The notes under the pieces were generated by a model. It was not told the DNA's origin. It saw only the letters and a list, made by a program, of their open reading frames with translations, and did no database searches. Both the position numbers and the translations under genes were made by a program. 64,000 nt of DNA from Patiria pectinifera (taxonomy: Eukaryota; Echinodermata; Asteroidea; Valvatida; Asterinidae), in assembly GCA_029964075.1 (NCBI GenBank), contig CM057135.1:32601366-32665365 (forward strand), read 5' to 3'. This document shows positions 1 through 64,000 of the stretch, one piece after another (position 1 is the stretch's first letter; every line of letters begins with the position of its first letter).

Positions 1-473
1 TTAACCCTTTACAAAGTTAGAAGAAAAAATTATTTTGGCGTGATTTTCCGATTTTATTTTCAAGTGTAAAGTGAACCCTTTGAAAATGCCCCGAAAAATA
101 AGAAAATAATTTTCTGACAAACATCTGGCTGGGTTTGTAAGTAAAGATTATAATGATTTTTCAGAATTTATCAAGTTTACAGACATTCTTAAATGTTAAT
201 TTGGAATTTTCTGAGATTTATTCAAGTGCGCCACGTTAGGGAACACTCCGCCAATTTGTGCCCAATTTCCGGACGTGACCGTTTTTGCATTTCGGATTAA
301 ATTTTATGAAACCGAAATTGTTCACAGAGGTTAAATGGCAAGCATTAATAAGGTAAAAGTACCAGTATTTCACTGCATGAATTTGAGGTTTGTCAACAAA
401 GAGGTTTGGCAACACTACACGAGGAAAGCTGGGTAAGCTTCAAAGTGCGCCACGTTAGGGAACACGACTATAT
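1..473. other. AT-rich intergenic DNA with an exact 23-bp direct repeat
   Basis: No coding signal is visible. A 23-bp sequence containing GCGCCACGTTAGGGAACAC occurs exactly twice, at 224-246 and 443-465, 219 bp apart. The second copy ends just before the foldback repeat that follows, so the pair could mark the edges of an older insertion. That is inference. Confidence 0.5.
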
Positions 474-829
474 ATAAAGGCCACACTTGGAACATATTCA
501 AAAACATACTTTGTTAAATTTTGATTGTCACATAGAGGCTTAGTTTGTAGTTTATTTTTTGCTTTAGAAGCATACTCACCCTCTTTATAAGTTAATCAGA
601 AAGTGCTGCCTTTTTGAGATGTCTATTTTTGTGTGAAATTTCATGTGAAAATTTTGATTTGCAAACGTAAAAACGTGTGCCAACGAATCTAGAAATTTCA
701 CAAAAAATAGAGCAAAAATAAACTACAAAGTACAAGTACAAACTAAAGCCTCAATGTGACAATCAAAATTTGACAAAGTTCTACATGTTTTTGTACATGT
801 TCCAAGTGTGGCCTTTAGTTTATTTACGG
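474..829. repeat. Foldback (MITE-like) inverted repeat
   Basis: The left arm (about 477-566) starts with AAAGGCCACACTTGGAACAT. It is matched in reverse complement by the right arm (about 713-825), with a few small indels. The pairing continues inward: CTATTTTTGTGTGAAATTTC near 627-646 pairs with the GAAATTTCAC-containing stretch near 690-710. Almost the whole 356 bp can therefore fold into one hairpin. It has no coding capacity. The architecture fits a non-autonomous DNA transposon (MITE). The family is not identified and no clear target-site duplication was found. Confidence 0.75.
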
Positions 830-1355
830 AGGAAGTCCAGTAAATTGGCCACATTTATGGGGCTACGCGTCGCTATGCATGCTGTGTGCGTTTCATTTCA
901 GATCTTGCGGCTGGACCAGTGACCAGCTGCAGGTGTCAACGCCTTGAGGAGACTTTATATTTTAAGTGACTTACCAAGCTGTAGGCACAGCTAACAAACG
1001 TTCCTTGACGCAGCTCCCAACAAGCACAACATGTTGTGATTAAAGGCATCATAAGATCCCAACGAAATCTCCTTCGACTAGCCCCAAACGAGAGCAAAAG
1101 ACTGACTAATTTTTCACACCAAATTTGTTTACTTTTCTTAAGCAATCCTCCAAATGTGACAGTCGCCACATTATAACAATAGAGGGCGCTCTTGATCCTT
1201 AATAGCTCCATGGATAAACCATAGAGATATACTGACTAGATCATGTCAGTGTAATTTCAACATAAATCCACATGTATTCAACAGATTTTATTCTTTTAAA
1301 TTTAAATATACAATTTGTTTTTGTTATATTGTAAATATTTTTCTTTATATTGTCA
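830..1355. other. Intergenic, nothing recognised
   Basis: AT-rich DNA without recognisable coding, RNA or repeat structure. An AGAGGGCGCT motif (CTCF-core-like) sits at 1181-1190, inside a short minus-strand ORF that resembles no family I know. Confidence 0.4.
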
Positions 1356-1790
1356 CCAAAAGAGTGCTTCATTTTTGTTTAATTTAAATAGACTAAGTCT
1401 AAGATTCGGAATGATTTTTTGTGTGATTAAAACACTTGTTTCCTTTAAATCATATTTAATTTATTTTACCCCGGTTCCTGTCAATTTTCTAAGATCTTGT
1501 GTCAAATATCTCGGCCAGTTATTGGACGCAATTTCAATCCAATGCAATATTTTATTTTTGAGTTATCGTCTCCACAAAGAGTGTCAAAAGAGACTAAAAT
1601 TCGGAATGAATTTTTCGTGATTAACGCCTATTTTCTTTAAATCATATTAAATTCATTCTTCCACGGTTCACGCCAATTTTCAAACTGGGTATGTCAAATT
1701 TCATGGTCAATATTTGGACGAAATTTCAACCCAATGCGATATGTTGTTCTTGAGTTATCGTCTCCACAAGGAGTGTTGTATTTTTGTTTA
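1356..1790. repeat. Imperfect direct duplication, about 210-bp unit
   Basis: Two collinear, diverged copies lie head to tail, about 1356-1572 and 1573-1765, with the start of a third after that. Shared blocks include ATTCGGAATGA, TTTAAATCATATT, a CGGTTC segment, a block ending in CCAATGC, and GAGTTATCGTCTCCACAA. Short ORFs here do not keep the same frame between copies, so protein coding is unlikely. Confidence 0.65.
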
Positions 1791-4193
1791 ATGGGCAGAT
1801 TGTGATCCGCATTGACAGAAGCCTTTACGGTGCTGACCGTGTTTGTGTAGGGCGCCCTCTTCAGGAAGAAATTATGACTAATCATCGAATGAAGTTTAAT
1901 GATTTCATATGTGTTTCTAAGTTGACAGCAAATTTCCCCAAAAATTCCAGTGCGAATTAGAAGCCACCACATAATTTATTTTGTTCCGATTCGAGTGTAC
2001 AATAGTGCATTCGGTCCCTCAAGTCCCTTGAAATTGACGCACAATTTGACTTCCCTAAAAACGTCAATTATAGAACATGTATATGATCTTGGTTTCTTTT
2101 TTTCATTCCGCAAAACTACAATTAATTTGGTTGGATTTTTGGCAATATGCAGTTTCCTTCCATTTTCATTACTTATTATCCCCCATTGACAGTCGATTGC
2201 AATTTTTTGAATAACGCTGCGACTTGACAAGTCTATGGAACCGGTTGGCACCAGTGTCTAATCAAATTTCTGCCAAAAGCAGTAAACTTTTACAGAAATG
2301 TTTTCGTCTGCCGCATTCTAATTTAAATGAAAAATTGTTGTAATCCAATCAAATTGACCAGATTGACAAGCTGCCGTCACTCCTCGCACTTCTGACCAAT
2401 CGCAGTTGCCCGTTCGCATTACGTCACCAGCCTCCCATCGTCGGATTCTCATTCCAAAAAAGTAGGCTCTCCAGTTTGATCAAATAAATATTTGTCGCCA
2501 GAAATTTCACGTATTCTTCTCATTCATGAATGCATTCATGACCGTACTTAAAAGCGCAAAGATCTTCATTAAATCCCAACAGAGGGCGCTGTCATTCAAT
2601 TACAGCGGGAACATTTTGCTTAATTGCTCTAAAACAGAGGGTCGGAAAGGAATTGTCATGTTTTCACCCCGGATGGGTCTTCGAATCTGTTTTTTTTTGT
2701 GTCTTTCCTAATCGTTTTGAACAAGAATAATAATTGAGCAGGTTAGCACTCATCTAAGACAGAGAAACAATAATATTGGCCAAAGGTCTTGACTTAAATA
2801 TTCGTTTTGGGCATTATAGGAGAGCCTTTATTTTACATTCTTAACCTAATTATGATTACCAATCAATGCACAAGAGTTTCTTGAAAAGTGCAAATAATGA
2901 AGTCATGAAAAACATGTACATTGATTTTATTCGGTAATTATTTTGATATTCTGTCCAGCTGTCCGTATAAAATCATGCAGTCATTTCGGTTATCTCCAAA
3001 TGTCCTCTCATTACATGACATCCTAAGTACTTTGGTATTTCCCCTCTTATACTCCCTCCTTTTAAACCCACAATTCCCCGAAAAAAATCTCTTGGAACAC
3101 TCCTGATCAAAATAGATCCCTGTTTATTTTGGGTAAGATGAGGATTACAGACGATAGAACATGTTCCCTTTGGGGATCTTTGTAAATGGTTAAAAAAATA
3201 CTCTGCAGATTTACAACTCATCCTTGAGCAGCTGGTCAAATGTTTTTGTAAGCATCGATGAAGTATCGCGTAGGCAGGATGGAACACGAGGTCCCTGAAA
3301 CCAAACTGCTGTGTTACGATACACCCCCATGTATTCTCGGAAAATGGACAAACTTGCAGTTACAGTTTCTTCCAAACTTGAGTTGAGTACCCCTTTACTT
3401 TAAAACACAGGAAATCAATCCGAGTTTGACTTGGACACTACGTCAGAGACCCGGGGTCAATCGCTTCTTGGGAAAGACGAGAGATGCGACCAGACTATAA
3501 CACAACCCAAAGACGTCTTAGATTTATTTGAAGAACCTTCTATGAGAAGTGAAGATGACCTCTGACCCTCTGAACACTCAAAGCATATCCCACGTATACG
3601 ACGTCGGCTCTACGAGAAGAACAGAATACGAAGACTGGGAGAGTTTGGTGACGTCATACCTACGTGCTTCCCATGAACCGTTTCGTCCAAAAGACCCAGA
3701 CTTGTGTTTTCCATAAAACTCCGATGACGACTGCACGCTTGTGACTCTAGGTCTTTCAACCTGCAATTGACGCGCCTCTCATGTCTGGAATACGTAAAAG
3801 AAGGTTTTCCAAACCGTTGATGCTTTTTACTAATCAGAATTCTTAATTAGAAACATTCTCTATAGTCTACCTTGTGTCTGACATTATTGATACAATGCGT
3901 GCTACACGGAAGTTATACCAAGCACACGGTTTGATTTTTTTCATATTGTTTATTACTTTTTAATATGAAATACAGGCCTATCCTGATGGGTCTTGTTTAA
4001 ACTAATGCGCTTCGAATTCTGTCACCGCCCCCCCCCTCAAAAAAAAAAAACCGGCGCAAGCGGGCGCCCTCGCAAAACGCTTCCTTTCTGAGCTACAACG
4101 TGAGTTCACATTCCACTCCGCACGTTCTAATTATTTTTATAGTGCCCTCTTGCGTTAATATTCTAGAAATGAATAATTTCGAGGGGCAATGGA
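1791..4193. other. Intergenic, scattered motifs only
   Basis: No convincing gene is visible. Noted items are a CTCF-like site at 2575-2592 (CAACAGAGGGCGCTGT core), one full CRE octamer TGACGTCA at 3649-3656, and a C-run followed by an A-run at about 4027-4050. Confidence 0.4.
2575..2592 (+). promoter_or_regulatory. CTCF-like binding motif
   Basis: CCCAACAGAGGGCGCTGT matches the bilaterian CTCF core (CC-A-S-YAG-RKGGC-RS) well, with one weak position. Related AGAGGGCGCT cores occur at other sites in the window. The call rests on motif match only; binding is not shown. Confidence 0.35.
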
Positions 4194-4234
4194 TATAAAT
4201 ACAAATTCCCGGCCCTTATGAAAGCTTGGAGTTC
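4194..4234 (+). promoter_or_regulatory. Weak candidate core promoter (TATA plus initiator-like)
   Basis: TATAAATA at 4194-4201 is followed 40 bp later by TCAGATC at 4232-4238, which fits the initiator consensus. The spacing is longer than the usual 30-33 bp and no recognisable gene follows. A 68-codon ORF at 4452-4658 has no family resemblance. This may be chance in AT-rich DNA. Confidence 0.15.
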
Positions 4235-4241
4235 AGATCCG

Positions 4242-6046
4242 TTCGTCTGCCGCTGAGAGATCCCTAAAGGGTTTTGCAAAGTTCCCGCCGCTTACGTCTA
4301 ACATCCCCCACGGACATAGCGAACGGTTCTTCAAACACTTCCTACGGAAATATCATCTCAAACTTTTTACCTCCAAAATCATAAAACTATGACACTTTCC
4401 GGGCCCCACATGACAAGGGCCACTTGGCAGGGCATCGGTTAGGGGATATTTATGGGATGTGTTTTTCACGTTTCAATGTCTCGGTGCCGTTCAACCGTGC
4501 TTTTGTGGCGCGCAAGTACGGGCGATGTAAATCGCACTCCGCAGTCTGCCGCGATGGGACTTGTACGTAAGCGCGTAATGTCGAAAGCTCGAAGCTTGCT
4601 CGCCCGTGTATTTGCGCTCGTTTTACGTCAGATGCCTGGCTTGAACGTGACCGAATAGTATTGGAATAAAAACAAATTGCATCTTCAATTACTTGTAGTT
4701 AACTTGAAGGTAGACATTTGGCAATATTTTGCCAAACTGTCACGTTTTAGATTGTTTAGTGACCTTATTTCAAAGGGTTCACAGCTGAGAACGACAGCCT
4801 TTTTCTTATATTTTATATGATTGGCAGAATGGCTCATGAGGTACTAGGTGAAATAAGACGAGTAATAATGACTTAAAGGGAATGTACAACATTTGCTTTT
4901 GATGCAATTTTCAAAAATAATGGATTTGGAGGATTAGTAGTTATAGAAAATATTGTTAAACTGACTTGCTTCACGTATTGGGTTCGGAGATGCTAAAATC
5001 CAAGAAAACCAACCATGTTCTTGTAGTCTGGTTCCCTGAACCCACTTAAGATGAAACGGAACAATGTATAGACTTTGGGGAATCGTAAAGTCAGAGAATC
5101 AGTATAGCAGGCTTGTACCCATTCACAGGTGTGTAATCAATTGCTAACGAAATGCAGAATAACTTTAATATGAAAAATTAGGAGTTTTTGAAAAAAAGCG
5201 CCAGTTTTCTCCAACGCTGCTCGGCCGACCAGCGCTGGAAAAATACAAGTTTTCTTGAAAATGTCAGCACACCGGGAGCCCTGACTTTACAGGATGCTTT
5301 GGACAGTCCTTCCCAAAAAATCCAGTAAGATATTTTTGATCATTTGATCATTTCGTTTTTTGATGTTTGCAAATGTTGTATCTTCTCTTTAATTGTTAGG
5401 AGCTTTTTAAAACCTGCGCTACAGTACTGTTGTTGGAGAGGTAATTCTAGCTCAGGTGAAACATGCTAAATAAATGTATCAAGGCCTACCAGCCAAAACT
5501 CAAGCACTTTGCACGGTTCTCGTGTGCTTTTTTTCAGGGAAAGTAAATTTGCTATTAATTAGGTGACATGGCTGATTGTATGTGCTGGCACGCTTCGCAC
5601 GTAGCTCACTGTTGTCACTAAACTGGATACCTGATCTCATGCATCATGAATGAGGACAGGCAATGTACTGGCAGCGTTTTAAAAGAAACATTGGTCCCAT
5701 TCCCTGGATTTGTCTAGCCTGGGCCCTCAAGACGCGTACGCGCAGTCATACGCGTGTACGAATTGATTGCGTGTCAGAGGTCAAAAAGGACAACGATGTG
5801 TTGGTCGTTCTCTGACTCTTTACCACTAACTTGAATCTCGGAGGAATTTGAATCTAAGCAGAGCTCGTACGAGCTTGGTCCCCACGGCTTTTTCGCAGCG
5901 TGAAGAGCGGCATCCAAGCATGCGACGTTTTTGCGTCACTGCAGCACTGAACCATGGTTCAATCCTGGAGCAAGGAACAGAACCAACGTCATCATGGAAG
6001 GCATTGAATAGCAAACGCCTTATTGTGTCCAAATAGGTTTCATATT
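4242..6046. other. Intergenic, nothing recognised
   Basis: No gene, RNA or repeat is recognised. A small CpG-rich patch lies at about 5729-5760. A GGTTCAATCC sequence at 5958-5967 looks like a pol III B-box, but no A-box stands at tRNA spacing. Confidence 0.4.
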
Positions 6047-6246
6047 ACACTGTAAAAACGTTGGGCAAAATGGGTTGATATGTAGACCAACGTTGGTCAA
6101 CATATCAACAGGTTAAACTCTTGGGCAATATTCTTCCCAATAGTTGGAAAATTTTTACCCAAATTAGGTCATTTTAAACCAATTTTGGGTAAAATTATAT
6201 TGCCCAACAGTGTTTTACCCATTATTATTATTTTTTTCTACAGTGT
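6047..6246. mobile_element. MITE-like element with ACACTGTA-type terminal inverted repeats
   Basis: The element opens with ACACTGTAAAAAC and closes with TTTTTTTCTACAGTGT, giving imperfect terminal inverted repeats around about 200 bp. The interior is rich in TTGGGCAA and its complement TTGCCCAA, so it is internally self-complementary too. The flanking duplication is at most TT and not decisive. Short elements with CACTGTA termini are common in marine invertebrate genomes. No transposase is present. Confidence 0.6.
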
Positions 6247-7212
6247 TTGCTACTCTGCTGCGCTCATCAGCATCAAAAACATTCTTAATGTATTCTAAAG
6301 TGCGATATGACTGTCACACGGAAAACAATTTTGTTTCAAAACTAGTTCATTGGCAGAGCAGCATGGGAAAAGGATTATTGTAATTGTGTCGACATCCACT
6401 GTATTATTTTATTCGTATTGTTGCTGCGGGGGTCGGGTGTGGGGGGAGGGACAGACGAGTTTATCTAAGTAACTTACAAAAGTTCAACATTTGCACTCCC
6501 TGAATAAAATCCAAAGGCGTGGAAAAGTGAGGTGAAATGGTGTTCCTGATGAGAATTTCGTTCAAAATCTGTTTGAACCAGACTTGGCATTTAGGGGGGG
6601 AAAAAAAATCGCCAACCGGACACAATCTTTTTCATTGACAACTGACAGATAAAGAAAAAAAAGAGTAAAGTGTGGCTGATAATCGACAAAGGCACCTAAC
6701 CCTAGACACAACGGAAACATTTCTTTGCGTGAGCTGTCTTAAATATCTGGAGGTAACGAGCCGGAGTTTACTCGGGGCATACCCGGGGGCTGCTTTCCGG
6801 GAACCGAAATGTCCCTTGCACACTGACGCGACGCGCACTGCCTCGGTACATCTCCTGGGTAAACTGAGCGACGTTACAGTGGTGTTTTCGCTTAGACGTA
6901 AATGGGCAAAACAATCGCCTTGTTGGTGCACTTTTCAGTTTGAGCCTCCTGAGAGAAGGAGAGAAGTGGTCCTGCACCTTTCCACCTATAGGTATATGCC
7001 CTTTTAGCTCCGGAAAGGTCACTCATGAAAAGGACAACTTGTTTTCAGTTTGACAGTCTCTCAATCTATCCATCTTTGGGCACAGGACGTTCCATCCGGT
7101 CCCTTAAAACCATAGACAGTGTCTTAACAATAAGTAATAAAACCCAGTTTTAAAAGGTCTTGTTTAATTTGAAATCTTAAACTCTGGTCAAGACTCAAGT
7201 GTATAGCCAATT

Positions 7213-7311
7213 TGTGTGTGTGTGTGGGTGGGTCGGTGTGTGTGTGTGTGTGTTCTGGAATGCTAGGGTGTGTGTGTGTGTGTGTGGGGGGGGGGGGGGC
7301 CGGGGAGGGGA
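7213..7311. repeat. (GT)n microsatellite ending in a G-run
   Basis: GT runs at 7213-7253 and 7267-7286 are broken by a short unique stretch and end in about 14 consecutive G. These tracts create spurious Cys/Val and His/Thr ORFs on both strands. Confidence 0.9.
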
Positions 7312-7381
7312 CCCCAAATTTGTCGACGGAGAGGACAATGACGGAAAGAATTACGCAGAAAGTGCAAGATTTGAATGTCGG

Positions 7382-7397
7382 ACACCAGGTGGCGCTG
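7382..7397 (+). promoter_or_regulatory. Strong CTCF-like motif
   Basis: ACACCAGGTGGCGCTG contains CACCAGGTGGCGC, an excellent match to the conserved insect/vertebrate CTCF core. It is the best such match in the window. Whether this genome's CTCF binds it cannot be told from sequence. Confidence 0.45.
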
Positions 7398-7430
7398 TTC
7401 AAGGTTAACCGTACTGGATCGAACGGCGAT

Positions 7431-7491
7431 AAAAAAAAAAAAAACACCTCCACCGAACCCCCCCCCCCCCAAAAAAAAAAACCCACCAAAA
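7431..7491. repeat. Homopolymer A / C / A tracts
   Basis: A run of about 14 A, a short C-rich spacer, about 13 C and about 11 A follow one another. These are simple sequence and likely unstable in length. Confidence 0.85.
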
Positions 7492-8742
7492 CATCCCAAA
7501 CCGTGTCTTGTCCTTATGCTTTACACAACCAAAAATTGACTTTTAAAAAAAAAAAAGAAAATTGTAGGGAGGTGTGGGTGTCTACATGACTTTAAAAATG
7601 CTAAGGGACACAAAGTTGAGTTCCGCTTCCGCCATAGTGTTATTCTTCAATCTTGTGAAATACTGTAACAGCGCCCCCGCGCGCTACTAAAAACCGAAAA
7701 CGTGACTCTGAAAAGTATGAAACAGATTATATTCCAGATAGCCTTTAGTCGTTCCTTTCTTTTTTATTTTTAGTCTGAAGATGTCCAAGGATTGTTTTCG
7801 TACATGCAATGTCAGTGGCACCGTCATCTGAGAAGAGCGGGACCGGCGGGATCCGGCGAGGCGAAGAGCACAGCGAACCCTGTCCGTAAGAGAAAGGTTC
7901 TCTTTCCGCGGGCCATTGTCCGGAGACACCAAATTTAGCTATCGCTGCCGCTCGCCTGTACTCATGGACGTCCGTATCGTCGCAGCACGTACGTTCAACT
8001 CCTTCGCTCATGGTGCAGGAGTACTCGGTGAAAAAGAGTGCAGCGTCGAGGCAAAGGGGTCGGGCAGCGCCCCAGCTAAAGGTCTATGACGTGGCATTCA
8101 CAATTCCCCGATCAGAAGGGGTTCGCATGAGTTTTCTTCTTGACGGAAGGAAGAGCAAAGTTCTTGACATTTTGGCGAACTTTTCGCCTTATTTGGCTGT
8201 TTTTGGGCCGACTTTTGGAGAGAGAACACGGGGGGGGGGGGCAGAGAAGGAAGTCATCTTATTGGGCCCTGAGTTTTTTGCAGAGTTTTTTTTCTGTTTG
8301 CAGCGAGTTACAAACGTAGGATTGCAACACAAGAGCCACTAACAACCTTGGCAAGTCCATGTACGTTTTACATGACCGAGCCTACATTACAATGTACAGT
8401 TTCCAGATACAATTTCCAGTTAGGCCTACAATTTTTTATTAGAAGTGGATTTTTATTCACAGTGAATACCCCAATACGTATTACTATAGTTACTATAATT
8501 TAAGTTGCAAACTCAATTTGATTTGCATCTGGAAAGTATGGAAAAAATGTTGCTATTGGGCTGAAATGAAGCGAATATTTGAGTTTCATGCAATGTTCTA
8601 TTGAAATAGAGCTCTTTTTCGCTGGTTCGCGTACGCTATTATTTATCGACATGTTAAAATTCATAGCAGTCCGGTATAATATGCCTTGGCCCCTGCACAT
8701 TTTGCCTTTAAACAGCATAAGGGGTACTTGGGCACGGAGTTC

Positions 8743-8945
8743 GAACTCGCGCAAGTACGTGTATATATGCCTGCATGCAATGGGACCGTGGCCCCAATTG
8801 TCCCTCTTTATTTTTTTGTACTGTAACTTTTTGGAAGACCTCCCATATGTTTTGTACATAACCACCAAATTGGGGACCTTCGGGAATTGGGACCCTATTG
8901 TCCTTTATTGTTTCAACGTCCCTGTTGTATGCATGCAGAAACAAA
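8743..8945. mobile_element. About 200-bp insertion present only in copy A
   Basis: Copy B runs straight from GCGGAGTTCACACC to AACGCAACATTGG. Copy A has about 200 bp between the equivalent points. The inserted stretch is partly self-complementary (a GGGACC...CCCCAATT segment against AATTGGGGACC...GGGACCC). It has TGCATGC-containing sequence near both ends (about 8770 and 8930). It may be a small insertion element, or instead a deletion in copy B. Confidence 0.4.
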
Positions 8946-9477
8946 CTCAGTGTAACGCAACAGTTTCCGTGTGACATAATGCTGTATTGTGGGAAAATAT
9001 CTATCACCAATCTTTCAAAATAACAATGAAACCATGCGAAATGTCACCAAGAAATGTGTTGACAATGTCTTATAATTAAACGAGATAACAAAACTACGAA
9101 TTCCCAGCAGTAAGAATTGCAAAAGTCAAGCAGTTCGTTCTCCTGGCTAAAAAATGCCACAGGGTGCTCCAAATATCACCAAACTGTATTAAAAAACAAT
9201 TTACGACCTCCATTAACATGAACAATGGACCTTGGAAAAACGTGTTATGGAGTAATAACAGTGCGTAATGGGTTTGGACAATCTTACGGACCCTGGATGT
9301 AATGATGCCATCATGGGCCTCGCGAGACGAGATTCAACCATTTGGCATCGAAAAACGGCCCTGGAAAAACAGTGCTACGTTATAAATGATGCTATAAAAT
9401 GACGTGTACACCTCGTGAGAGATCTTCTACAATATAATACAGGAAAAAAATCAGGTCATTTTTTACCCCACTTTGCT

Positions 9478-9640
9478 TCTTAAGAGCAAATTCTGGTCCC
9501 GGGAATATGGCCTGGGGAAATATGTTGCACGCGACTCACGCGCACCGTGCTATAGCGCGTCAGATGAGGCCCAGCCCCGATCTGACCTACGCGGTAGCCG
9601 TACTGCCCGCGTCACGGTAAAAAGCCCGGGACGCCTAAAA
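9478..9640. repeat. Conserved GC-rich island in copy A
   Basis: About 160 bp from CTTAAGAGCAAATTCTGG to AAAGCCCGGGACGCC is almost identical to 11003-11159 in copy B. Only about five substitutions were seen by eye, while flanking parts of the duplication are much more diverged. The island is GC- and CpG-rich. It lies in an open frame in both copies, but the differences seen in that frame all change amino acids, so protein constraint does not explain the conservation. Confidence 0.6.
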
Positions 9641-10190
9641 TGCAAAATGTACAATGATAGAGGTAATAACTGAGGGACTCGAAGAGCAGTTCAACCACTT
9701 CGCGGTGTAAGTCGGCCTTACTAAAAATAGACGCGTTAAGACAGTGGCCTCGTTATCTAGGCACGTCATCCAGGGTGCGACGAATGACGCCCAGTGATTT
9801 ATGAAATTTGACTTTTATTGTACATCGACGTAATTCGTTTATGCCAGTGACGCGCTTCTAAAAGAGGGGGGGGGGGGGCTTCAGACCCATCGACTTACTT
9901 AAAAAAAACACCTAAAGGTAATTATACAAGATTTGCAAGCATCAAAAAACAAAACTATTATGAAATACCTTACTTGACTGCAAAAGAATAAAGGCGCAGG
10001 CATCCTGTGAAATCGTGGCACCTAGTGTACTATCATTTGCAAGAAAAGTGGGATTTTTGTATCACTTTTCAACGATGGTCAGCCGATCATCATTGGGAAA
10101 AAAACCTGGATTTTTTTCAAATACTGTCCCCAATTGTACAAAATTTAGGTAGTCCACATATTTTTTGGGGGGTGGGGGTTGAAGAGTGGG

Positions 10191-11705
10191 GTTGATTTTT
10201 GTGCAGAGTCTGTTTTGCTGCGAATTACAAACGTATATATAGGAGTGTAACACAAGAACCACAAACGCCCTTGTGCATACTGTTTCCAGATACAATTATT
10301 TTGCAACTTTTTTATTAGATCTATACGTGAATTTTAATTTACAGTTAATATACCTCCATAATATTATTGGTTACTTCATTTTTATTTGCTAACTCAATTT
10401 GATTTACATCTGGAAAGAATGGAAATAACTGTTGCCATTGAGTGGAAATGAAATAATGATATCTGAGTTTGAGGCAACGTTCTAACGAAGTAGAGCTCTT
10501 TTTCACTGGTTCGTGTCCGGTGGGTATAATACACATTTTGCTCTAAACAGTCTTGTACGCGGAGTTCACACCCGTTGAAACGCAACATTGGTTCACATGT
10601 GACATAACGCTGTATAGCAGGGAAAAGATTGATAACCAATTTTTCAAAATATCATGAAACCATGCAAAATGTAACAAAAAATGTGTCGACAATGTCTTAT
10701 AATATATCAAGCAGTTCGTTAATTTACCTCCTCCATTATCAAAAACATGGACCTTGGAAAAACGTTTATGGAGAAATAACATACAGTGCGTAATGGATTT
10801 GCACAATATTACGAACCCTGGAAAAAATGATGTCATGGTCCTCATGAGGCGAGATTCACCCATTAAGCATCGAAAAACGGCCCTGGAAAAAAATTGTGCT
10901 ACGTTATAAATGATGCTACAAAATGATATGTACACCTCGCGAGAGATCTTGTACAATATAAAGCAGAAAAAAAATCAGGTCATTTTTTACCCAACTTTGC
11001 TTCTTAAGAGCAAATTCTGGTCCCGGGAATATGGCCCGGGGAAATATGTTGCACGCGACACACGCGCACCGTGCTATAGCGCGTCAGATGAGGCCCAGCC
11101 CCGATCTGACCTACGCGGTAGCCCTATTGCCCGCGTCACGGTAAAAAGCCCGGGACGCCAAAAATACGATGATACAGGTAAAATCTGAAATAATTGAGGG
11201 ACTCGAGAAGCCTTTTAACCAGTCTGCTGCATAAGTAGGCCTTACTATGTTAAAAATAGACGAATTAAAACAGCGGCCTAGTTATCTAGGCACCTCATCC
11301 AGGGTTCTGATGCGTTTTCGTGCGACGAATGACGCCCAGTGTTTTATAAAATGGACGCAGTTTGTCCTACGTCGACGTAATTCTTTATGCCAATGACGCG
11401 CTTGTAAAGGGGGGGGGGGTCATCGACTTACTACTTCAAAAAACTTAAGAGTAATATACAGCATTTGCAAGCATAAAAAAACACAACTACCAAATTATTA
11501 TGAAATACCTTAGGCCTACTTGACTGTAAGTAAATAAAAGTCTCAAGCATCATGTGAAATTTTCAAGAAAAGTGGAATTTTCGTATCAATTTCCAACGAT
11601 GGTCAGCCGACCATCATGACTTTTTTTCAAATACTGGCCCAGTATTACAAAATTAGTTAGACCACATTTTGTTTGCAACCAGTTACACATCCGTGAACAA
11701 GTGCA
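10191..11705. repeat. Large direct duplication, copy B
   Basis: This is the downstream member of the tandem pair, collinear with 8270-10190 apart from indels. Its right edge (about 11545-11700) matches the end of copy A, including CAACGATGGTCAGCCGA (10070 and 11594). The adjacent sequence GTTTGCAACCAGTTACA (11670) resembles the start of the next unit, so the repeat may originally have been longer. Function unknown. Confidence 0.75.
11003..11159. repeat. Conserved GC-rich island in copy B
   Basis: Partner of 9478-9640. The core GCACCGTGCTATAGCGCGTC is identical in both. See the copy A island for why coding constraint is unlikely. Confidence 0.6.
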
Positions 11706-12256
11706 AGCCAGCTAGTCTGGTAATTCCCTGACCTGACAATTCCCCGACGTCTATAAATTGCTCCGTTTAATCTGAAGTAGTGGCAGGAAACCAAACTACA
11801 AATATAGCATGTTTTTCTTGTCTCCCTGCATCTATGAACATAAAACTTTAAACAGGTCACGTCAGTGTAACAATATTTGCTATAAAATACTAACCCCCAA
11901 ATCCATCCATTTTAAAAATTACAGCAAAAGCAAAATATGTATAGTACCTTTAACGGTGGACACCGCTTGCCTAAAAAGTGTGTTTTCGTTGAAAGGAGGC
12001 TATTAAAAACAACTGACCTGTAGAAATTTCAGCTCAGTAGATATCAAATTTTTTTTTAGAACACTCTGAAAATGCATCTTATTTTTTTTCTCGACGCACA
12101 GCTGTATTCAAAGTCCTCTACTTCCAACGCGCAACACATCACATTACAAAGTTATTCAACGAATGGAGTCGAGAACGCAGTGTATTAACGCGACACAGTG
12201 CAGTATGGCATACGTACTATAATGCATGATGAAATAGTGTAAAGCAATGCACATGT

Positions 12257-12280
12257 ATGCAATGCAATGCAATGCAATGC
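12257..12280. repeat. (AATGC)n microsatellite
   Basis: Almost five perfect copies of the pentanucleotide AATGC, preceded by degenerate copies. Confidence 0.9.
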
Positions 12281-12400
12281 ACTTTCAATGGATAAAAGCA
12301 GACGCTTTATTCTCGCACCTTATAACGTGCTTTAATCGTATCCCGTGATGGATTTGTGAAATACAACTGAGCATGCTTGTTTGCAAAGTCGTTGAAGACG

Positions 12401-12609
12401 GCGCATGCGCAATTGTGATAATGCAAATTAATTCGCTTTAATGAATCCTTTTCATAGGTCACGGTAGGTCACTTGCTATTGATGATGTACATAGTTTGAA
12501 AGGGTCGTGCGCACACGGAAGAGCTGACCCCCGTCAGCGGGTCAACAGTTTGTCCAATGAGAACTGAGAACGCGTTGACCCAGGGTCATCCGGTAAACAA
12601 TCGTCCAAT
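12401..12609 (+). promoter_or_regulatory. Possible TATA-less promoter motifs (NRF1 and two CCAAT boxes)
   Basis: GCGCATGCGCA at 12401-12411 is a full NRF1 palindrome. Two CCAAT boxes in the same orientation lie at 12554-12558 and 12605-12609, inside a repeated GTCCAATGAGA context 51 bp apart. Such groups are typical of housekeeping promoters. No gene is recognised downstream, so the call is tentative. Confidence 0.25.
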
Positions 12610-12876
12610 GAGAGCTCAAAGCGATTAGCCCCAACCAGCGCCCACAACCGTGTTTTGGGGTAGTTATGGGGTACCACTATTGTCCACTTGACTTTCCTTC
12701 TTTTGTTTTCCTTTGTTCCTATTGAAATCTCAAACTCCATAGCGATTCACATAAAGGGTACTTAGATTTCTGAAGACCGACTTGTAGGGTACATGTCCCT
12801 ATATTGTTGCCCTTTGTTCTCGGTACCCCATATTACCCTTGGGCGCGCAGGGCGGTGGGACGAGCGAAATTTCACA

Positions 12877-13195
12877 ATGAGTGCGTTCGATTACTTCCCC
12901 CAGCTTACTCGCGCGTGGCTCCTCGCGTGTGACAGACATGCGCAGTGGAGCTAAGTAAACGAACGGTTTCGGGTAAAGTTTAGTGCAAGAGCTGGAGAGT
13001 TGAACTTTGACATGACACTGATGAGGTGCCATGTTTATTGCATGGCCTTATGGGATACTTATACCAAGTAACCGGCTCGGCGAGTCGGTTACTTGGGCCA
13101 GGCTGGAGTAAGCACGAGAAGTCACGTGAGAGGTACATCGAACGCTGTCGCGCTTGCACGAGTAAGCGTGGGGGAAGTAATCGAATGCACTCCAT
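12877..13195. repeat. Inverted repeat with a near-perfect central palindrome
   Basis: The left arm at 12877-12912 begins ATGAGTGCGTTCGATTACTT. It pairs with 13159-13195, which reads CGAGTAAGCGTGGGGGAAGT then TCGAATGCACTCCAT. Between them, 13064-13096 forms a 33-bp palindrome, CCAAGTAACCG...CGGTTACTTGG, with one mismatched pair. The architecture suggests a small foldback element, family unknown. No target duplication was found. Confidence 0.55.
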
Positions 13196-14904
13196 CTCAA
13201 CAAGCTATAATGACACTCGCACCGTCCACGAGAATGTTCACCTCATCTCTCGATAACAGGGAGAAAAAAAAAGAGTTGGATGTCGCCTCAGAAAATAATA
13301 TCCCTGCTAAATATAGAAATACAGGAAGGTGTCTATTGGAAATAAAAAACAAGAACGGAGGCAAACTCTATTGCTGCCGAAAGGACTTAGTGCGCTGGGT
13401 GAATAACAAAATGGATCCGTAAAAATACACACACAAATTTGAATGTATGATTAGGCCGTATATAGTGCGAGTTCAACGAACTCAGATGGCGTTTGGACTC
13501 TAACACTGTGTTATCTATGTTCGCCATTACGGTTTATTTATCTCTGTCGTGTTATCTTTATCATATCCGACCAAGGCTAGTTATTTTCCCTCGGTTTGTT
13601 GGCTTCGAAATCATCACATGTTTACCACGTGAAAACTTGATGAGGACCACGCGCGCACCAAACGGTCTCGGTTTTCGTGTTTTTTTTTCCATAACAGATA
13701 TATGAATAAGTATTGTTGACGTTATGGACTTAATGAGGAAGTACCCCCTCAACGGTGAAATATGACAAAGGGTGTCGATATTAAAAGACACATGTTCACC
13801 ATTGCCGCCGTAAACCCATGCGCGGGTGCGTTCTTCAAATTCACAGACGTGCGTCACGCAGGCAATTAGCAGTGCACGCGAACGTGTACTCTCAGTTTGG
13901 CTACCGTGCGTAACGCGCCCTTTACATTATCTTCAAAAAGTCCGTGTGCATGGTTGCTGACAACCATGCGATCTGATACACCATACCCTCTGGAGACGGA
14001 TGTACAATAGGGAACAAAATATTGTATACGTCCCCACAGGGCAATTTCCATAGATGAATACGTCTACAAGGTTTTCACGAAATAGATAAATGGATTTTAC
14101 TCAAAAACTAGGAATTTCCAAGGTTGGTTGATCAGTCGCAAATGGAAGAGTTTTAGAAAAGGGATGTTAAGTCCGAATTTCAGCCAAGGAAATTAATTCT
14201 GGTTAAAATAAGAGCATTTTGAAACTACACTTTCAAACTCGAAAACTTTAGTACACGAGAACAAAGAAATGTCTCCACAAGGATACAAATTCCAGTATAC
14301 ACGCACGAAGCGGACGTACGTGCAATTAGTACACACTCGCCGACATTGGTTGCGTTCCTGAGTATCTTACTCACATTTACACAATTCGTGACCATGACTA
14401 CGCTAACTTCCCAGTTGTTAATTTGTTACTCTCTACAAGATACTGTAAACAAAATGACATAAAATGTAGAAATACACTGAAATTAAGTCATTACGTTGAT
14501 CTCGAGTTTGATAACTTCCCGGATAGGAAAATAATTAACTAACCCTTGGCAAACTTTGAGCAAAATTGACGATAAATCCATACGATAAAAACAACGTACG
14601 TAGACAAACCAATCTCGTGAGTTCAAAGTACAACATAAACACAGATAGCTAAACCAGACGGCATTTTAACGAGCAACAAACAAACTTATCGGCCGAAAAA
14701 ATCGCAGGAGTAAACGGAACAACTTACTATAATCTGGTTTCCTATCAGTCACGTGACTTGAGTTGTATTTGATGTTACCGCCGCCTTTTTTATTTCATAG
14801 ATATCTTCCTGACTGTTTTTTTCCCCATAAAGATTACAAATAGGTGTTTTGCACACGGCAGTTCACACAATGACGCAAAGTTTTCTCAAATTCCAAAAGC
14901 AAAA
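13196..14904. other. Intergenic, nothing recognised
   Basis: AT-rich DNA with no recognised gene, RNA or strong repeat. A 109-codon ORF at 13093-13422 overlaps the inverted repeat and shows no known domain. Confidence 0.35.
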
Positions 14905-15065
14905 ACACTTTTAAAACCTTAGATAGATTTACTTTTGATTAAAGGGAACATTAGAAGACATCGAAAAAATATAACTACAAAGTTTTTACGAAATACCTCA
15001 CTAGGGTGTTGGTAAATGACAGTCTAAAGCATCCTGTAATATTATGGCATCTGGTGTCAAGTCAT
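14905..15065. repeat. Diverged partial copy of the 8.3-11.7 kb repeat unit
   Basis: The segment keeps, in order, ACGAAATACCTCACT, AAAGCATCCTGTAAT and ATGGCATCTGGTGTC. The corresponding stretch of copy A (about 9910-10030) has ATGAAATACCTTACT, GGCATCCTGTGAAAT and GTGGCACCTAGTGTA. Similarity is clear but low, and the rest of the unit is not recognisable here. Confidence 0.45.
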
Positions 15066-15881
15066 TTCAATTTATGTTTTTTTTTTGTTTTTTGTATACC
15101 GACCACCGTTGGGCAAACGTAAAAAAACTAACTATTTTTTTTTTTAACTATTTCATTTTTTTTTTGCTTTTTGCTTTTTGTTTGTGTTGTGTGAACGCAG
15201 GCAGGCCAGACTGGCAGGCCAGCCAGACTCAATTTCTTATAATTTGATTTTCCCTATGAATTTTCTGAATTGATCCATTCTAGTGAGTCAGGAACCATTT
15301 TTTTTTTTTTTTTTTTTTTTTTTTCATTTTTTGCAACAAAAACAACAACGAATGTCACAATACAATATCTTGATCTATAACCTAACATATCAAATATTTC
15401 ATTTCTGAAAACCAAAAAAATGACCAATATACATTCCCTTTAAGTTATATCTAAAACATAAAAAAAGTCAACTAAAAAGGTTCTTCCTTGTCAATGTCAA
15501 AAGTGAAAGAGTGTTCTCTTGGGCAACCAAAGGATTACTGAAATTCGGATGAAACTTTTATGAAATTCAATGACTTTTTTACTACACACTATTAATTTTG
15601 AACGAATTGATACATAACACAGTTATTAAAGCGTGTCCTTCAACACATCCGTGCACGCAACTGAAGTCCCGGATACGGACATTTTTTGTTTTCTAGAAGA
15701 CCTAAAAGACACGGGTTTTTTTTTTAGCCAGAGAAGACTTTTAAGGGGAGGCTTTTGCCTATAACCTATTCGTTTTGACTGAGGTTTCATCATTTAACCC
15801 TCTCATGCGCATTTTCCTCATTTGAGGACGGATATAATTTACAGTATTGTAATGTAACAATGAGTGTAATTGTAAAGCTAA
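15066..15881. repeat. T-rich low-complexity region
   Basis: Several T-runs at 15075-15180 and an uninterrupted run of about 27 T at 15298-15324. The remainder is AT-rich with no recognised feature. Confidence 0.7.
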
Positions 15882-16597
15882 TAGATCCTTCTCAGGGACA
15901 GCCATCTTGAAAATCAAAGCGAGGCAAATAACGCTAATAAACATGGCGGCGTGAATATTGTGTGCGGTGAACGAGTGACTGTCGCAAACTTACATACAGC
16001 AGATTGACAATCTTGTAAATGGATGGATAGCTCAAATTCACCCGAAACATCTTTCCGTGTTCTATGTAGGTCATGTCTCATTGCGTTTTGAAGAAGGATC
16101 TTAGAATACGAAAGCCTAAAACGGTGGCCGAACTGAAGTTTCCTTGTAGTACTAACGCCGCAGCACCACATCAAAACCAAACTTTCTATTTTCATCCGTG
16201 GCGTTTTCTGAGCTGAAATTGCATTTATTTGGTAGGAACTACTTACATTATAAGGATATCTGTGAATTGTCATTCGCACAGAACCTGTCATTTCCCAGAA
16301 AAACGAGGAAATGGAGCCTGATACGAACATGACAAATGTCTCTTACATGAAGAAATTAACACGGAAACTTCAGTTCGGCCACTGTTTTAGGCTAAATATT
16401 CTAAGATCATTCTTCAAAATGCAATGAGACTTGATCTACCTAGAATACGGATTGATGTATAGGGGGAATTTGAGTTATTCATCCATTTATAAGATCGTCA
16501 ATCTGCTGTAAGTTTGCGAGAGTCACTCGTTGACGCGCGGCAAGTGTTTGTTTGCCTCGCTGTGATTTTCAAGATGGCTTACCTTGAGACAGATCTA
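15882..16597. mobile_element. Foldback element with about 240-bp inverted arms
   Basis: The left arm (15882 to about 16150) starts TAGATCCTTCTC and contains GCCATCTTGAAAATCA. The right arm (about 16355-16597) is its diverged reverse complement, ending AGACAGATCTA. Paired landmarks include CGAGTGACT/AGTCACTCG and AAACTTCAGTTCGGCCAC with its complement. A loop of about 200 bp separates the arms. No transposase ORF is seen, so this is probably a non-autonomous DNA element. Confidence 0.7.
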
Positions 16598-16806
16598 GTG
16601 CACTGTCCAACGGTGAAGAGGTACCCCACGAGATCTGTACCAGGTCACTTCGAATGTGGGTCGAGTTTGAAATCTAAGGCTGATATGGCACGCGCGCTAT
16701 TTGGCGAAGAAGAACGTAATTATGTTACATTGACAACACACATCCTTTTGCTGTCTACGTCAGTGCATTCCGTAGCACATGTATTATGTTGTCACGGGGT
16801 TTTCCT

Positions 16807-17586
16807 AATTAGTCAGGCAGCTTATGCCAGCTTTTGGAATAGATGTGGACATTCCGGACAAAAGCGCCAAATTTTCCATACATGCACCTTATTGCCGTAG
16901 CTTTCAATTTTTGATAGGAACCAACTTATCCAAAAACAATATGGCGGCCATCTTGGATTTTAAAGATGGCTGCCATTGAAAACTTATTTTTGCCTATATC
17001 TCAACTTCTAAGCCACTTAGGAGTAAAGCTTTGGTCTCTAAACATACATTTTCAGGGTCAAGGAATGCAACTGTACCATTTGGGAAAGTATCAAATGGTT
17101 TGTTTGTCCAGATACAGTATTGTTGCCACTTAACATTGAAATCTTAGTGTCTAAACATATATTTGTCCAAACATACATTTTCAGGGTCAAGGAATGCAAC
17201 AATACCAGTGTCAAATGGTCAGTTTGTACACTATTGTGGCCATCTTTGATTTTGAAGATGGCCGCCAGATAATAATTGCAAATACTGTATTTGGATAAAC
17301 TAACCATTTGATACTTTCCTAAATGGTACAATTGCATTCCTTGACCCTGAAAATGTATGTTTAGACACCAAAACTTTAATCCTAAGTGGCTTAGAAGATG
17401 AGATATTGGTAGATATAGGTTTTTAATGGCCGCCATCTTTAAAATCCAAGATGGCCGCCATAATGTCATGGGATAAGTTGGTTCCTATCAAAAATTGAAA
17501 GCTAAGGCATTCAGGAGCATGTATGGAAAATGTGGCGCTTTTGTCCGGAATGTCCACATCCATTCACTAAGCTGCCTGACTAAATT
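16807..17586. mobile_element. Foldback element with about 310-bp inverted arms
   Basis: The termini are AATTAGTCAGGCAGCTTA and TAAGCTGCCTGACTAAATT. The arms run 16807-17118 and 17275-17586 and are roughly 85-90% matched by eye. Each arm carries ATGGCGGCCATCTTGGATTT-type sequence and the block TACATTTTCAGGGTCAAGGA. That block appears a third time in the loop (17175-17200), so the centre is also repetitive. It can fold into a hairpin of nearly 800 nt. No protein is encoded. It lies only 210 bp from the foldback element at 15882-16597. Confidence 0.75.
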
Positions 17587-20356
17587 GCATGATGACTAAA
17601 TTACCACTGTCATGATACTATTTACGATTTTGCAATGGTAATTAATAATAAAAGGATATTTTTCCATCTGCGATTCTACACAAATTAAACACGACTGAAT
17701 TGGCTGTTGATATTATAATTATGACAACGTTTGAATAGTCTTTTGGTGAAAAAAGAAAAAAGAAAAAAAAAGTTCGTTCTGAATTGCTGGTCCCTTTCCT
17801 CTCGTAAACACAAAAACCTGATCTCCTCATTGAATCAACAAGCCGGAAATAACCGGTCTTTCCAGGCCACATGTTGCTTAAGATGGGTCAAGTTAAACCT
17901 CAAAAGAAAAGTCAATGAACGGCTCACAGGCAATGTTGTAACAGGAGATTCCTCGACAGCATTCACTATGATTAATATGAGTCACGCTATATATATTTCA
18001 ACATCTTGTATAAAAGTCTCTCGTGGGGATAAGTCTCTACAAAAATTTCAAGCTGTCCATTTTGCATTTTGTTTTTGTGATGAGAGTTTGGGAGGCCAAA
18101 TATATAGGATCGTAATATACAACATAACCTAAAAAATAATTTATCTACTGTTAAAAATACCCCACGAGGCGCTTATATATCACAGTTTATTGTTACCAAA
18201 CCAATGCGATAAGGACAAGACAGGTCGTTCTTCTCGGTCGACTCGCGTATTTTACTTGTGCATTATTCAGCCGAGGCTTTCTCAGTCACCTGGGAAAAAG
18301 TTTGTTTGATCTGTGAGGCACAAAAGGGAAATCATTTTGATAACAGGAGTTCTTTGATAACAGAGTTCATTGATCTTGTACGGCTTTCTGTTTCTGCCGT
18401 TCTGCCAAATGGAAAATAACTAGTCCGGGGCAAGAGAATACAGTTTTCGATGAATAACGTGTGGTATACGGTTGCCTATACCCTCTGGTGGCTGGAAAAG
18501 TTGTACCGTCTGGTTGCGCCTTCGCACGGTAGAGGGTCCTCCCTCGTGGACGGTCAACGATAGAAATTAACCGGTGCCCTGTCGCAAAAACATTGGGCGA
18601 CAGTTCATACATCAACAGGATAATTATTAGATATGCAGCTCAGTCGGTTCAAGGTTGTTCAAGGCAGCGCTTTTGTTTAAGGCAGCGCTTTGTCATCGGT
18701 CAAACTAGGTTGGGTCGGTCAGAGATGGACAATAAAATATTTTCATTGTGATTACATCATGCACTGTGTCACATGGGTAGCATGTTTTGTGTTTACACAC
18801 AAAATTAAAGGGGTCATGCGATGACTTTTTCAGAGTTACTTCATTTTGTGCAACTTTGGTTAATTGTATTGAAAAGTGCACTTCTTTAAACATTTTAGAA
18901 TTGTCCATGCTTTCCACACAACTGAGGGCGCTGTTGCTGTGATGTCATTTCAGGAAGACACTGCTCAGTTCAGGGGTTTTCTGTTCAAAATTTGCTCATT
19001 GAAATCATTTGTGAGAAAAGGTTTACTTATTGGCTTACTGCCATGTTCTGACACAACGAATCACCAAAGAAAAGAACATTTTACGACAGCAGTATGTCCA
19101 AAATTCTAGCAACTTTGCTGAAATTGGCTGTAACATGGAGATTTCTGCCCGGAATGACATCACAGCTTTGCTCTTGAATATGGAAATTCGCATTAGCATA
19201 AAAACAAAAAAGGCACAAAAATACCCTTGAAAACGACAAAACAAAAATGTTGATGTGGTTAGCATATTTCACAGGTTAGCATGGAGTTTTGGTTAATACA
19301 CACGCGCACATGCCGTATCTAACGATTCTGTGGTTATAAGGTTAGCACACAATTTTTTTTGCTAGCGCTGTTAGCACGGAAGGGGCCCGCATAACACGTT
19401 TTTCAATCGAAGTGGCTAACCATCATTATGACAATGGAGAGTCGATCGAAACATTTCTTGGTATAACCTTTACTTGTCCATCACTGGAGGCCATATAAAT
19501 GTTCCATTACGTAATACCACACAACAACGCGTACGGGTCACAGTTATTTCACGTAGGCGTCCGCAAAGAAAAGGGCGGACAATCGTGAATTAACAAAACT
19601 GAAAATTCGGAGAAAGATAATACAAGTAGTACTTAAAAGTAACAAGACATTTCTGACGATATTGACCTAGTATTGATTTGGAGGTTAATGCTATGCCAAT
19701 TAGCATACAATAGGCCTACTGGTTTCACTATTTCCACTGGACTGAAAGTGAAATTATACACTATGATAATAGCAACTTGAACAACCAAATAAACCTCCAT
19801 TAATTTTCTCACGGTGCATGGACAAAACACCGTTTGAAAATTGAACTTTTCACATTGGCGGAGATACAGCTCAAGCGTCATAACTTAATACTTTTCATGA
19901 ATTTTTATGACTTGTGGTTTTACTGCAGATTCTTGTTGTACTGTGATTTTTTTCATTAATTCGGGCTTTTGATGGCATTGAGGTATTAACGTCTATCTAT
20001 AGAAAGCCATCAAAACACGAATAATGCAAAAAATAACTGAGAATGCATTATAAATTGAAATTTAATCAAAATTTAATTATCAGATGATAAAACTGCTTAG
20101 TGAGGTTTTGGACAAAGATTTGTCGACTTTGGCTCCGGTCCAGCAGCCTCTGTCGAGCAACGAGCTCGAACAACAAACCATTATTGCCGCCTTTGAGTTA
20201 TCTAGTCTCTGAAATGAATTTAGAAAAGGAATTTTCCCGCTAGGGAATAAGCCATATAAATAATCTCATTATAAAACTGAACGAATTAAACCGATCAAAA
20301 TTGCAAAATATAGAGTTAAAGGGATCTCTACGGAAAAAAATACGCATAAAAACAAA

Positions 20357-20391
20357 AGCTGTTTCGGCAAACTGTACTTGCCAAAACAGCT
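20357..20391. repeat. Short hairpin
   Basis: AGCTGTTTCGGCAA and TTGCCAAAACAGCT flank a 7-nt loop. The 14-bp stem has one mismatch, which becomes a G-U pair in minus-strand RNA. The stem is too short for a typical pre-miRNA. Confidence 0.5.
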
Positions 20392-21298
20392 AGCAAAAAA
20401 ATGCCACTCACTAAAAACACAACAGGCCGTTTCAACTTGGCTATAACTTGGCAATCTCAGGGTTGCTTTCACGTCGCTTTCGTGAATATGCTGACGTCAT
20501 TGTACATACGAATGGACGTAGAATGGAATCACAGAAAGTCCACTTGCCCAGAAAGTGACAGCCTTTGACCGTTTTGACGCCCTGTAGTATTCTTTTCTCG
20601 ACAACCTTGCCAAAAATAAAAGACAGTCAGACACTCTTGGAAGAATTCAATGGGCACGAATGAGTTGTTCATCTCGATCGAAGTGCAACACTTATTTTGG
20701 GCGGCCTTGTCGGTGCTTAATTTAGCGTGAGAGACATGACTAAGGGCGAAATGCACTTTCCACATTGGATGCAAAAAAAGACAAGTATAGAAGGAGAGAA
20801 CATTTGAGGGGCGCTCGAACTTCGAAGGCGGACTATATAAGTATGCAGATATTGATCAAATTAATGAAGGACACATACTATTGCTGCTGGATCATGGACG
20901 TCGTTCAAGTCGCTTTTATCATTTCGGGCGTCCGTCGGATATGGGTTTATGATCACCGCACTCACACTCCAAAACTTTGCTTTTCAGTATTTATTACTTT
21001 CCCCGCATTTTCGGTTTTATTTTATGCGATTGGACCTCATTCAAATTGTCCAATACGTAATGTCGCAATATGGTTTGCCTGTTTTCGTAACAACCGAAAA
21101 CAGTACAATATTGTGATTATATGTGTTGTAATGACGTCTCTATAGGCGATTGCAAGAGCTCTGCCGGGCACTGAATTTTTAAAAAGGTTAGAACAAAGTA
21201 GAGAGCTTCAAAGCAATTAGACTGAGCATTATAGGTTTACGGGGGGGGGGGATGTCGGAGGTTCAGTGCACGTGCAAAGAAATCACGTTGGTGACTTA

Positions 21299-21327
21299 GG
21301 TTGTCATTGAATTTGTCAATGACAACC
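21299..21327. repeat. Perfect 12-bp hairpin
   Basis: GGTTGTCATTGA and TCAATGACAACC are exact reverse complements around a 5-nt loop. No run of T follows and there is no gene next to it, so a terminator or small RNA role is not supported. Confidence 0.55.
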
Positions 21328-24300
21328 GGACCGCAAGCATTAGGATTGAACTATGAGAACGAATTGTCAATTTTAAACAGACAAACAAACAAAATCTCCG
21401 AAGAAAAGTTCATAACAATTGGGTGATTTTTTTCAGGAACATAGTTTTAACTTGTCAATGTTGCATTTTAATAGTAGAAAAAAAACCCACTTTGTTTCTG
21501 TTTTCGCCTGCGACCGTCTACTTTCGTTTTTGGTTGCAGCGCCCCTTCCAAATCCTGTCAGTAGATGGGTTGCCTCAGGGGGCAGATCTGAATTTTTGTC
21601 TGGCAGAAAACAATTGTGAAGTCTTTATCAATAACTAAACGTGGGCCGATTTTCTTCGGTCGTTGTCTCATTATAAAGCAAATAACTGTTGTATTGCTTG
21701 GAAAAAATGACGTTTAGCACAAGTAAGCAAAAGCTTGTGAATTTGAATCCTCGCATTGCAAGTTCTTGGATAATACTGAGCAGGCTAGGCCTACACACGT
21801 GGGTTAACCCCACCCCCCCCAAAAAAATGTTTTCTATTTCCCCGGCGCGAATTCCTCTAATAAATTCATTTTTCTGTTGCCTAACTGTACCAGGGTGCCA
21901 AGGGATAAGTGATCTAAATCAGTGTAACACATCAAGTTCGCACGCTTCAGATAATAACGCAGCCGGACAGACCGCACTATCTCAATAATCAACCAAATAT
22001 TATTTCGGCTGCCATTCTGCAAAGGTTAACGTAAACACGACGCTAGTGAATAACAATTAATTTGTTCCCGACACTGTTTGGCCAGAATTGAGAGCAAATC
22101 GGCACGTGCCAAGGTTCTCACGTTGCTTGATAAATGTCAGCAGGAAAAAGGTATTCTTATACGCAATGCATTTTCATAAGTTGTTCACTAGTCTATGTCG
22201 AATACTTTATTTCCGACCATGTTCCAATAGTAAGTCCTGAGTGGGAAACGTGCTTCCTGTATCCTGATTCGATGCAGCGATAGCAGTGTGTATTTTTACG
22301 TATTTTAAATTTCAATGTGAATTACTACGTCCCCTCCATCTCAAAGACAGGCTCCTTTCTATTTTGCTTGTCATAATATGCAATGTGATAGTGCATATTG
22401 GCTGGATAAGATTCTAACATTTTCACTTATCGGGAAAAAAATCTTGTTTTCGTGACACACGCTGCGACGAATTGATTCAGTTTTTACCCCAGACCCCGCA
22501 TGCAAAAATAAACACTGATGTAAAGCACAGCCAGGCACCAGACTATTCCTAATTTGCAACGTATATAAAAAAAATGGATATGCAAACGATCATATACTAT
22601 GGGTGAAAGAGCAGGTATAGTGGTGGGAGCGTACTGCTCGGCACCATGGGAAACGAGGTTGCGATTTGAGGGATTTCATTTTTCAACGGTACAACACAAA
22701 CAAGCAACAGGACGGGACAAGATATTGTGTCCAAAAGTACACGAAGTTCAGGGAATCTAAACTGATAGAAAGGTAACATCTAAAAAGTCTTGCAATCTCG
22801 CCAGGCGACGGAATGGCCAGGAAGCCACGTTTATCACTTTCCATTAAGACTCTGATAACAAAAAGGTCACTGCCCGATATAAGCAACTATAGTTTCAAAA
22901 GGTTCCCATCTTGTTTTAATTGAGTGAAAAATTGCAGAATGCAGAGTCGGCTATACCACGTCCGCTATAGACTTGTATGCATTTATCTGCCGCTTTTATA
23001 CCGAACAGTGGCGCACCCAGGAGTTGGCTTTTGGGGGCTCAGAATTAAAAAAAGAAACAATTTTTTTTAATTTTTTTTTTTTTTGGGGGGGGACTATTTT
23101 GACTTCAGTGGCGTCACTTTCACCCCTATTATGCTACTCGAAAATAGGCCACATACATATCACCAAGGTCAAATCGTGGGACAAAAAAAAAATACCAACA
23201 AAAATTGACAACCTCTTGCTTGGGGGGGGGGGGCTTTGGGTCTTAACACCTTCAAAAATGCTTCTGCTATTCTGCGGCTGGCCCTTTTCTATTACCGTCT
23301 AGGCCATCGGGGTATTTTCCTCCCCCCCCCCCCAAATAATATGAAAGTCACTACGCGCTTTACTGGAGTAATCATTTTTTTTCTCACACGCACAAATAAA
23401 ATTCACAAGAACACACATGTAGACCAATCGCAGTAATTCGTGTTTAAAAAGAATCAGTTGTAAAGTCTATCAGTTGTGAAACGTATCAGTTGTTAAATCA
23501 GTATTTTACCAAACTGGTGGGAGTTGGGACAAAAATATCCTTATAGGGGACAAAATGCCAGTCCGGGGACCACTCATTCCAAGGATATTCTGTCCCCCTC
23601 ACGGACGGTTTGTAGGCCTAGTGTGGACAAACAATGCAGCCATAGTACCGGTAAGGTACACGTGACGCCAAAAAGCGTGTCGTCTCGACATGACAAACGT
23701 CTATTTTGAGAGAACTGGTGTCCCTGAGGAGTGCATCGTTAACGAAAGGATGATCGTTGCGTAGAAAAATACCTGGGAATAATGACAGCATAATCAGCTG
23801 AAGATGAGAGCGCCTTGATAAATAATTGAAACAAAGGCTTGTCATCGCACAAATTGTAATAAAAAATACCGGAAGCTTGTGAAATTATACAAGATTATGG
23901 TATGATTTGATAACAAAATAATAACGTTGGTTGGTATTAAGCAAAAGTACTATACCCGCCGATATGCATCGTCGCGAGGGGGGGGGGGGAGGGGGCGCTT
24001 GCCCCCCCCCCTTGAAAAGCCAAAAAAAAGGAGGTAAAAAAAAGGATGAAGACATATTTGCTATTAATTTAATAAACATGTACCAAAATGGGCGTCTGCA
24101 GGGGTGTCAATGGGGGTGGGTGGCCAATTTCCCCCGCCCACCCTCGAAACTCTGATAAATTGAGCATTATGCTAGAGAGAGTACAAAGAGTTTGGGGACA
24201 AATTTGCTTACCCACTAGAAAAATTCCCGGCGACGTCCATGCCCACCGACACATCTTTTTTTTTATGAGAGGGGAAGTGGGATGTTTGAACAAACAAAAG

Positions 24301-26510
24301 AAATCCACAAAAGGCACCTATCGCAACTTGGAAAAGATACGAGTCACCGTCAGTGTCCTCGCTAGGAACCTTGTTTATTAGCCAGGATGTGCGCACCATT
24401 GCTGGCCCTTTCCCCCCAACCAATCAGACAAAATACCCGTTTTAATCATCTCAAAAGCTCGGACGGTTATTCCTTGGAGATATGCCAGACCGGCCGAGCA
24501 TCATGACGTAGTAGTAGTAGCAGTAAGGTGGTGTGAAGACGGACACACGTTATCGTATATTCAGTGTTTTGTTGTCAGGAAAGCAACGCGGCAGTTGTAC
24601 GTATTTATTAGCCCCCGTTTGCCGATTGCCGAGTCAAATTTTGTTTAAACAACTTTACGTCCTAAATCTAGTCCCAATCTTAAGTAACAACCGTGACGTC
24701 ATCAGAGACACCCATGCTCCTGTTTAGTATATTGGATGCAAACAGGAAGTCTAAGCAACTTGAACCCGATGTGTCCCCCAAAAAAGACAACAGGAAAGAC
24801 ACCAACCAATCAACAAGCAAAATCCAAAGACAGAGTGCGGTGCACTCTGGGAAAGGGGTAATGGACTCTCCGTTCCTTGGGATTTCTTCATGTTGGTACG
24901 ATTGTAAATTTAGGCTGCGATGATGATGACAACAAAAAATCTTGGCTTAGCGTGAGAGGTCGAGTCCGTGTTGTGAATCGGACGTTACATTGTCTAATCC
25001 TTCCTCGTATGAGTCAATGCTGAACAACTATCAATTCAGGCCCCCAGGGAGAACAGTTCACTGACAACTGATGGGTCAACCCTGGTAAATAACACTAAAT
25101 AAAATACATAAATAAATAAATAAATATCAAATTGAGGAAATACAACCGCCATTTTGTTTTCTTCAAACTCGTTCTCAACGCTTTACCACCGCTCGCGCGT
25201 ACAGTGATTATCAAAAGTTCTTTCATGATTTCAGTGTGGTGGTCAGGGGGATGATTTGGTTAGAAACGAGGTTTCATTGCCAAGCTTCGGCTATTTGATT
25301 GGCTCTTATGTCAACAGCGTAGCAACCATACAAAGCCAAATCGGTCTGGTTTTGAAATCGCAACCGTTACATAGTTCTCCTGTTTTCTTAATGGTCAGTT
25401 TGCCATACCTGCGCGGACAATAATATCGAATGAAATATATATTTCTTTTCTGCGGAATACAGAACACTCAGATCGTAATAATAACAATAAACGATTCATA
25501 ATAATAACCAAAAGAGCTCTATCACGTGGGATAGTGATTAATAAGTGCTAAATAAACAAGACTAAATATTTGGCCAAGCCATTGCATTAAATCATATATA
25601 ATTGTAATGTTACGCTGAAACGGAACAATATTGTTATGATACTCAGCACGTGAATTCTTCCTGCATTCACGTGCTTTAAAGGGTAAAGAGCTACGGACAA
25701 AATCCCCTTTTCCTCGGAAGAAAGGGTCCAAAAAACAAAAACACCTGTGAATTTGGCACCGTAAGTGGAAATGCGGATACACAGGCTCACATGCGAATTG
25801 TAATTATCTCGTTCGATTTGCTTGGAGGGTGGAGATTGTCTCACTGCTTAGTGCTAAATATCACACACATGCCATATTCCTCAATTCACGTGCGGAGGGG
25901 GTAAACAGTCAAGAATCCAAATCCCTGTTTCGTTCCGCGGATATAAACCGGCGAGCAACTTGAGTAAAATGCAGGAACGACAATGCAGTAAACAAACAAA
26001 CAAAGTTAAGGCCGAATCTTAGTATGACGTCATCATCTTCTCTCTTTGTTTCTTAAGGAATGTTTCTCTTTCAGGAAAAACAAACCTTGTTCTCTCACAG
26101 AGGACAGGTCTGGCGGAGAAATCATCATTGATTGGGGAGAACCCGGCCTTGACTCATTATCCATGCGATCTACGATCGCGCTTACGTCTTAGAAGGCCGT
26201 GCATCTAGTGTGACTTCACCGCTATACGACGAACAAAATCCCTGGCAGTCACAGAGCGGAGCAATGTCTTGTGTGGATGTTGTAGCGATCAATATCAGCA
26301 AGGGAAGTCATGTAAAGGTCATGATGGATGTTTTATGATTGCTGGTGTTGTTTTCAAGATTGTTAAATATGGCTGTAACTGTTCAGCTCAAGAGGGTTTC
26401 GGTCAAATTTTCCTCCCCTATTCATACTTCATGCCAGGATGATCGCCGAGTCCCATTCTTAATTAACCTAAATAGACCATTGTTTAAAATATATGGTCGC
26501 ACACTGTACC

Positions 26511-26950
26511 GTCACATTAAAGGGACCTTTTTCTAAGGCCTTCATCTAAAGAAGTATAGGTCCAATTTGCTTGTAACTTAATATGTCATAACCGGGTTGT
26601 GTTATAGATGAACATTGAAATGACGTCGTGATGAACATTTCATGTGACGTCACATTAAAGGTGATTTTCAAATGCCTATACATTGTATATATATACGGAA
26701 CTGTGTGTTCCTTTTTGGTTGTAAGTTGGTAGATATTTAGAGCATTGTGTTTTATAGATGAAGGTTCAAGTGCCGTCATGTTAATGTCAAAGTGTCATGT
26801 GACGTCACTTTAGAGAGTAATTATTCTGATATGAGGCAAATATCTATAAGTAAAGGTCTGTTTCGGTTGCAGCTTGGTGTAATAGTGTTATGTATTGAAT
26901 GACATTTAGTGATAGTGATATCACGACGATGTCATCACAAGTCACAGAGT
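26511..26950. repeat. Three-unit diverged tandem repeat with CRE octamers
   Basis: Units begin with GTCACATTAAAGG (26511), GTCACATTAAAGG (26649) and GTCACTTTAGAG (26803), giving periods of about 138 and 154 bp. Each contains similar internal blocks (a TATAGATGAA-like stretch and a TTGTAA-type stretch). The unit junctions at 26645-26652 and 26800-26807 are perfect TGACGTCA CRE palindromes. No coding potential. Confidence 0.65.
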
Positions 26951-29900
26951 CATTTCAAACAGCCGAAAACAGCTGTGTTGTCCATGTGACAAACACATAC
27001 ATGTAGTTAAAATGAATTTGTGTAGTCCCACACTGTAGGCCTGTTTTCAAGCGTATGAGTAAAACGAGTTGACAAAATCTGTTCCACAAAATCACTTCCT
27101 ATCCGCACTCATATAATTATAGCGAGTTTGAAAGAAAAACCAAGTCGAACTACGATTTGTAAGTAGTACCGAGGGAGATGATGAAGTAAAAAGGAAGACA
27201 GGTTTAGAATAAAATTCTAGTCAAACTGGGGTGGTCTCTTTGACTAAAACTACCACTTTGAATGACTTGTAAATTTTAATGCCAACTGCGTACATAAAAA
27301 CACCTTATATTCCACGCATGGAAATCCTGAGATTGGAAAGTCACTCTAATTTTTTTCTCAGAAAGGCTGGGTTTCTGGGCAGCCAGTGAAATTAATAAGG
27401 TAAACAGGAAAAGTCAAGGTCTTGCGGTCGCTTTTATTTACCGAGAGTATACATGGCCATATTATTGACAGTTAATAACAATGTAAGTTCAGTTCAAGGT
27501 TGCACAGCGCGTCACGCCGCCGTACATAATATAGACTAATGAGCGGCAGACAATTACTCGCCATTTAAACTGTATCTCGGGGAAAAATCCCTCCAGGTTT
27601 TTTTTTCCCTTTTCAAAGTGCTAAGTTAAAGACCAATCAAAATGGCATCCGAGGCATACACGTAATTCCAGCTGCAAGTTTTACTGATGCCCCCCAAAAG
27701 AGTGTTTACTGCCACGTCTTATAGTCATAATGGAGGCATGACGACTGGAAATGCGTCTAGTCAAAGCAGTCATTATTTTTTATCGGCACTTATTAGAAAT
27801 GTCTTGTCACAGAAAACTCTTTCTCTGCCTAATAAGAGCAAAACTGTGACAAGATCTTTACAAATTGCGATCAATTCACGAGTATAGGGACTAGCTCTTT
27901 GGTGTTGCCCTTTAATGAACTAGCATTGCCCCTTTCATTAGCGCTGACGCAAACGTTCCCGCACAACACACAGCTAGCAGTTTACAAGCTTTAAAGGTAC
28001 GCGCACGCCATTCTTGGTATTTCATGCTTGACGGCCTTGCAAGTTTCCTGAGTGAACACAAAATCCTGTTTATGTTTTCCTGTTTTGCTGTTTTGCAAAC
28101 TTCGATCTGTGATTACTACTGGCTTTGCACATTTATTCATGTTTTTGCTTTCTAATTTTTTTCTTTTCTGTTTGTCGTTTAAATCGATGTGGACCTAAAA
28201 TGTATACTGTTCTAATTCCCCCATGATCTTTAGGCCTATACTGGTATCCATTTTTTTTGGTTCGGAAGATTTTCGTTTTTTTCGATATGTAAAACTGCTA
28301 CTTTCAAGGCAACTGTATGCATTTCGAATTTAGTAACAATATTATTAATCGTTTCTGATTTTTCTCCCTTTTTAAACTTTTTTTTTATAACTTCGCCAAC
28401 TTAAAAACAGTTTCAAACGGCAAGTGCCTTTAAATAAGTTTCAGACTTCTTATTACACACAAAAGAGGGAATCCTCTCTTCCCATGAAATCCCGTTGAGG
28501 GCCAGCTTGTCTTGTTTGGTCGAGAGACGAAATGCTTAATCCAGCAAGACACCCTTATCAGGCGAACCTCGGATCGATACAATCCGATTTACGAAGCCAG
28601 ATCCCAGGCAAGGTCGGGCCGCCGTGAATGCCCTGCTTCCATGTTTCTCGGTAAAGAGAACTCCATTATCTATTGTACGGCTGAGACGTTCATTAGAGTG
28701 CGTTCGCTGTCGATGGATGTTGCGAAACCGACATCGACCCTACGTGGAATGATCATTTTGTGTAGCGAAGTAAGATGACGGACATGGTTGTGGAGAAGTG
28801 CAAAGGTTCGATAAAGTAATGAAGGGGAGGTAAATGTCTTAAAGTCTAACGACCAAGAGATTCAAATAAGGGGATTAGCAGGGGAGACGAAACGTTGCAC
28901 CCTGACAAATTGGGGCGTTTGCCTTCTCCTAGAGCAGGGGGAGGGGGAGGGGGAGGGGGAGGGGAGAGGGGGTTCCAGTCCACCCCGATCTCGATCGTGC
29001 AATTACAATGTTACATCGTATTAAGTTTTTTGAATGTTATGATCGCATTATTAATTCACACGTTGGACATGGGTTTCTATGCATGCACGGTTAATGAAAA
29101 AGTTGTAATTTTAAGGCATCCTGCGTCGAAAATTACAATTTTATAAAATCAGTGTAAAAATGACTGAACTTGGTTCTTGTAAATAAATCCCAGTAATTTT
29201 AAGATCATTGCTTATCGTCGAAACTTTGGCATGATCTCACCCCGAATTTGGAACATTGTTCCCTTTCGTCATCAAATTTACATCACTCAACCTGGCACAT
29301 CCACCTTTCAGAAAATCCGGGCACTAGCAAAAATCATTCATTCAATATGCGCGAATTTAGAAGGCAACTCTCATTATATTTTTAGGAGAAAACCGGATTC
29401 ATCATGCTCCTCTGAAAAGAATTTGAAATTAAACCACGCTTGATCAACTCTCAAAAAAATAAAATAAAATCGTGCACCCCAATAACCCCAAGTCCCGTTT
29501 CGGAGTAATCTACCAGCTGCTTCATTCCAATACGCTGACTGTGCGCCTGGCAGAGCTGGATCGAGAACAACCCCAAACAATCGTGCCGCACCGTGTCAGG
29601 TGCATCCTCCCCCACGGGTGAAGTTAGCCCATTGACCCTAGTAACCCCTTCACGGAAACACGGTCCGTTTCCATGCACACGCGTTACCGGTCTTTACTGG
29701 GAAAACCCAAGGGTGTACCTGCCGTCGCTTGGTAGTTGGTACGCGCTCCACTATTACAGCTCTGTTGACACTATTAATCACTATCTTGTATTTACAAGCG
29801 TTGTTGATAGAGTTGCCAGCCGTTGGTGTTGACTGCTTTTCCAGGATAAACGCGCTATTAGCTCTGGATGAAATATTGATGGGATTACTGTGTCACCTCG

Positions 29901-30124
29901 TATAAGTGTTATAGTGGGAATTTCGTTGACTGTGCATGTTATGTGGAGTGTTCTTCTCTACGGTTTAACGATCGCAAGCCCGTCAACCTCCGTGTTAATT
30001 GCTCGTCAGGAGGGGGTGGCTATGGGCGGGGTCCAAAATGGGGGGGGGGGATGAAAACGGGAAACATTTGGGAACATTTAAAAAAAAAAAGAAGTACTTT
30101 TGTACTGACCTTTCTCAGTACTAT
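26951..30124. other. Intergenic, nothing recognised apart from simple repeats
   Basis: No gene is recognised. It includes the GGGGGA repeat at 28937-28972 and a G-run at about 30042-30050. The 88-codon ORF at 28512-28778 has no recognised domain. Confidence 0.35.
28937..28972 (+). repeat. (GGGGGA)n tract, G-quadruplex candidate
   Basis: Four GGGGGA units are followed by GGGGAGAGGGGG. The pattern satisfies the standard G-quadruplex rule of four runs of three or more G with short loops. Confidence 0.75.
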
Positions 30125-30311
30125 TGTACTGACCTTTCTTTCCCTTCAGACTCTACCAATATTACTGAACTATTATTGTATAAAAAAACGAAGACACCTT
30201 CAATTATTCTTAATGGTTGTACTGACCTTTCTTTCCTTTCAGACTCTACCAATATTACTGAACTATTATTGTATAAAAAAAACGAAGACACCTTCAATTA
30301 TTCTTAATGGT
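30125..30311. repeat. Recent 93-bp tandem duplication
   Basis: Two copies (30125-30217 and 30218-30311) are nearly identical, differing by one substitution (CCCTTCAGA against CCTTTCAGA) and one A in a homopolymer. The leading TGTACTGACCTTTCT also occurs just before, at about 30106-30120, so the array may have grown from this motif. Confidence 0.85.
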
Positions 30312-31660
30312 GGTCGCCATTAGCGAGACTGAAGCCGTTTGGGAGTCACACTACAGGCATAGCTCCATGTCATGGGCACACACAAAACACGAAAACAGGA
30401 TACAAAACGAACAAAGAAAAACAGAAGTAGCGAGAATCGAGTTTAATGAATGGCGAACTTTTAGTGTGCCTGGCAGTATTGCACACACAGTATATCGTAA
30501 GACAAACACCGAAAGTTTTTATCAAAACACAAGGATCATATTTCCATGCGATCTCAAAACAATAACCGCGTGAACCTATATCTTTGAAGTCACATAAACA
30601 GGTTTTGAGGCCAAACAAAATGTTCAGTCTGACTGGCCACGCAAGACTGGCAGCTCGCCGCGGACTGACGTCACAAAGTGGGATCGGTCATGCAATAGCT
30701 TGTATTAATATTTCATGGTAACCGTACCACTCAAACTGGAATTACTACTAACGTTGCGGTACACGCAGAGTTCATTTACCCGTAGAAAACTGAAGGTACC
30801 GTGAATCAGCGGCAGGCCTGCCTGAAATGATGCAACTGCTTCGGTTGTTTTCTAAGACGAAAACTTTCATCAAAAAATATATATACACAGTAGGGAAAAA
30901 TAAAAAACATTAAAGTTTACAGCTATATCGTTAATGGCTGGAAAATTGCGTATATAGTTTTGACTTAGATCTGTAGCTCAGAATGGAAGAAACGACCTTG
31001 TTTTAGTCTCACAAACATGAGGTAAAAGAAACTGAAGATATAAGAATAGAGTAGTGAGAGAGATTCGAATGGCAAATCCACACTCTACAAAGCCCCCGTT
31101 AATTCCTCTCAGTCATACGGTTTAAGTAATCTACCCAGTTGATAATTTCCCGGAGTGCATATTGACATAAGAAATGCACATTTCGATATTTCCTATAGGA
31201 ATCTCATCAATGATCACCTTTTTTTGGTCATTTTTCTTTTTGGTGAAGATGATTGTGGCAAACACTGCCCGTTTAAACTTTCCTCTGGAGTACGTTGTTT
31301 GTCACTTTACTGAACTACTGTGAATTTAAATGTTTTCTGTCCATGTCAGAAATTCAGAGACCAATAGTTTTTCATGACAAGAAAGCTAAAAACCAGTGCA
31401 CGGCTGATTGGGCATGCAGTACTGTGCTGTATAAACTTTGTGCAAGCATTTCGATGACAGCCATTTAGAGATGGCGGGAGACGCTGGGTGGGGCTATAGC
31501 ATTTCCTTCCCTACACCCATTTTTAATGAAAAGTTAATGAGGGAACTTTCTCCGCCCCTATCCTTAAACACACCATGCGCAAATGAAAACGGTCACGGAA
31601 TACCCGTCAAACGTGACTAATGCAAATCACGGCGAGTCACGTGCAGTCTCGTCATATTAT
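30312..31660. other. Intergenic DNA upstream of the PH-domain gene
   Basis: No coding sequence is recognised. A CRE octamer lies at 30666-30673. The stretch leads into the promoter-proximal region of the PH-domain gene. Confidence 0.35.
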
Positions 31661-31667
31661 TGAGTCA
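31661..31667. promoter_or_regulatory. AP-1 (TRE) consensus site
   Basis: TGAGTCA is a perfect AP-1 site about 290 bp upstream of the proposed start site of the PH-domain gene. A CACGTG E-box lies just before it, at about 31638-31643. Confidence 0.4.
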
Positions 31668-31857
31668 CCATCGAGATTTTCTTGCGGGCTGGTCCGGAAG
31701 AGCCGTAGAAAACCAACAATGTCCCACCGTCGCTCATTATGTGATCTGCACACGCGCGGCTAGTGCATGGTTTACGTGATATGGGCGTTGAGCCTCGGGT
31801 CGGTCGGTGACTGATGAGACCTCGTGACTAAACTCACAACAAAACAAATCATGTAGC

Positions 31858-31864
31858 TGAGTCA
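31858..31864. promoter_or_regulatory. Proximal AP-1 (TRE) consensus site
   Basis: A second perfect TGAGTCA, about 95 bp upstream of the proposed start. Its context AGCTGAGTCACGAGC also resembles a Maf/Nrf half-extended site. Related TGACTAA and TGACTGA variants lie between the two perfect sites. Confidence 0.45.
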
Positions 31865-31923
31865 CGAGCTGGCTGGCTGTGTGTTGCGATGTAATCTGCC
31901 ATACGTACGCGTGAGAGTAAGGA

Positions 31924-31956
31924 TATATAAGTCGGATCGAGTCGCGTGTCTAGTCA
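31924..31956 (+). promoter_or_regulatory. Core promoter of the PH-domain gene (TATA box and initiator)
   Basis: TATATAA at 31924-31930 is followed by TCATACC at 31954-31960, which fits the initiator consensus with the A at 31956. The 32-bp spacing from TATA to start is canonical. There is no ATG between this start and the first codon proposed for the gene at 32048, giving a 5' leader of about 92 nt. The start site itself is inferred. Confidence 0.6.
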
Positions 31957-32047
31957 TACCGCTCTGACACTCGACACTACTGGCTGAAATTTGCTTGACT
32001 CTTACTAGAGCAAATCCAGTTCAACACTCTTGATTTCAGAGACTCAC

Positions 32048-32836
32048 ATGCTAACCACACAGCAAGCCTCGTCACACAACAACATCGGCAATCAGCCCAG
32101 ATTTCAAGCCCTACACTACCGACGTCTCGATATGGTTGGAAGTGATCGTTTCCCTCTGCCTAGCATGCGGAACACACCCACAACGACCATGGCGAGCATG
32201 AGTTTCCTACCCGGTAGCGAGTCCAAGAAAGGTTGCTTGGTGCTGGTGATGGGACCCCGGCGACAGCGGCTTCAGGTCAGCATCTACGCCAAGACGCTGG
32301 ACCCCTTCGTGGTCTTCTACCCTGACAAGAAGCACTGCCGACATTGCGGCGTGCTCAAGCTGAAAGGCTGCCGAGTTGAACCAGTCAGCGGCAGTGACAC
32401 AGACTTTAGAGTCATCCCCAAGAGCAGCGACGGCGGCAAGGTGATGGTCCTGGGTGCTGACTCTCGCGCCGAGCGCGAGGAGTGGATCAAGGCGCTCACC
32501 ACCCCTATCGTGGCGGAAGTGGGCCTGAGCGGCCGGCCGAGATCCATCTCGCTCCGACAGCAGCGGATGCCGTCCCTTCCTGAGATCGACGAGATCTGCT
32601 CCGATTCATCAGACTTGGAGGAAGAGGAGGAAGAATCGTGCCACGAACTTGAGTCCGAGCATGGAGTGAGCTCACCCTCCTTGCCACGCTCACGGCACGA
32701 GTTCCTCCACAACCTGGACAAATTCGGCCGCCGGCCAAGGTGCTGCACGGTCCATACCTCCACCCCGGCACCCCACGACTGCGACAGACCGTGGGACGCG
32801 CCCAAACCATCCCGTGCCATCCCAAACGGCATGTAA
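32048..32836 (+). CDS. PH-domain-containing protein, intronless
   Basis: Encodes a predicted 262-residue intracellular protein; I cannot name the orthologue. A PH domain spans about residues 60-151. It starts KKGCLVLV, has a basic RRQR stretch at 71-74 like the phosphoinositide-contacting loop, and ends with the signature helix EEWIKAL, whose invariant Trp is residue 146. PH domains bind phosphoinositides or proteins at membranes. After it come RPRSIS (163-168, fitting the RxRxxS motif of AGC kinases), an acidic run of Asp and Glu (about 186-204) and a basic, Pro-rich tail. No signal peptide or membrane segment is seen. The frame upstream of 32048 opens only with a TTG, so the first ATG (32048) is used. 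Its context is weak, and Met29 (32132) or Met48 (32189, ACCATGG) could also start. The coding part is clearly GC-richer than its surroundings. Confidence 0.85.
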   Translation: MLTTQQASSHNNIGNQPRFQALHYRRLDMVGSDRFPLPSMRNTPTTTMASMSFLPGSESKKGCLVLVMGPRRQRLQVSIYAKTLDPFVVFYPDKKHCRHCGVLKLKGCRVEPVSGSDTDFRVIPKSSDGGKVMVLGADSRAEREEWIKALTTPIVAEVGLSGRPRSISLRQQRMPSLPEIDEICSDSSDLEEEEEESCHELESEHGVSSPSLPRSRHEFLHNLDKFGRRPRCCTVHTSTPAPHDCDRPWDAPKPSRAIPNGM

Positions 32837-33284
32837 ATACCACCAAAACTGTAAATAACATTGAAGCAGAGACACTGACTTTGCCTTCGTTTTGATAACA
32901 ATGTGTGTGCAATATTATTAACATTTTCGTTGCTGTCCGATTTTGCACTTGCTGTTTGTGCATGACCGTCCCGAATGGTGCTACTGCTAATGACGATAGA
33001 CTCAACTCAAGCCGCTACCGATTACTGCTGATAGACTTAAGCCGACAGCTGAGCACTCCAGATGACACAGAGAGAAGCACCTAGTGCTTACGGAGGAAGG
33101 ACGACTTCAACAGGAGACCAGCCAGCCACCCAGACAGACTTGTTTTGTAATGTATCGACCACTAAAAGTGTTCTTCCGCTTTCTGCGGGCAAAACATGTT
33201 TTTGTACTTTTAAATTATCAAAAAGCCAGCCACCTGTTTTGTGTAACTCACACGAATGTTTGTGAATTTCAAATTTCCTGTCCA

Positions 33285-33290
33285 ATTAAA
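33285..33290 (+). terminator. Candidate polyadenylation signal
   Basis: ATTAAA, the commonest variant of the AATAAA signal, lies about 450 nt after the stop codon of the PH-domain gene. No perfect AATAAA was seen closer. GT-rich sequence (TTACGTGTGTTAC) follows further on, near 33487. Tentative. Confidence 0.35.
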
Positions 33291-36178
33291 TGCCAGTCAA
33301 AGTTTTGAATAACAAGTTTTCTTAATCAGAGGTTTTCCTTCAAACTGCCAATTTCATTCCTTCAGGAAGTATCACCGATTACTGCGGTTCTAAAAAACAG
33401 ATATGATGGCCCAGATTTCAAGGAAAATCTCTGAACCATTTTGATTCTGAACAAAACAGAACCATGTACAATGTATTTTAATATATTTACGTGTGTTACT
33501 TTTGCATCACTTGTAATTTTCTGCTACACTATTAACGAATGTGAAACACACGCCACTGCAAGCACTAAGTCTCGTAAAACTCATGAACATTGAATGTCAC
33601 TCACGGATGTTTTGAAGTTGCCACACACGTCACAGTTGTTCTGCGTCTTTACGTTTTATTTAAAAAAATGTAAACCCGAAACGTTTGTAAATGTAAACAC
33701 TAAATTGTATATTTCGTTCACGGGGTTGATGAGGAAACGCTTTCACAACATTGACGCGAGAGGCAACTTCGGAAGTTCTATATTTAAAAAAAAATATTGC
33801 ATTCGTATAGGCTCGACGAAATGTTTTTACACATTGAATGTATACTGATTCAACAATGGGCATTCAGTGCATGTAGTGACGGCAAAGCAGATACAGACGT
33901 AAATGCAAATTCATGACATGGTGGCCCATGAACTATTGTCCCCTCAGAAGGGAGTCTGTGCTGTATGTACGTGGGCGGGTTTGCCGTCTCACCTGCCGAT
34001 CGATTCTCTCTGCAACACCGTCCGAGTAGACATTTACACTGAACCTCATAATTGCGTTTACCATAAGGTTATCGGCGATTCGCATCTCCGCATCCCGGAA
34101 TACGATTTGAGTTGGCTGCCGCGACTGCGTCTTGTACAAACAATTCCAAAGGTCGCTTCTTTCCTTTGAAAACAAACCAGAAAAGCTCTGGCAATTGTCA
34201 AAGCTTTGGGTGCGAGGCGGGGACTTTGAACCACTCCGCAAAGGATAGGACAATTTATCGCCGTCTGATTTCTAATCAGATTTGGATGTTTGGACGGCAG
34301 CCAAAGTAATCGTATTCCGTGGACTCGTGAGATGCAGACTCGTAAATTGGGTCCCAGGGCCCGCAGACTGCAGCTACAAAAACCAAAAACACTTAGTCTG
34401 TGTACAAACGTGTAAACATTACTTGCTTTTACAGCTTAAAACTCAATGTTGATGGCACATCTGTTTTGACCGCTTTAACTTATCCCGAAATATCGAAGAT
34501 GCTGAAAAATGATCCAGACTATCTTGCCAGTGCCTATAGTGTTACCTTAGCAGTTGAATTTCTGACGATTGTGATTTGATATTTTATTATGCTTGACAAG
34601 TAATATTGACAATTGTGTTATTGGTCAAAAGCTGATCTGAACTGAAGATAACGACAGAGCGAAATCGTATGATCGGACTCTGTACAGCAGGCCCGGATAT
34701 TTACAAGGTCGTTCAGTCGTTACCTTCCCAGGAAATATAAGTGAAACCAACAAAGAAAAAGAAAAGGATTTTATTGTTGCTATAGCAACGATGGAAGAGC
34801 GCTATATGGTTCTAGTCGTTTCCTGAACCTGAGGTATCGGTGCCGACGGCTGTTACCTGCTAAACACTGACTCTTGACACAATGTAGCTGATTTTGTATT
34901 ACTATTAGGAAGATTGATAATTTAAAAAATGCTTTACAATGCTTTTGACAAATGTGCTTTGACAAAATATCCTTTCCCTTGGCCAGTGTGTGCAAAAATA
35001 GGCTGAAATGGACAATCTGTTGATTAAATCGCAAAATATATGAATTGTTACTTTAACAAAAAATGATGTTTGTACAGTATTGCTTATTGACACGATAAAA
35101 GATATGTATATTGTGAATTTTATAAAGATACAACAAATTATTTATTATACCTTATATGATCGTTGAGATATGGCAACATGAATAAGAAAAATGAAAATGA
35201 ATATCTTTGTGTGTTGCATTGATTCATTTAATGGGTTTTATTCTCCTTTCCCGACATTGTGTTTTAACCAAATTTTCTCGGTTTCATAATCGCGCGTGGT
35301 ACAGTTTCGGGGGATGTTTGTTTGTTTTTTAATTGTCTCTGCACGTACAATGAACGCGTAAGCGAAAGTTTGGCCCAACTGCGTAACAGTCTTTTATTTA
35401 GTATACTCCAGCTATGACATTACAAACGAACGGGGTGCATATATTATAAGAAAGCATTTCAACTCTCAGATAAACAAACGCTTATATAAGTAAGAAACCC
35501 AGCAACAATTTTGGTTTGATATATTCCCATGTACATGTACAGCATACAGAGGGTCCCGCAAAACGAATGTATGGGTTTATGATTGGGGTATGCCGACGCG
35601 ACATCAACGTGAAAAATATCAAAGGTCTTTGAAAATATCAAAGGTCTTATCCGACAGCCAATGGAAAAAACATATGGGCAGTCAATGTGGTCATCATGTC
35701 CTTGATTATGCCCAGACCTGATGACGTCATCAAACGACAGGGAGACGACCGTAGATGGCGCTGCTTAATAGCATGGATCTGGATATTGGCGTACATGATG
35801 ACATGAATTAATGACAACGAAGAGGTTTTTGAGCCGTGCGTGGGAGGTTGTATCATTACTGTCGCATGATAACGTCAGTGTAATGGGAATTAAAGATGAA
35901 TAAATAATTTATACTGATATCTCAAGATCTCTAACGAATGAACTTTCCTGCTAGTGAATTACATTGAGTTTGCTCAGGAAATTAGCAACGTTCCCGGCTG
36001 AAACGTTTGCAGTAGGACCCTCTAATCATCACAATTCGAAAATTAATTTATCGGTTTTTTTTATGTTGGTCATTTTTGCTTGCCAACTCCTTATTAGAAA
36101 AGTTTATGATTTAGTACTGCTACGAAAATAGCAATTCAGATCGGAACTTTTTTTCTTTCTTTATTTCTTTATTTTTAT
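33291..36178. other. Intergenic, nothing recognised
   Basis: AT-rich, no gene recognised. A CRE octamer lies at 35722-35729 and a GTAGATGGCGCTGC (CTCF-like) motif at 35751-35764. Confidence 0.35.
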
Positions 36179-36202
36179 GGGGGGTGGGTGGGGGTGGGGG
36201 GG
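36179..36202 (+). other. G-quadruplex motif
   Basis: Runs of 6, 3, 5 and 7 G are separated by single T residues, which is close to ideal for a stable parallel G-quadruplex. No gene is attached. Confidence 0.7.
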
Positions 36203-37821
36203 TTAAAATAAACTTTGGGCAATTTTACGTAAGTAATTAAACGATCCAAAACATGACAAGTTCGAGGGTTTCGGGCTGTAAGGCCCCTTTAATTAAAAAG
36301 AACATCTAAAGTTACTCGTTGTGTTAATCTCATTAATTCATCAACCAGCACATGCCAGTGACGTGAATCCAGTGGCCTTTCATGTTTGCGCAACGTATCG
36401 ACACCCGTATAACGTCAGTGAGCATGAGAACATGAACATGACGATGTTATTTTAATGATCACCTTCACTTAGTAAATACCGTGCAGTTGGTGTCGGGTGC
36501 CGATCTATGACGTCGGCGCTGGTTATTGCAGTCATATACTTGCACAGATCATGATTTCAACAAAGTTTGCACTGAAGCGGATATGACCGATGAAATTCAA
36601 CTCGGTACTAGTACAGTGAGAACGTTAAGACTGTAAAACTGCATCAAATTCTCGTATTATAGTGTTAGTTAAAACGGACGAGAGGATTGCCAAATGTACT
36701 ACTAGTGCCAGTACTAAAAGACATTCGTAAGAAAGACATTCGTGAGAAACACACCGAGCAGAAATAGTATTGGAAATGTGCCTAAAAAATTAACGCGCTC
36801 AGTTTTCCATGAAAATACACAGACTTGGTACATAAGGTGTTAAATATTGTTCAATATTATTATTGCGAATACGTGTGCAAACATCCCCAGGATCGCACTC
36901 GTTCTAGGCCTTTTATGATGAGTGGAGTGTTGATGCCGATTTTGTGTATTCGCTTTGATCTGAGTGTTTGTTTTGGGTCGAGAGAAACCTTGGGAACTAT
37001 GTTTGTAAACACCCCGCTGTTCATATTACTTTGGGTTTATGATATTGATAAGTGGCCTATGGGTATGGATGTTTTTATGTCGATGGTGGTAAACACCCAC
37101 CGTGTTGCTCCAGAGGGAACAAGGCGGGCGGACGCTGCGTTTGACGGCGGCATCCCCACAGGTGTCCTGCCAAGGACACTTGTATCCGTAAACACGTACC
37201 GCGGAGAAATTAGTTCAGGAAAAGCACAAAAAGCTCATGGGTCGTTCTAAATATCACACTTGATTGCATTACTGCTAAATAAGGTTGGTGCACTGGCAAT
37301 TCTGCAGTCCGCTCTATGGGGAGGTACTGCTACTTGACCTATAGGGAACCAGACCGTCCATGAATGCTTGATTGGTTGTCACGTGACAGTCACACGTGAC
37401 GTGAAAAATAACATCTGCTTAACCGAGACCTAGTTTTTCTCGTCATGAAGAAGTACGCAAACTATTTTCCCCAACTTTTTGGCGGCAGTTAGGCCTATTC
37501 AGTGGGGACCTACCGGTCAAATTGGTGGCACATTGCTTCATATTACACACCGCATGCACTGCACTATTTTACAGTAAACAAGTTCATTTTACCGGAAATC
37601 CCTCTCAAATTGTCCGTTCACATTTGTGTTAACCACACAACGAGCTAAACCATGAAGAAAAGTACCAAATTGATGCGACAACATGCAAATATCATGAGCA
37701 ATTTTCTAAATCGAAATCGAGTTATGAAGAACGGCTGCCAAAACGAGGGGATCCTGTTACAGTCGCAAGAGACGTCTCGACAATTATTACTGCACGGCTA
37801 TCAGCAAAATGTGTCCACTGT
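36203..37821. other. Intergenic with a small cluster of forkhead-like motifs
   Basis: GTAAACA occurs at 37005-37011, 37089-37095 and 37188-37194, and TGTTTGT (its ACAAACA complement) at 36965-36971. A 141-codon ORF at 36825-37250 covers the same interval but has no recognised domain. One copy of TAGGCCTA lies at 37490-37497. Confidence 0.3.
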
Positions 37822-38071
37822 AGTATGCGCAGTTAGAGAACTGCGCATACTCGACCGGCGCATGCGCACTCTCGGTCAACGCGCCGGGAGACATTTTGAT
37901 GCCGTGCGCGTCCCATGGCGACCCTGGATGATATTCGCGCCTGTGCAAGAGAAAGAATAAAATGTGGCCACTCTGTGATTGGTGGCCATGCAGGTTTGGC
38001 GCCAAGAAAGTTCAACTGGGGTTTAATACCCGCGGTTTTGTTCCCGCCCGGCCGTGCGCTCACGTCAGCTG
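37822..38071. promoter_or_regulatory. CpG-rich TATA-less promoter candidate (NRF1, CCAAT, E2F, CRE-like)
   Basis: Sites in order: a 30-nt palindrome AGTATGCGCAGTT-agag-AACTGCGCATACT (37822-37851) carrying two NRF1-type TGCGCA cores; a full NRF1 site GCGCATGCGCA (37858-37868); an inverted CCAAT (ATTGG, 37978-37982); an E2F palindrome TTTGGCGCCAAGAAA (37995-38009); a second E2F site TTCCCGCC (38041-38048); and a CRE-like TCACGTCA (38060-38067). This set is typical of cell-cycle or housekeeping promoters, which are often bidirectional. Downstream on the plus strand, short ORFs start at 37915 and 38124 (MSQRIEILETIRQC); neither is recognised. A spliced first exon is possible. Confidence 0.45.
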
Positions 38072-40108
38072 TTGCAGACTTCTGGAGAAGAAGGCTAGGC
38101 TACGGGGATGTTTTATTGATCATGAGTCAGAGGATAGAAATTCTAGAGACGATAAGGCAGTGTTTAGGGAGCAGAGGGGAGATTATCTAATTCAAGGATT
38201 AAAACAAAGACGACAAATATTCATATTATGGAATTTTAAATACCTTGAATACATTATTAAACTCACTATTGCTTTTATTTGTTTTAGCCCATAAGCTGTG
38301 TTCTCAGATAAGAAAAACAGACTTCTATATATACACAATAACATAATTTGGACTGTGATCTTTATTTTGACAAACAGTTTTAGAAAAAAGCGTTTTCTTA
38401 AAGGAACGGGTGTATTCTAGCATGTTTGATAACTTTGACACCAGCGTGAAATTTGAACAAGAGTGTGGATATATTTACATTTCCCCCTCCAAAAAACTCA
38501 ATGATTTTTTGACACACATTGCCACTTCCCCACCTTCCTTTCTTCACTATCACTAGCCAGTGCATGCTCAGAGCAAAACTTGCACAATCATACTAAAACA
38601 CCAGAGATAAAAAATCTATCTAGTGTAATATGTACATTCTCAGCCAAAGCAGTGGCGTACGTGCTTGTACCTGTTACAGGTGAGAAAAACATCTGCATCT
38701 AAATCGGAAGGATGCGCAGTTTCCGTTTATACAACAGCCACTTTTTCCGGTAGAAAAGGTTAACTATCCAGCAAGGATTGACTCAGAAAGTTCACGAATG
38801 ACCAGGGGTTGTAGACTAGGAACGGGCAGCCCGGGGAGCTAGTTGGTACGGTGTACCCATCGGTCCATCCAGGGGGAACAGGTTCACTGTAGCGGAAAGA
38901 GTAGGCGGGCTCCAGGGCCCAGCTCCCGGCCGACGATGAAAGGTCATCAAAGAGACTGGGAAATCAATTGCGAGAACTCGCAAGATTTCACGAGAATGTC
39001 CCAGCAGCGCATTATCGCTTGTAAACAAGTGGTTATATTTATATACGTTTTGTTTCAGTTGTCACACCTTGGCGTCACTGTGAACTGACGAACCCTAAAC
39101 GCGTTCAACGGCGCCATGAAGTTTTAAAGTGCTCCTTTTTAGCTCTAAGTGCAAAACCATTATGCAAATTGAGACTAGAAACGGAAATGATGATGACTTC
39201 GGATATCAAGGAGCAATCTGGGAAGGAACACTGATCCGTGTTTTATTCTCTTTGATCCGTCGGATAGCTGAACCACCTGCTGCGGTCTAAATTAGGGACT
39301 CCGTTGGTATACGTTCTGTGACTTCTGTCCAGTGGTGAAGCTATTATTGTTCAGTCTGTGATCCCACCAACGGGCGTTTTGCACAAGGGCTTTTTGCAAA
39401 TTATACAATTATAAATTATATAAAGAGCCTTTTTTAAAAGTAAAAATCGCTTCCAGTTTTCCAATATGGCGGCAAAAAGCTAGTCAATTTGCGCTGTTTA
39501 TTTGAAAATTTTCGTATACGGTCGTAATAATGTTGAAACTATACGTAGTATATAGTAACGATGCCAAAACAGTCTTGGTTTTGCAAGTACAGCCTCGCTT
39601 TGGTGAATCCGTCGAAGAGCAAATGCTGGTAAGTTCAACTGTCGGTCGCTCGGCTCCCGCGCGTAACGAACCCGCGATCACTGTTCAGGTACTTTACTAC
39701 AGATACGCAAGGAATTCTTCCCGCGTTTGAGCTCGGGTCATGTGGAATAAACGAGAACTGCTTTGAATACCAGACGAGATGACTTCGTGTACGAGGGACG
39801 TGATGGTTGCTGCATGGAGCTGCTTTCAGCTGCGGACAGCAGCTCAACACATCGTCGTGTCTCTCGTTAGTTAGTTAGTAAGTAACAAACGTTCCAGTGC
39901 AGCATTGCATGGCTATATATCAACTCGTCCCTCATGCCCTGGTCCTCCCTTGTGTCACTTTAATGGGTCTCCACTGACCGTTAAAGGTCATCATGGGGTC
40001 AATATAGGGTAAAAAAAACACCCTGAGTTTTGTAATAAAAAAACACTAATCACGTGACTCATGCATGAACACAAATATGTAATTGGCTCGCAGTTTTCGA
40101 GATCATTT
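38072..40108. other. Intergenic, nothing recognised
   Basis: AT-rich sequence between the candidate promoter and the large foldback element. No exon, RNA or strong repeat is recognised. Confidence 0.35.
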
Positions 40109-40114
40109 CATTCG
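40109..40114. repeat. Target-site duplication, left copy
   Basis: CATTCG directly abuts the left terminus of the large foldback element and is repeated at its right end (44944-44949). This is the expected footprint of transposition. Confidence 0.65.
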
Positions 40115-40139
40115 TATGGTGTACTATAAAGGACACCTA

Positions 40140-41100
40140 TCTGTTATCGTCGTGCGTGTGGGGAGCTCCGTCGTGCCTGTGAGCAGGTCCGTCGTGCCTG
40201 TGAGCAGGTCCGTCGTGTTTGTGAGCAGACCGTCGTGCGTGTGGGGAGCTCCGTCGTGCCTGTGAGCAAGTCCGTCGTGTTTGTGAGCAGACCGTCGTAC
40301 GTGTGAGTAAAACCGTCGTGCCTGTGAGCAGGTCCGTCGTGTTTGTGAGCAGAGCGTCGTACGTGTGAGTAAAACCGTCGTGCCTGTGAGCAAGTCCGTC
40401 GTGTTTGTGAGCAGACCGTCGTGCGTGTGAGTAAAACCGTCGTGCCTGTGAGCAGGTCCGTCGTGTTTGTGAGCAGACCGTCGTGCGTGTGAGTAAAACC
40501 GTCGTGCCTGTGAGCAGGTCCGTCGTGTTTGTGAGCAGGTCCGTCGTGCGTGTGGGGAGGTCCGTCGTGTTTGTGAGTAAAACCGTCGTACATGTGAGTA
40601 AAGCCGTCGTGTTTGTGAGTAAAACCGTCGTGCGTGTGAGTAAAACCGTCGTGCCTGTGAGCAAGTCCGTCGTGTTTGTGAGCAGAGCGTCGTACGTGTG
40701 AGTAAAACCGTCGTGCCTGTGAGCAGGTCCGTCGTGTTTGTGAGCAGACCGTCGTGCGTGTGAGTAAAACCGTCGTGCCTGTGAGCAGGTCCGTCGTGTT
40801 TGTGAGCAGACCGTCGTGCGTGTGAGTAAAACCGTCGTGCCTGTGAGCAGGTCCGTCGTGTTTGTGAGCAGACCGTCGTGCGTGTGAGTAAAACCGTCGT
40901 GCCTGTGAGCAGGTCCGTCGTGTTTGTGAGCAGGTCCGTCGTGCGTGTGGGGAGGTCCGTCGTGTTTGTGAGTAAAACCGTCGTACGTGTGAGTAAAGCC
41001 GTCGTGTTTGTGAGTAAAACCGTCGTGCGTGTGAGTAAAACCGTCGTGTTTGTGAGTAAAACCGTCGTGCGTGTGAGTAAAGCCGTCGTGCCTATGAGGC
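40140..41100. repeat. Left tandem array of 20-21 bp units
   Basis: About 46 units, each starting CCGTCGTG and continuing xxTGTGAGxA. Three unit types (ending GAGTAAAA, GAGCAGGT and GAGCAGA) alternate, giving a 62-bp higher-order repeat. A variant unit ends GGGGAGCT near the outer end and GGGGAGGT further in. Within the array a block of about 390 bp, marked by GTGGGGAGGTCCGTCGTGTT (40551 and 40947), is itself duplicated. Every unit carries at least two CpG sites. Confidence 0.95.
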
Positions 41101-41250
41101 GCCATGTGTAAATAAATTATTTAACAAAATTATTTATATATAATTCATTATTTAATATATAATGCAGTTTTCCGGTCAATTATATGTAAATAATTGTTTT
41201 GCAGTTTGCATTATATGTAAATAAATTTATTTGCCACTGCAATATTTATA
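41101..41250. repeat. Left unique inner arm
   Basis: From GCCATGTGTAAATAAATTAT inward, matched in reverse complement by 43425-43561 with very few differences. It contains TTTCCGGTCAATTATATG and TGTTTTGCAGTTTGCATTAT blocks. It corresponds to the non-repetitive inner domain of TU-type elements. Confidence 0.85.
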
Positions 41251-41520
41251 TATATAATTTTTTTTGGCAACCTTATTATTTATATATAATTTTATGCAAC
41301 CTTATTATTTATATATAATTTATTTGGTACCTCATTATTTACATATTTTTTTTGCACGCTTTAATTATTTATTATATGATTTATTTGGTACCTTATTATT
41401 TAAATATAATTTTTTCCACACTTTATTTATTGATATATAATGCATTATTTATTATATAATTCATTATTTATTATATAATGCATTATTTATTATATAATGC
41501 ATTATTATATTTTATCACTT
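41251..41520. repeat. Left AT-rich minisatellite
   Basis: Degenerate units of roughly 30-40 bp containing TTATTATTTATATATAATTT, often separated by GGTACC or GCAACC. The right side (about 43140-43424) has the same kind of repeats inverted, but unit order is less well conserved than in the inner arms. Confidence 0.75.
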
Positions 41521-43139
41521 CAAGATAAAAGGCATCATGCGGCACAGACACATACTGTTGATCAGTCACGTAATTTTCTTCAATCAGCTGGTTGTTGCCA
41601 TGGGGTACGTGTGCGCGGTAAACAGTAGCCTAATCGCGTCGGTGGGCGTAGCCTTTCGCCCAGGCCTTCGTAGCATAGAGCGGCGGAGTTGCGAAGACCC
41701 GAAGCGAAAGGAGCAAAGATTAAGTCAGCACGCACGAGTGGCAAAGCCACGAGGCCTTTTGCAACTTGATTTTGTTGAATTATTCATAGTTTTCATGCAA
41801 ATAAGAAGCGTGCTGAAGGTTAACCAATCACAACGCGGATTTTGCCTAGTCGCTTCCATTTTTAAAAGAAGGGTGAGTAAGGAAACCGTAAGATCAAATA
41901 ACTGTAAGTTCAGATGAAAAATAAGTTCATACCCTCAAATAATTTGTTGAAATACCTTTATAAGTAAAGTTAAAATAAGATAATGTAATAACAATTACGC
42001 AGTCACGATCTCATGGAAAACTAGACTCGCCATTTTTGTTTTTAAATTTTGTGCAAGCATCCGACGTGACGTGTCGACGCGTCCGCGTCCGGGTGGTAGC
42101 CACGCACGCATGAAAAGGCTGATGATTGGTTGGAATTTTGCTACCCTGTTGGGGTAGCAAAAAGATTATAAAGAAAAACATGAGAATTTCTCGACAACTT
42201 GCAAAGGCACTCGTGGCTTCGCCACTCGCATGTGTGGTCTCCATCTCCAGTCGCTTCGCGTTCGCCGCTTTGAATGCGGGCAAGTTAAGCCACGATGGCG
42301 TTGGTGAAAGGCTACGGTGGGCGCGGCCAGGGAAAACCTGGCCGGCCCAATTATTTGCGGACGTGACATATTGAGGTTAGAGAAATTGTTCGTATCGCTA
42401 AAATGATATGGATCGCGCGCCCAAAGGTAAAAGAAGCAATATCGATACAGTGTATTAAGTCAAGTTCATTAATTAGGTTCAGAAAGTTCACTTCGGCTTA
42501 GCTGAAGCCGCTATACATGGAAAATAAACCCACCACATCCCCTTCGCCTCCAACATTAAGACATTAATTAAGGGCGAGATATTACTGGGTACGACGGGCA
42601 GTGCCTCAATTCAAAAGAAATAAATAGTTCTTAAGTAAGATTTTGAATTTTGACCAATTTTCACAAGTTCGTTTTAATCTTTAGAAACACTATGCCTAGC
42701 ACCCTCTAGTACTGGTGGGGCTTATTCCAACCGTGTTTTCCAACGGTGGGAACAAATCGGCGTGCCTTTTTCAAGTTTATTCTTAAGAAATTTCGGCATT
42801 TTTCAAGTTTATTCTTAAGTAATTTAGGCGTATTATAAATTCAAGTCACGTGACAAATAACACTGTGACTAACACTAATTTGTTCTGATGGGGTTAGTAT
42901 CCAACCGTAGTTTCTAGCGGTGGATATATTCGCAGTGAATGATTGGCTAGCGTGCCAAGATTTGGGCCCAGTGATGCCAAGCATGGCAAGGATTTGGGGC
43001 AAACGTACGTGCCCCCGTGTTTTCTGGCCAATGTGCCCAAACTGTTTGGGTTAATAACATTTGAATAAAAAAATAAAATAGCGGCTGGAAAAAACATGCC
43101 AAAAGTCAAACTTTTGTTTCAAGGTGTTTTTGTGTGTGG
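41521..43139. other. Central core of the foldback element
   Basis: No ORF with a recognisable transposase or other domain; the longest is 126 codons (41537-41917). The core holds a second, diverged inverted pair: about 41640-41775 (GTAGCCTTTCGCCCA ... GAGTGGCAAAGCCACGAG) against about 42190-42325. There is a perfect hairpin, TTTTGCTACCC-tgttg-GGGTAGCAAAA, at 42136-42162. A duplicated small stem (CCAACCGT...CGGTGG) occurs at 42727-42750 and 42901-42923. An exact repeat of TTTTTCAAGTTTATTCTTAA lies at 42769 and 42798. The core may be an older element captured between the arms. Confidence 0.65.
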
Positions 43140-43424
43140 TCTGAGAATAATTATTATATAATGCATTATATAATAAATAATGAAAGTGTGCCAAATATAT
43201 ATATATAAATAATGAGGTACCAAATAAATTATATATAAATAATACAGTGCACAAAAATTATATATAAATGAAAAAGTTGCAAATAAATTATAAATAAATT
43301 TTAAAAGGGTGCAAAAATTATATATAGATAATAAGTTTGCAAATAAATTATATATAAAAAATTCTAGTTTGCCCAAAAATATACGTAAATAATTAGGTTG
43401 CAAAAAAAATTATATCTATAAATA
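43140..43424. repeat. Right AT-rich minisatellite
   Basis: Degenerate units with AAATTATATATAAATAAT separated by short unique pieces such as GTGCAAAA and GTTGCAAA. This is the inverted counterpart of 41251-41520. Confidence 0.75.
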
Positions 43425-43561
43425 TTGCAGTGGCAAATAAATTTATTTACATATAATGCAAACTGCAAAACAATTATTTACATATAATTGACCGGAAAAC
43501 TGCATTATATATTAAATAATGAATTATATATAAATAATTTTGTTAAATAATTTATTTACAC
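43425..43561. repeat. Right unique inner arm
   Basis: Near-exact reverse complement of 41101-41250, from TATTGCAGTGGCAAATAAAT to TTTATTTACACATGGCGCC. Confidence 0.85.
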
Positions 43562-44915
43562 ATGGCGCCTCATAGGCACGACGGCTTTACTCACACGCAC
43601 GACGGTTTTACTCACAAACACGACGGTTCTACTCACAGGCACGACGGTTTTACTCACAAACACGACAGTTTTACTCACACGCACGACGGTTTTACTCACA
43701 AACACGACGGTTTTACTCACACGCACGACGGTTTTACTCACACGCACGACGGTCTGCTCACAAACACGACGGACCTGCTCACAGGCACGACGGTTTTACT
43801 CACACGCACGACGGTCTGCTCACAAACACGACGGACCTGCTCACAGGCACGACGGTTTTACTCACACGCACGACGGTCTGCTCACAAACACGACGGACCT
43901 GCTCACAGGCACGACGGTTTTACTCACACGCACGACGGTCTGCTCACAAACACGACGGACTTGCTCACAGGCACGACGGTTTTACTCACACGTACGACGC
44001 TCTGCTCACAAACACGACGGACTTGCTCACAGGCACGACGGTTTTACTCACACGCACGACGGTCTGCTCACAAACACGACGGACTTGCTCACAGGCACGA
44101 CGGAGCTCCCCACACGCACGACGGTCTGCTCACAAACACGACGGACCTGCTCACAGGCACGACGGACCTGCTCACAGGCACGACGGACCTGCTCACAGGC
44201 ACGACGGACCTGCTCACAGGCACGACGGTTTTACTCACACGCACGACGGTCTGCTCACAAACACGACGGACTTGCTCACAGGCACGACGGTTTTACTCAC
44301 ACGCACGACGGTCTGCTCACAAACACGACGGACTTGCTCACAGGCACGACGGTTTTACTCACACGCACGACGCTCTGCTCACAAACACGACGGACCTGCT
44401 CACAGGCACGACGGAGCTCCCCACACGCACGACGGTCTGCTCACAAACACGACGGACCTGCTCACAGGCACGACGGTTTTACTCACACGCACGACGGTCT
44501 GCTCACAAACACGACGGACTTGCTCACAGGCACGACGGTTTTACTCACACGCACGACGGTCTGCTCACAAACACGACGGACTTGCTCACAGGCACGACGG
44601 TTTTACTCACACGCACGACGGTCTGCTCACAAACACGACGGACCTGCTCACAGGCACGACGGTTTTACTCACACGTACGACGCTCTGCTCACAAACACGA
44701 CGGACTTGCTCACAGGCACGACGGTTTTACTCACACGCACGACGGTCTGCTCACAAACACGACGGACCTGCTCACAAACACGACGGACCTGCTCACAGGC
44801 ACGACGGAGCTCCCCACACGCACGACGGTCTGCTCACAAACACGACGGACCTGCTCACAGGCACGACGGACCTGCTCACAGGCACGACGGAGCTCCCCAC
44901 ACGCACGACGATAAC
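43562..44915. repeat. Right tandem array of 20-21 bp units
   Basis: About 65 inverted copies of the left-array unit (CACGACGG per unit on the plus strand), with the same 62-bp higher-order order. Rare variants seen on the left, such as CGTACGACGCTCTGCTC, occur here too (43990 and 44674), so the arms share ancestry or have exchanged sequence. A run of four identical GGCACGACGGACCTGCTCAC units at about 44155-44220 is specific to this arm. All three plus-strand frames stay open (ORFs of 450, 303 and 278 codons) because the unit has no stop codon on this strand. Confidence 0.95.
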
Positions 44916-44943
44916 AGATAGGTGTCCTTTATAGTACACCATA

Positions 44944-44949
44944 CATTCG
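44944..44949. repeat. Target-site duplication, right copy
   Basis: CATTCG, matching 40109-40114. Confidence 0.65.
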
Positions 44950-47900
44950 AGCTTGTTTTAAACTCAGATCGAAATCGAATGTATAAATAACTAATTCAGT
45001 CGATTCACGGTGGCTTCACAAAATTATTGTGTGCATGCAACACGTCACTTCAACATGAAATTGTCTAAATACAATGCGATTGCTCTGTGAACATTTAGAA
45101 AACGTTGCCCTTTAATGCAAAGGGGGAAATCTCCACCCACTTAAATCTAAATAAGGCCTGTACAATAGGGTTGTGGGTTGGGAATGAGAAAGTGGTTGTG
45201 AAGAGGATGGGGAGATGCAGTCCTTTAAAACAATTATCCATGCATAAACATTGCAAATTGACTCCATTTCGTCGGCTGGCCGTGCAGGTCTAAACCATGC
45301 TGCTCAATTTACGGACCACCCTGGATATATGCCCAAGAAGCCGGATACACCATCGTGATTGGCACGTATACCACGCGTCAGGTGCGGTACGACAGGGCGC
45401 AGGGCTGCGTGAATAAAATTCTCGCGAATCTTGCCTATGTTGCATGTCAATTACTGAATCAGAAAACTACCGTACAGTTTCATACCCAGGTCCTGTTTCT
45501 AAAGCGCCAGCTCGCAATCCTCAAAATATACTCAGCAAAGGTTGGACAGTTTAATACGTGCTCACGAATAATAAGGTTCGTTCGCCGCGAACCATACGAA
45601 TTTCATGCCATATTGGCAGTCAGGTACCGTGGCTGAGTCCAGGTAAAACAATATCATTATTATGTCATGACAGTTTTCATATAAATTGCTGCGTGGGGGC
45701 TTTGTCGATTGGTTTGCAGAGTGATATAATAGTCTTCCTTTTTATCTCTCTCCTTTTATTTTGCCCGCCGGCAATTAAAAGCAGATGGTCCGGCTAAGGA
45801 AAATATATATACTAGTAATACAAAAAGCGCATTGCAAATTATATAATTTATCGTGCCTAGTGAATTGCACTTGCTATGGGGCTAGTTGCATAAGGCGTGT
45901 GAGAAAACGATAACACTTTAATTAAAGAAGTTTGTGATGACACAGATGATCGAACTTTAAATTTCTCATGTTTGGAATTCCGACATTTGATGAGTAATAA
46001 AGCTGCTTAAGAAAATTATTTAAACATCACCTAAAACTAGCTCGATGGAACGTGAAAATTTACTGAAGATCTACGGGTGTTTTTTGTTTTTCAATTTCCC
46101 CACAAAATATCACGTTTATACGAAATTGGAACATTATTCCAATATTTACCCTTGTCTTCTATTTTTACTATGTTGTACAGGATTGATATTACAAACTGGC
46201 AAATTTTATAGAAATGGTTTGCATCGTTCAAAGACCTTTTAATGGCTGTACGTGTACTGGCTCATTATCATGCAATGACCAAGACTTGGAATTGAACTGT
46301 AAATTGGTCAATGTAATGATATAAAATAAACTGAAAGGCCAGCAGCATGGTTATCAGCGGCAAGTGTTTTACTGAGCTCCTCTATTCATTATGCTATATC
46401 AAGAAGAATACTTTTACGGAAAAAAAAACCTTTCCAGGCCTCAAACTGTGCAAGTAGCTCGATAGATTTTATGTTTGCATCGCCAAGATCCAGGGTTTAA
46501 GTAATTAATACTTTGGCAAGACATCAGGATAGCAATGAAAATGCTATTTCCATCACCTTACTAAGGTGAGCAAGCTGAGCAGATGGGTTAGTAAACACAA
46601 ACGGTGAATAGGTTGGCAACCTGGCAGGAAGAAGATACACGCAGCGAGAAGTCGTTGACTCGACTGTGGACGGGCGCGTCGAATTATGCGTGCATTTTGT
46701 AATGCAAGCCAAACGACTGCGCGCAGACAATGAACGACAGACAACCGTGCAGGATTTTCGATCAGTGTCAACGCTCGCTAAATGCAGGTCATAGGTACAC
46801 GGGCTGCTGGCCACATAGGCAATGATATCAACAGAGTATCTCTACATAAATGCTTCTCGACGTTGTTTCAAAACACTCGAGCATTTTGTAGGGTAAAAAA
46901 GGTGCTCATTTGCTATCTGGTTCAATCTTGGTCCGCTATGCTGAAAAAAAAATCCACTGAAATTTCTCTCAGCTGAGCAATTAAAACCGATTTCTTGAAT
47001 CAAACAGAAAAATAAAATTGATTATGTCTTTCAGGCAATTTCTTCTTTCCTTTTGGTGCCATTTAATATGGGAATACTCATTACTCAAGTGTAATTTATT
47101 TGTTTGTTTGGACGCCATATCCTATCATTAAGAGATCACATTATCCTTAACTCATTACACCACATCGTCATTGCAAACGTTGAAGGTCGATCACGTCACA
47201 GGTCCTTGCTGTTGCCAAAATAAAAACCAACATAATTATGAAACCTAATTCTATGACTTGGTAAATAAATAATGATCGGGATTATGAAGTAGGCAGCGTG
47301 ACATTTCGTGCATGTTTATCGCATAGTGTACAGTATATCTACTAGTAAATAGCACAGTGGATGCAATATCCTGCAGTGAATCCGAATAAGATTTTCTGCG
47401 ACTCTGTAGTGGCTCTGCATTTTATATCAGGTGGGCTTCAAGTTCATATATCGCCAACAAACGTTCACGATCTGTTCCGCACATGATCTGGATTCTACTT
47501 ACAAAGTCATCAATGAGAATGATCGAAAAATGGGAGAAATTGGGCAAAAAACGGTCCCATAATTATACACAAAACGACCCCATCCTGCTTGTTTGCCAAA
47601 TTTTACATTTTACTCCTTTTGCCAGCCTTTAATGTAAATCAATAGCCCGCTTTTTCTCTTGTTTTTAATTGTCTGCTATCGATTTATACCCCATGCTGTT
47701 TTAGAATGTGTTTTAATACAGAAATAATTAAAATTCCGTACAAGTTATGACTGAAATAATGGGATTTAGATACGATTGTTTTTGTACTGCCTTTGCCGAA
47801 TGGTATTTTTATTCTATTTATAGAATGTAAAATATAACAGGCGAGCATAGCTCAGTATAATTAAGCATACCTCAACAAACAGCGTGATAACATCATAAAA

Positions 47901-50620
47901 TAATTACAAGCTAATGTGATCAGAATAGTTTAATTTGGCTTCGTCAAACTTAAAGAGTCGACTATATTTAGCCCAACACATTCTGTATAAATATCCACGC
48001 CAAGTAATTGCATTAATTTTAGACCATTGAGATTTCTTACGCCGAGTGTTAATGAGGATCGCGCCTGACGTACAATTCAGACAGGTTCTCCAAGATCTAG
48101 AAAGCTAAGACAAAATGATCTCATGAAAAAGGCTTGCGCAATGACGTCAATTGTCTAAAGCAGGGTGGGGGGTGGGGGAATGTAGCATGAACAAAATGGT
48201 GAAGGCAAGTTGCGGAAAATGTTGGAAAGATGCTCTGTGGTGCGATCTCAGGCAACATCTGATCACTTTAACCAATTTTTTTTTAAAGCAAAAGATCATC
48301 ATTTTAACATCATTTTCGAGTTGGAGTCATTGAATCAGCTGTCCTGAGCTTTTAAAATCAAACTGTAGGCTACAATGTTTATTCGAGGACGAAACAATTG
48401 GGGGAAGGGGGGAGGATAAACGATAATGATACCCCCACTTAAAAAGCCCCTGCTTACATTTTAGATTGTACTTATGAACTGTCTAAAGATTTAAAATAAA
48501 ATAAATAATAAAATAATGTCCCCCCATCCCCCACCGATTGACTCCCATGCCAAAGGCGTGTCCGCGCCCTGTCTGGGTGTTTTACGGCACAGGTCTCCAT
48601 TCGCTCGTCGCTGCCATTTTTGTCTCGTCGCGCGCGCTGTCATGTCTCGTTGCAGTTCATGGTCCCGTGGCTTTGTAATTTTACTAAAAGTATGACAACA
48701 GACCCCCAATAATAATTGTTGTCTTATCCTAGCGGGCTACGGTCTTACGTGAACTGCCCAATCTTGTCTCTCCATCTTTTTTCTTCGCTTTTGGAGTCTC
48801 TCTCCCTCTATATATCTTGCTCTTTTTTTTTTAAGAAGGGGGGGGGGGCGCCCCCACGCCCCCTGGATCCGCCCCTGGTCATGTATTTTAAATAACATCA
48901 ATTTCGGCGGATTTGGTTTTCAATCCTCAACATTCTTACTCTTTCTTTGCGTTCTTGCTAACCCTTCCCGAAAAGCTTATGAGAAATGCAAATTTCACGA
49001 ACCCCTCCGGAAACTAAAACACAACTTACAAGACAGAATCGTATGAGAGGGTAATTTCTTCAACTCTTTCCAAGGGGATTTCCGTTGTCTCGACGGAGTC
49101 GGATTAGGTTCAGTATCGAAAGTTCGGAAGAGCGTGGGCGTCTCAGCTCCCAGCGCAAGCGGGGCATTATAGGAAGTAGAATCCCAGTCCCTCAGATGCA
49201 GAGGAGTGATAAAGGCGCACATCGGGGAAGCTTCATTACGCCAGGGGGATCGGGGAGCGAATCAGTCTGGCCTTCAGGGATGGGTTTAGAATGCACAGAG
49301 CACCCTTCAACCACCCACGCGCCGCGCGGTACACGCGCTCGCCTCGCCGGGTGTCAGGTAATTTGGCCTGGCGTAGTGAATATGTTGACACGGAGGGGAA
49401 TGTGGGTGCTGTTGAAACGTGTGACTGGCACGTGCCTCTATTTCGTAAAGAGAGACGGTTGCCTTTAATTAAAGATGTATATCCATGCCGTGCGCCAATA
49501 TACGTTTTAACCCATAGGTTCTTTGTACGGTTAAAGTTGGAAACGAGGCTGCACAAACCTCGTCCCCAATGGCGCCGAGCAGCATGCTCCCACTAGATGC
49601 TCTCACCCTCATGTACTGGACCGTTTGCACGTTCGGAATTATTGCACATTATAATTGAGGTACGGAATAGCCTGGTTCCTGACTATGTTTTAAAGTGCTT
49701 GTTTTTGCATGAGGTGTCCAGGGAAACGACGGAATCCATTTAGTCCAACTGACAGTTGACACGCCGTTTCAAAGGAGGCAATGTCCCACCTCACGGCCAC
49801 AATTTATTTTACCAGTTAATAGCATTCAAAGACTACATTTCTCCGCAAATGAAGTCTTTACTGAATTAAAAGGATTTATCTGTCAACTAGACGTATACGT
49901 GCAATCCGAGCAGTGCTTTGAAAAGCGTTGATAGACGGACCGAAGTGCGGTCTTCTGGCCCTCGGAAATTAATGCAACACGGCATGCGCGCGTGGGTAGC
50001 TAGAGCAGCTAGTGACGGCCAAGATGACGAAGTTTGATTGAGACTGCGGCGATTTGCATCTACCCTCTCGAGTATTGGCACCCAGGTTATGGGTGAGACA
50101 ACCCTTCCTCCCTCTACCAAGCCGTCTTGGCTGTCATCCAAAGGGTGTAGGAGTAGGATAAGGGTTTTCCCCAAAGATTCGGGGAAGGATACAAGATTGG
50201 TCCGTGATGACAGAAGGACATGTTATCTCCGAAGACTTGGATAGCCTTAGGAGAAACAAAACAAGTACGGGTTTTGATGAGCTCTCTCGAGGACATCGAC
50301 AGTAAAAAGAAAATCAGCTCAGCGAAGACATCAATGTCGACTGGAAATAAAGTAATTTCCTTTTGCCTCGGGCCTTTCAAAAAAAAAGAAGTTCTGAAAT
50401 CTTGAATTCAAAGTATAATGAAGGCTACACTGTGTAGTGTATAATGGCAGAATGTATCGATGAAGGTTTTTATCTTAATCAGCGGCTGTTTAATGCGGCA
50501 TTGACCAGTGTTGGGTCAAAGTTCTTGCTGTTTCGGGAACTCTACTTGACCGATTGAACCCATACCCTTATAGTATGAGTAAAGGACGGCTGACTTGTTC
50601 AAACAAATGCCCCAACTCAT
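44950..50620. other. Long gene-free stretch
   Basis: No exon, RNA or clear mobile element is recognised. A G-run followed by GCGCCCCCACGCCCCCTGGA (from about 48839) looks like decayed repeat sequence. A CRE octamer lies at 48142-48149. The 127-codon ORF at 49085-49468 lies in a locally GC-richer patch but shows no known domain. Confidence 0.35.
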
Positions 50621-50777
50621 TTGGGGTCATGGGTACCTGGTAGGAAGAAATTCCTTCAAATGCTTGAGCGCCGTAATGGCAGCCGTGCTAAAGCCAGGGT
50701 AATAATAGAGCGCCAGGAGCGTCACTTTGTAACGGACATGAGCGCTATACAAGAAGCCAATATTATTATTATTATGA
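50621..50777 (+). mobile_element. SINE 3' portion (fragment)
   Basis: The body includes GGTACCTGGTAGGAAGAAAT, GCAGCCGTGCTAAAGCCAGG and ATGAGCGCTATACAAGAAGC. It ends in a (ATT)n tail, the usual end of invertebrate and early deuterostome tRNA-derived SINEs. The tRNA-like head is not recognisable upstream, so this is a 5'-truncated copy. Family assignment is from recalled resemblance. Confidence 0.55.
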
Positions 50778-52299
50778 TTCATGGAATGAACTCTTTGCTG
50801 CCTGATTTTTGTTTAAATGTGTGTGCTATGCATCAGGATGTGTCCTTCACCTGCTCCCGAGAGTAGGGCAAATAGTGCCCTCTGTTGTTCCTAAACAAAA
50901 TTCATACTCAATGTAGATTTCTACTAGTGTCGTGTCGTCTGAATTTCTATTCAACTTCTACTTCCGGGTACTATGTGTTTAGGTCTTGACACAGGTCAGC
51001 TGCCCGAAATGACGGTATGCGACGCTTGGTGGCGCTTTGGGGTCAGAGCCGCGATTCGGGCACGATGACATCGTTGTGTTCTTTCGCTGAGGTGCTATAA
51101 GCTGGACTGATTGCTAAAGACTTATCATATCAACCAAAACGATGCCAACTTTACGACCTTGTCATGATGTCCTACTCCAGACACCTTCCGAGAGGTAGGG
51201 GAGAAACTCCGTCGTCATCAGTCTGTACGCAGGTGTGCAGTGCGCCGTAAACACCTTCATTTAATCACACTCGAAAAATTTGCCTTGTTAGCGAACATGG
51301 CTGGAAATAAGCTAGAAGGTCTCGAAGCGACTCGATCGAATTAGCATCTGTAAACTGTATTATGTTTGACAGACACGAGCGTCGGGCCAAACGGGGCATG
51401 TTGTTTGCTCATGGAAGTTTTCTTCAGATTCTCGAACTTGAATACCTATATAGCAAACTGATGTTTACATCCACTGGTCTTGTCGTCTTTTGTCGAACCA
51501 TATACTCCGTGATCAAGTAGACTATTGGAACCGTACTAACAGTCAACAAGACCCGTGGAAACGTTCGCATATAGTGTACGAAATTAGTGGAATCACCATA
51601 AATAGTCGATTGAAATGGACACTTAATAATAAACTATTCCAGAGGAATACATAGGAACCACACGAGTGGATACTTTCACTAGTGGAAGTACCGTATACAT
51701 ACTACTGTTTCGCATATAGGGTTTGGGATCAAGTTTCAACGAAAATAGCGCACTGGTGTGTTGCAACTTCATTTGAAGTACAGCACCACAAGAACAGCTT
51801 GAGGTATAAAAAGAAAAGAAGTCGCACGGGGTGTGTGCAACTTCGCAAAGAAATTTTCAATTGTCACCAAAATGCTGTCAAGAATTTCTCTCACTGTGAA
51901 CAGGCTTGAACTACTTCGGCACGAACTCTCAGACACGTGTTTGTTTTTACACGTGAGGTTTGTTGTGAGAATGAAAATAGTCAAACAAATCGACGTCTCG
52001 GTCACAACTAAGGACGTCATATCCTGAACCCCAGGTGTGCATTTTGCCGAAACATCCTCAACTTATTACACGATTGTTAACGAGAACACCCAGTATGGTT
52101 AACAGGTTGCTTTCCATTGAGGTTCAATCTGTACTGACATGACTCTAGTTTGTATCGCTGATGCTGCGAGTGCTAAGAATTTGAATTCTCCGATTTAAGG
52201 TGTTTAAAATTAAAATCCAGGAGAGATTTTAGAGTACAAGCAAATGGTAGGTGTTATCAAAATAAGCCATGATTTATACGTAGATTACCCTTGCGAAGT
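50778..52299. other. Intergenic, nothing recognised
   Basis: A CTCF-like motif on the minus strand (AGTGCCCTCTGTTGTT at 50874-50889) is the only item noted. Confidence 0.35.
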
Positions 52300-52307
52300 G
52301 AGTCCAA

Positions 52308-52480
52308 TGTGCCGCCGTGGCTCAATATCACTGTCCAACATATTGGTACAATTCTAGACAGAGCTGCAGGCCTACAGACAATATTTTTCGTATTTCCACC
52401 GTGACTTATTTCGATGCAAATGTGACGCCGCCATACGTTCACTATAGCACACCCGGTATCGATTCCCGCCCGAAAGGCTT
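52308..52480 (+). mobile_element. Possible interrupted tRNA-like (SINE head) sequence
   Basis: GCCGCCGTGGCTCAAT at 52311-52326 resembles a tRNA 5' end with an A-box. GGTATCGATTCCCGCCCG at 52456-52473 resembles a T-arm with a B-box. They lie about 130 bp apart rather than about 40, so if related they are separated by inserted DNA. Weak evidence; it could be coincidence. Confidence 0.2.
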
Positions 52481-55400
52481 AACTTCTTGTAATGGAGAGT
52501 AACTCTATAATCACGTCCAATCATTGGCTGCACGACCCGACCGAGTTGGGCTTGATTGGCCTGGTGGAGACCGGGGGCTTCACGCTCGGGTGTCACGCTT
52601 ACCGATTGAGCCGAGTTGAGTGGGAGGCACGGGTTATTAAGAAATAAAGACCCTAGCCCCGAAAGGGTATAACGTGAAGTTGGGCAGGCGGTCTAGTTTC
52701 ACGGGCACCGGCGGTAAAGAGAGAAGGGACTTGCATGCCGATTACTTGGTGCGGGTTTCACACCTCGAGTCCTTGTTACCGAATATCTCGTTGCGATCAA
52801 AAATCAAAGGCTGGCATGCACCTGTTATTTAATAAGCGATATTGAGAATAGGTGGTCGTATAAAAATGAATCGAACATTTTTGACAACCCGACTTCATTT
52901 TGACAACCCGTTTGCTACCAACGACTGTAAATCGTCCAACATTGACAACAGTTTATGAAAAATGATGCAGTTTGAATAGTTGCAAATTTAAAGAGTTTAC
53001 GCGAGTGGAAATTGCTGGTTCACTATGTCACACACACAGTACTTGCATGCTTTGGAGCACGCGAATTGAATTACCCGCGCTTTGTGCGGGCACTGTGCAG
53101 TCGAAAGGCGCCAATTACGGGCATGTGTGGTTACGCTTCTACGCGTATAACCTTTCAATTTGCAACTTTTCAAACTGCATCATTGTTCATAAACCGTTGT
53201 CAATCTTGGACGATTTACAGTCTTTGGGAGCAAACAGGGTATCAAAATGTAGCAAACAACATTCCCCAAAGGTCTATATAAATGACGTCATCATAAGACG
53301 ATCAGATTCAAAATTATGACCCCTCCCCTCCAATGAGTATATGACTTTCTTATCTTGCGATGTTTTTTTCAGCCAATTTATAAGTACATGTATGTATAGC
53401 ATACTTGATTTCTCATTTCTACTTTGAGTATTTTCTTTGGAGGGAAGTAAATCTACTTGTGGATGTACCGCAGAGAACACTTAACAGCCGTTAAATATTT
53501 CTGTTCCTCAGAAGTCCTCATTTTGTTCCAGCCCGAGCGTTTTCTCAGCTTCGGTTGATTCTCTTCACGTCCACCCTTCATCATCTTTGATGTCTCAGAG
53601 CGGAGCGGCAGGCGCAAGTAAATATTTTGCCAAAATCTGACGTTTATTTTTGGTCCGCGAGTGAACGTGTGTGTGGGCGTGCGTCGAGTGCGAGAGGCGG
53701 TGATAAGTTAAAGGAGGAATGATTTTTGTCAGGCTTTTTAAAGTCCCGTGAGGAATCCATCTATTAATCTTGATCACGAAGGGGCTAAAACATGGGATAA
53801 ACAGAAGAAATAAAATACAAAGTCCTTGGTATAGGGGAAAGAGTTTTAGAGTCGGCCAAACAAAGGTGTCTCAGTGAGGGAAATATGACAGAGATCTCAC
53901 AGGAAAGGCTACGTCGGAATTACTTGGCAACGTCTTGCAATTACACAAGCGCCTATGGGAGAGGCGGAAACCACTTCACATATACGCCTGTGCTATACTG
54001 CCGGCCGGCCGTAGCCATTATGCTGACATACCTTTGTGTGTCTCAGCTCCAAATTTGTCCGCTGTTTGTGTTTTGGAGGAAACTGCATATTTTTGAATAG
54101 AACTTTCAATAATGGGCATAATAAGGCTACCGTAGAATTTAGCAACAGTTATGTATGCACGTATAAGGCTTAATTAAAATGCATTGTCCAATTCACTTCC
54201 GGAAAACTGTATGCTTGTATAATCAAAAGGAATTAGCCCCCAAATACTCCCGCATGTGCCCCACTAGAACGCTCCAGTGGTCTTTCATGGCTCTTACGAG
54301 GGCCAAAAGAACTGAAAATCATCTGAAAGTTTTCTTTCAAATATAACAGAGACAGAGAGACAGAGAAAATACAGAGCCTTGGATATTTGGTGGATTTAAC
54401 GTCGTGACTTTTACACCAATTACCACTTTACGACCCACGCATTTCCATATAGAATTTACTCATCGGAGTTTTTAAGTTCAACGCACGAGACATTTCATGC
54501 TCATTCGAGTTTTATCGTTAGGCACGAATCCGCGGTAATTTCACCAAAGTGCGTGGGAAGGCTAAGCACATGTCGTGTACCTATAGCTTTACGTTTATTG
54601 CATTGAGTTACGATGGACTCGTAAAAATGAGAGAGAGAGAAGTTAAAGGAAAGTCAAGTCACGCCGATCGTTTTCAATAAATCCGCGAGGAATATCACGG
54701 CCGAATTAGAAATCGGCTTGTACATGGTGCGATACCTGATCCCCGAAGCTACAGCGTGTGTATGAGAATGATTGAGTTGGCAATTTAGCGTCCGTCTTAT
54801 TCCTAAGGCGATAAGACTCAGTGACGGTTTTTTGAATCGGCTGCCAATGCGACTTTCGGTATGCGTTTCTCTATTAAAAAAATGTATAACCTTACCAAGA
54901 CGGTGGACGAGAAATTATGAACCTTGTTGACGATATGTTTCCAAGGATTAGTGCTTTTAGCGCGTGGTAAGATAGATCGGTATCAAAGAGCATTTTTATT
55001 TTAAATCCTTGGGTCTTCAGTGCTGCCCATGCCCACGCGGCATGAACTTTGGCGAAATGACTGTAGGTGCCTCTTAAAAATCAACCGTCTCTCTGAGACG
55101 CATGCTTGATAAGAGGAGTATACCATCTTTTATCTTGGTGCGAGCATTTGGCACACGGGTTTCAGATATTCATTGTAGAACACCAGGAGTTTGTTAATTT
55201 GTCGAATCTATTTTTGATAGAAGCTTAAAAGACACCCTAAGGGATTCCAGATTTAACGAAGTTAAAGTTTTCAAAAAGTTAATTTTACTGCTCCAAACTG
55301 AAGGATGACTAAACCTATGACATTTCTCCCTCATTCCATCGACAGAAAAGTCTTGCAGCTATCTTTAATTGCTCACCACTAAAAACAAGGGAAAACCAAC

Positions 55401-58097
55401 GGCAGCTTTTAGGTTCAATTTAGACAAAGTGCGGGTGTCTCGAAACCGCTTTATCACCGAGTCCCCAGTGAACAGGACAGCTTAATCGAACTCTTAAATT
55501 TTGCCTCAAGTTTTGACATTCAGATGGATGCTGCATCTCACTCAAACCAATTCAGGAAAACTGGAGAGACAAATTGGCAGACATCTCAGGGTTCTTTTAA
55601 AAAGGACTCGTTCAATTAAGCTTAGGGATGACAATTGTATATGACATGACATTTGTGCTTCGTGCTCACACAGTCGAACGCAGTCCTGAAAAGGTCAGAT
55701 ATGAAGACGCGACATTGAACAACACGGCAGCCAAGTCGACATATGGTTATCGTTCATCGGGATCATCCCGCAGAACGTGGGTGGAAGGTTTACTCTCCAC
55801 AAATCGGAGCGTATCGATCGCCGATAACCCCCGGGAAACATTCTGCAACTTTCCCCCCTGCCAAGCGCTCTGGAAAATGTTGTAACTGTGTCAAGCAGTG
55901 AGCTTTTTCGTTCCAAGATGACGTCGATATCGCTGATGCGCTTTGAACTTTCACATTTCAACCCCCCCCCAAAAAAATAGCATACACACAACGGTTAATT
56001 ACATCAAAATTCTTCATTAGATCCATATACAATTAATAGCCCCCTGGGTAGCAGTTTGGGAAATAAACTTCTCCGGAAAAAGAATCTTCATTCCTCAGTT
56101 GTAATTAGCCATTTGAGGAAGTTCTTTTTATAAGATTTAGGCAGTGAAACCCACGATAACAATGTGATAATAATTTGTGGACTTGTAATCAAGGAAGGAA
56201 TCACTGCTGGAGGTCTGTTACACAATGACGGTACATACACTGAAGGTAAAGGGGTATAGTTCTGGGGGGGGGGGACGTTTCCAAACCTCGGTTCGAAAAC
56301 GGCTCCAGCTCTTTGGAGATTCATAGCCAAGATTGTGAATCCAGCCGAGAATAGGTGAATGGTCTACTCCAACTTTGAATCCTTCAAAATATTTGGTAGA
56401 CTAACGATTTGAGTTATTTCCAATTTGTTTGGAAATTAAAAATGGCTTCTAACCGATTCTGGAATTAGAGGTAAAACCAATGCTGAATGTGGAGCCGAGT
56501 TTTGTAAAACGTGTTCAGTTAAAAAAAACAGGGGCGGGGCTAGGGTAGAAAAACAAGAAGGGTTCAGGTGTGGTGCGGTAACATTAAAGGTGAGTTAAGG
56601 TACAGTGTATTAAAATATACATTTATAAATACATTTTTATCTTATCTGTCAATTTACGAGTCGTTTCTTTACGCAAAGCTATATTTTCAAGAAATTTTCA
56701 ATATGCCTGAAAAAAATCTCCAAAGTTAATGAGTGTGGGCTCGAAAGAATTTGCATTTCAAAGATTTTCAAATGTTGACAGTTGAGGGTAAACACTGCGC
56801 CAGGGGGTGTAGCGGTGGATGTGTGAGTTTGGCATTTTGGTAACGATTGCCGACTGGAATGAAGACCAGCGGCTACGATGCTAGGCCTCCAGTATCATCA
56901 ATGCTATGCAGCAGCCTCTCGGAGTGTAGACTCTGTCTCGAGGTACAGAGTCTTGTCGCGTGGAGGGTATTTCTTTTTCGATCGAACTAGCAGGTGTTTC
57001 CAGTAACGCCCTTTAATGGAAATGGGTCGCATTGATCCGCAGGCTTGAGAATCGTCACTTCAAACGGCTGCAGTGACTTGGTTCCTTTTTTTTCTTTATT
57101 CCCAATTTTCTGGAATTTTGTAGAAGGGTTCTTTGAAAAAAAAAGTGTCACCTTTAAATTCACCGAAACTGAAATACACCAAATGACTAATTTGGATATT
57201 TTGCCAGGCTTATCTTAAGAGTTGTTACGTGTGCAATTTTGGTTGGAACACAAGATGAAGTTCCTGTTCGCATCATGAAAAATACCGAGTAAAGTTGTTT
57301 CTTATCATTCACTTTATTTGGCATATACAATTATCAATGAAAACATTACCATATAGAAATAAATATCAACACCATCTGTTATCAGGCCACAATTCTTTAC
57401 GCTGCAATTCAAAAACCAAAAACCGTGTAGTTCTTGCGTTAAAAACGAAAGAGTATCCAGGACCATTTAGAACGGAAGTACTTTGTTTAAACTTCAAAAA
57501 GTATATTTATTCAGCAATAAGGCTTCTCTTTTAAGTTATTAGCACTTCTGCAAAGTAAATACATTTTTTTTGGTCTAAAAATGGACAGTCGTTATTCGAC
57601 GGGAGAGATTTTGTTTACAAACCCTCCCTCTCTCAGCTCACACGCGTCAACTGCAAGTTGCTTGTCAAGTTACAGTGCAAGGATTTTTTTTTCGAAAAGG
57701 TTATACTCACTGATCCGTGCGCGCGCCGCGACGCATGTTGGATGGAAAAGAAATGTCTGTTTGTGTGTTCCCGCCCAAAACCGCTCTTCATTAATGCTGT
57801 GCGATCTGCTCGATTAAGCGTCGGAGTGTTTTCTTCCTACTTTTCCTCTCCCAAAAATAAACTCGGCAGGGCAGTGTTTGGGTGAGGTTTGAGCAGTAAC
57901 TGTGGGGAATTGAGGGAGTCTGCCAAAGTGCCTGTTTTTTTTTTTTGTGAATCGGGCTTTGGCCTGCAAGAAGTGTACTATCACAGAGCGCAGACACAGT
58001 CTGAGTTTAAAGGAGCTGTGCGAAATGGAACTACAACTTGGAGGTTTTCATCTTCCCCTTCATCCTTCTGGTAACATTCTGTTTATTTGGGATCCGC
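52481..58097. other. Long gene-free stretch
   Basis: No coding exon, RNA or clear element is recognised. A CRE octamer lies at 53283-53290 and a G-run at about 56264-56273. Around 52500-52670 the DNA is GC-richer, with tRNA-like fragments on the minus strand too degenerate to call. Confidence 0.35.
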
Positions 58098-58280
58098 GTA
58101 TAAGTCCGACGCCTCATAGGTCCGACAAAATCTCATCCCTAACCAAATAAAGGCCCATACGGCCGACGCCTTATAGGTCCGACGCCCCATAGGTCCGACG
58201 CCTAAGTCCGACGCCTCATAAGTCCCATGCCTCAAAAGTCCTTTGTCGGAATTATGAGGCGTCGTACTCACAATACGGCC
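58098..58280. repeat. Short irregular tandem array flanked by inverted motifs
   Basis: About eight copies of a motif of roughly 17 bp, TCCGACGCCTCATAGG, with variants and spacers. The left edge reads AGTCCGACGCCTCATAGG and the right edge carries the reverse complement (TTATGAGGCGTCGTACTC, 58252-58269). The array may therefore be a small foldback-type structure. Its unit differs from that of the 40-45 kb element, although GCCTCATAGG also occurs at the inner edge of that element's arrays. Confidence 0.6.
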
Positions 58281-58398
58281 CCGTTTATTTAATGTCATTA
58301 TATCATGTTCGTGATCACCCGAGGCGAAAGCTTGAACATCACATTGATAATAATGTGACGGTGCCCTCATATTTTAGCGGAGTATATACTGGAGTATA

Positions 58399-58519
58399 AG
58401 GCCGTGTACAAATTATTGGCTACGGCTTGAAATTATACACGAGTCTACAGGAAGTGGCTGCAGCCGCTACCGTAGATTCGTGTGTAATTCAAGCCGTAGC
58501 CGTAATTTGGACACGGCCT
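58399..58519. mobile_element. 121-bp palindromic MITE-like element
   Basis: The termini are AGGCCGTGT and ACACGGCCT. Almost the entire sequence is self-complementary: TTGGCTACGGCTTGAAATTA pairs with TAATTCAAGCCGTAGCCGTAA, and the centre is GTGGCTGCAGCCGCTAC. No convincing target duplication was seen. It lies between the tandem array and a SINE piece. Confidence 0.75.
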
Positions 58520-58521
58520 AA

Positions 58522-58735
58522 CTATTTAACTAAAGACACTTCACGATTATACCCCTGTTCATCAGACCATTTTTCTGCAGCGGAGAGATAGAACTGTTGT
58601 AAAGTGTCTTGCCAAAGAACACAAGCAACGTATTTCCCATTATGGTTCGAACCCATGTGTTGTCGCACATAATTCGGACACCACTGGATCACAGCTGGAC
58701 ATCTGCGCATACCCACACAAAAAGATGTCCGTGTG
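58522..58735 (-). mobile_element. tRNA-derived SINE, 5' portion
   Basis: Read on the minus strand, TGATCCAGTGG (58691-58681) fits the pol III A-box with one mismatch. GGTTCGAACC (58653-58644) is a perfect B-box 38 nt further on, which is normal tRNA spacing. The body follows with TTCTTTGGCAAGACACTTTA, a block I recall from many marine invertebrate SINEs. There is no intact tRNA fold or CCA end, so it is a SINE rather than a tRNA gene. The 3' tail is missing. It may belong to the same family as 50621-50777. Confidence 0.65.
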
Positions 58736-61700
58736 ATTCATGGGCTATTTCTCGTTCTTGACGCGTCTGTCTGTAGCTATTTATATCATTTATTCACCTG
58801 AACTTCTGAACTTCTATGTTTTAGACTTTCAGACCACACAAACACACTAATGCATTTGACTACATGCACGGTTGGCGAGTACAAACGACCTATATTTTTG
58901 GACCGATGACAAAATGTATGTTGACAATAGACTTTAGTGGTTAAAAGGTGACGTAGCATCTGTAAACACTTTCATGTCTCGCGTTGGGTATCAGCACTGA
59001 TGTGTTTTGAATGTTAGATCAGGATTGACTAACCGCACAGGGATTATGGGACGACACACGTACTCGTGGTAAGGAAGATGTGTGTCGCGTTGACCTGCTT
59101 AAAGCAAGTTGTCTGTTGTGGGTGTTCTGTCGATGTCGGGAGATACTTCGCTGGTTCGCGTACAGCGTTCAGACTGTAGTGTACGTTCAAGAAAATTACC
59201 AGGCAAATCACAACTTTAACCTGTGCACAAAGAAGAAACCACGACCCCTCCACCTTTAGAGGGCTGCAACGCGTACGTGTGGATAAGATACCTTCATACT
59301 TTTGCATATGAAAATAAATCTTAGCCAAGACCCAAACAGCTTTTCCAGGGCGTAAGTGCGAAAATGAACTGTTTTTGGAATGAACGCGCAACTTGAGAGT
59401 GGAATTTTATTTCATTAGGGTTTAGAGCTCAGTATCATACATCGTATTTGAGATGCAATGATACGAAAGCTTGCCAATATCCACAGAATCTCGTGTCATT
59501 CCGTCCTCAGGACGCGATACACATCGCTTTCACTGCAAACTCATTTTGTACTTGATCGATGGAATTTAGACTACAAGGCCGGGGTGACCCGGGCCCTTTC
59601 TCAGTTGACTGACCAACTTCTAAAAAAAGCTCTCTGATCTCTCACAATCGCGCCCAAGCCCGCCCCGACACGACCGAGCCAAAAATAGCCCCTTTTACAC
59701 TACACTTCAAAGATGCGTAACAGACACTTCTCCTTGTTTATACTGGGACATCTTCAATAAAAGACCCCGATGCAAGACAAACAGCCGTGGATGCGGCTGA
59801 TCCCTTGACCTACACGCTTTTGAATTGGATCCGGCAACGGGACACTGCTACGATTCAGCGCCGACTCAATCGCGAGCTTTGCTAAAACACAAGGACCAGG
59901 CAGGCAGAGGATTGTAGTCTTTGTCAACTGCGCGGGCACGACTGAAAGAGTTTCCCAAAATAGCCAGTAGTTCATTTTCTTCCTGACGGTGCCGTGATAT
60001 TTACACAGACGGCCGGCACGACATAAATCTTTTGTGGGTAGAAGGGGGGAAACTGAACACAGTCAATTATAAAAACAGGTCAGACCTTACAACCAATGCA
60101 TGGTGTCGACATCAATGATCTAGAAATGTCACAGGGCACAGACAACCATCCGTCATAAAGACACTTTGAACTTTGCGGCTACGATGTCGTTTTTGAAAAT
60201 GAAAATGAATTGGTACAAAAGGGTTGACACAGTTCGTACAAGGCCTATACACAGTCGCCCTTTGATCATCAAAACGGCGAAATGTACTCTGTCTTGAAAG
60301 GTTACATCTTGTTCCGGAGACACTGTGTGAAATTACACATGTATATTGTACTGTGAATGACTTATGATTTGTTATCGTTTCAGATACATCAACCGCAGCC
60401 ACTCACCCCGCAGTCTTTACATCGAGACGTATTCGCGTGTTTGCACGTTGGAAATAATCAAAGGAAACATTTTGTCAATTACGATTTTGTCATTTTGTCA
60501 ATTACGAATGACATAACGTAATTTAATCACGTTTGCAGTGATCATTCTGGAGTGAGCCAGTTGGAAGACATGGAGCCCTAATTGGATCCGTGTCCATTCA
60601 AGATAACTGCTTAAGCAAAGAGTCAGGTCCCATTGATAGTTTCATCGATAGTTTACGGTGAAAGTGAAACTAGACAAGTGATATTTCTCGTTTCCATATA
60701 CAATCTATTGTCTCCAGCCTTTTAATGACTAGCATACACCATTCGAAACGTTGGGAAGACTTTGGCTCAATTTAAGACACCGATGCATCTCATTATAGAG
60801 ATAGCACGATGTTTCCGCAAACCGACACATTACATTGTGATCGTTACCCCACCGAAGACAAATTAATAGGCGTACTTTGGATGGGCACGAATCCATGCTG
60901 AAAATCAGTTTTTCATAATTTCTTGAATAATGAAAATCGTGCTCCTACCGAGATTTGATTGCCTTACTGCGGTCAAAACCTTATTCAAGAGGGATAATTT
61001 AATGATCCGGAATGTGCCCACGACTACCGCAATCACAATACAACGTTATCAACCGACACTTTATGATATTGCAGCCGTGGGATTTTTGACAATGAATGTT
61101 CCGGGACTCGACGTTTGCTCACAAGCCGCGACTAGGCGAGTGGGCGGTGACATGCGGCTAAACGCCTGCCGGCCGGGGGCGGCAGAACGGTATATTACAC
61201 GGGAACGACAGACAATGACCGCCGGAATTTCTCCTTCAATGGAAGAATGGAATTGGACCCGACGGGTGGCCACGGCAGATCCCCTAGTTATGAGGAAACA
61301 GCCAAGGGGAGCGGATATGAAGAATGGGTGAAGGGGAGGGGAGGGCCGGCGGACACTGTGGCAAAACAATGCAGGCTAGCGGACGAATAATTACTGCGAC
61401 ACAAGATGAAAGCCAAGAACCCATAATGAAAATTACATTCTGAAAAACAGACGGGTTGGCAGTTCAGTAAAAACAATGCTAGCAAGGTCTGAGGAAATTG
61501 GCATTATGACCCGAGGGAAGACAAGGTTAATTGTTATCATTTAATTGTGTTCTCTTTAGTAGGATATCGAGAGGGCGCCCTGAACCTTTTAAAATTTTGT
61601 TCTTGGAAATTCATTCGCAAGACTAGAACCCCTCATACGAATTTCAATGTTTCCTGAGTCTTAGCACCCAATTGGAGAAAGAAACCAAAATGGTCAATGG

Positions 61701-64000
61701 GGGATCGAAGACGACACAATATAATAGGCTATAGTGACAAGAAAAGGTTTTGGGGTGAAATTGATGGGTAAGATATACGAAGACGCTGTTCACCCCACTG
61801 CCAGCAAAGATGGCAACCTAGCAAGTGTCAATCGGGCCAGGATGTGTCCAAATGAGACAATATTTTGTTTGGCTACGGCTATCCACCGTAGTGAGCAAAT
61901 GGCAAACAGAAGCCGTAGACACAAAAACCCGTTTCCGGCTCAATCTAACCATAATAGAGCAAGCACCTTCCTCTCTGATTTAAACCTGCCGGGTTGACTG
62001 AATGTATAAAGTCAACGCTAGAGGGCCGCATTGGGAGAGATTGCGTGGACAATATAAGCGGACGTGGGAGAGGTGTGCAAACTGGAGGGTCTTAATGAGA
62101 CAACTTGGATCAGATGCTAATCGATGGCACCCCTGATCCCATTAAGTAATTCCCTTTGGGATGTCTCGCACCTTTCCACACGTGAACGTGTGAACCTCGT
62201 TTCTAATTCCATCAACCTCATTCCAAACTAATTGACACACTCTGACTGCATTCTGCTGATGCAGTTACTAAATGCATTCGTTTGAACCGTCATCGCTGCA
62301 GCAGCTGCATCTTTAAGCACGTGGCCTACGTGCAGCATCATCGCTCACCGACGGCGGGGCAGATGCGAACAAACTCTACTTTACACATTGTGATAAGGTT
62401 TAAGAAATTACCATCTTCGACCATCCCGACCAAGCTCTTCCCAGCGTCTATCGCCTGTGGAATTTCCCTAAGGGCTCAATGTAGGGATCTGTAGTGCGAT
62501 GAACAGATACATCAGTCCCCGGGAAGCTAAGGCAATTTCTCATCGATCGTCGATGCCAACATCAGTTTATAAATCTAAGACTTATGACAGAAACAAACAT
62601 CATTGACGCAATCGGTGTTGATAAAGACTGACAAAATATTCTTGTTTTGATCAATAGTTTTGTTTATTAGACACACCAATTTGCCATTTGCCACTACGTT
62701 GTTTTCTCAGTGACGTTATAAAGACGGTAGAGAAAACACATCAAATCCGCCACTAAAGCGTGTATCCTTTTGGACATGCCTACTTACGTCAGACTGAATC
62801 AGTTTTATGCGCATTGCCTTTTTTTCTGTCCCGAGCTGGACGGATTCGTGATCCTGTCCGGACTAATCCCCGGCCGCGCAACGCAATGATGGGAGCGTGT
62901 TTTCCATTTGACAGCTGTAGTCATCCCACCATGCGGATCCGGCGGTTAGACTAGCAACAAGTCCTTCACTCACGAGGGTATAGTAAGAGCTCACATGGCA
63001 GCACGGTTTTGGCATCATCCACTGAGGGCAGGATGGTAGGAGCGGGTAAGCCACGGCTAGATTGTCAACGGAAGAGAAAAAAGCCTTAAAGGTTTAGGGA
63101 AGCGCAGTACACACTAGCTACTTTTGATCTAGACTAGGTATTGGCTGCTCTAGGCACATTTCTCTTCAGCACTTACTTCATCTTACTTCATCTTACGATT
63201 CTATTCAGAAGTTGATGAGCAAAAGTTATACGGGGTGTTGTACTTCCTCACTGCAGTGAGCTCGGGATTCAAAATTAATGTGGCAGGAAAGACGACTTGG
63301 GACCGCTCCTGCAGGCGACCCGAGAGATTTAGAAGCAGCGAAGGTATACCGTCTAAATTAAGTACTGATCATGTGACATATGGCAAGTTATCATGTACAC
63401 TTGGGGTGGAAGCTAGCACAGAAGGTTTGGGGTACAGATGTTGTTCAAAATAGAACCCATGCCGCGGGGCAAATTGAAATGCATGTGGGGTTTAGAAATT
63501 AGGGCACGACAACGCGGCTGTGCTTGAAAGGGTGTTGCGGAGAGATGAGGCTGATAATTAGGGACATCTTTTCCTGTTCCTTGGGTTGGGCAACGGCAGC
63601 GTATAAGGGGTGTGAAGGGACCTCGTCGATCGGTCACGGAGGTTGCGACATCTTCTTCCCCGCGAGCAGTCAACGCGAGATGCCGGTCATAATGCGACGA
63701 TTTGCGAGAGCAACACATGCGCGTCGCTCGTACATCAACGCAACACGCCTGACGTACTTGACGTCTGGAGCGTAGACGGGGGATGTGGTGGTTAATCTAC
63801 GGTCGGCAGATGCTGCAAAGCCTGAAAGAACATCAAGCCAAATTCGGGATTGGAGAAGAGATCTGAAACACAGTGAGACAAACCTGCCCCAAAGGTCATC
63901 TTGAGGTCGCAGTTTTAAAGACGTCATTTTAAGCGAGCAGTTTTGAATTTGGAGTTGCCAAAATGGAACAAACTCCCCTTACGCATGTGCGAATTTCCAA
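58736..64000. other. Gene-free right end of the window
   Basis: No exon, RNA or clear element is recognised. At about 59130-59170 the sequence TTCGCTGGTTCGCGTAC matches 15-16 bp of the 8.3-11.7 kb repeat (8618-8633), with weak collinear similarity around it; it may be a remote copy. A CpG-rich patch at about 61120-61340 holds overlapping ORFs of 133 (plus) and 102 (minus) codons without known domains. Confidence 0.35.

Follow-up and report, generated by a model that had tools for sequence, protein, structure and literature searches.

What is the 4829-bp repeat structure that lies complete within the window, a stretch of 64,000 nucleotides of contig CM057135.1 of Patiria pectinifera (blue bat star), and which enzyme moves it? 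A first-pass annotation had read it as a TU-like foldback transposon, perhaps of an undescribed family. The foldback reading, with its 6-bp duplication, is upheld by genomic copies, target-site duplications (TSDs) and empty sites. An undescribed foldback family is plausible, and no description of it was found in the literature searched, which comprised open-licence papers only. The element is very probably a foldback that belongs, as a non-autonomous member, to a cut-and-paste family of IS3EU type, for which mobilisation in trans and an array-site mechanism are proposed; if so, IS3EU joins the superfamilies that give rise to foldbacks.

The element boundaries are exact, with CATTCG directly adjoining the termini TATGG..CCATA at both ends (Table 1). 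The opposite-oriented 40-bp termini noticed earlier are indeed identical, and the identity in fact reaches 154 bp inward from either end. Tandem units of 20-21 bp were likewise recovered in both arms, where main unit types of 21, 20 and 21 bp make up a 62-bp higher-order repeat (unit parsing, TRF) and where both arms share the unit order FAABF at the start and EKL at the end, in our own unit lettering. In the right array the script returned 64 units, one of them a 42-bp pair, giving a count of 65. The description of the inner domains as unique had to be abandoned: they are AT-rich, inverted and themselves built of degenerate 30/60-bp repeats, the left matching the right exactly up to position 41250 and being about 72% alike beyond it, and the loop between them holds a separate 666-bp transposon. 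Long inverted tandem-repeat arms around a middle domain, with arrays in both arms of the parsed copies, place the element in the foldback class, and its arms, filled with repeats, are able to fold back and pair. Four loop ORFs compared with Pfam gave no match, and neither tRNA genes nor, at the gathering threshold, Rfam families were found in the window.

Table 1. Features of the foldback element and its flanks (window positions).
Feature	Position	Strand	Evidence
Target-site duplication CATTCG, left	40109..40114	.	sequence and empty-site alignment
Whole non-autonomous foldback element, 4829 bp	40115..44943	+	
Terminal cap, 33 bp, TATGGTGTACTATAAAGGACACCTATCTGTTAT	40115..40147	+	
Left array, 46 units of 20-21 bp, 62-bp higher-order repeat	40148..41104	+	
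Left AT-rich inner arm, degenerate 30/60-bp units	41105..41515	+	
Loop	41516..43157	+	
Nested transposon's 9-bp TSD, CGGTGGGCG	41640-41648 and 42315-42323		
Nested 666-bp transposon within loop	41649..42314	.	
Right AT-rich inner arm	43158..43562	-	
Right array, 65 units of 20-21 bp	43563..44910	-	
Inverted terminal cap, 33 bp	44911..44943	-	
Target-site duplication CATTCG, right	44944..44949	.	sequence and empty-site alignment

The termini are not confined to this locus. With up to 3 mismatches allowed, the terminal 23-mer occurs at 185 places in the 613.5-Mb genome (90 forward, 95 reverse), and the reversed pattern, used as a control, gave 0 in either orientation. The 6-bp direct repeat seen at the flanks is a TSD, exact 6-bp duplications being present in 18 of the 19 parsed copies; the exception, C13b, has GTTTTG/CTTTTG. 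When the two flanks of the window element were joined, the resulting sequence matched 38 other places across the insertion point, and in all six of these that were fetched the element is absent and the sequence runs uninterrupted, so that uninserted copies of the host repeat agree with the CATTCG boundary. Another insertion (L020) lies within a second copy's own array, flanked by TGCCTG, and joining its flanks restores the regular units. The window element is thus a discrete mobile unit. A 12.3-kb copy on C13, parsed separately from the 19, has GTTTCA on both sides; it was considered as an autonomous element and rejected, being another array subfamily interrupted by an LTR retrotransposon that is of Gypsy type on a reading of its translated frames. 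The window loop finds full-length matches at nine genome places including its own; other loop matches are free of the nested insert. Among 16 readable rows for the nested-insert site (15 different inserts or sites, as C5out contains C5in; C4b, C10 and C21a, where the script did not read the site, are left out), nine are empty, six are filled and one (C3) has an internally deleted insert. In IMG/VR viral contigs the terminal 23-mer had 0 matches, and an 18-bp segment taken from an array unit had a single match (L001), without an array, which is taken as chance.

A candidate autonomous partner, 18.7 kb long, lies at C20:30545207-30563910 with the TSD CATTGT on both sides. Of its two 33-bp caps one is identical to that of the window element and one differs by a single mismatch, and both of its arrays hold the same unit types. 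A genome-wide rva_4 search did not have this element among its matches, and it was found only by DNA-level reading of its interior. Read exon by exon, its gene is intron-split and of rva_4/integrase type: four stretches are 41-43% identical to an rva_4 transposase in alignment (E 2.8e-10, 1.1e-8, 1.1e-8 and 0.007), and the rva_4 profile on two exons gave E values of 4.9e-5 and 0.015, neither match reaching the curated cut-off. The candidate D, D and E motifs are HIDQYDKL, CIQMDRGTEN and QRIERYW, the last taken from a single-frame motif scan and not from an alignment. A copy on C22 is 99% identical to the C20 element over 5.5 kb, and the transposase DNA of the C20 element matches four loci, the large element being far rarer than the foldback. 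A comparison with pieces L016, L017 and L025 of the large elements, outside the middle piece L043, revealed neither the loop nor the AT-rich inner arms of the window element.

IS3EU elements are bounded by TA..TA, and their TSDs are usually of 6 bp (PMC10045372, available sections); those of rust fungi have TAYGG..CCRTA ends, 6-bp TSDs and terminal inverted repeats (TIRs) longer than 30 bp (PMC12730594, available sections). The ends of the window element conform to both patterns, and the 6-bp TSD is shared by its copies, the C13 copy and the C20 partner. For the enzyme, the IS3EU type was taken as an IS3/IS481-like DDE transposase without an HHCC domain; termini, TSD length and the integrase-like core suggest that rva_4 is IS3EU. 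Like IS3EU (IS3EU/GingerRoot), this family combines TA..TA ends, a 6-bp TSD and, in the partner, an integrase-like DDE transposase, but the window element itself is without a transposase and has long arms of 20-21-bp arrays. Such arms are not described in the available sections of PMC10045372 and PMC12730594.

Other origins were weighed against the same evidence. That a passive palindrome or array grew in place by replication slippage, with CATTCG repeated by coincidence, would suit the variation of array length and unit order by copy, but is refuted by the many places of the cap, the exact TSDs, the empty sites and the nested self-insertion, and hardly any credence is left to it. The TU comparison made earlier stands for the general body plan, TU of Strongylocentrotus purpuratus, likened here by description only, also being an echinoderm foldback with tandem-repeat outer arms. 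The host of TU is a sea urchin and not a starfish, and the 15-bp outer units and 8-bp TSDs given for it in the first-pass annotation differ from the 20-21-bp units and 6-bp TSDs found here; the termini and the partner's transposase point instead to IS3EU. That the element is a TU of the sea urchin kind, or some other Mutator-like (MULE) foldback, is very improbable, even though most foldbacks seem to be Mutator members according to the available text of PMC4079207, where the sea urchin foldback is also cited. Tetris, of the mostly Mutator FB/Tm1/Tetris type, has a tandem-repeat outer domain, an inner domain and a non-coding middle, as here, but its units are of about 220 bp and its 8-10-bp TSDs place it in Mutator (PMC4079207, available text). 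Mutator-type foldbacks are defined by such TSDs and a MULE transposase, whereas the copies here have 6-bp TSDs and the partner sharing cap and units bears an rva_4-type transposase.

The integrase fold of the enzyme is related to that of Polintons, and a shortened Polinton/Maverick, with 6-bp TSDs, long TIRs and an integrase-type enzyme, might come to mind. Polintons end in AG..CT, however, whereas the window element ends in TATGG..CCATA, and when 12 separate open stretches of the large element were scanned against Pfam, rva_4 and HECT were detected but none of the Polinton genes. This origin too is very doubtful, despite a 6-bp TSD also being given for Polintons (PMC10045372, available sections). 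A further candidate, hAT6 (a hAT with a 6-bp TSD), was rejected. The hAT terminal signature is YARNG, and TATGG has T where R is needed. That the element is of IS3EU type but is moved by a transposase other than that of C20/C22, for instance that of another rva_4 family, is unlikely: the genome holds 87 rva_4 matches, and in one family (C16/C19) the end, TAYGG..GGACA, is related and the units contain TCGTGCG, but among the enzyme-bearing elements fetched only those of C20/C22 have both this cap and these 21-bp units. The gene of the C20 partner is most likely responsible for moving the window element.

In the C16/C19 family the encoded protein gives an rva_4 match at E 1.4e-23; its elements are bounded by TACGG..CCGTA, lie between perfect 6-bp TSDs and bear an array of 20/43-bp units at either terminus. 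Arrays of 20-22-bp units stand beside a TAYGG-type end in three of the five other rva_4 groups examined, which suggests that the units are transposase-binding sites. A further group (L037) has arrays that are not tied to an end, and in L034/L042 no array of such units was seen, so that their presence in all rva_4 families was rejected. When the five groups (L032-L037) were scanned with the first 18 bp of the cap and a limit of 6 mismatches, no site had fewer than 5; L032 and L036 each had one site with 5, and all other sites had 6. It is possible, if somewhat doubtful, that terminal arrays of 20-22-bp units, often palindromic and of higher order, are a general architecture of rva_4/IS3EU-type elements in this starfish and that the foldbacks are their non-autonomous amplifications. 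This would be a third superfamily origin after Mutator and P, in which binding site, higher-order repeat and hairpin arm are one sequence, sometimes swapped between arms.

The period and conservation of the 20-21-bp units likewise suggest a role as putative transposase-binding sites. The large element's transposase would act in trans on the foldback, whose cap and units, each unit spanning about two DNA turns, would offer it a series of binding sites, and the foldback would be excised and re-inserted with cuts staggered by 6 bp. Galileo, a Drosophila foldback of the P superfamily with 7-bp TSDs, resembles the window element in its long, internally repetitive TIRs, though the superfamily is different. 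The Galileo TIRs are reported, in the title of PMC3688188, to contain multiple binding sites for the THAP domain of the transposase. Foldbacks can be found without their enzyme, as with Tetris (PMC4079207, available text); here a partner that carries one, and that shares the termini and arm repeats of the foldback, is present in the same genome, so that mobilisation in trans and what the repeats in the arms do are directly testable.

The arms keep a copy-by-copy record of array turnover and of exchange between arms. Array lengths and unit orders differ among copies, from which it follows that the arrays expand and contract, possibly through unequal exchange or slippage. Sequence exchange between the two arms of a copy is visible in at least two of 17 copies, and may come about when occasional conversion or crossover, via hairpin or cruciform pairing, carries sequence from arm to arm. 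Wholesale homogenisation was rejected: across these copies (C21a, with no loop to orient by, and C5out, which contains C5in, were dropped) the mean distance between an a arm and the a arms of other copies is 0.021, against 0.054 between an a arm and its own b arm, indicating that the exchange is sporadic.

The foldback element in the window (Table below) belongs to a mobile family of the blue bat star, the starfish P. pectinifera. The assembly searched comprises 613.5 Mb in 1020 contigs; the published assembly is reported at 615 Mb in 22 + 1458 scaffolds, slightly above this figure (PMC10511450). A 23-mer from the cap, the 33-bp terminal sequence of the element, matches with up to three mismatches at 90 forward and 95 reverse places, and the reversed control matches at none in either orientation, so the termini at these 185 places are not confined to the window. 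Twenty regions were fetched, picked from clusters of matches in the genome; the clusters on C8, C16 (at 12.4 Mb), C4 (2.5 Mb), C21 (30.7 Mb), C2 (9.1 Mb) and C453 lie outside this sample. Seventeen of the regions yielded 18 two-ended elements, or 19 with that of the window, ranging from 1416 to 7835 bp; in the longest, a composite, another copy is nested. In the remaining three (two on C20, one on C22) a single end was seen, and these pointed to the partner element described below. An exact 6-bp target-site duplication (TSD) borders 18 of the 19, with G as its sixth base in 14 of the 18; the sole exception, copy C13b, reads GTTTTG/CTTTTG and has an extra end. Divergence of the distal loop across 17 copies averages 2.4% (median 1.9%).

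Coordinates of the foldback element, its nested transposon and the partner element
Feature	Position	Length	Flanks and ends
Foldback element	window 40115-44943	4829 bp	CATTCG directly flanking each side
Nested transposon	window 41649-42314	666 bp	9-bp TSD CGGTGGGCG; ends TAGCCTTTC..GAAAGGCTA
Partner element	C20:30545207-30563910	18,704 bp	same cap at both ends; CATTGT on both sides

Each arm runs inward from the cap (TATGGTGTACTATAAAGGACACCTATCTGTTAT) through a GC-rich array and an AT-rich domain to the loop. The inverted ends are identical over 154 bp, further than the 40 bp given in the first-pass annotation, which had also rightly described a 6-bp direct repeat (CATTCG on both sides) and short tandem repeats in both arms, here 46 units on the left and 65 on the right, each of 20-21 bp. 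Its "unique inner domains" are present as domains, but are not unique, being made of degenerate 30/60-bp units that are likewise inverted between the arms. Three main unit types (21 + 20 + 21 bp) form a 62-bp higher-order repeat, and both arms share the unit order FAABF at the start and EKL at the end (letters denote unit types).

The insertion boundary is visible in unoccupied sites. In segment L020 one copy lies within the array of another, with TSD TGCCTG, and joining its flanks brings back regular units. The left flank of the window element is part of a dispersed repeat, and among the 40 matches listed, 38 places, not counting the two flanks of the window element itself, align with the joined flanks past the insertion point, by 8-19 bases. 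The six of these places that were fetched all continue across the site with no element in it, in keeping with the boundary first drawn at the CATTCG repeats; they are diverged, with an exact CATTCG in none of the six, and one (L047) is short by four bases.

The 666-bp transposon nested in the loop is a separate one. Among 16 rows read by script, its site is empty (47-52 bp between anchors) in nine, filled in six and occupied by an internally deleted insert in one (copy C3); C5out and C5in count one and the same insert, and copies C4b, C10 and C21a fall outside the 16. Foldbacks with and without the insert are both dispersed, and thus the family moved in both states. The insert also occurs alone at a minimum of 14 further places (40 scored of 654 candidates). 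A second array subfamily is marked by cap position 31, which is C or A rather than T in 15 forward and 17 reverse exact caps (32 in total). It includes a C13 copy with 41-bp units (C13:13378557-13390843; L030, L031), which contains a putative Gypsy-type LTR retrotransposon, whose 717-bp LTRs are 100% identical, indicating recent insertion. At C1:24603487-24611460 and C1:24927346-24936088, positions among the cap matches listed show apparent nested foldback pairs with same-orientation caps 24 bp apart, suggesting either two insertions into the same cap site or a duplicated segment.

A candidate source of enzyme for the family is the C20 partner, whose left and right caps differ from the window cap by one and zero mismatches and whose arrays (44 and 87 unit starts) consist mostly of the same lettered units. 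Its interior codes for an intron-split transposase, four stretches of which are 41-43% identical to a 292-aa rva_4 protein of another element (E = 2.8e-10, 1.1e-8, 1.1e-8 and 0.007). The D, D and E residues lie in HIDQYDKL, CIQMDRGTEN and QRIERYW, the last from a motif scan only. Pfam rva_4 (PF24764) is found on two exons at E-values of 4.9e-5 and 0.015, both below the curated cut-off, and on none of the other eight stretches in the same scan. At the DNA level the transposase region has matches at four loci: one on C20, one on C22 (99% identical to the C20 partner over 5.5 kb) and two on C7, where the identity is 85-95% in pieces. Enzyme-bearing copies are few next to the 185 caps, as is usual for autonomous elements relative to non-autonomous ones. 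The partner also carries a HECT-domain exon (L043:4094-4456, minus strand, E = 1.4e-8), part of a second gene opposite in strand to the transposase and probably a passenger of the autonomous transposon.

The transposase of the enzyme-bearing element would bind both cap and array. In a script survey of 1465 units from 18 copies (composite C5out left out), positions 10-13, 15, 17 and 21 of the 21-bp units are at least 99% one base and positions 8, 9, 16 and 18-20 vary; positions 1-7 look constant but constitute the search pattern, and their constancy is not independent. The near-two-turn period and the conserved TGTG.G.A next to the search core are consistent with a series of putative transposase-binding sites. 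Multiple such sites have been reported in the terminal inverted repeats of Galileo (PMC3688188).

Array length varies from copy to copy, and the arms may occasionally exchange sequence. Over the first 200 bp inside the array (17 a arms and 17 b arms, the two inverted arms of each copy), mean distances between copies are 0.021 for a versus a, 0.020 for b versus b and 0.058 for a versus b; within one copy, a and b differ by 0.054, about the between-copy a-versus-b value. At alignment column 74 the window a arm has G, a base found in two of the 17 a arms and 14 of the 17 b arms; its T at column 110 is unique among a arms and present in 11 of 17 b arms. For 211 columns (41040-41250) it is identical to the b arm of the same element, after which identity falls to ~72%. 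Conversely, columns 52-57 of the C4b b arm hold an a-type insertion seen in no other of the 17 b arms and in six of 17 a arms, and column 74 has an a-type T. Column 163 matches the proper arm type in both. These patterns, with few sites per case, suggest that the arms sporadically undergo conversion or crossing over; the latter would be accompanied by inversion of the middle of the element.

IS3EU elements are described with TA..TA ends and usually a 6-bp TSD (PMC10045372), and fungal members with TAYGG..CCRTA (PMC12730594); most foldbacks have been assigned to Mutator, with exceptions (PMC4079207). The titles of 35 papers mentioning IS3EU include none on foldbacks or starfish, a search pairing echinoderms with IS3EU excludes little, and a Repbase or Dfam entry may exist. 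The rva_4 domain matches at 87 places in the P. pectinifera genome and in none of 14 control genomes. Of five groups of relatives fetched, C16/C19 has TACGGAGCCCCTAAAGGGACATCC at both ends, exact 6-bp TSDs (AAGTCA, GTAGGG) and 20/43-bp arrays with core TCGTGCGCACGA next to both caps. Segments L036/L040 and L035/L041 each gave a single end, CCRTA, preceded by arrays of palindromic 21- and 22-bp units; L037 has 31-bp arrays untied to an end, and no array of this kind was found in L034/L042. The window family, C16/C19 and L036/L040 share TAYGG at cap positions 1-5 and GGACA at 17-21, while the L035/L041 cap has only TAYGG in common with the window family. The 8-mer GTCGTGCG occurs in array units of both the window element and C16/C19, which is no more than suggestive. 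C7 carries 38 of the 87 rva_4 matches, 35 of which lie in its first 23.3 Mb, as well as two of the four transposase loci, a share of matches exceeding any single chromosome's share of the genome; it perhaps includes a region rich in old transposons. Elsewhere in the window, an open frame with a PH domain (32009-32836, plus strand, E = 7.6e-7) is probably a host gene exon, and a 285-bp inverted repeat (16837-17121 / 17281-17565, 91%) and a 0.8-kb direct duplication (9198-9957 / 10721-11489, 82%) are perhaps other transposons.
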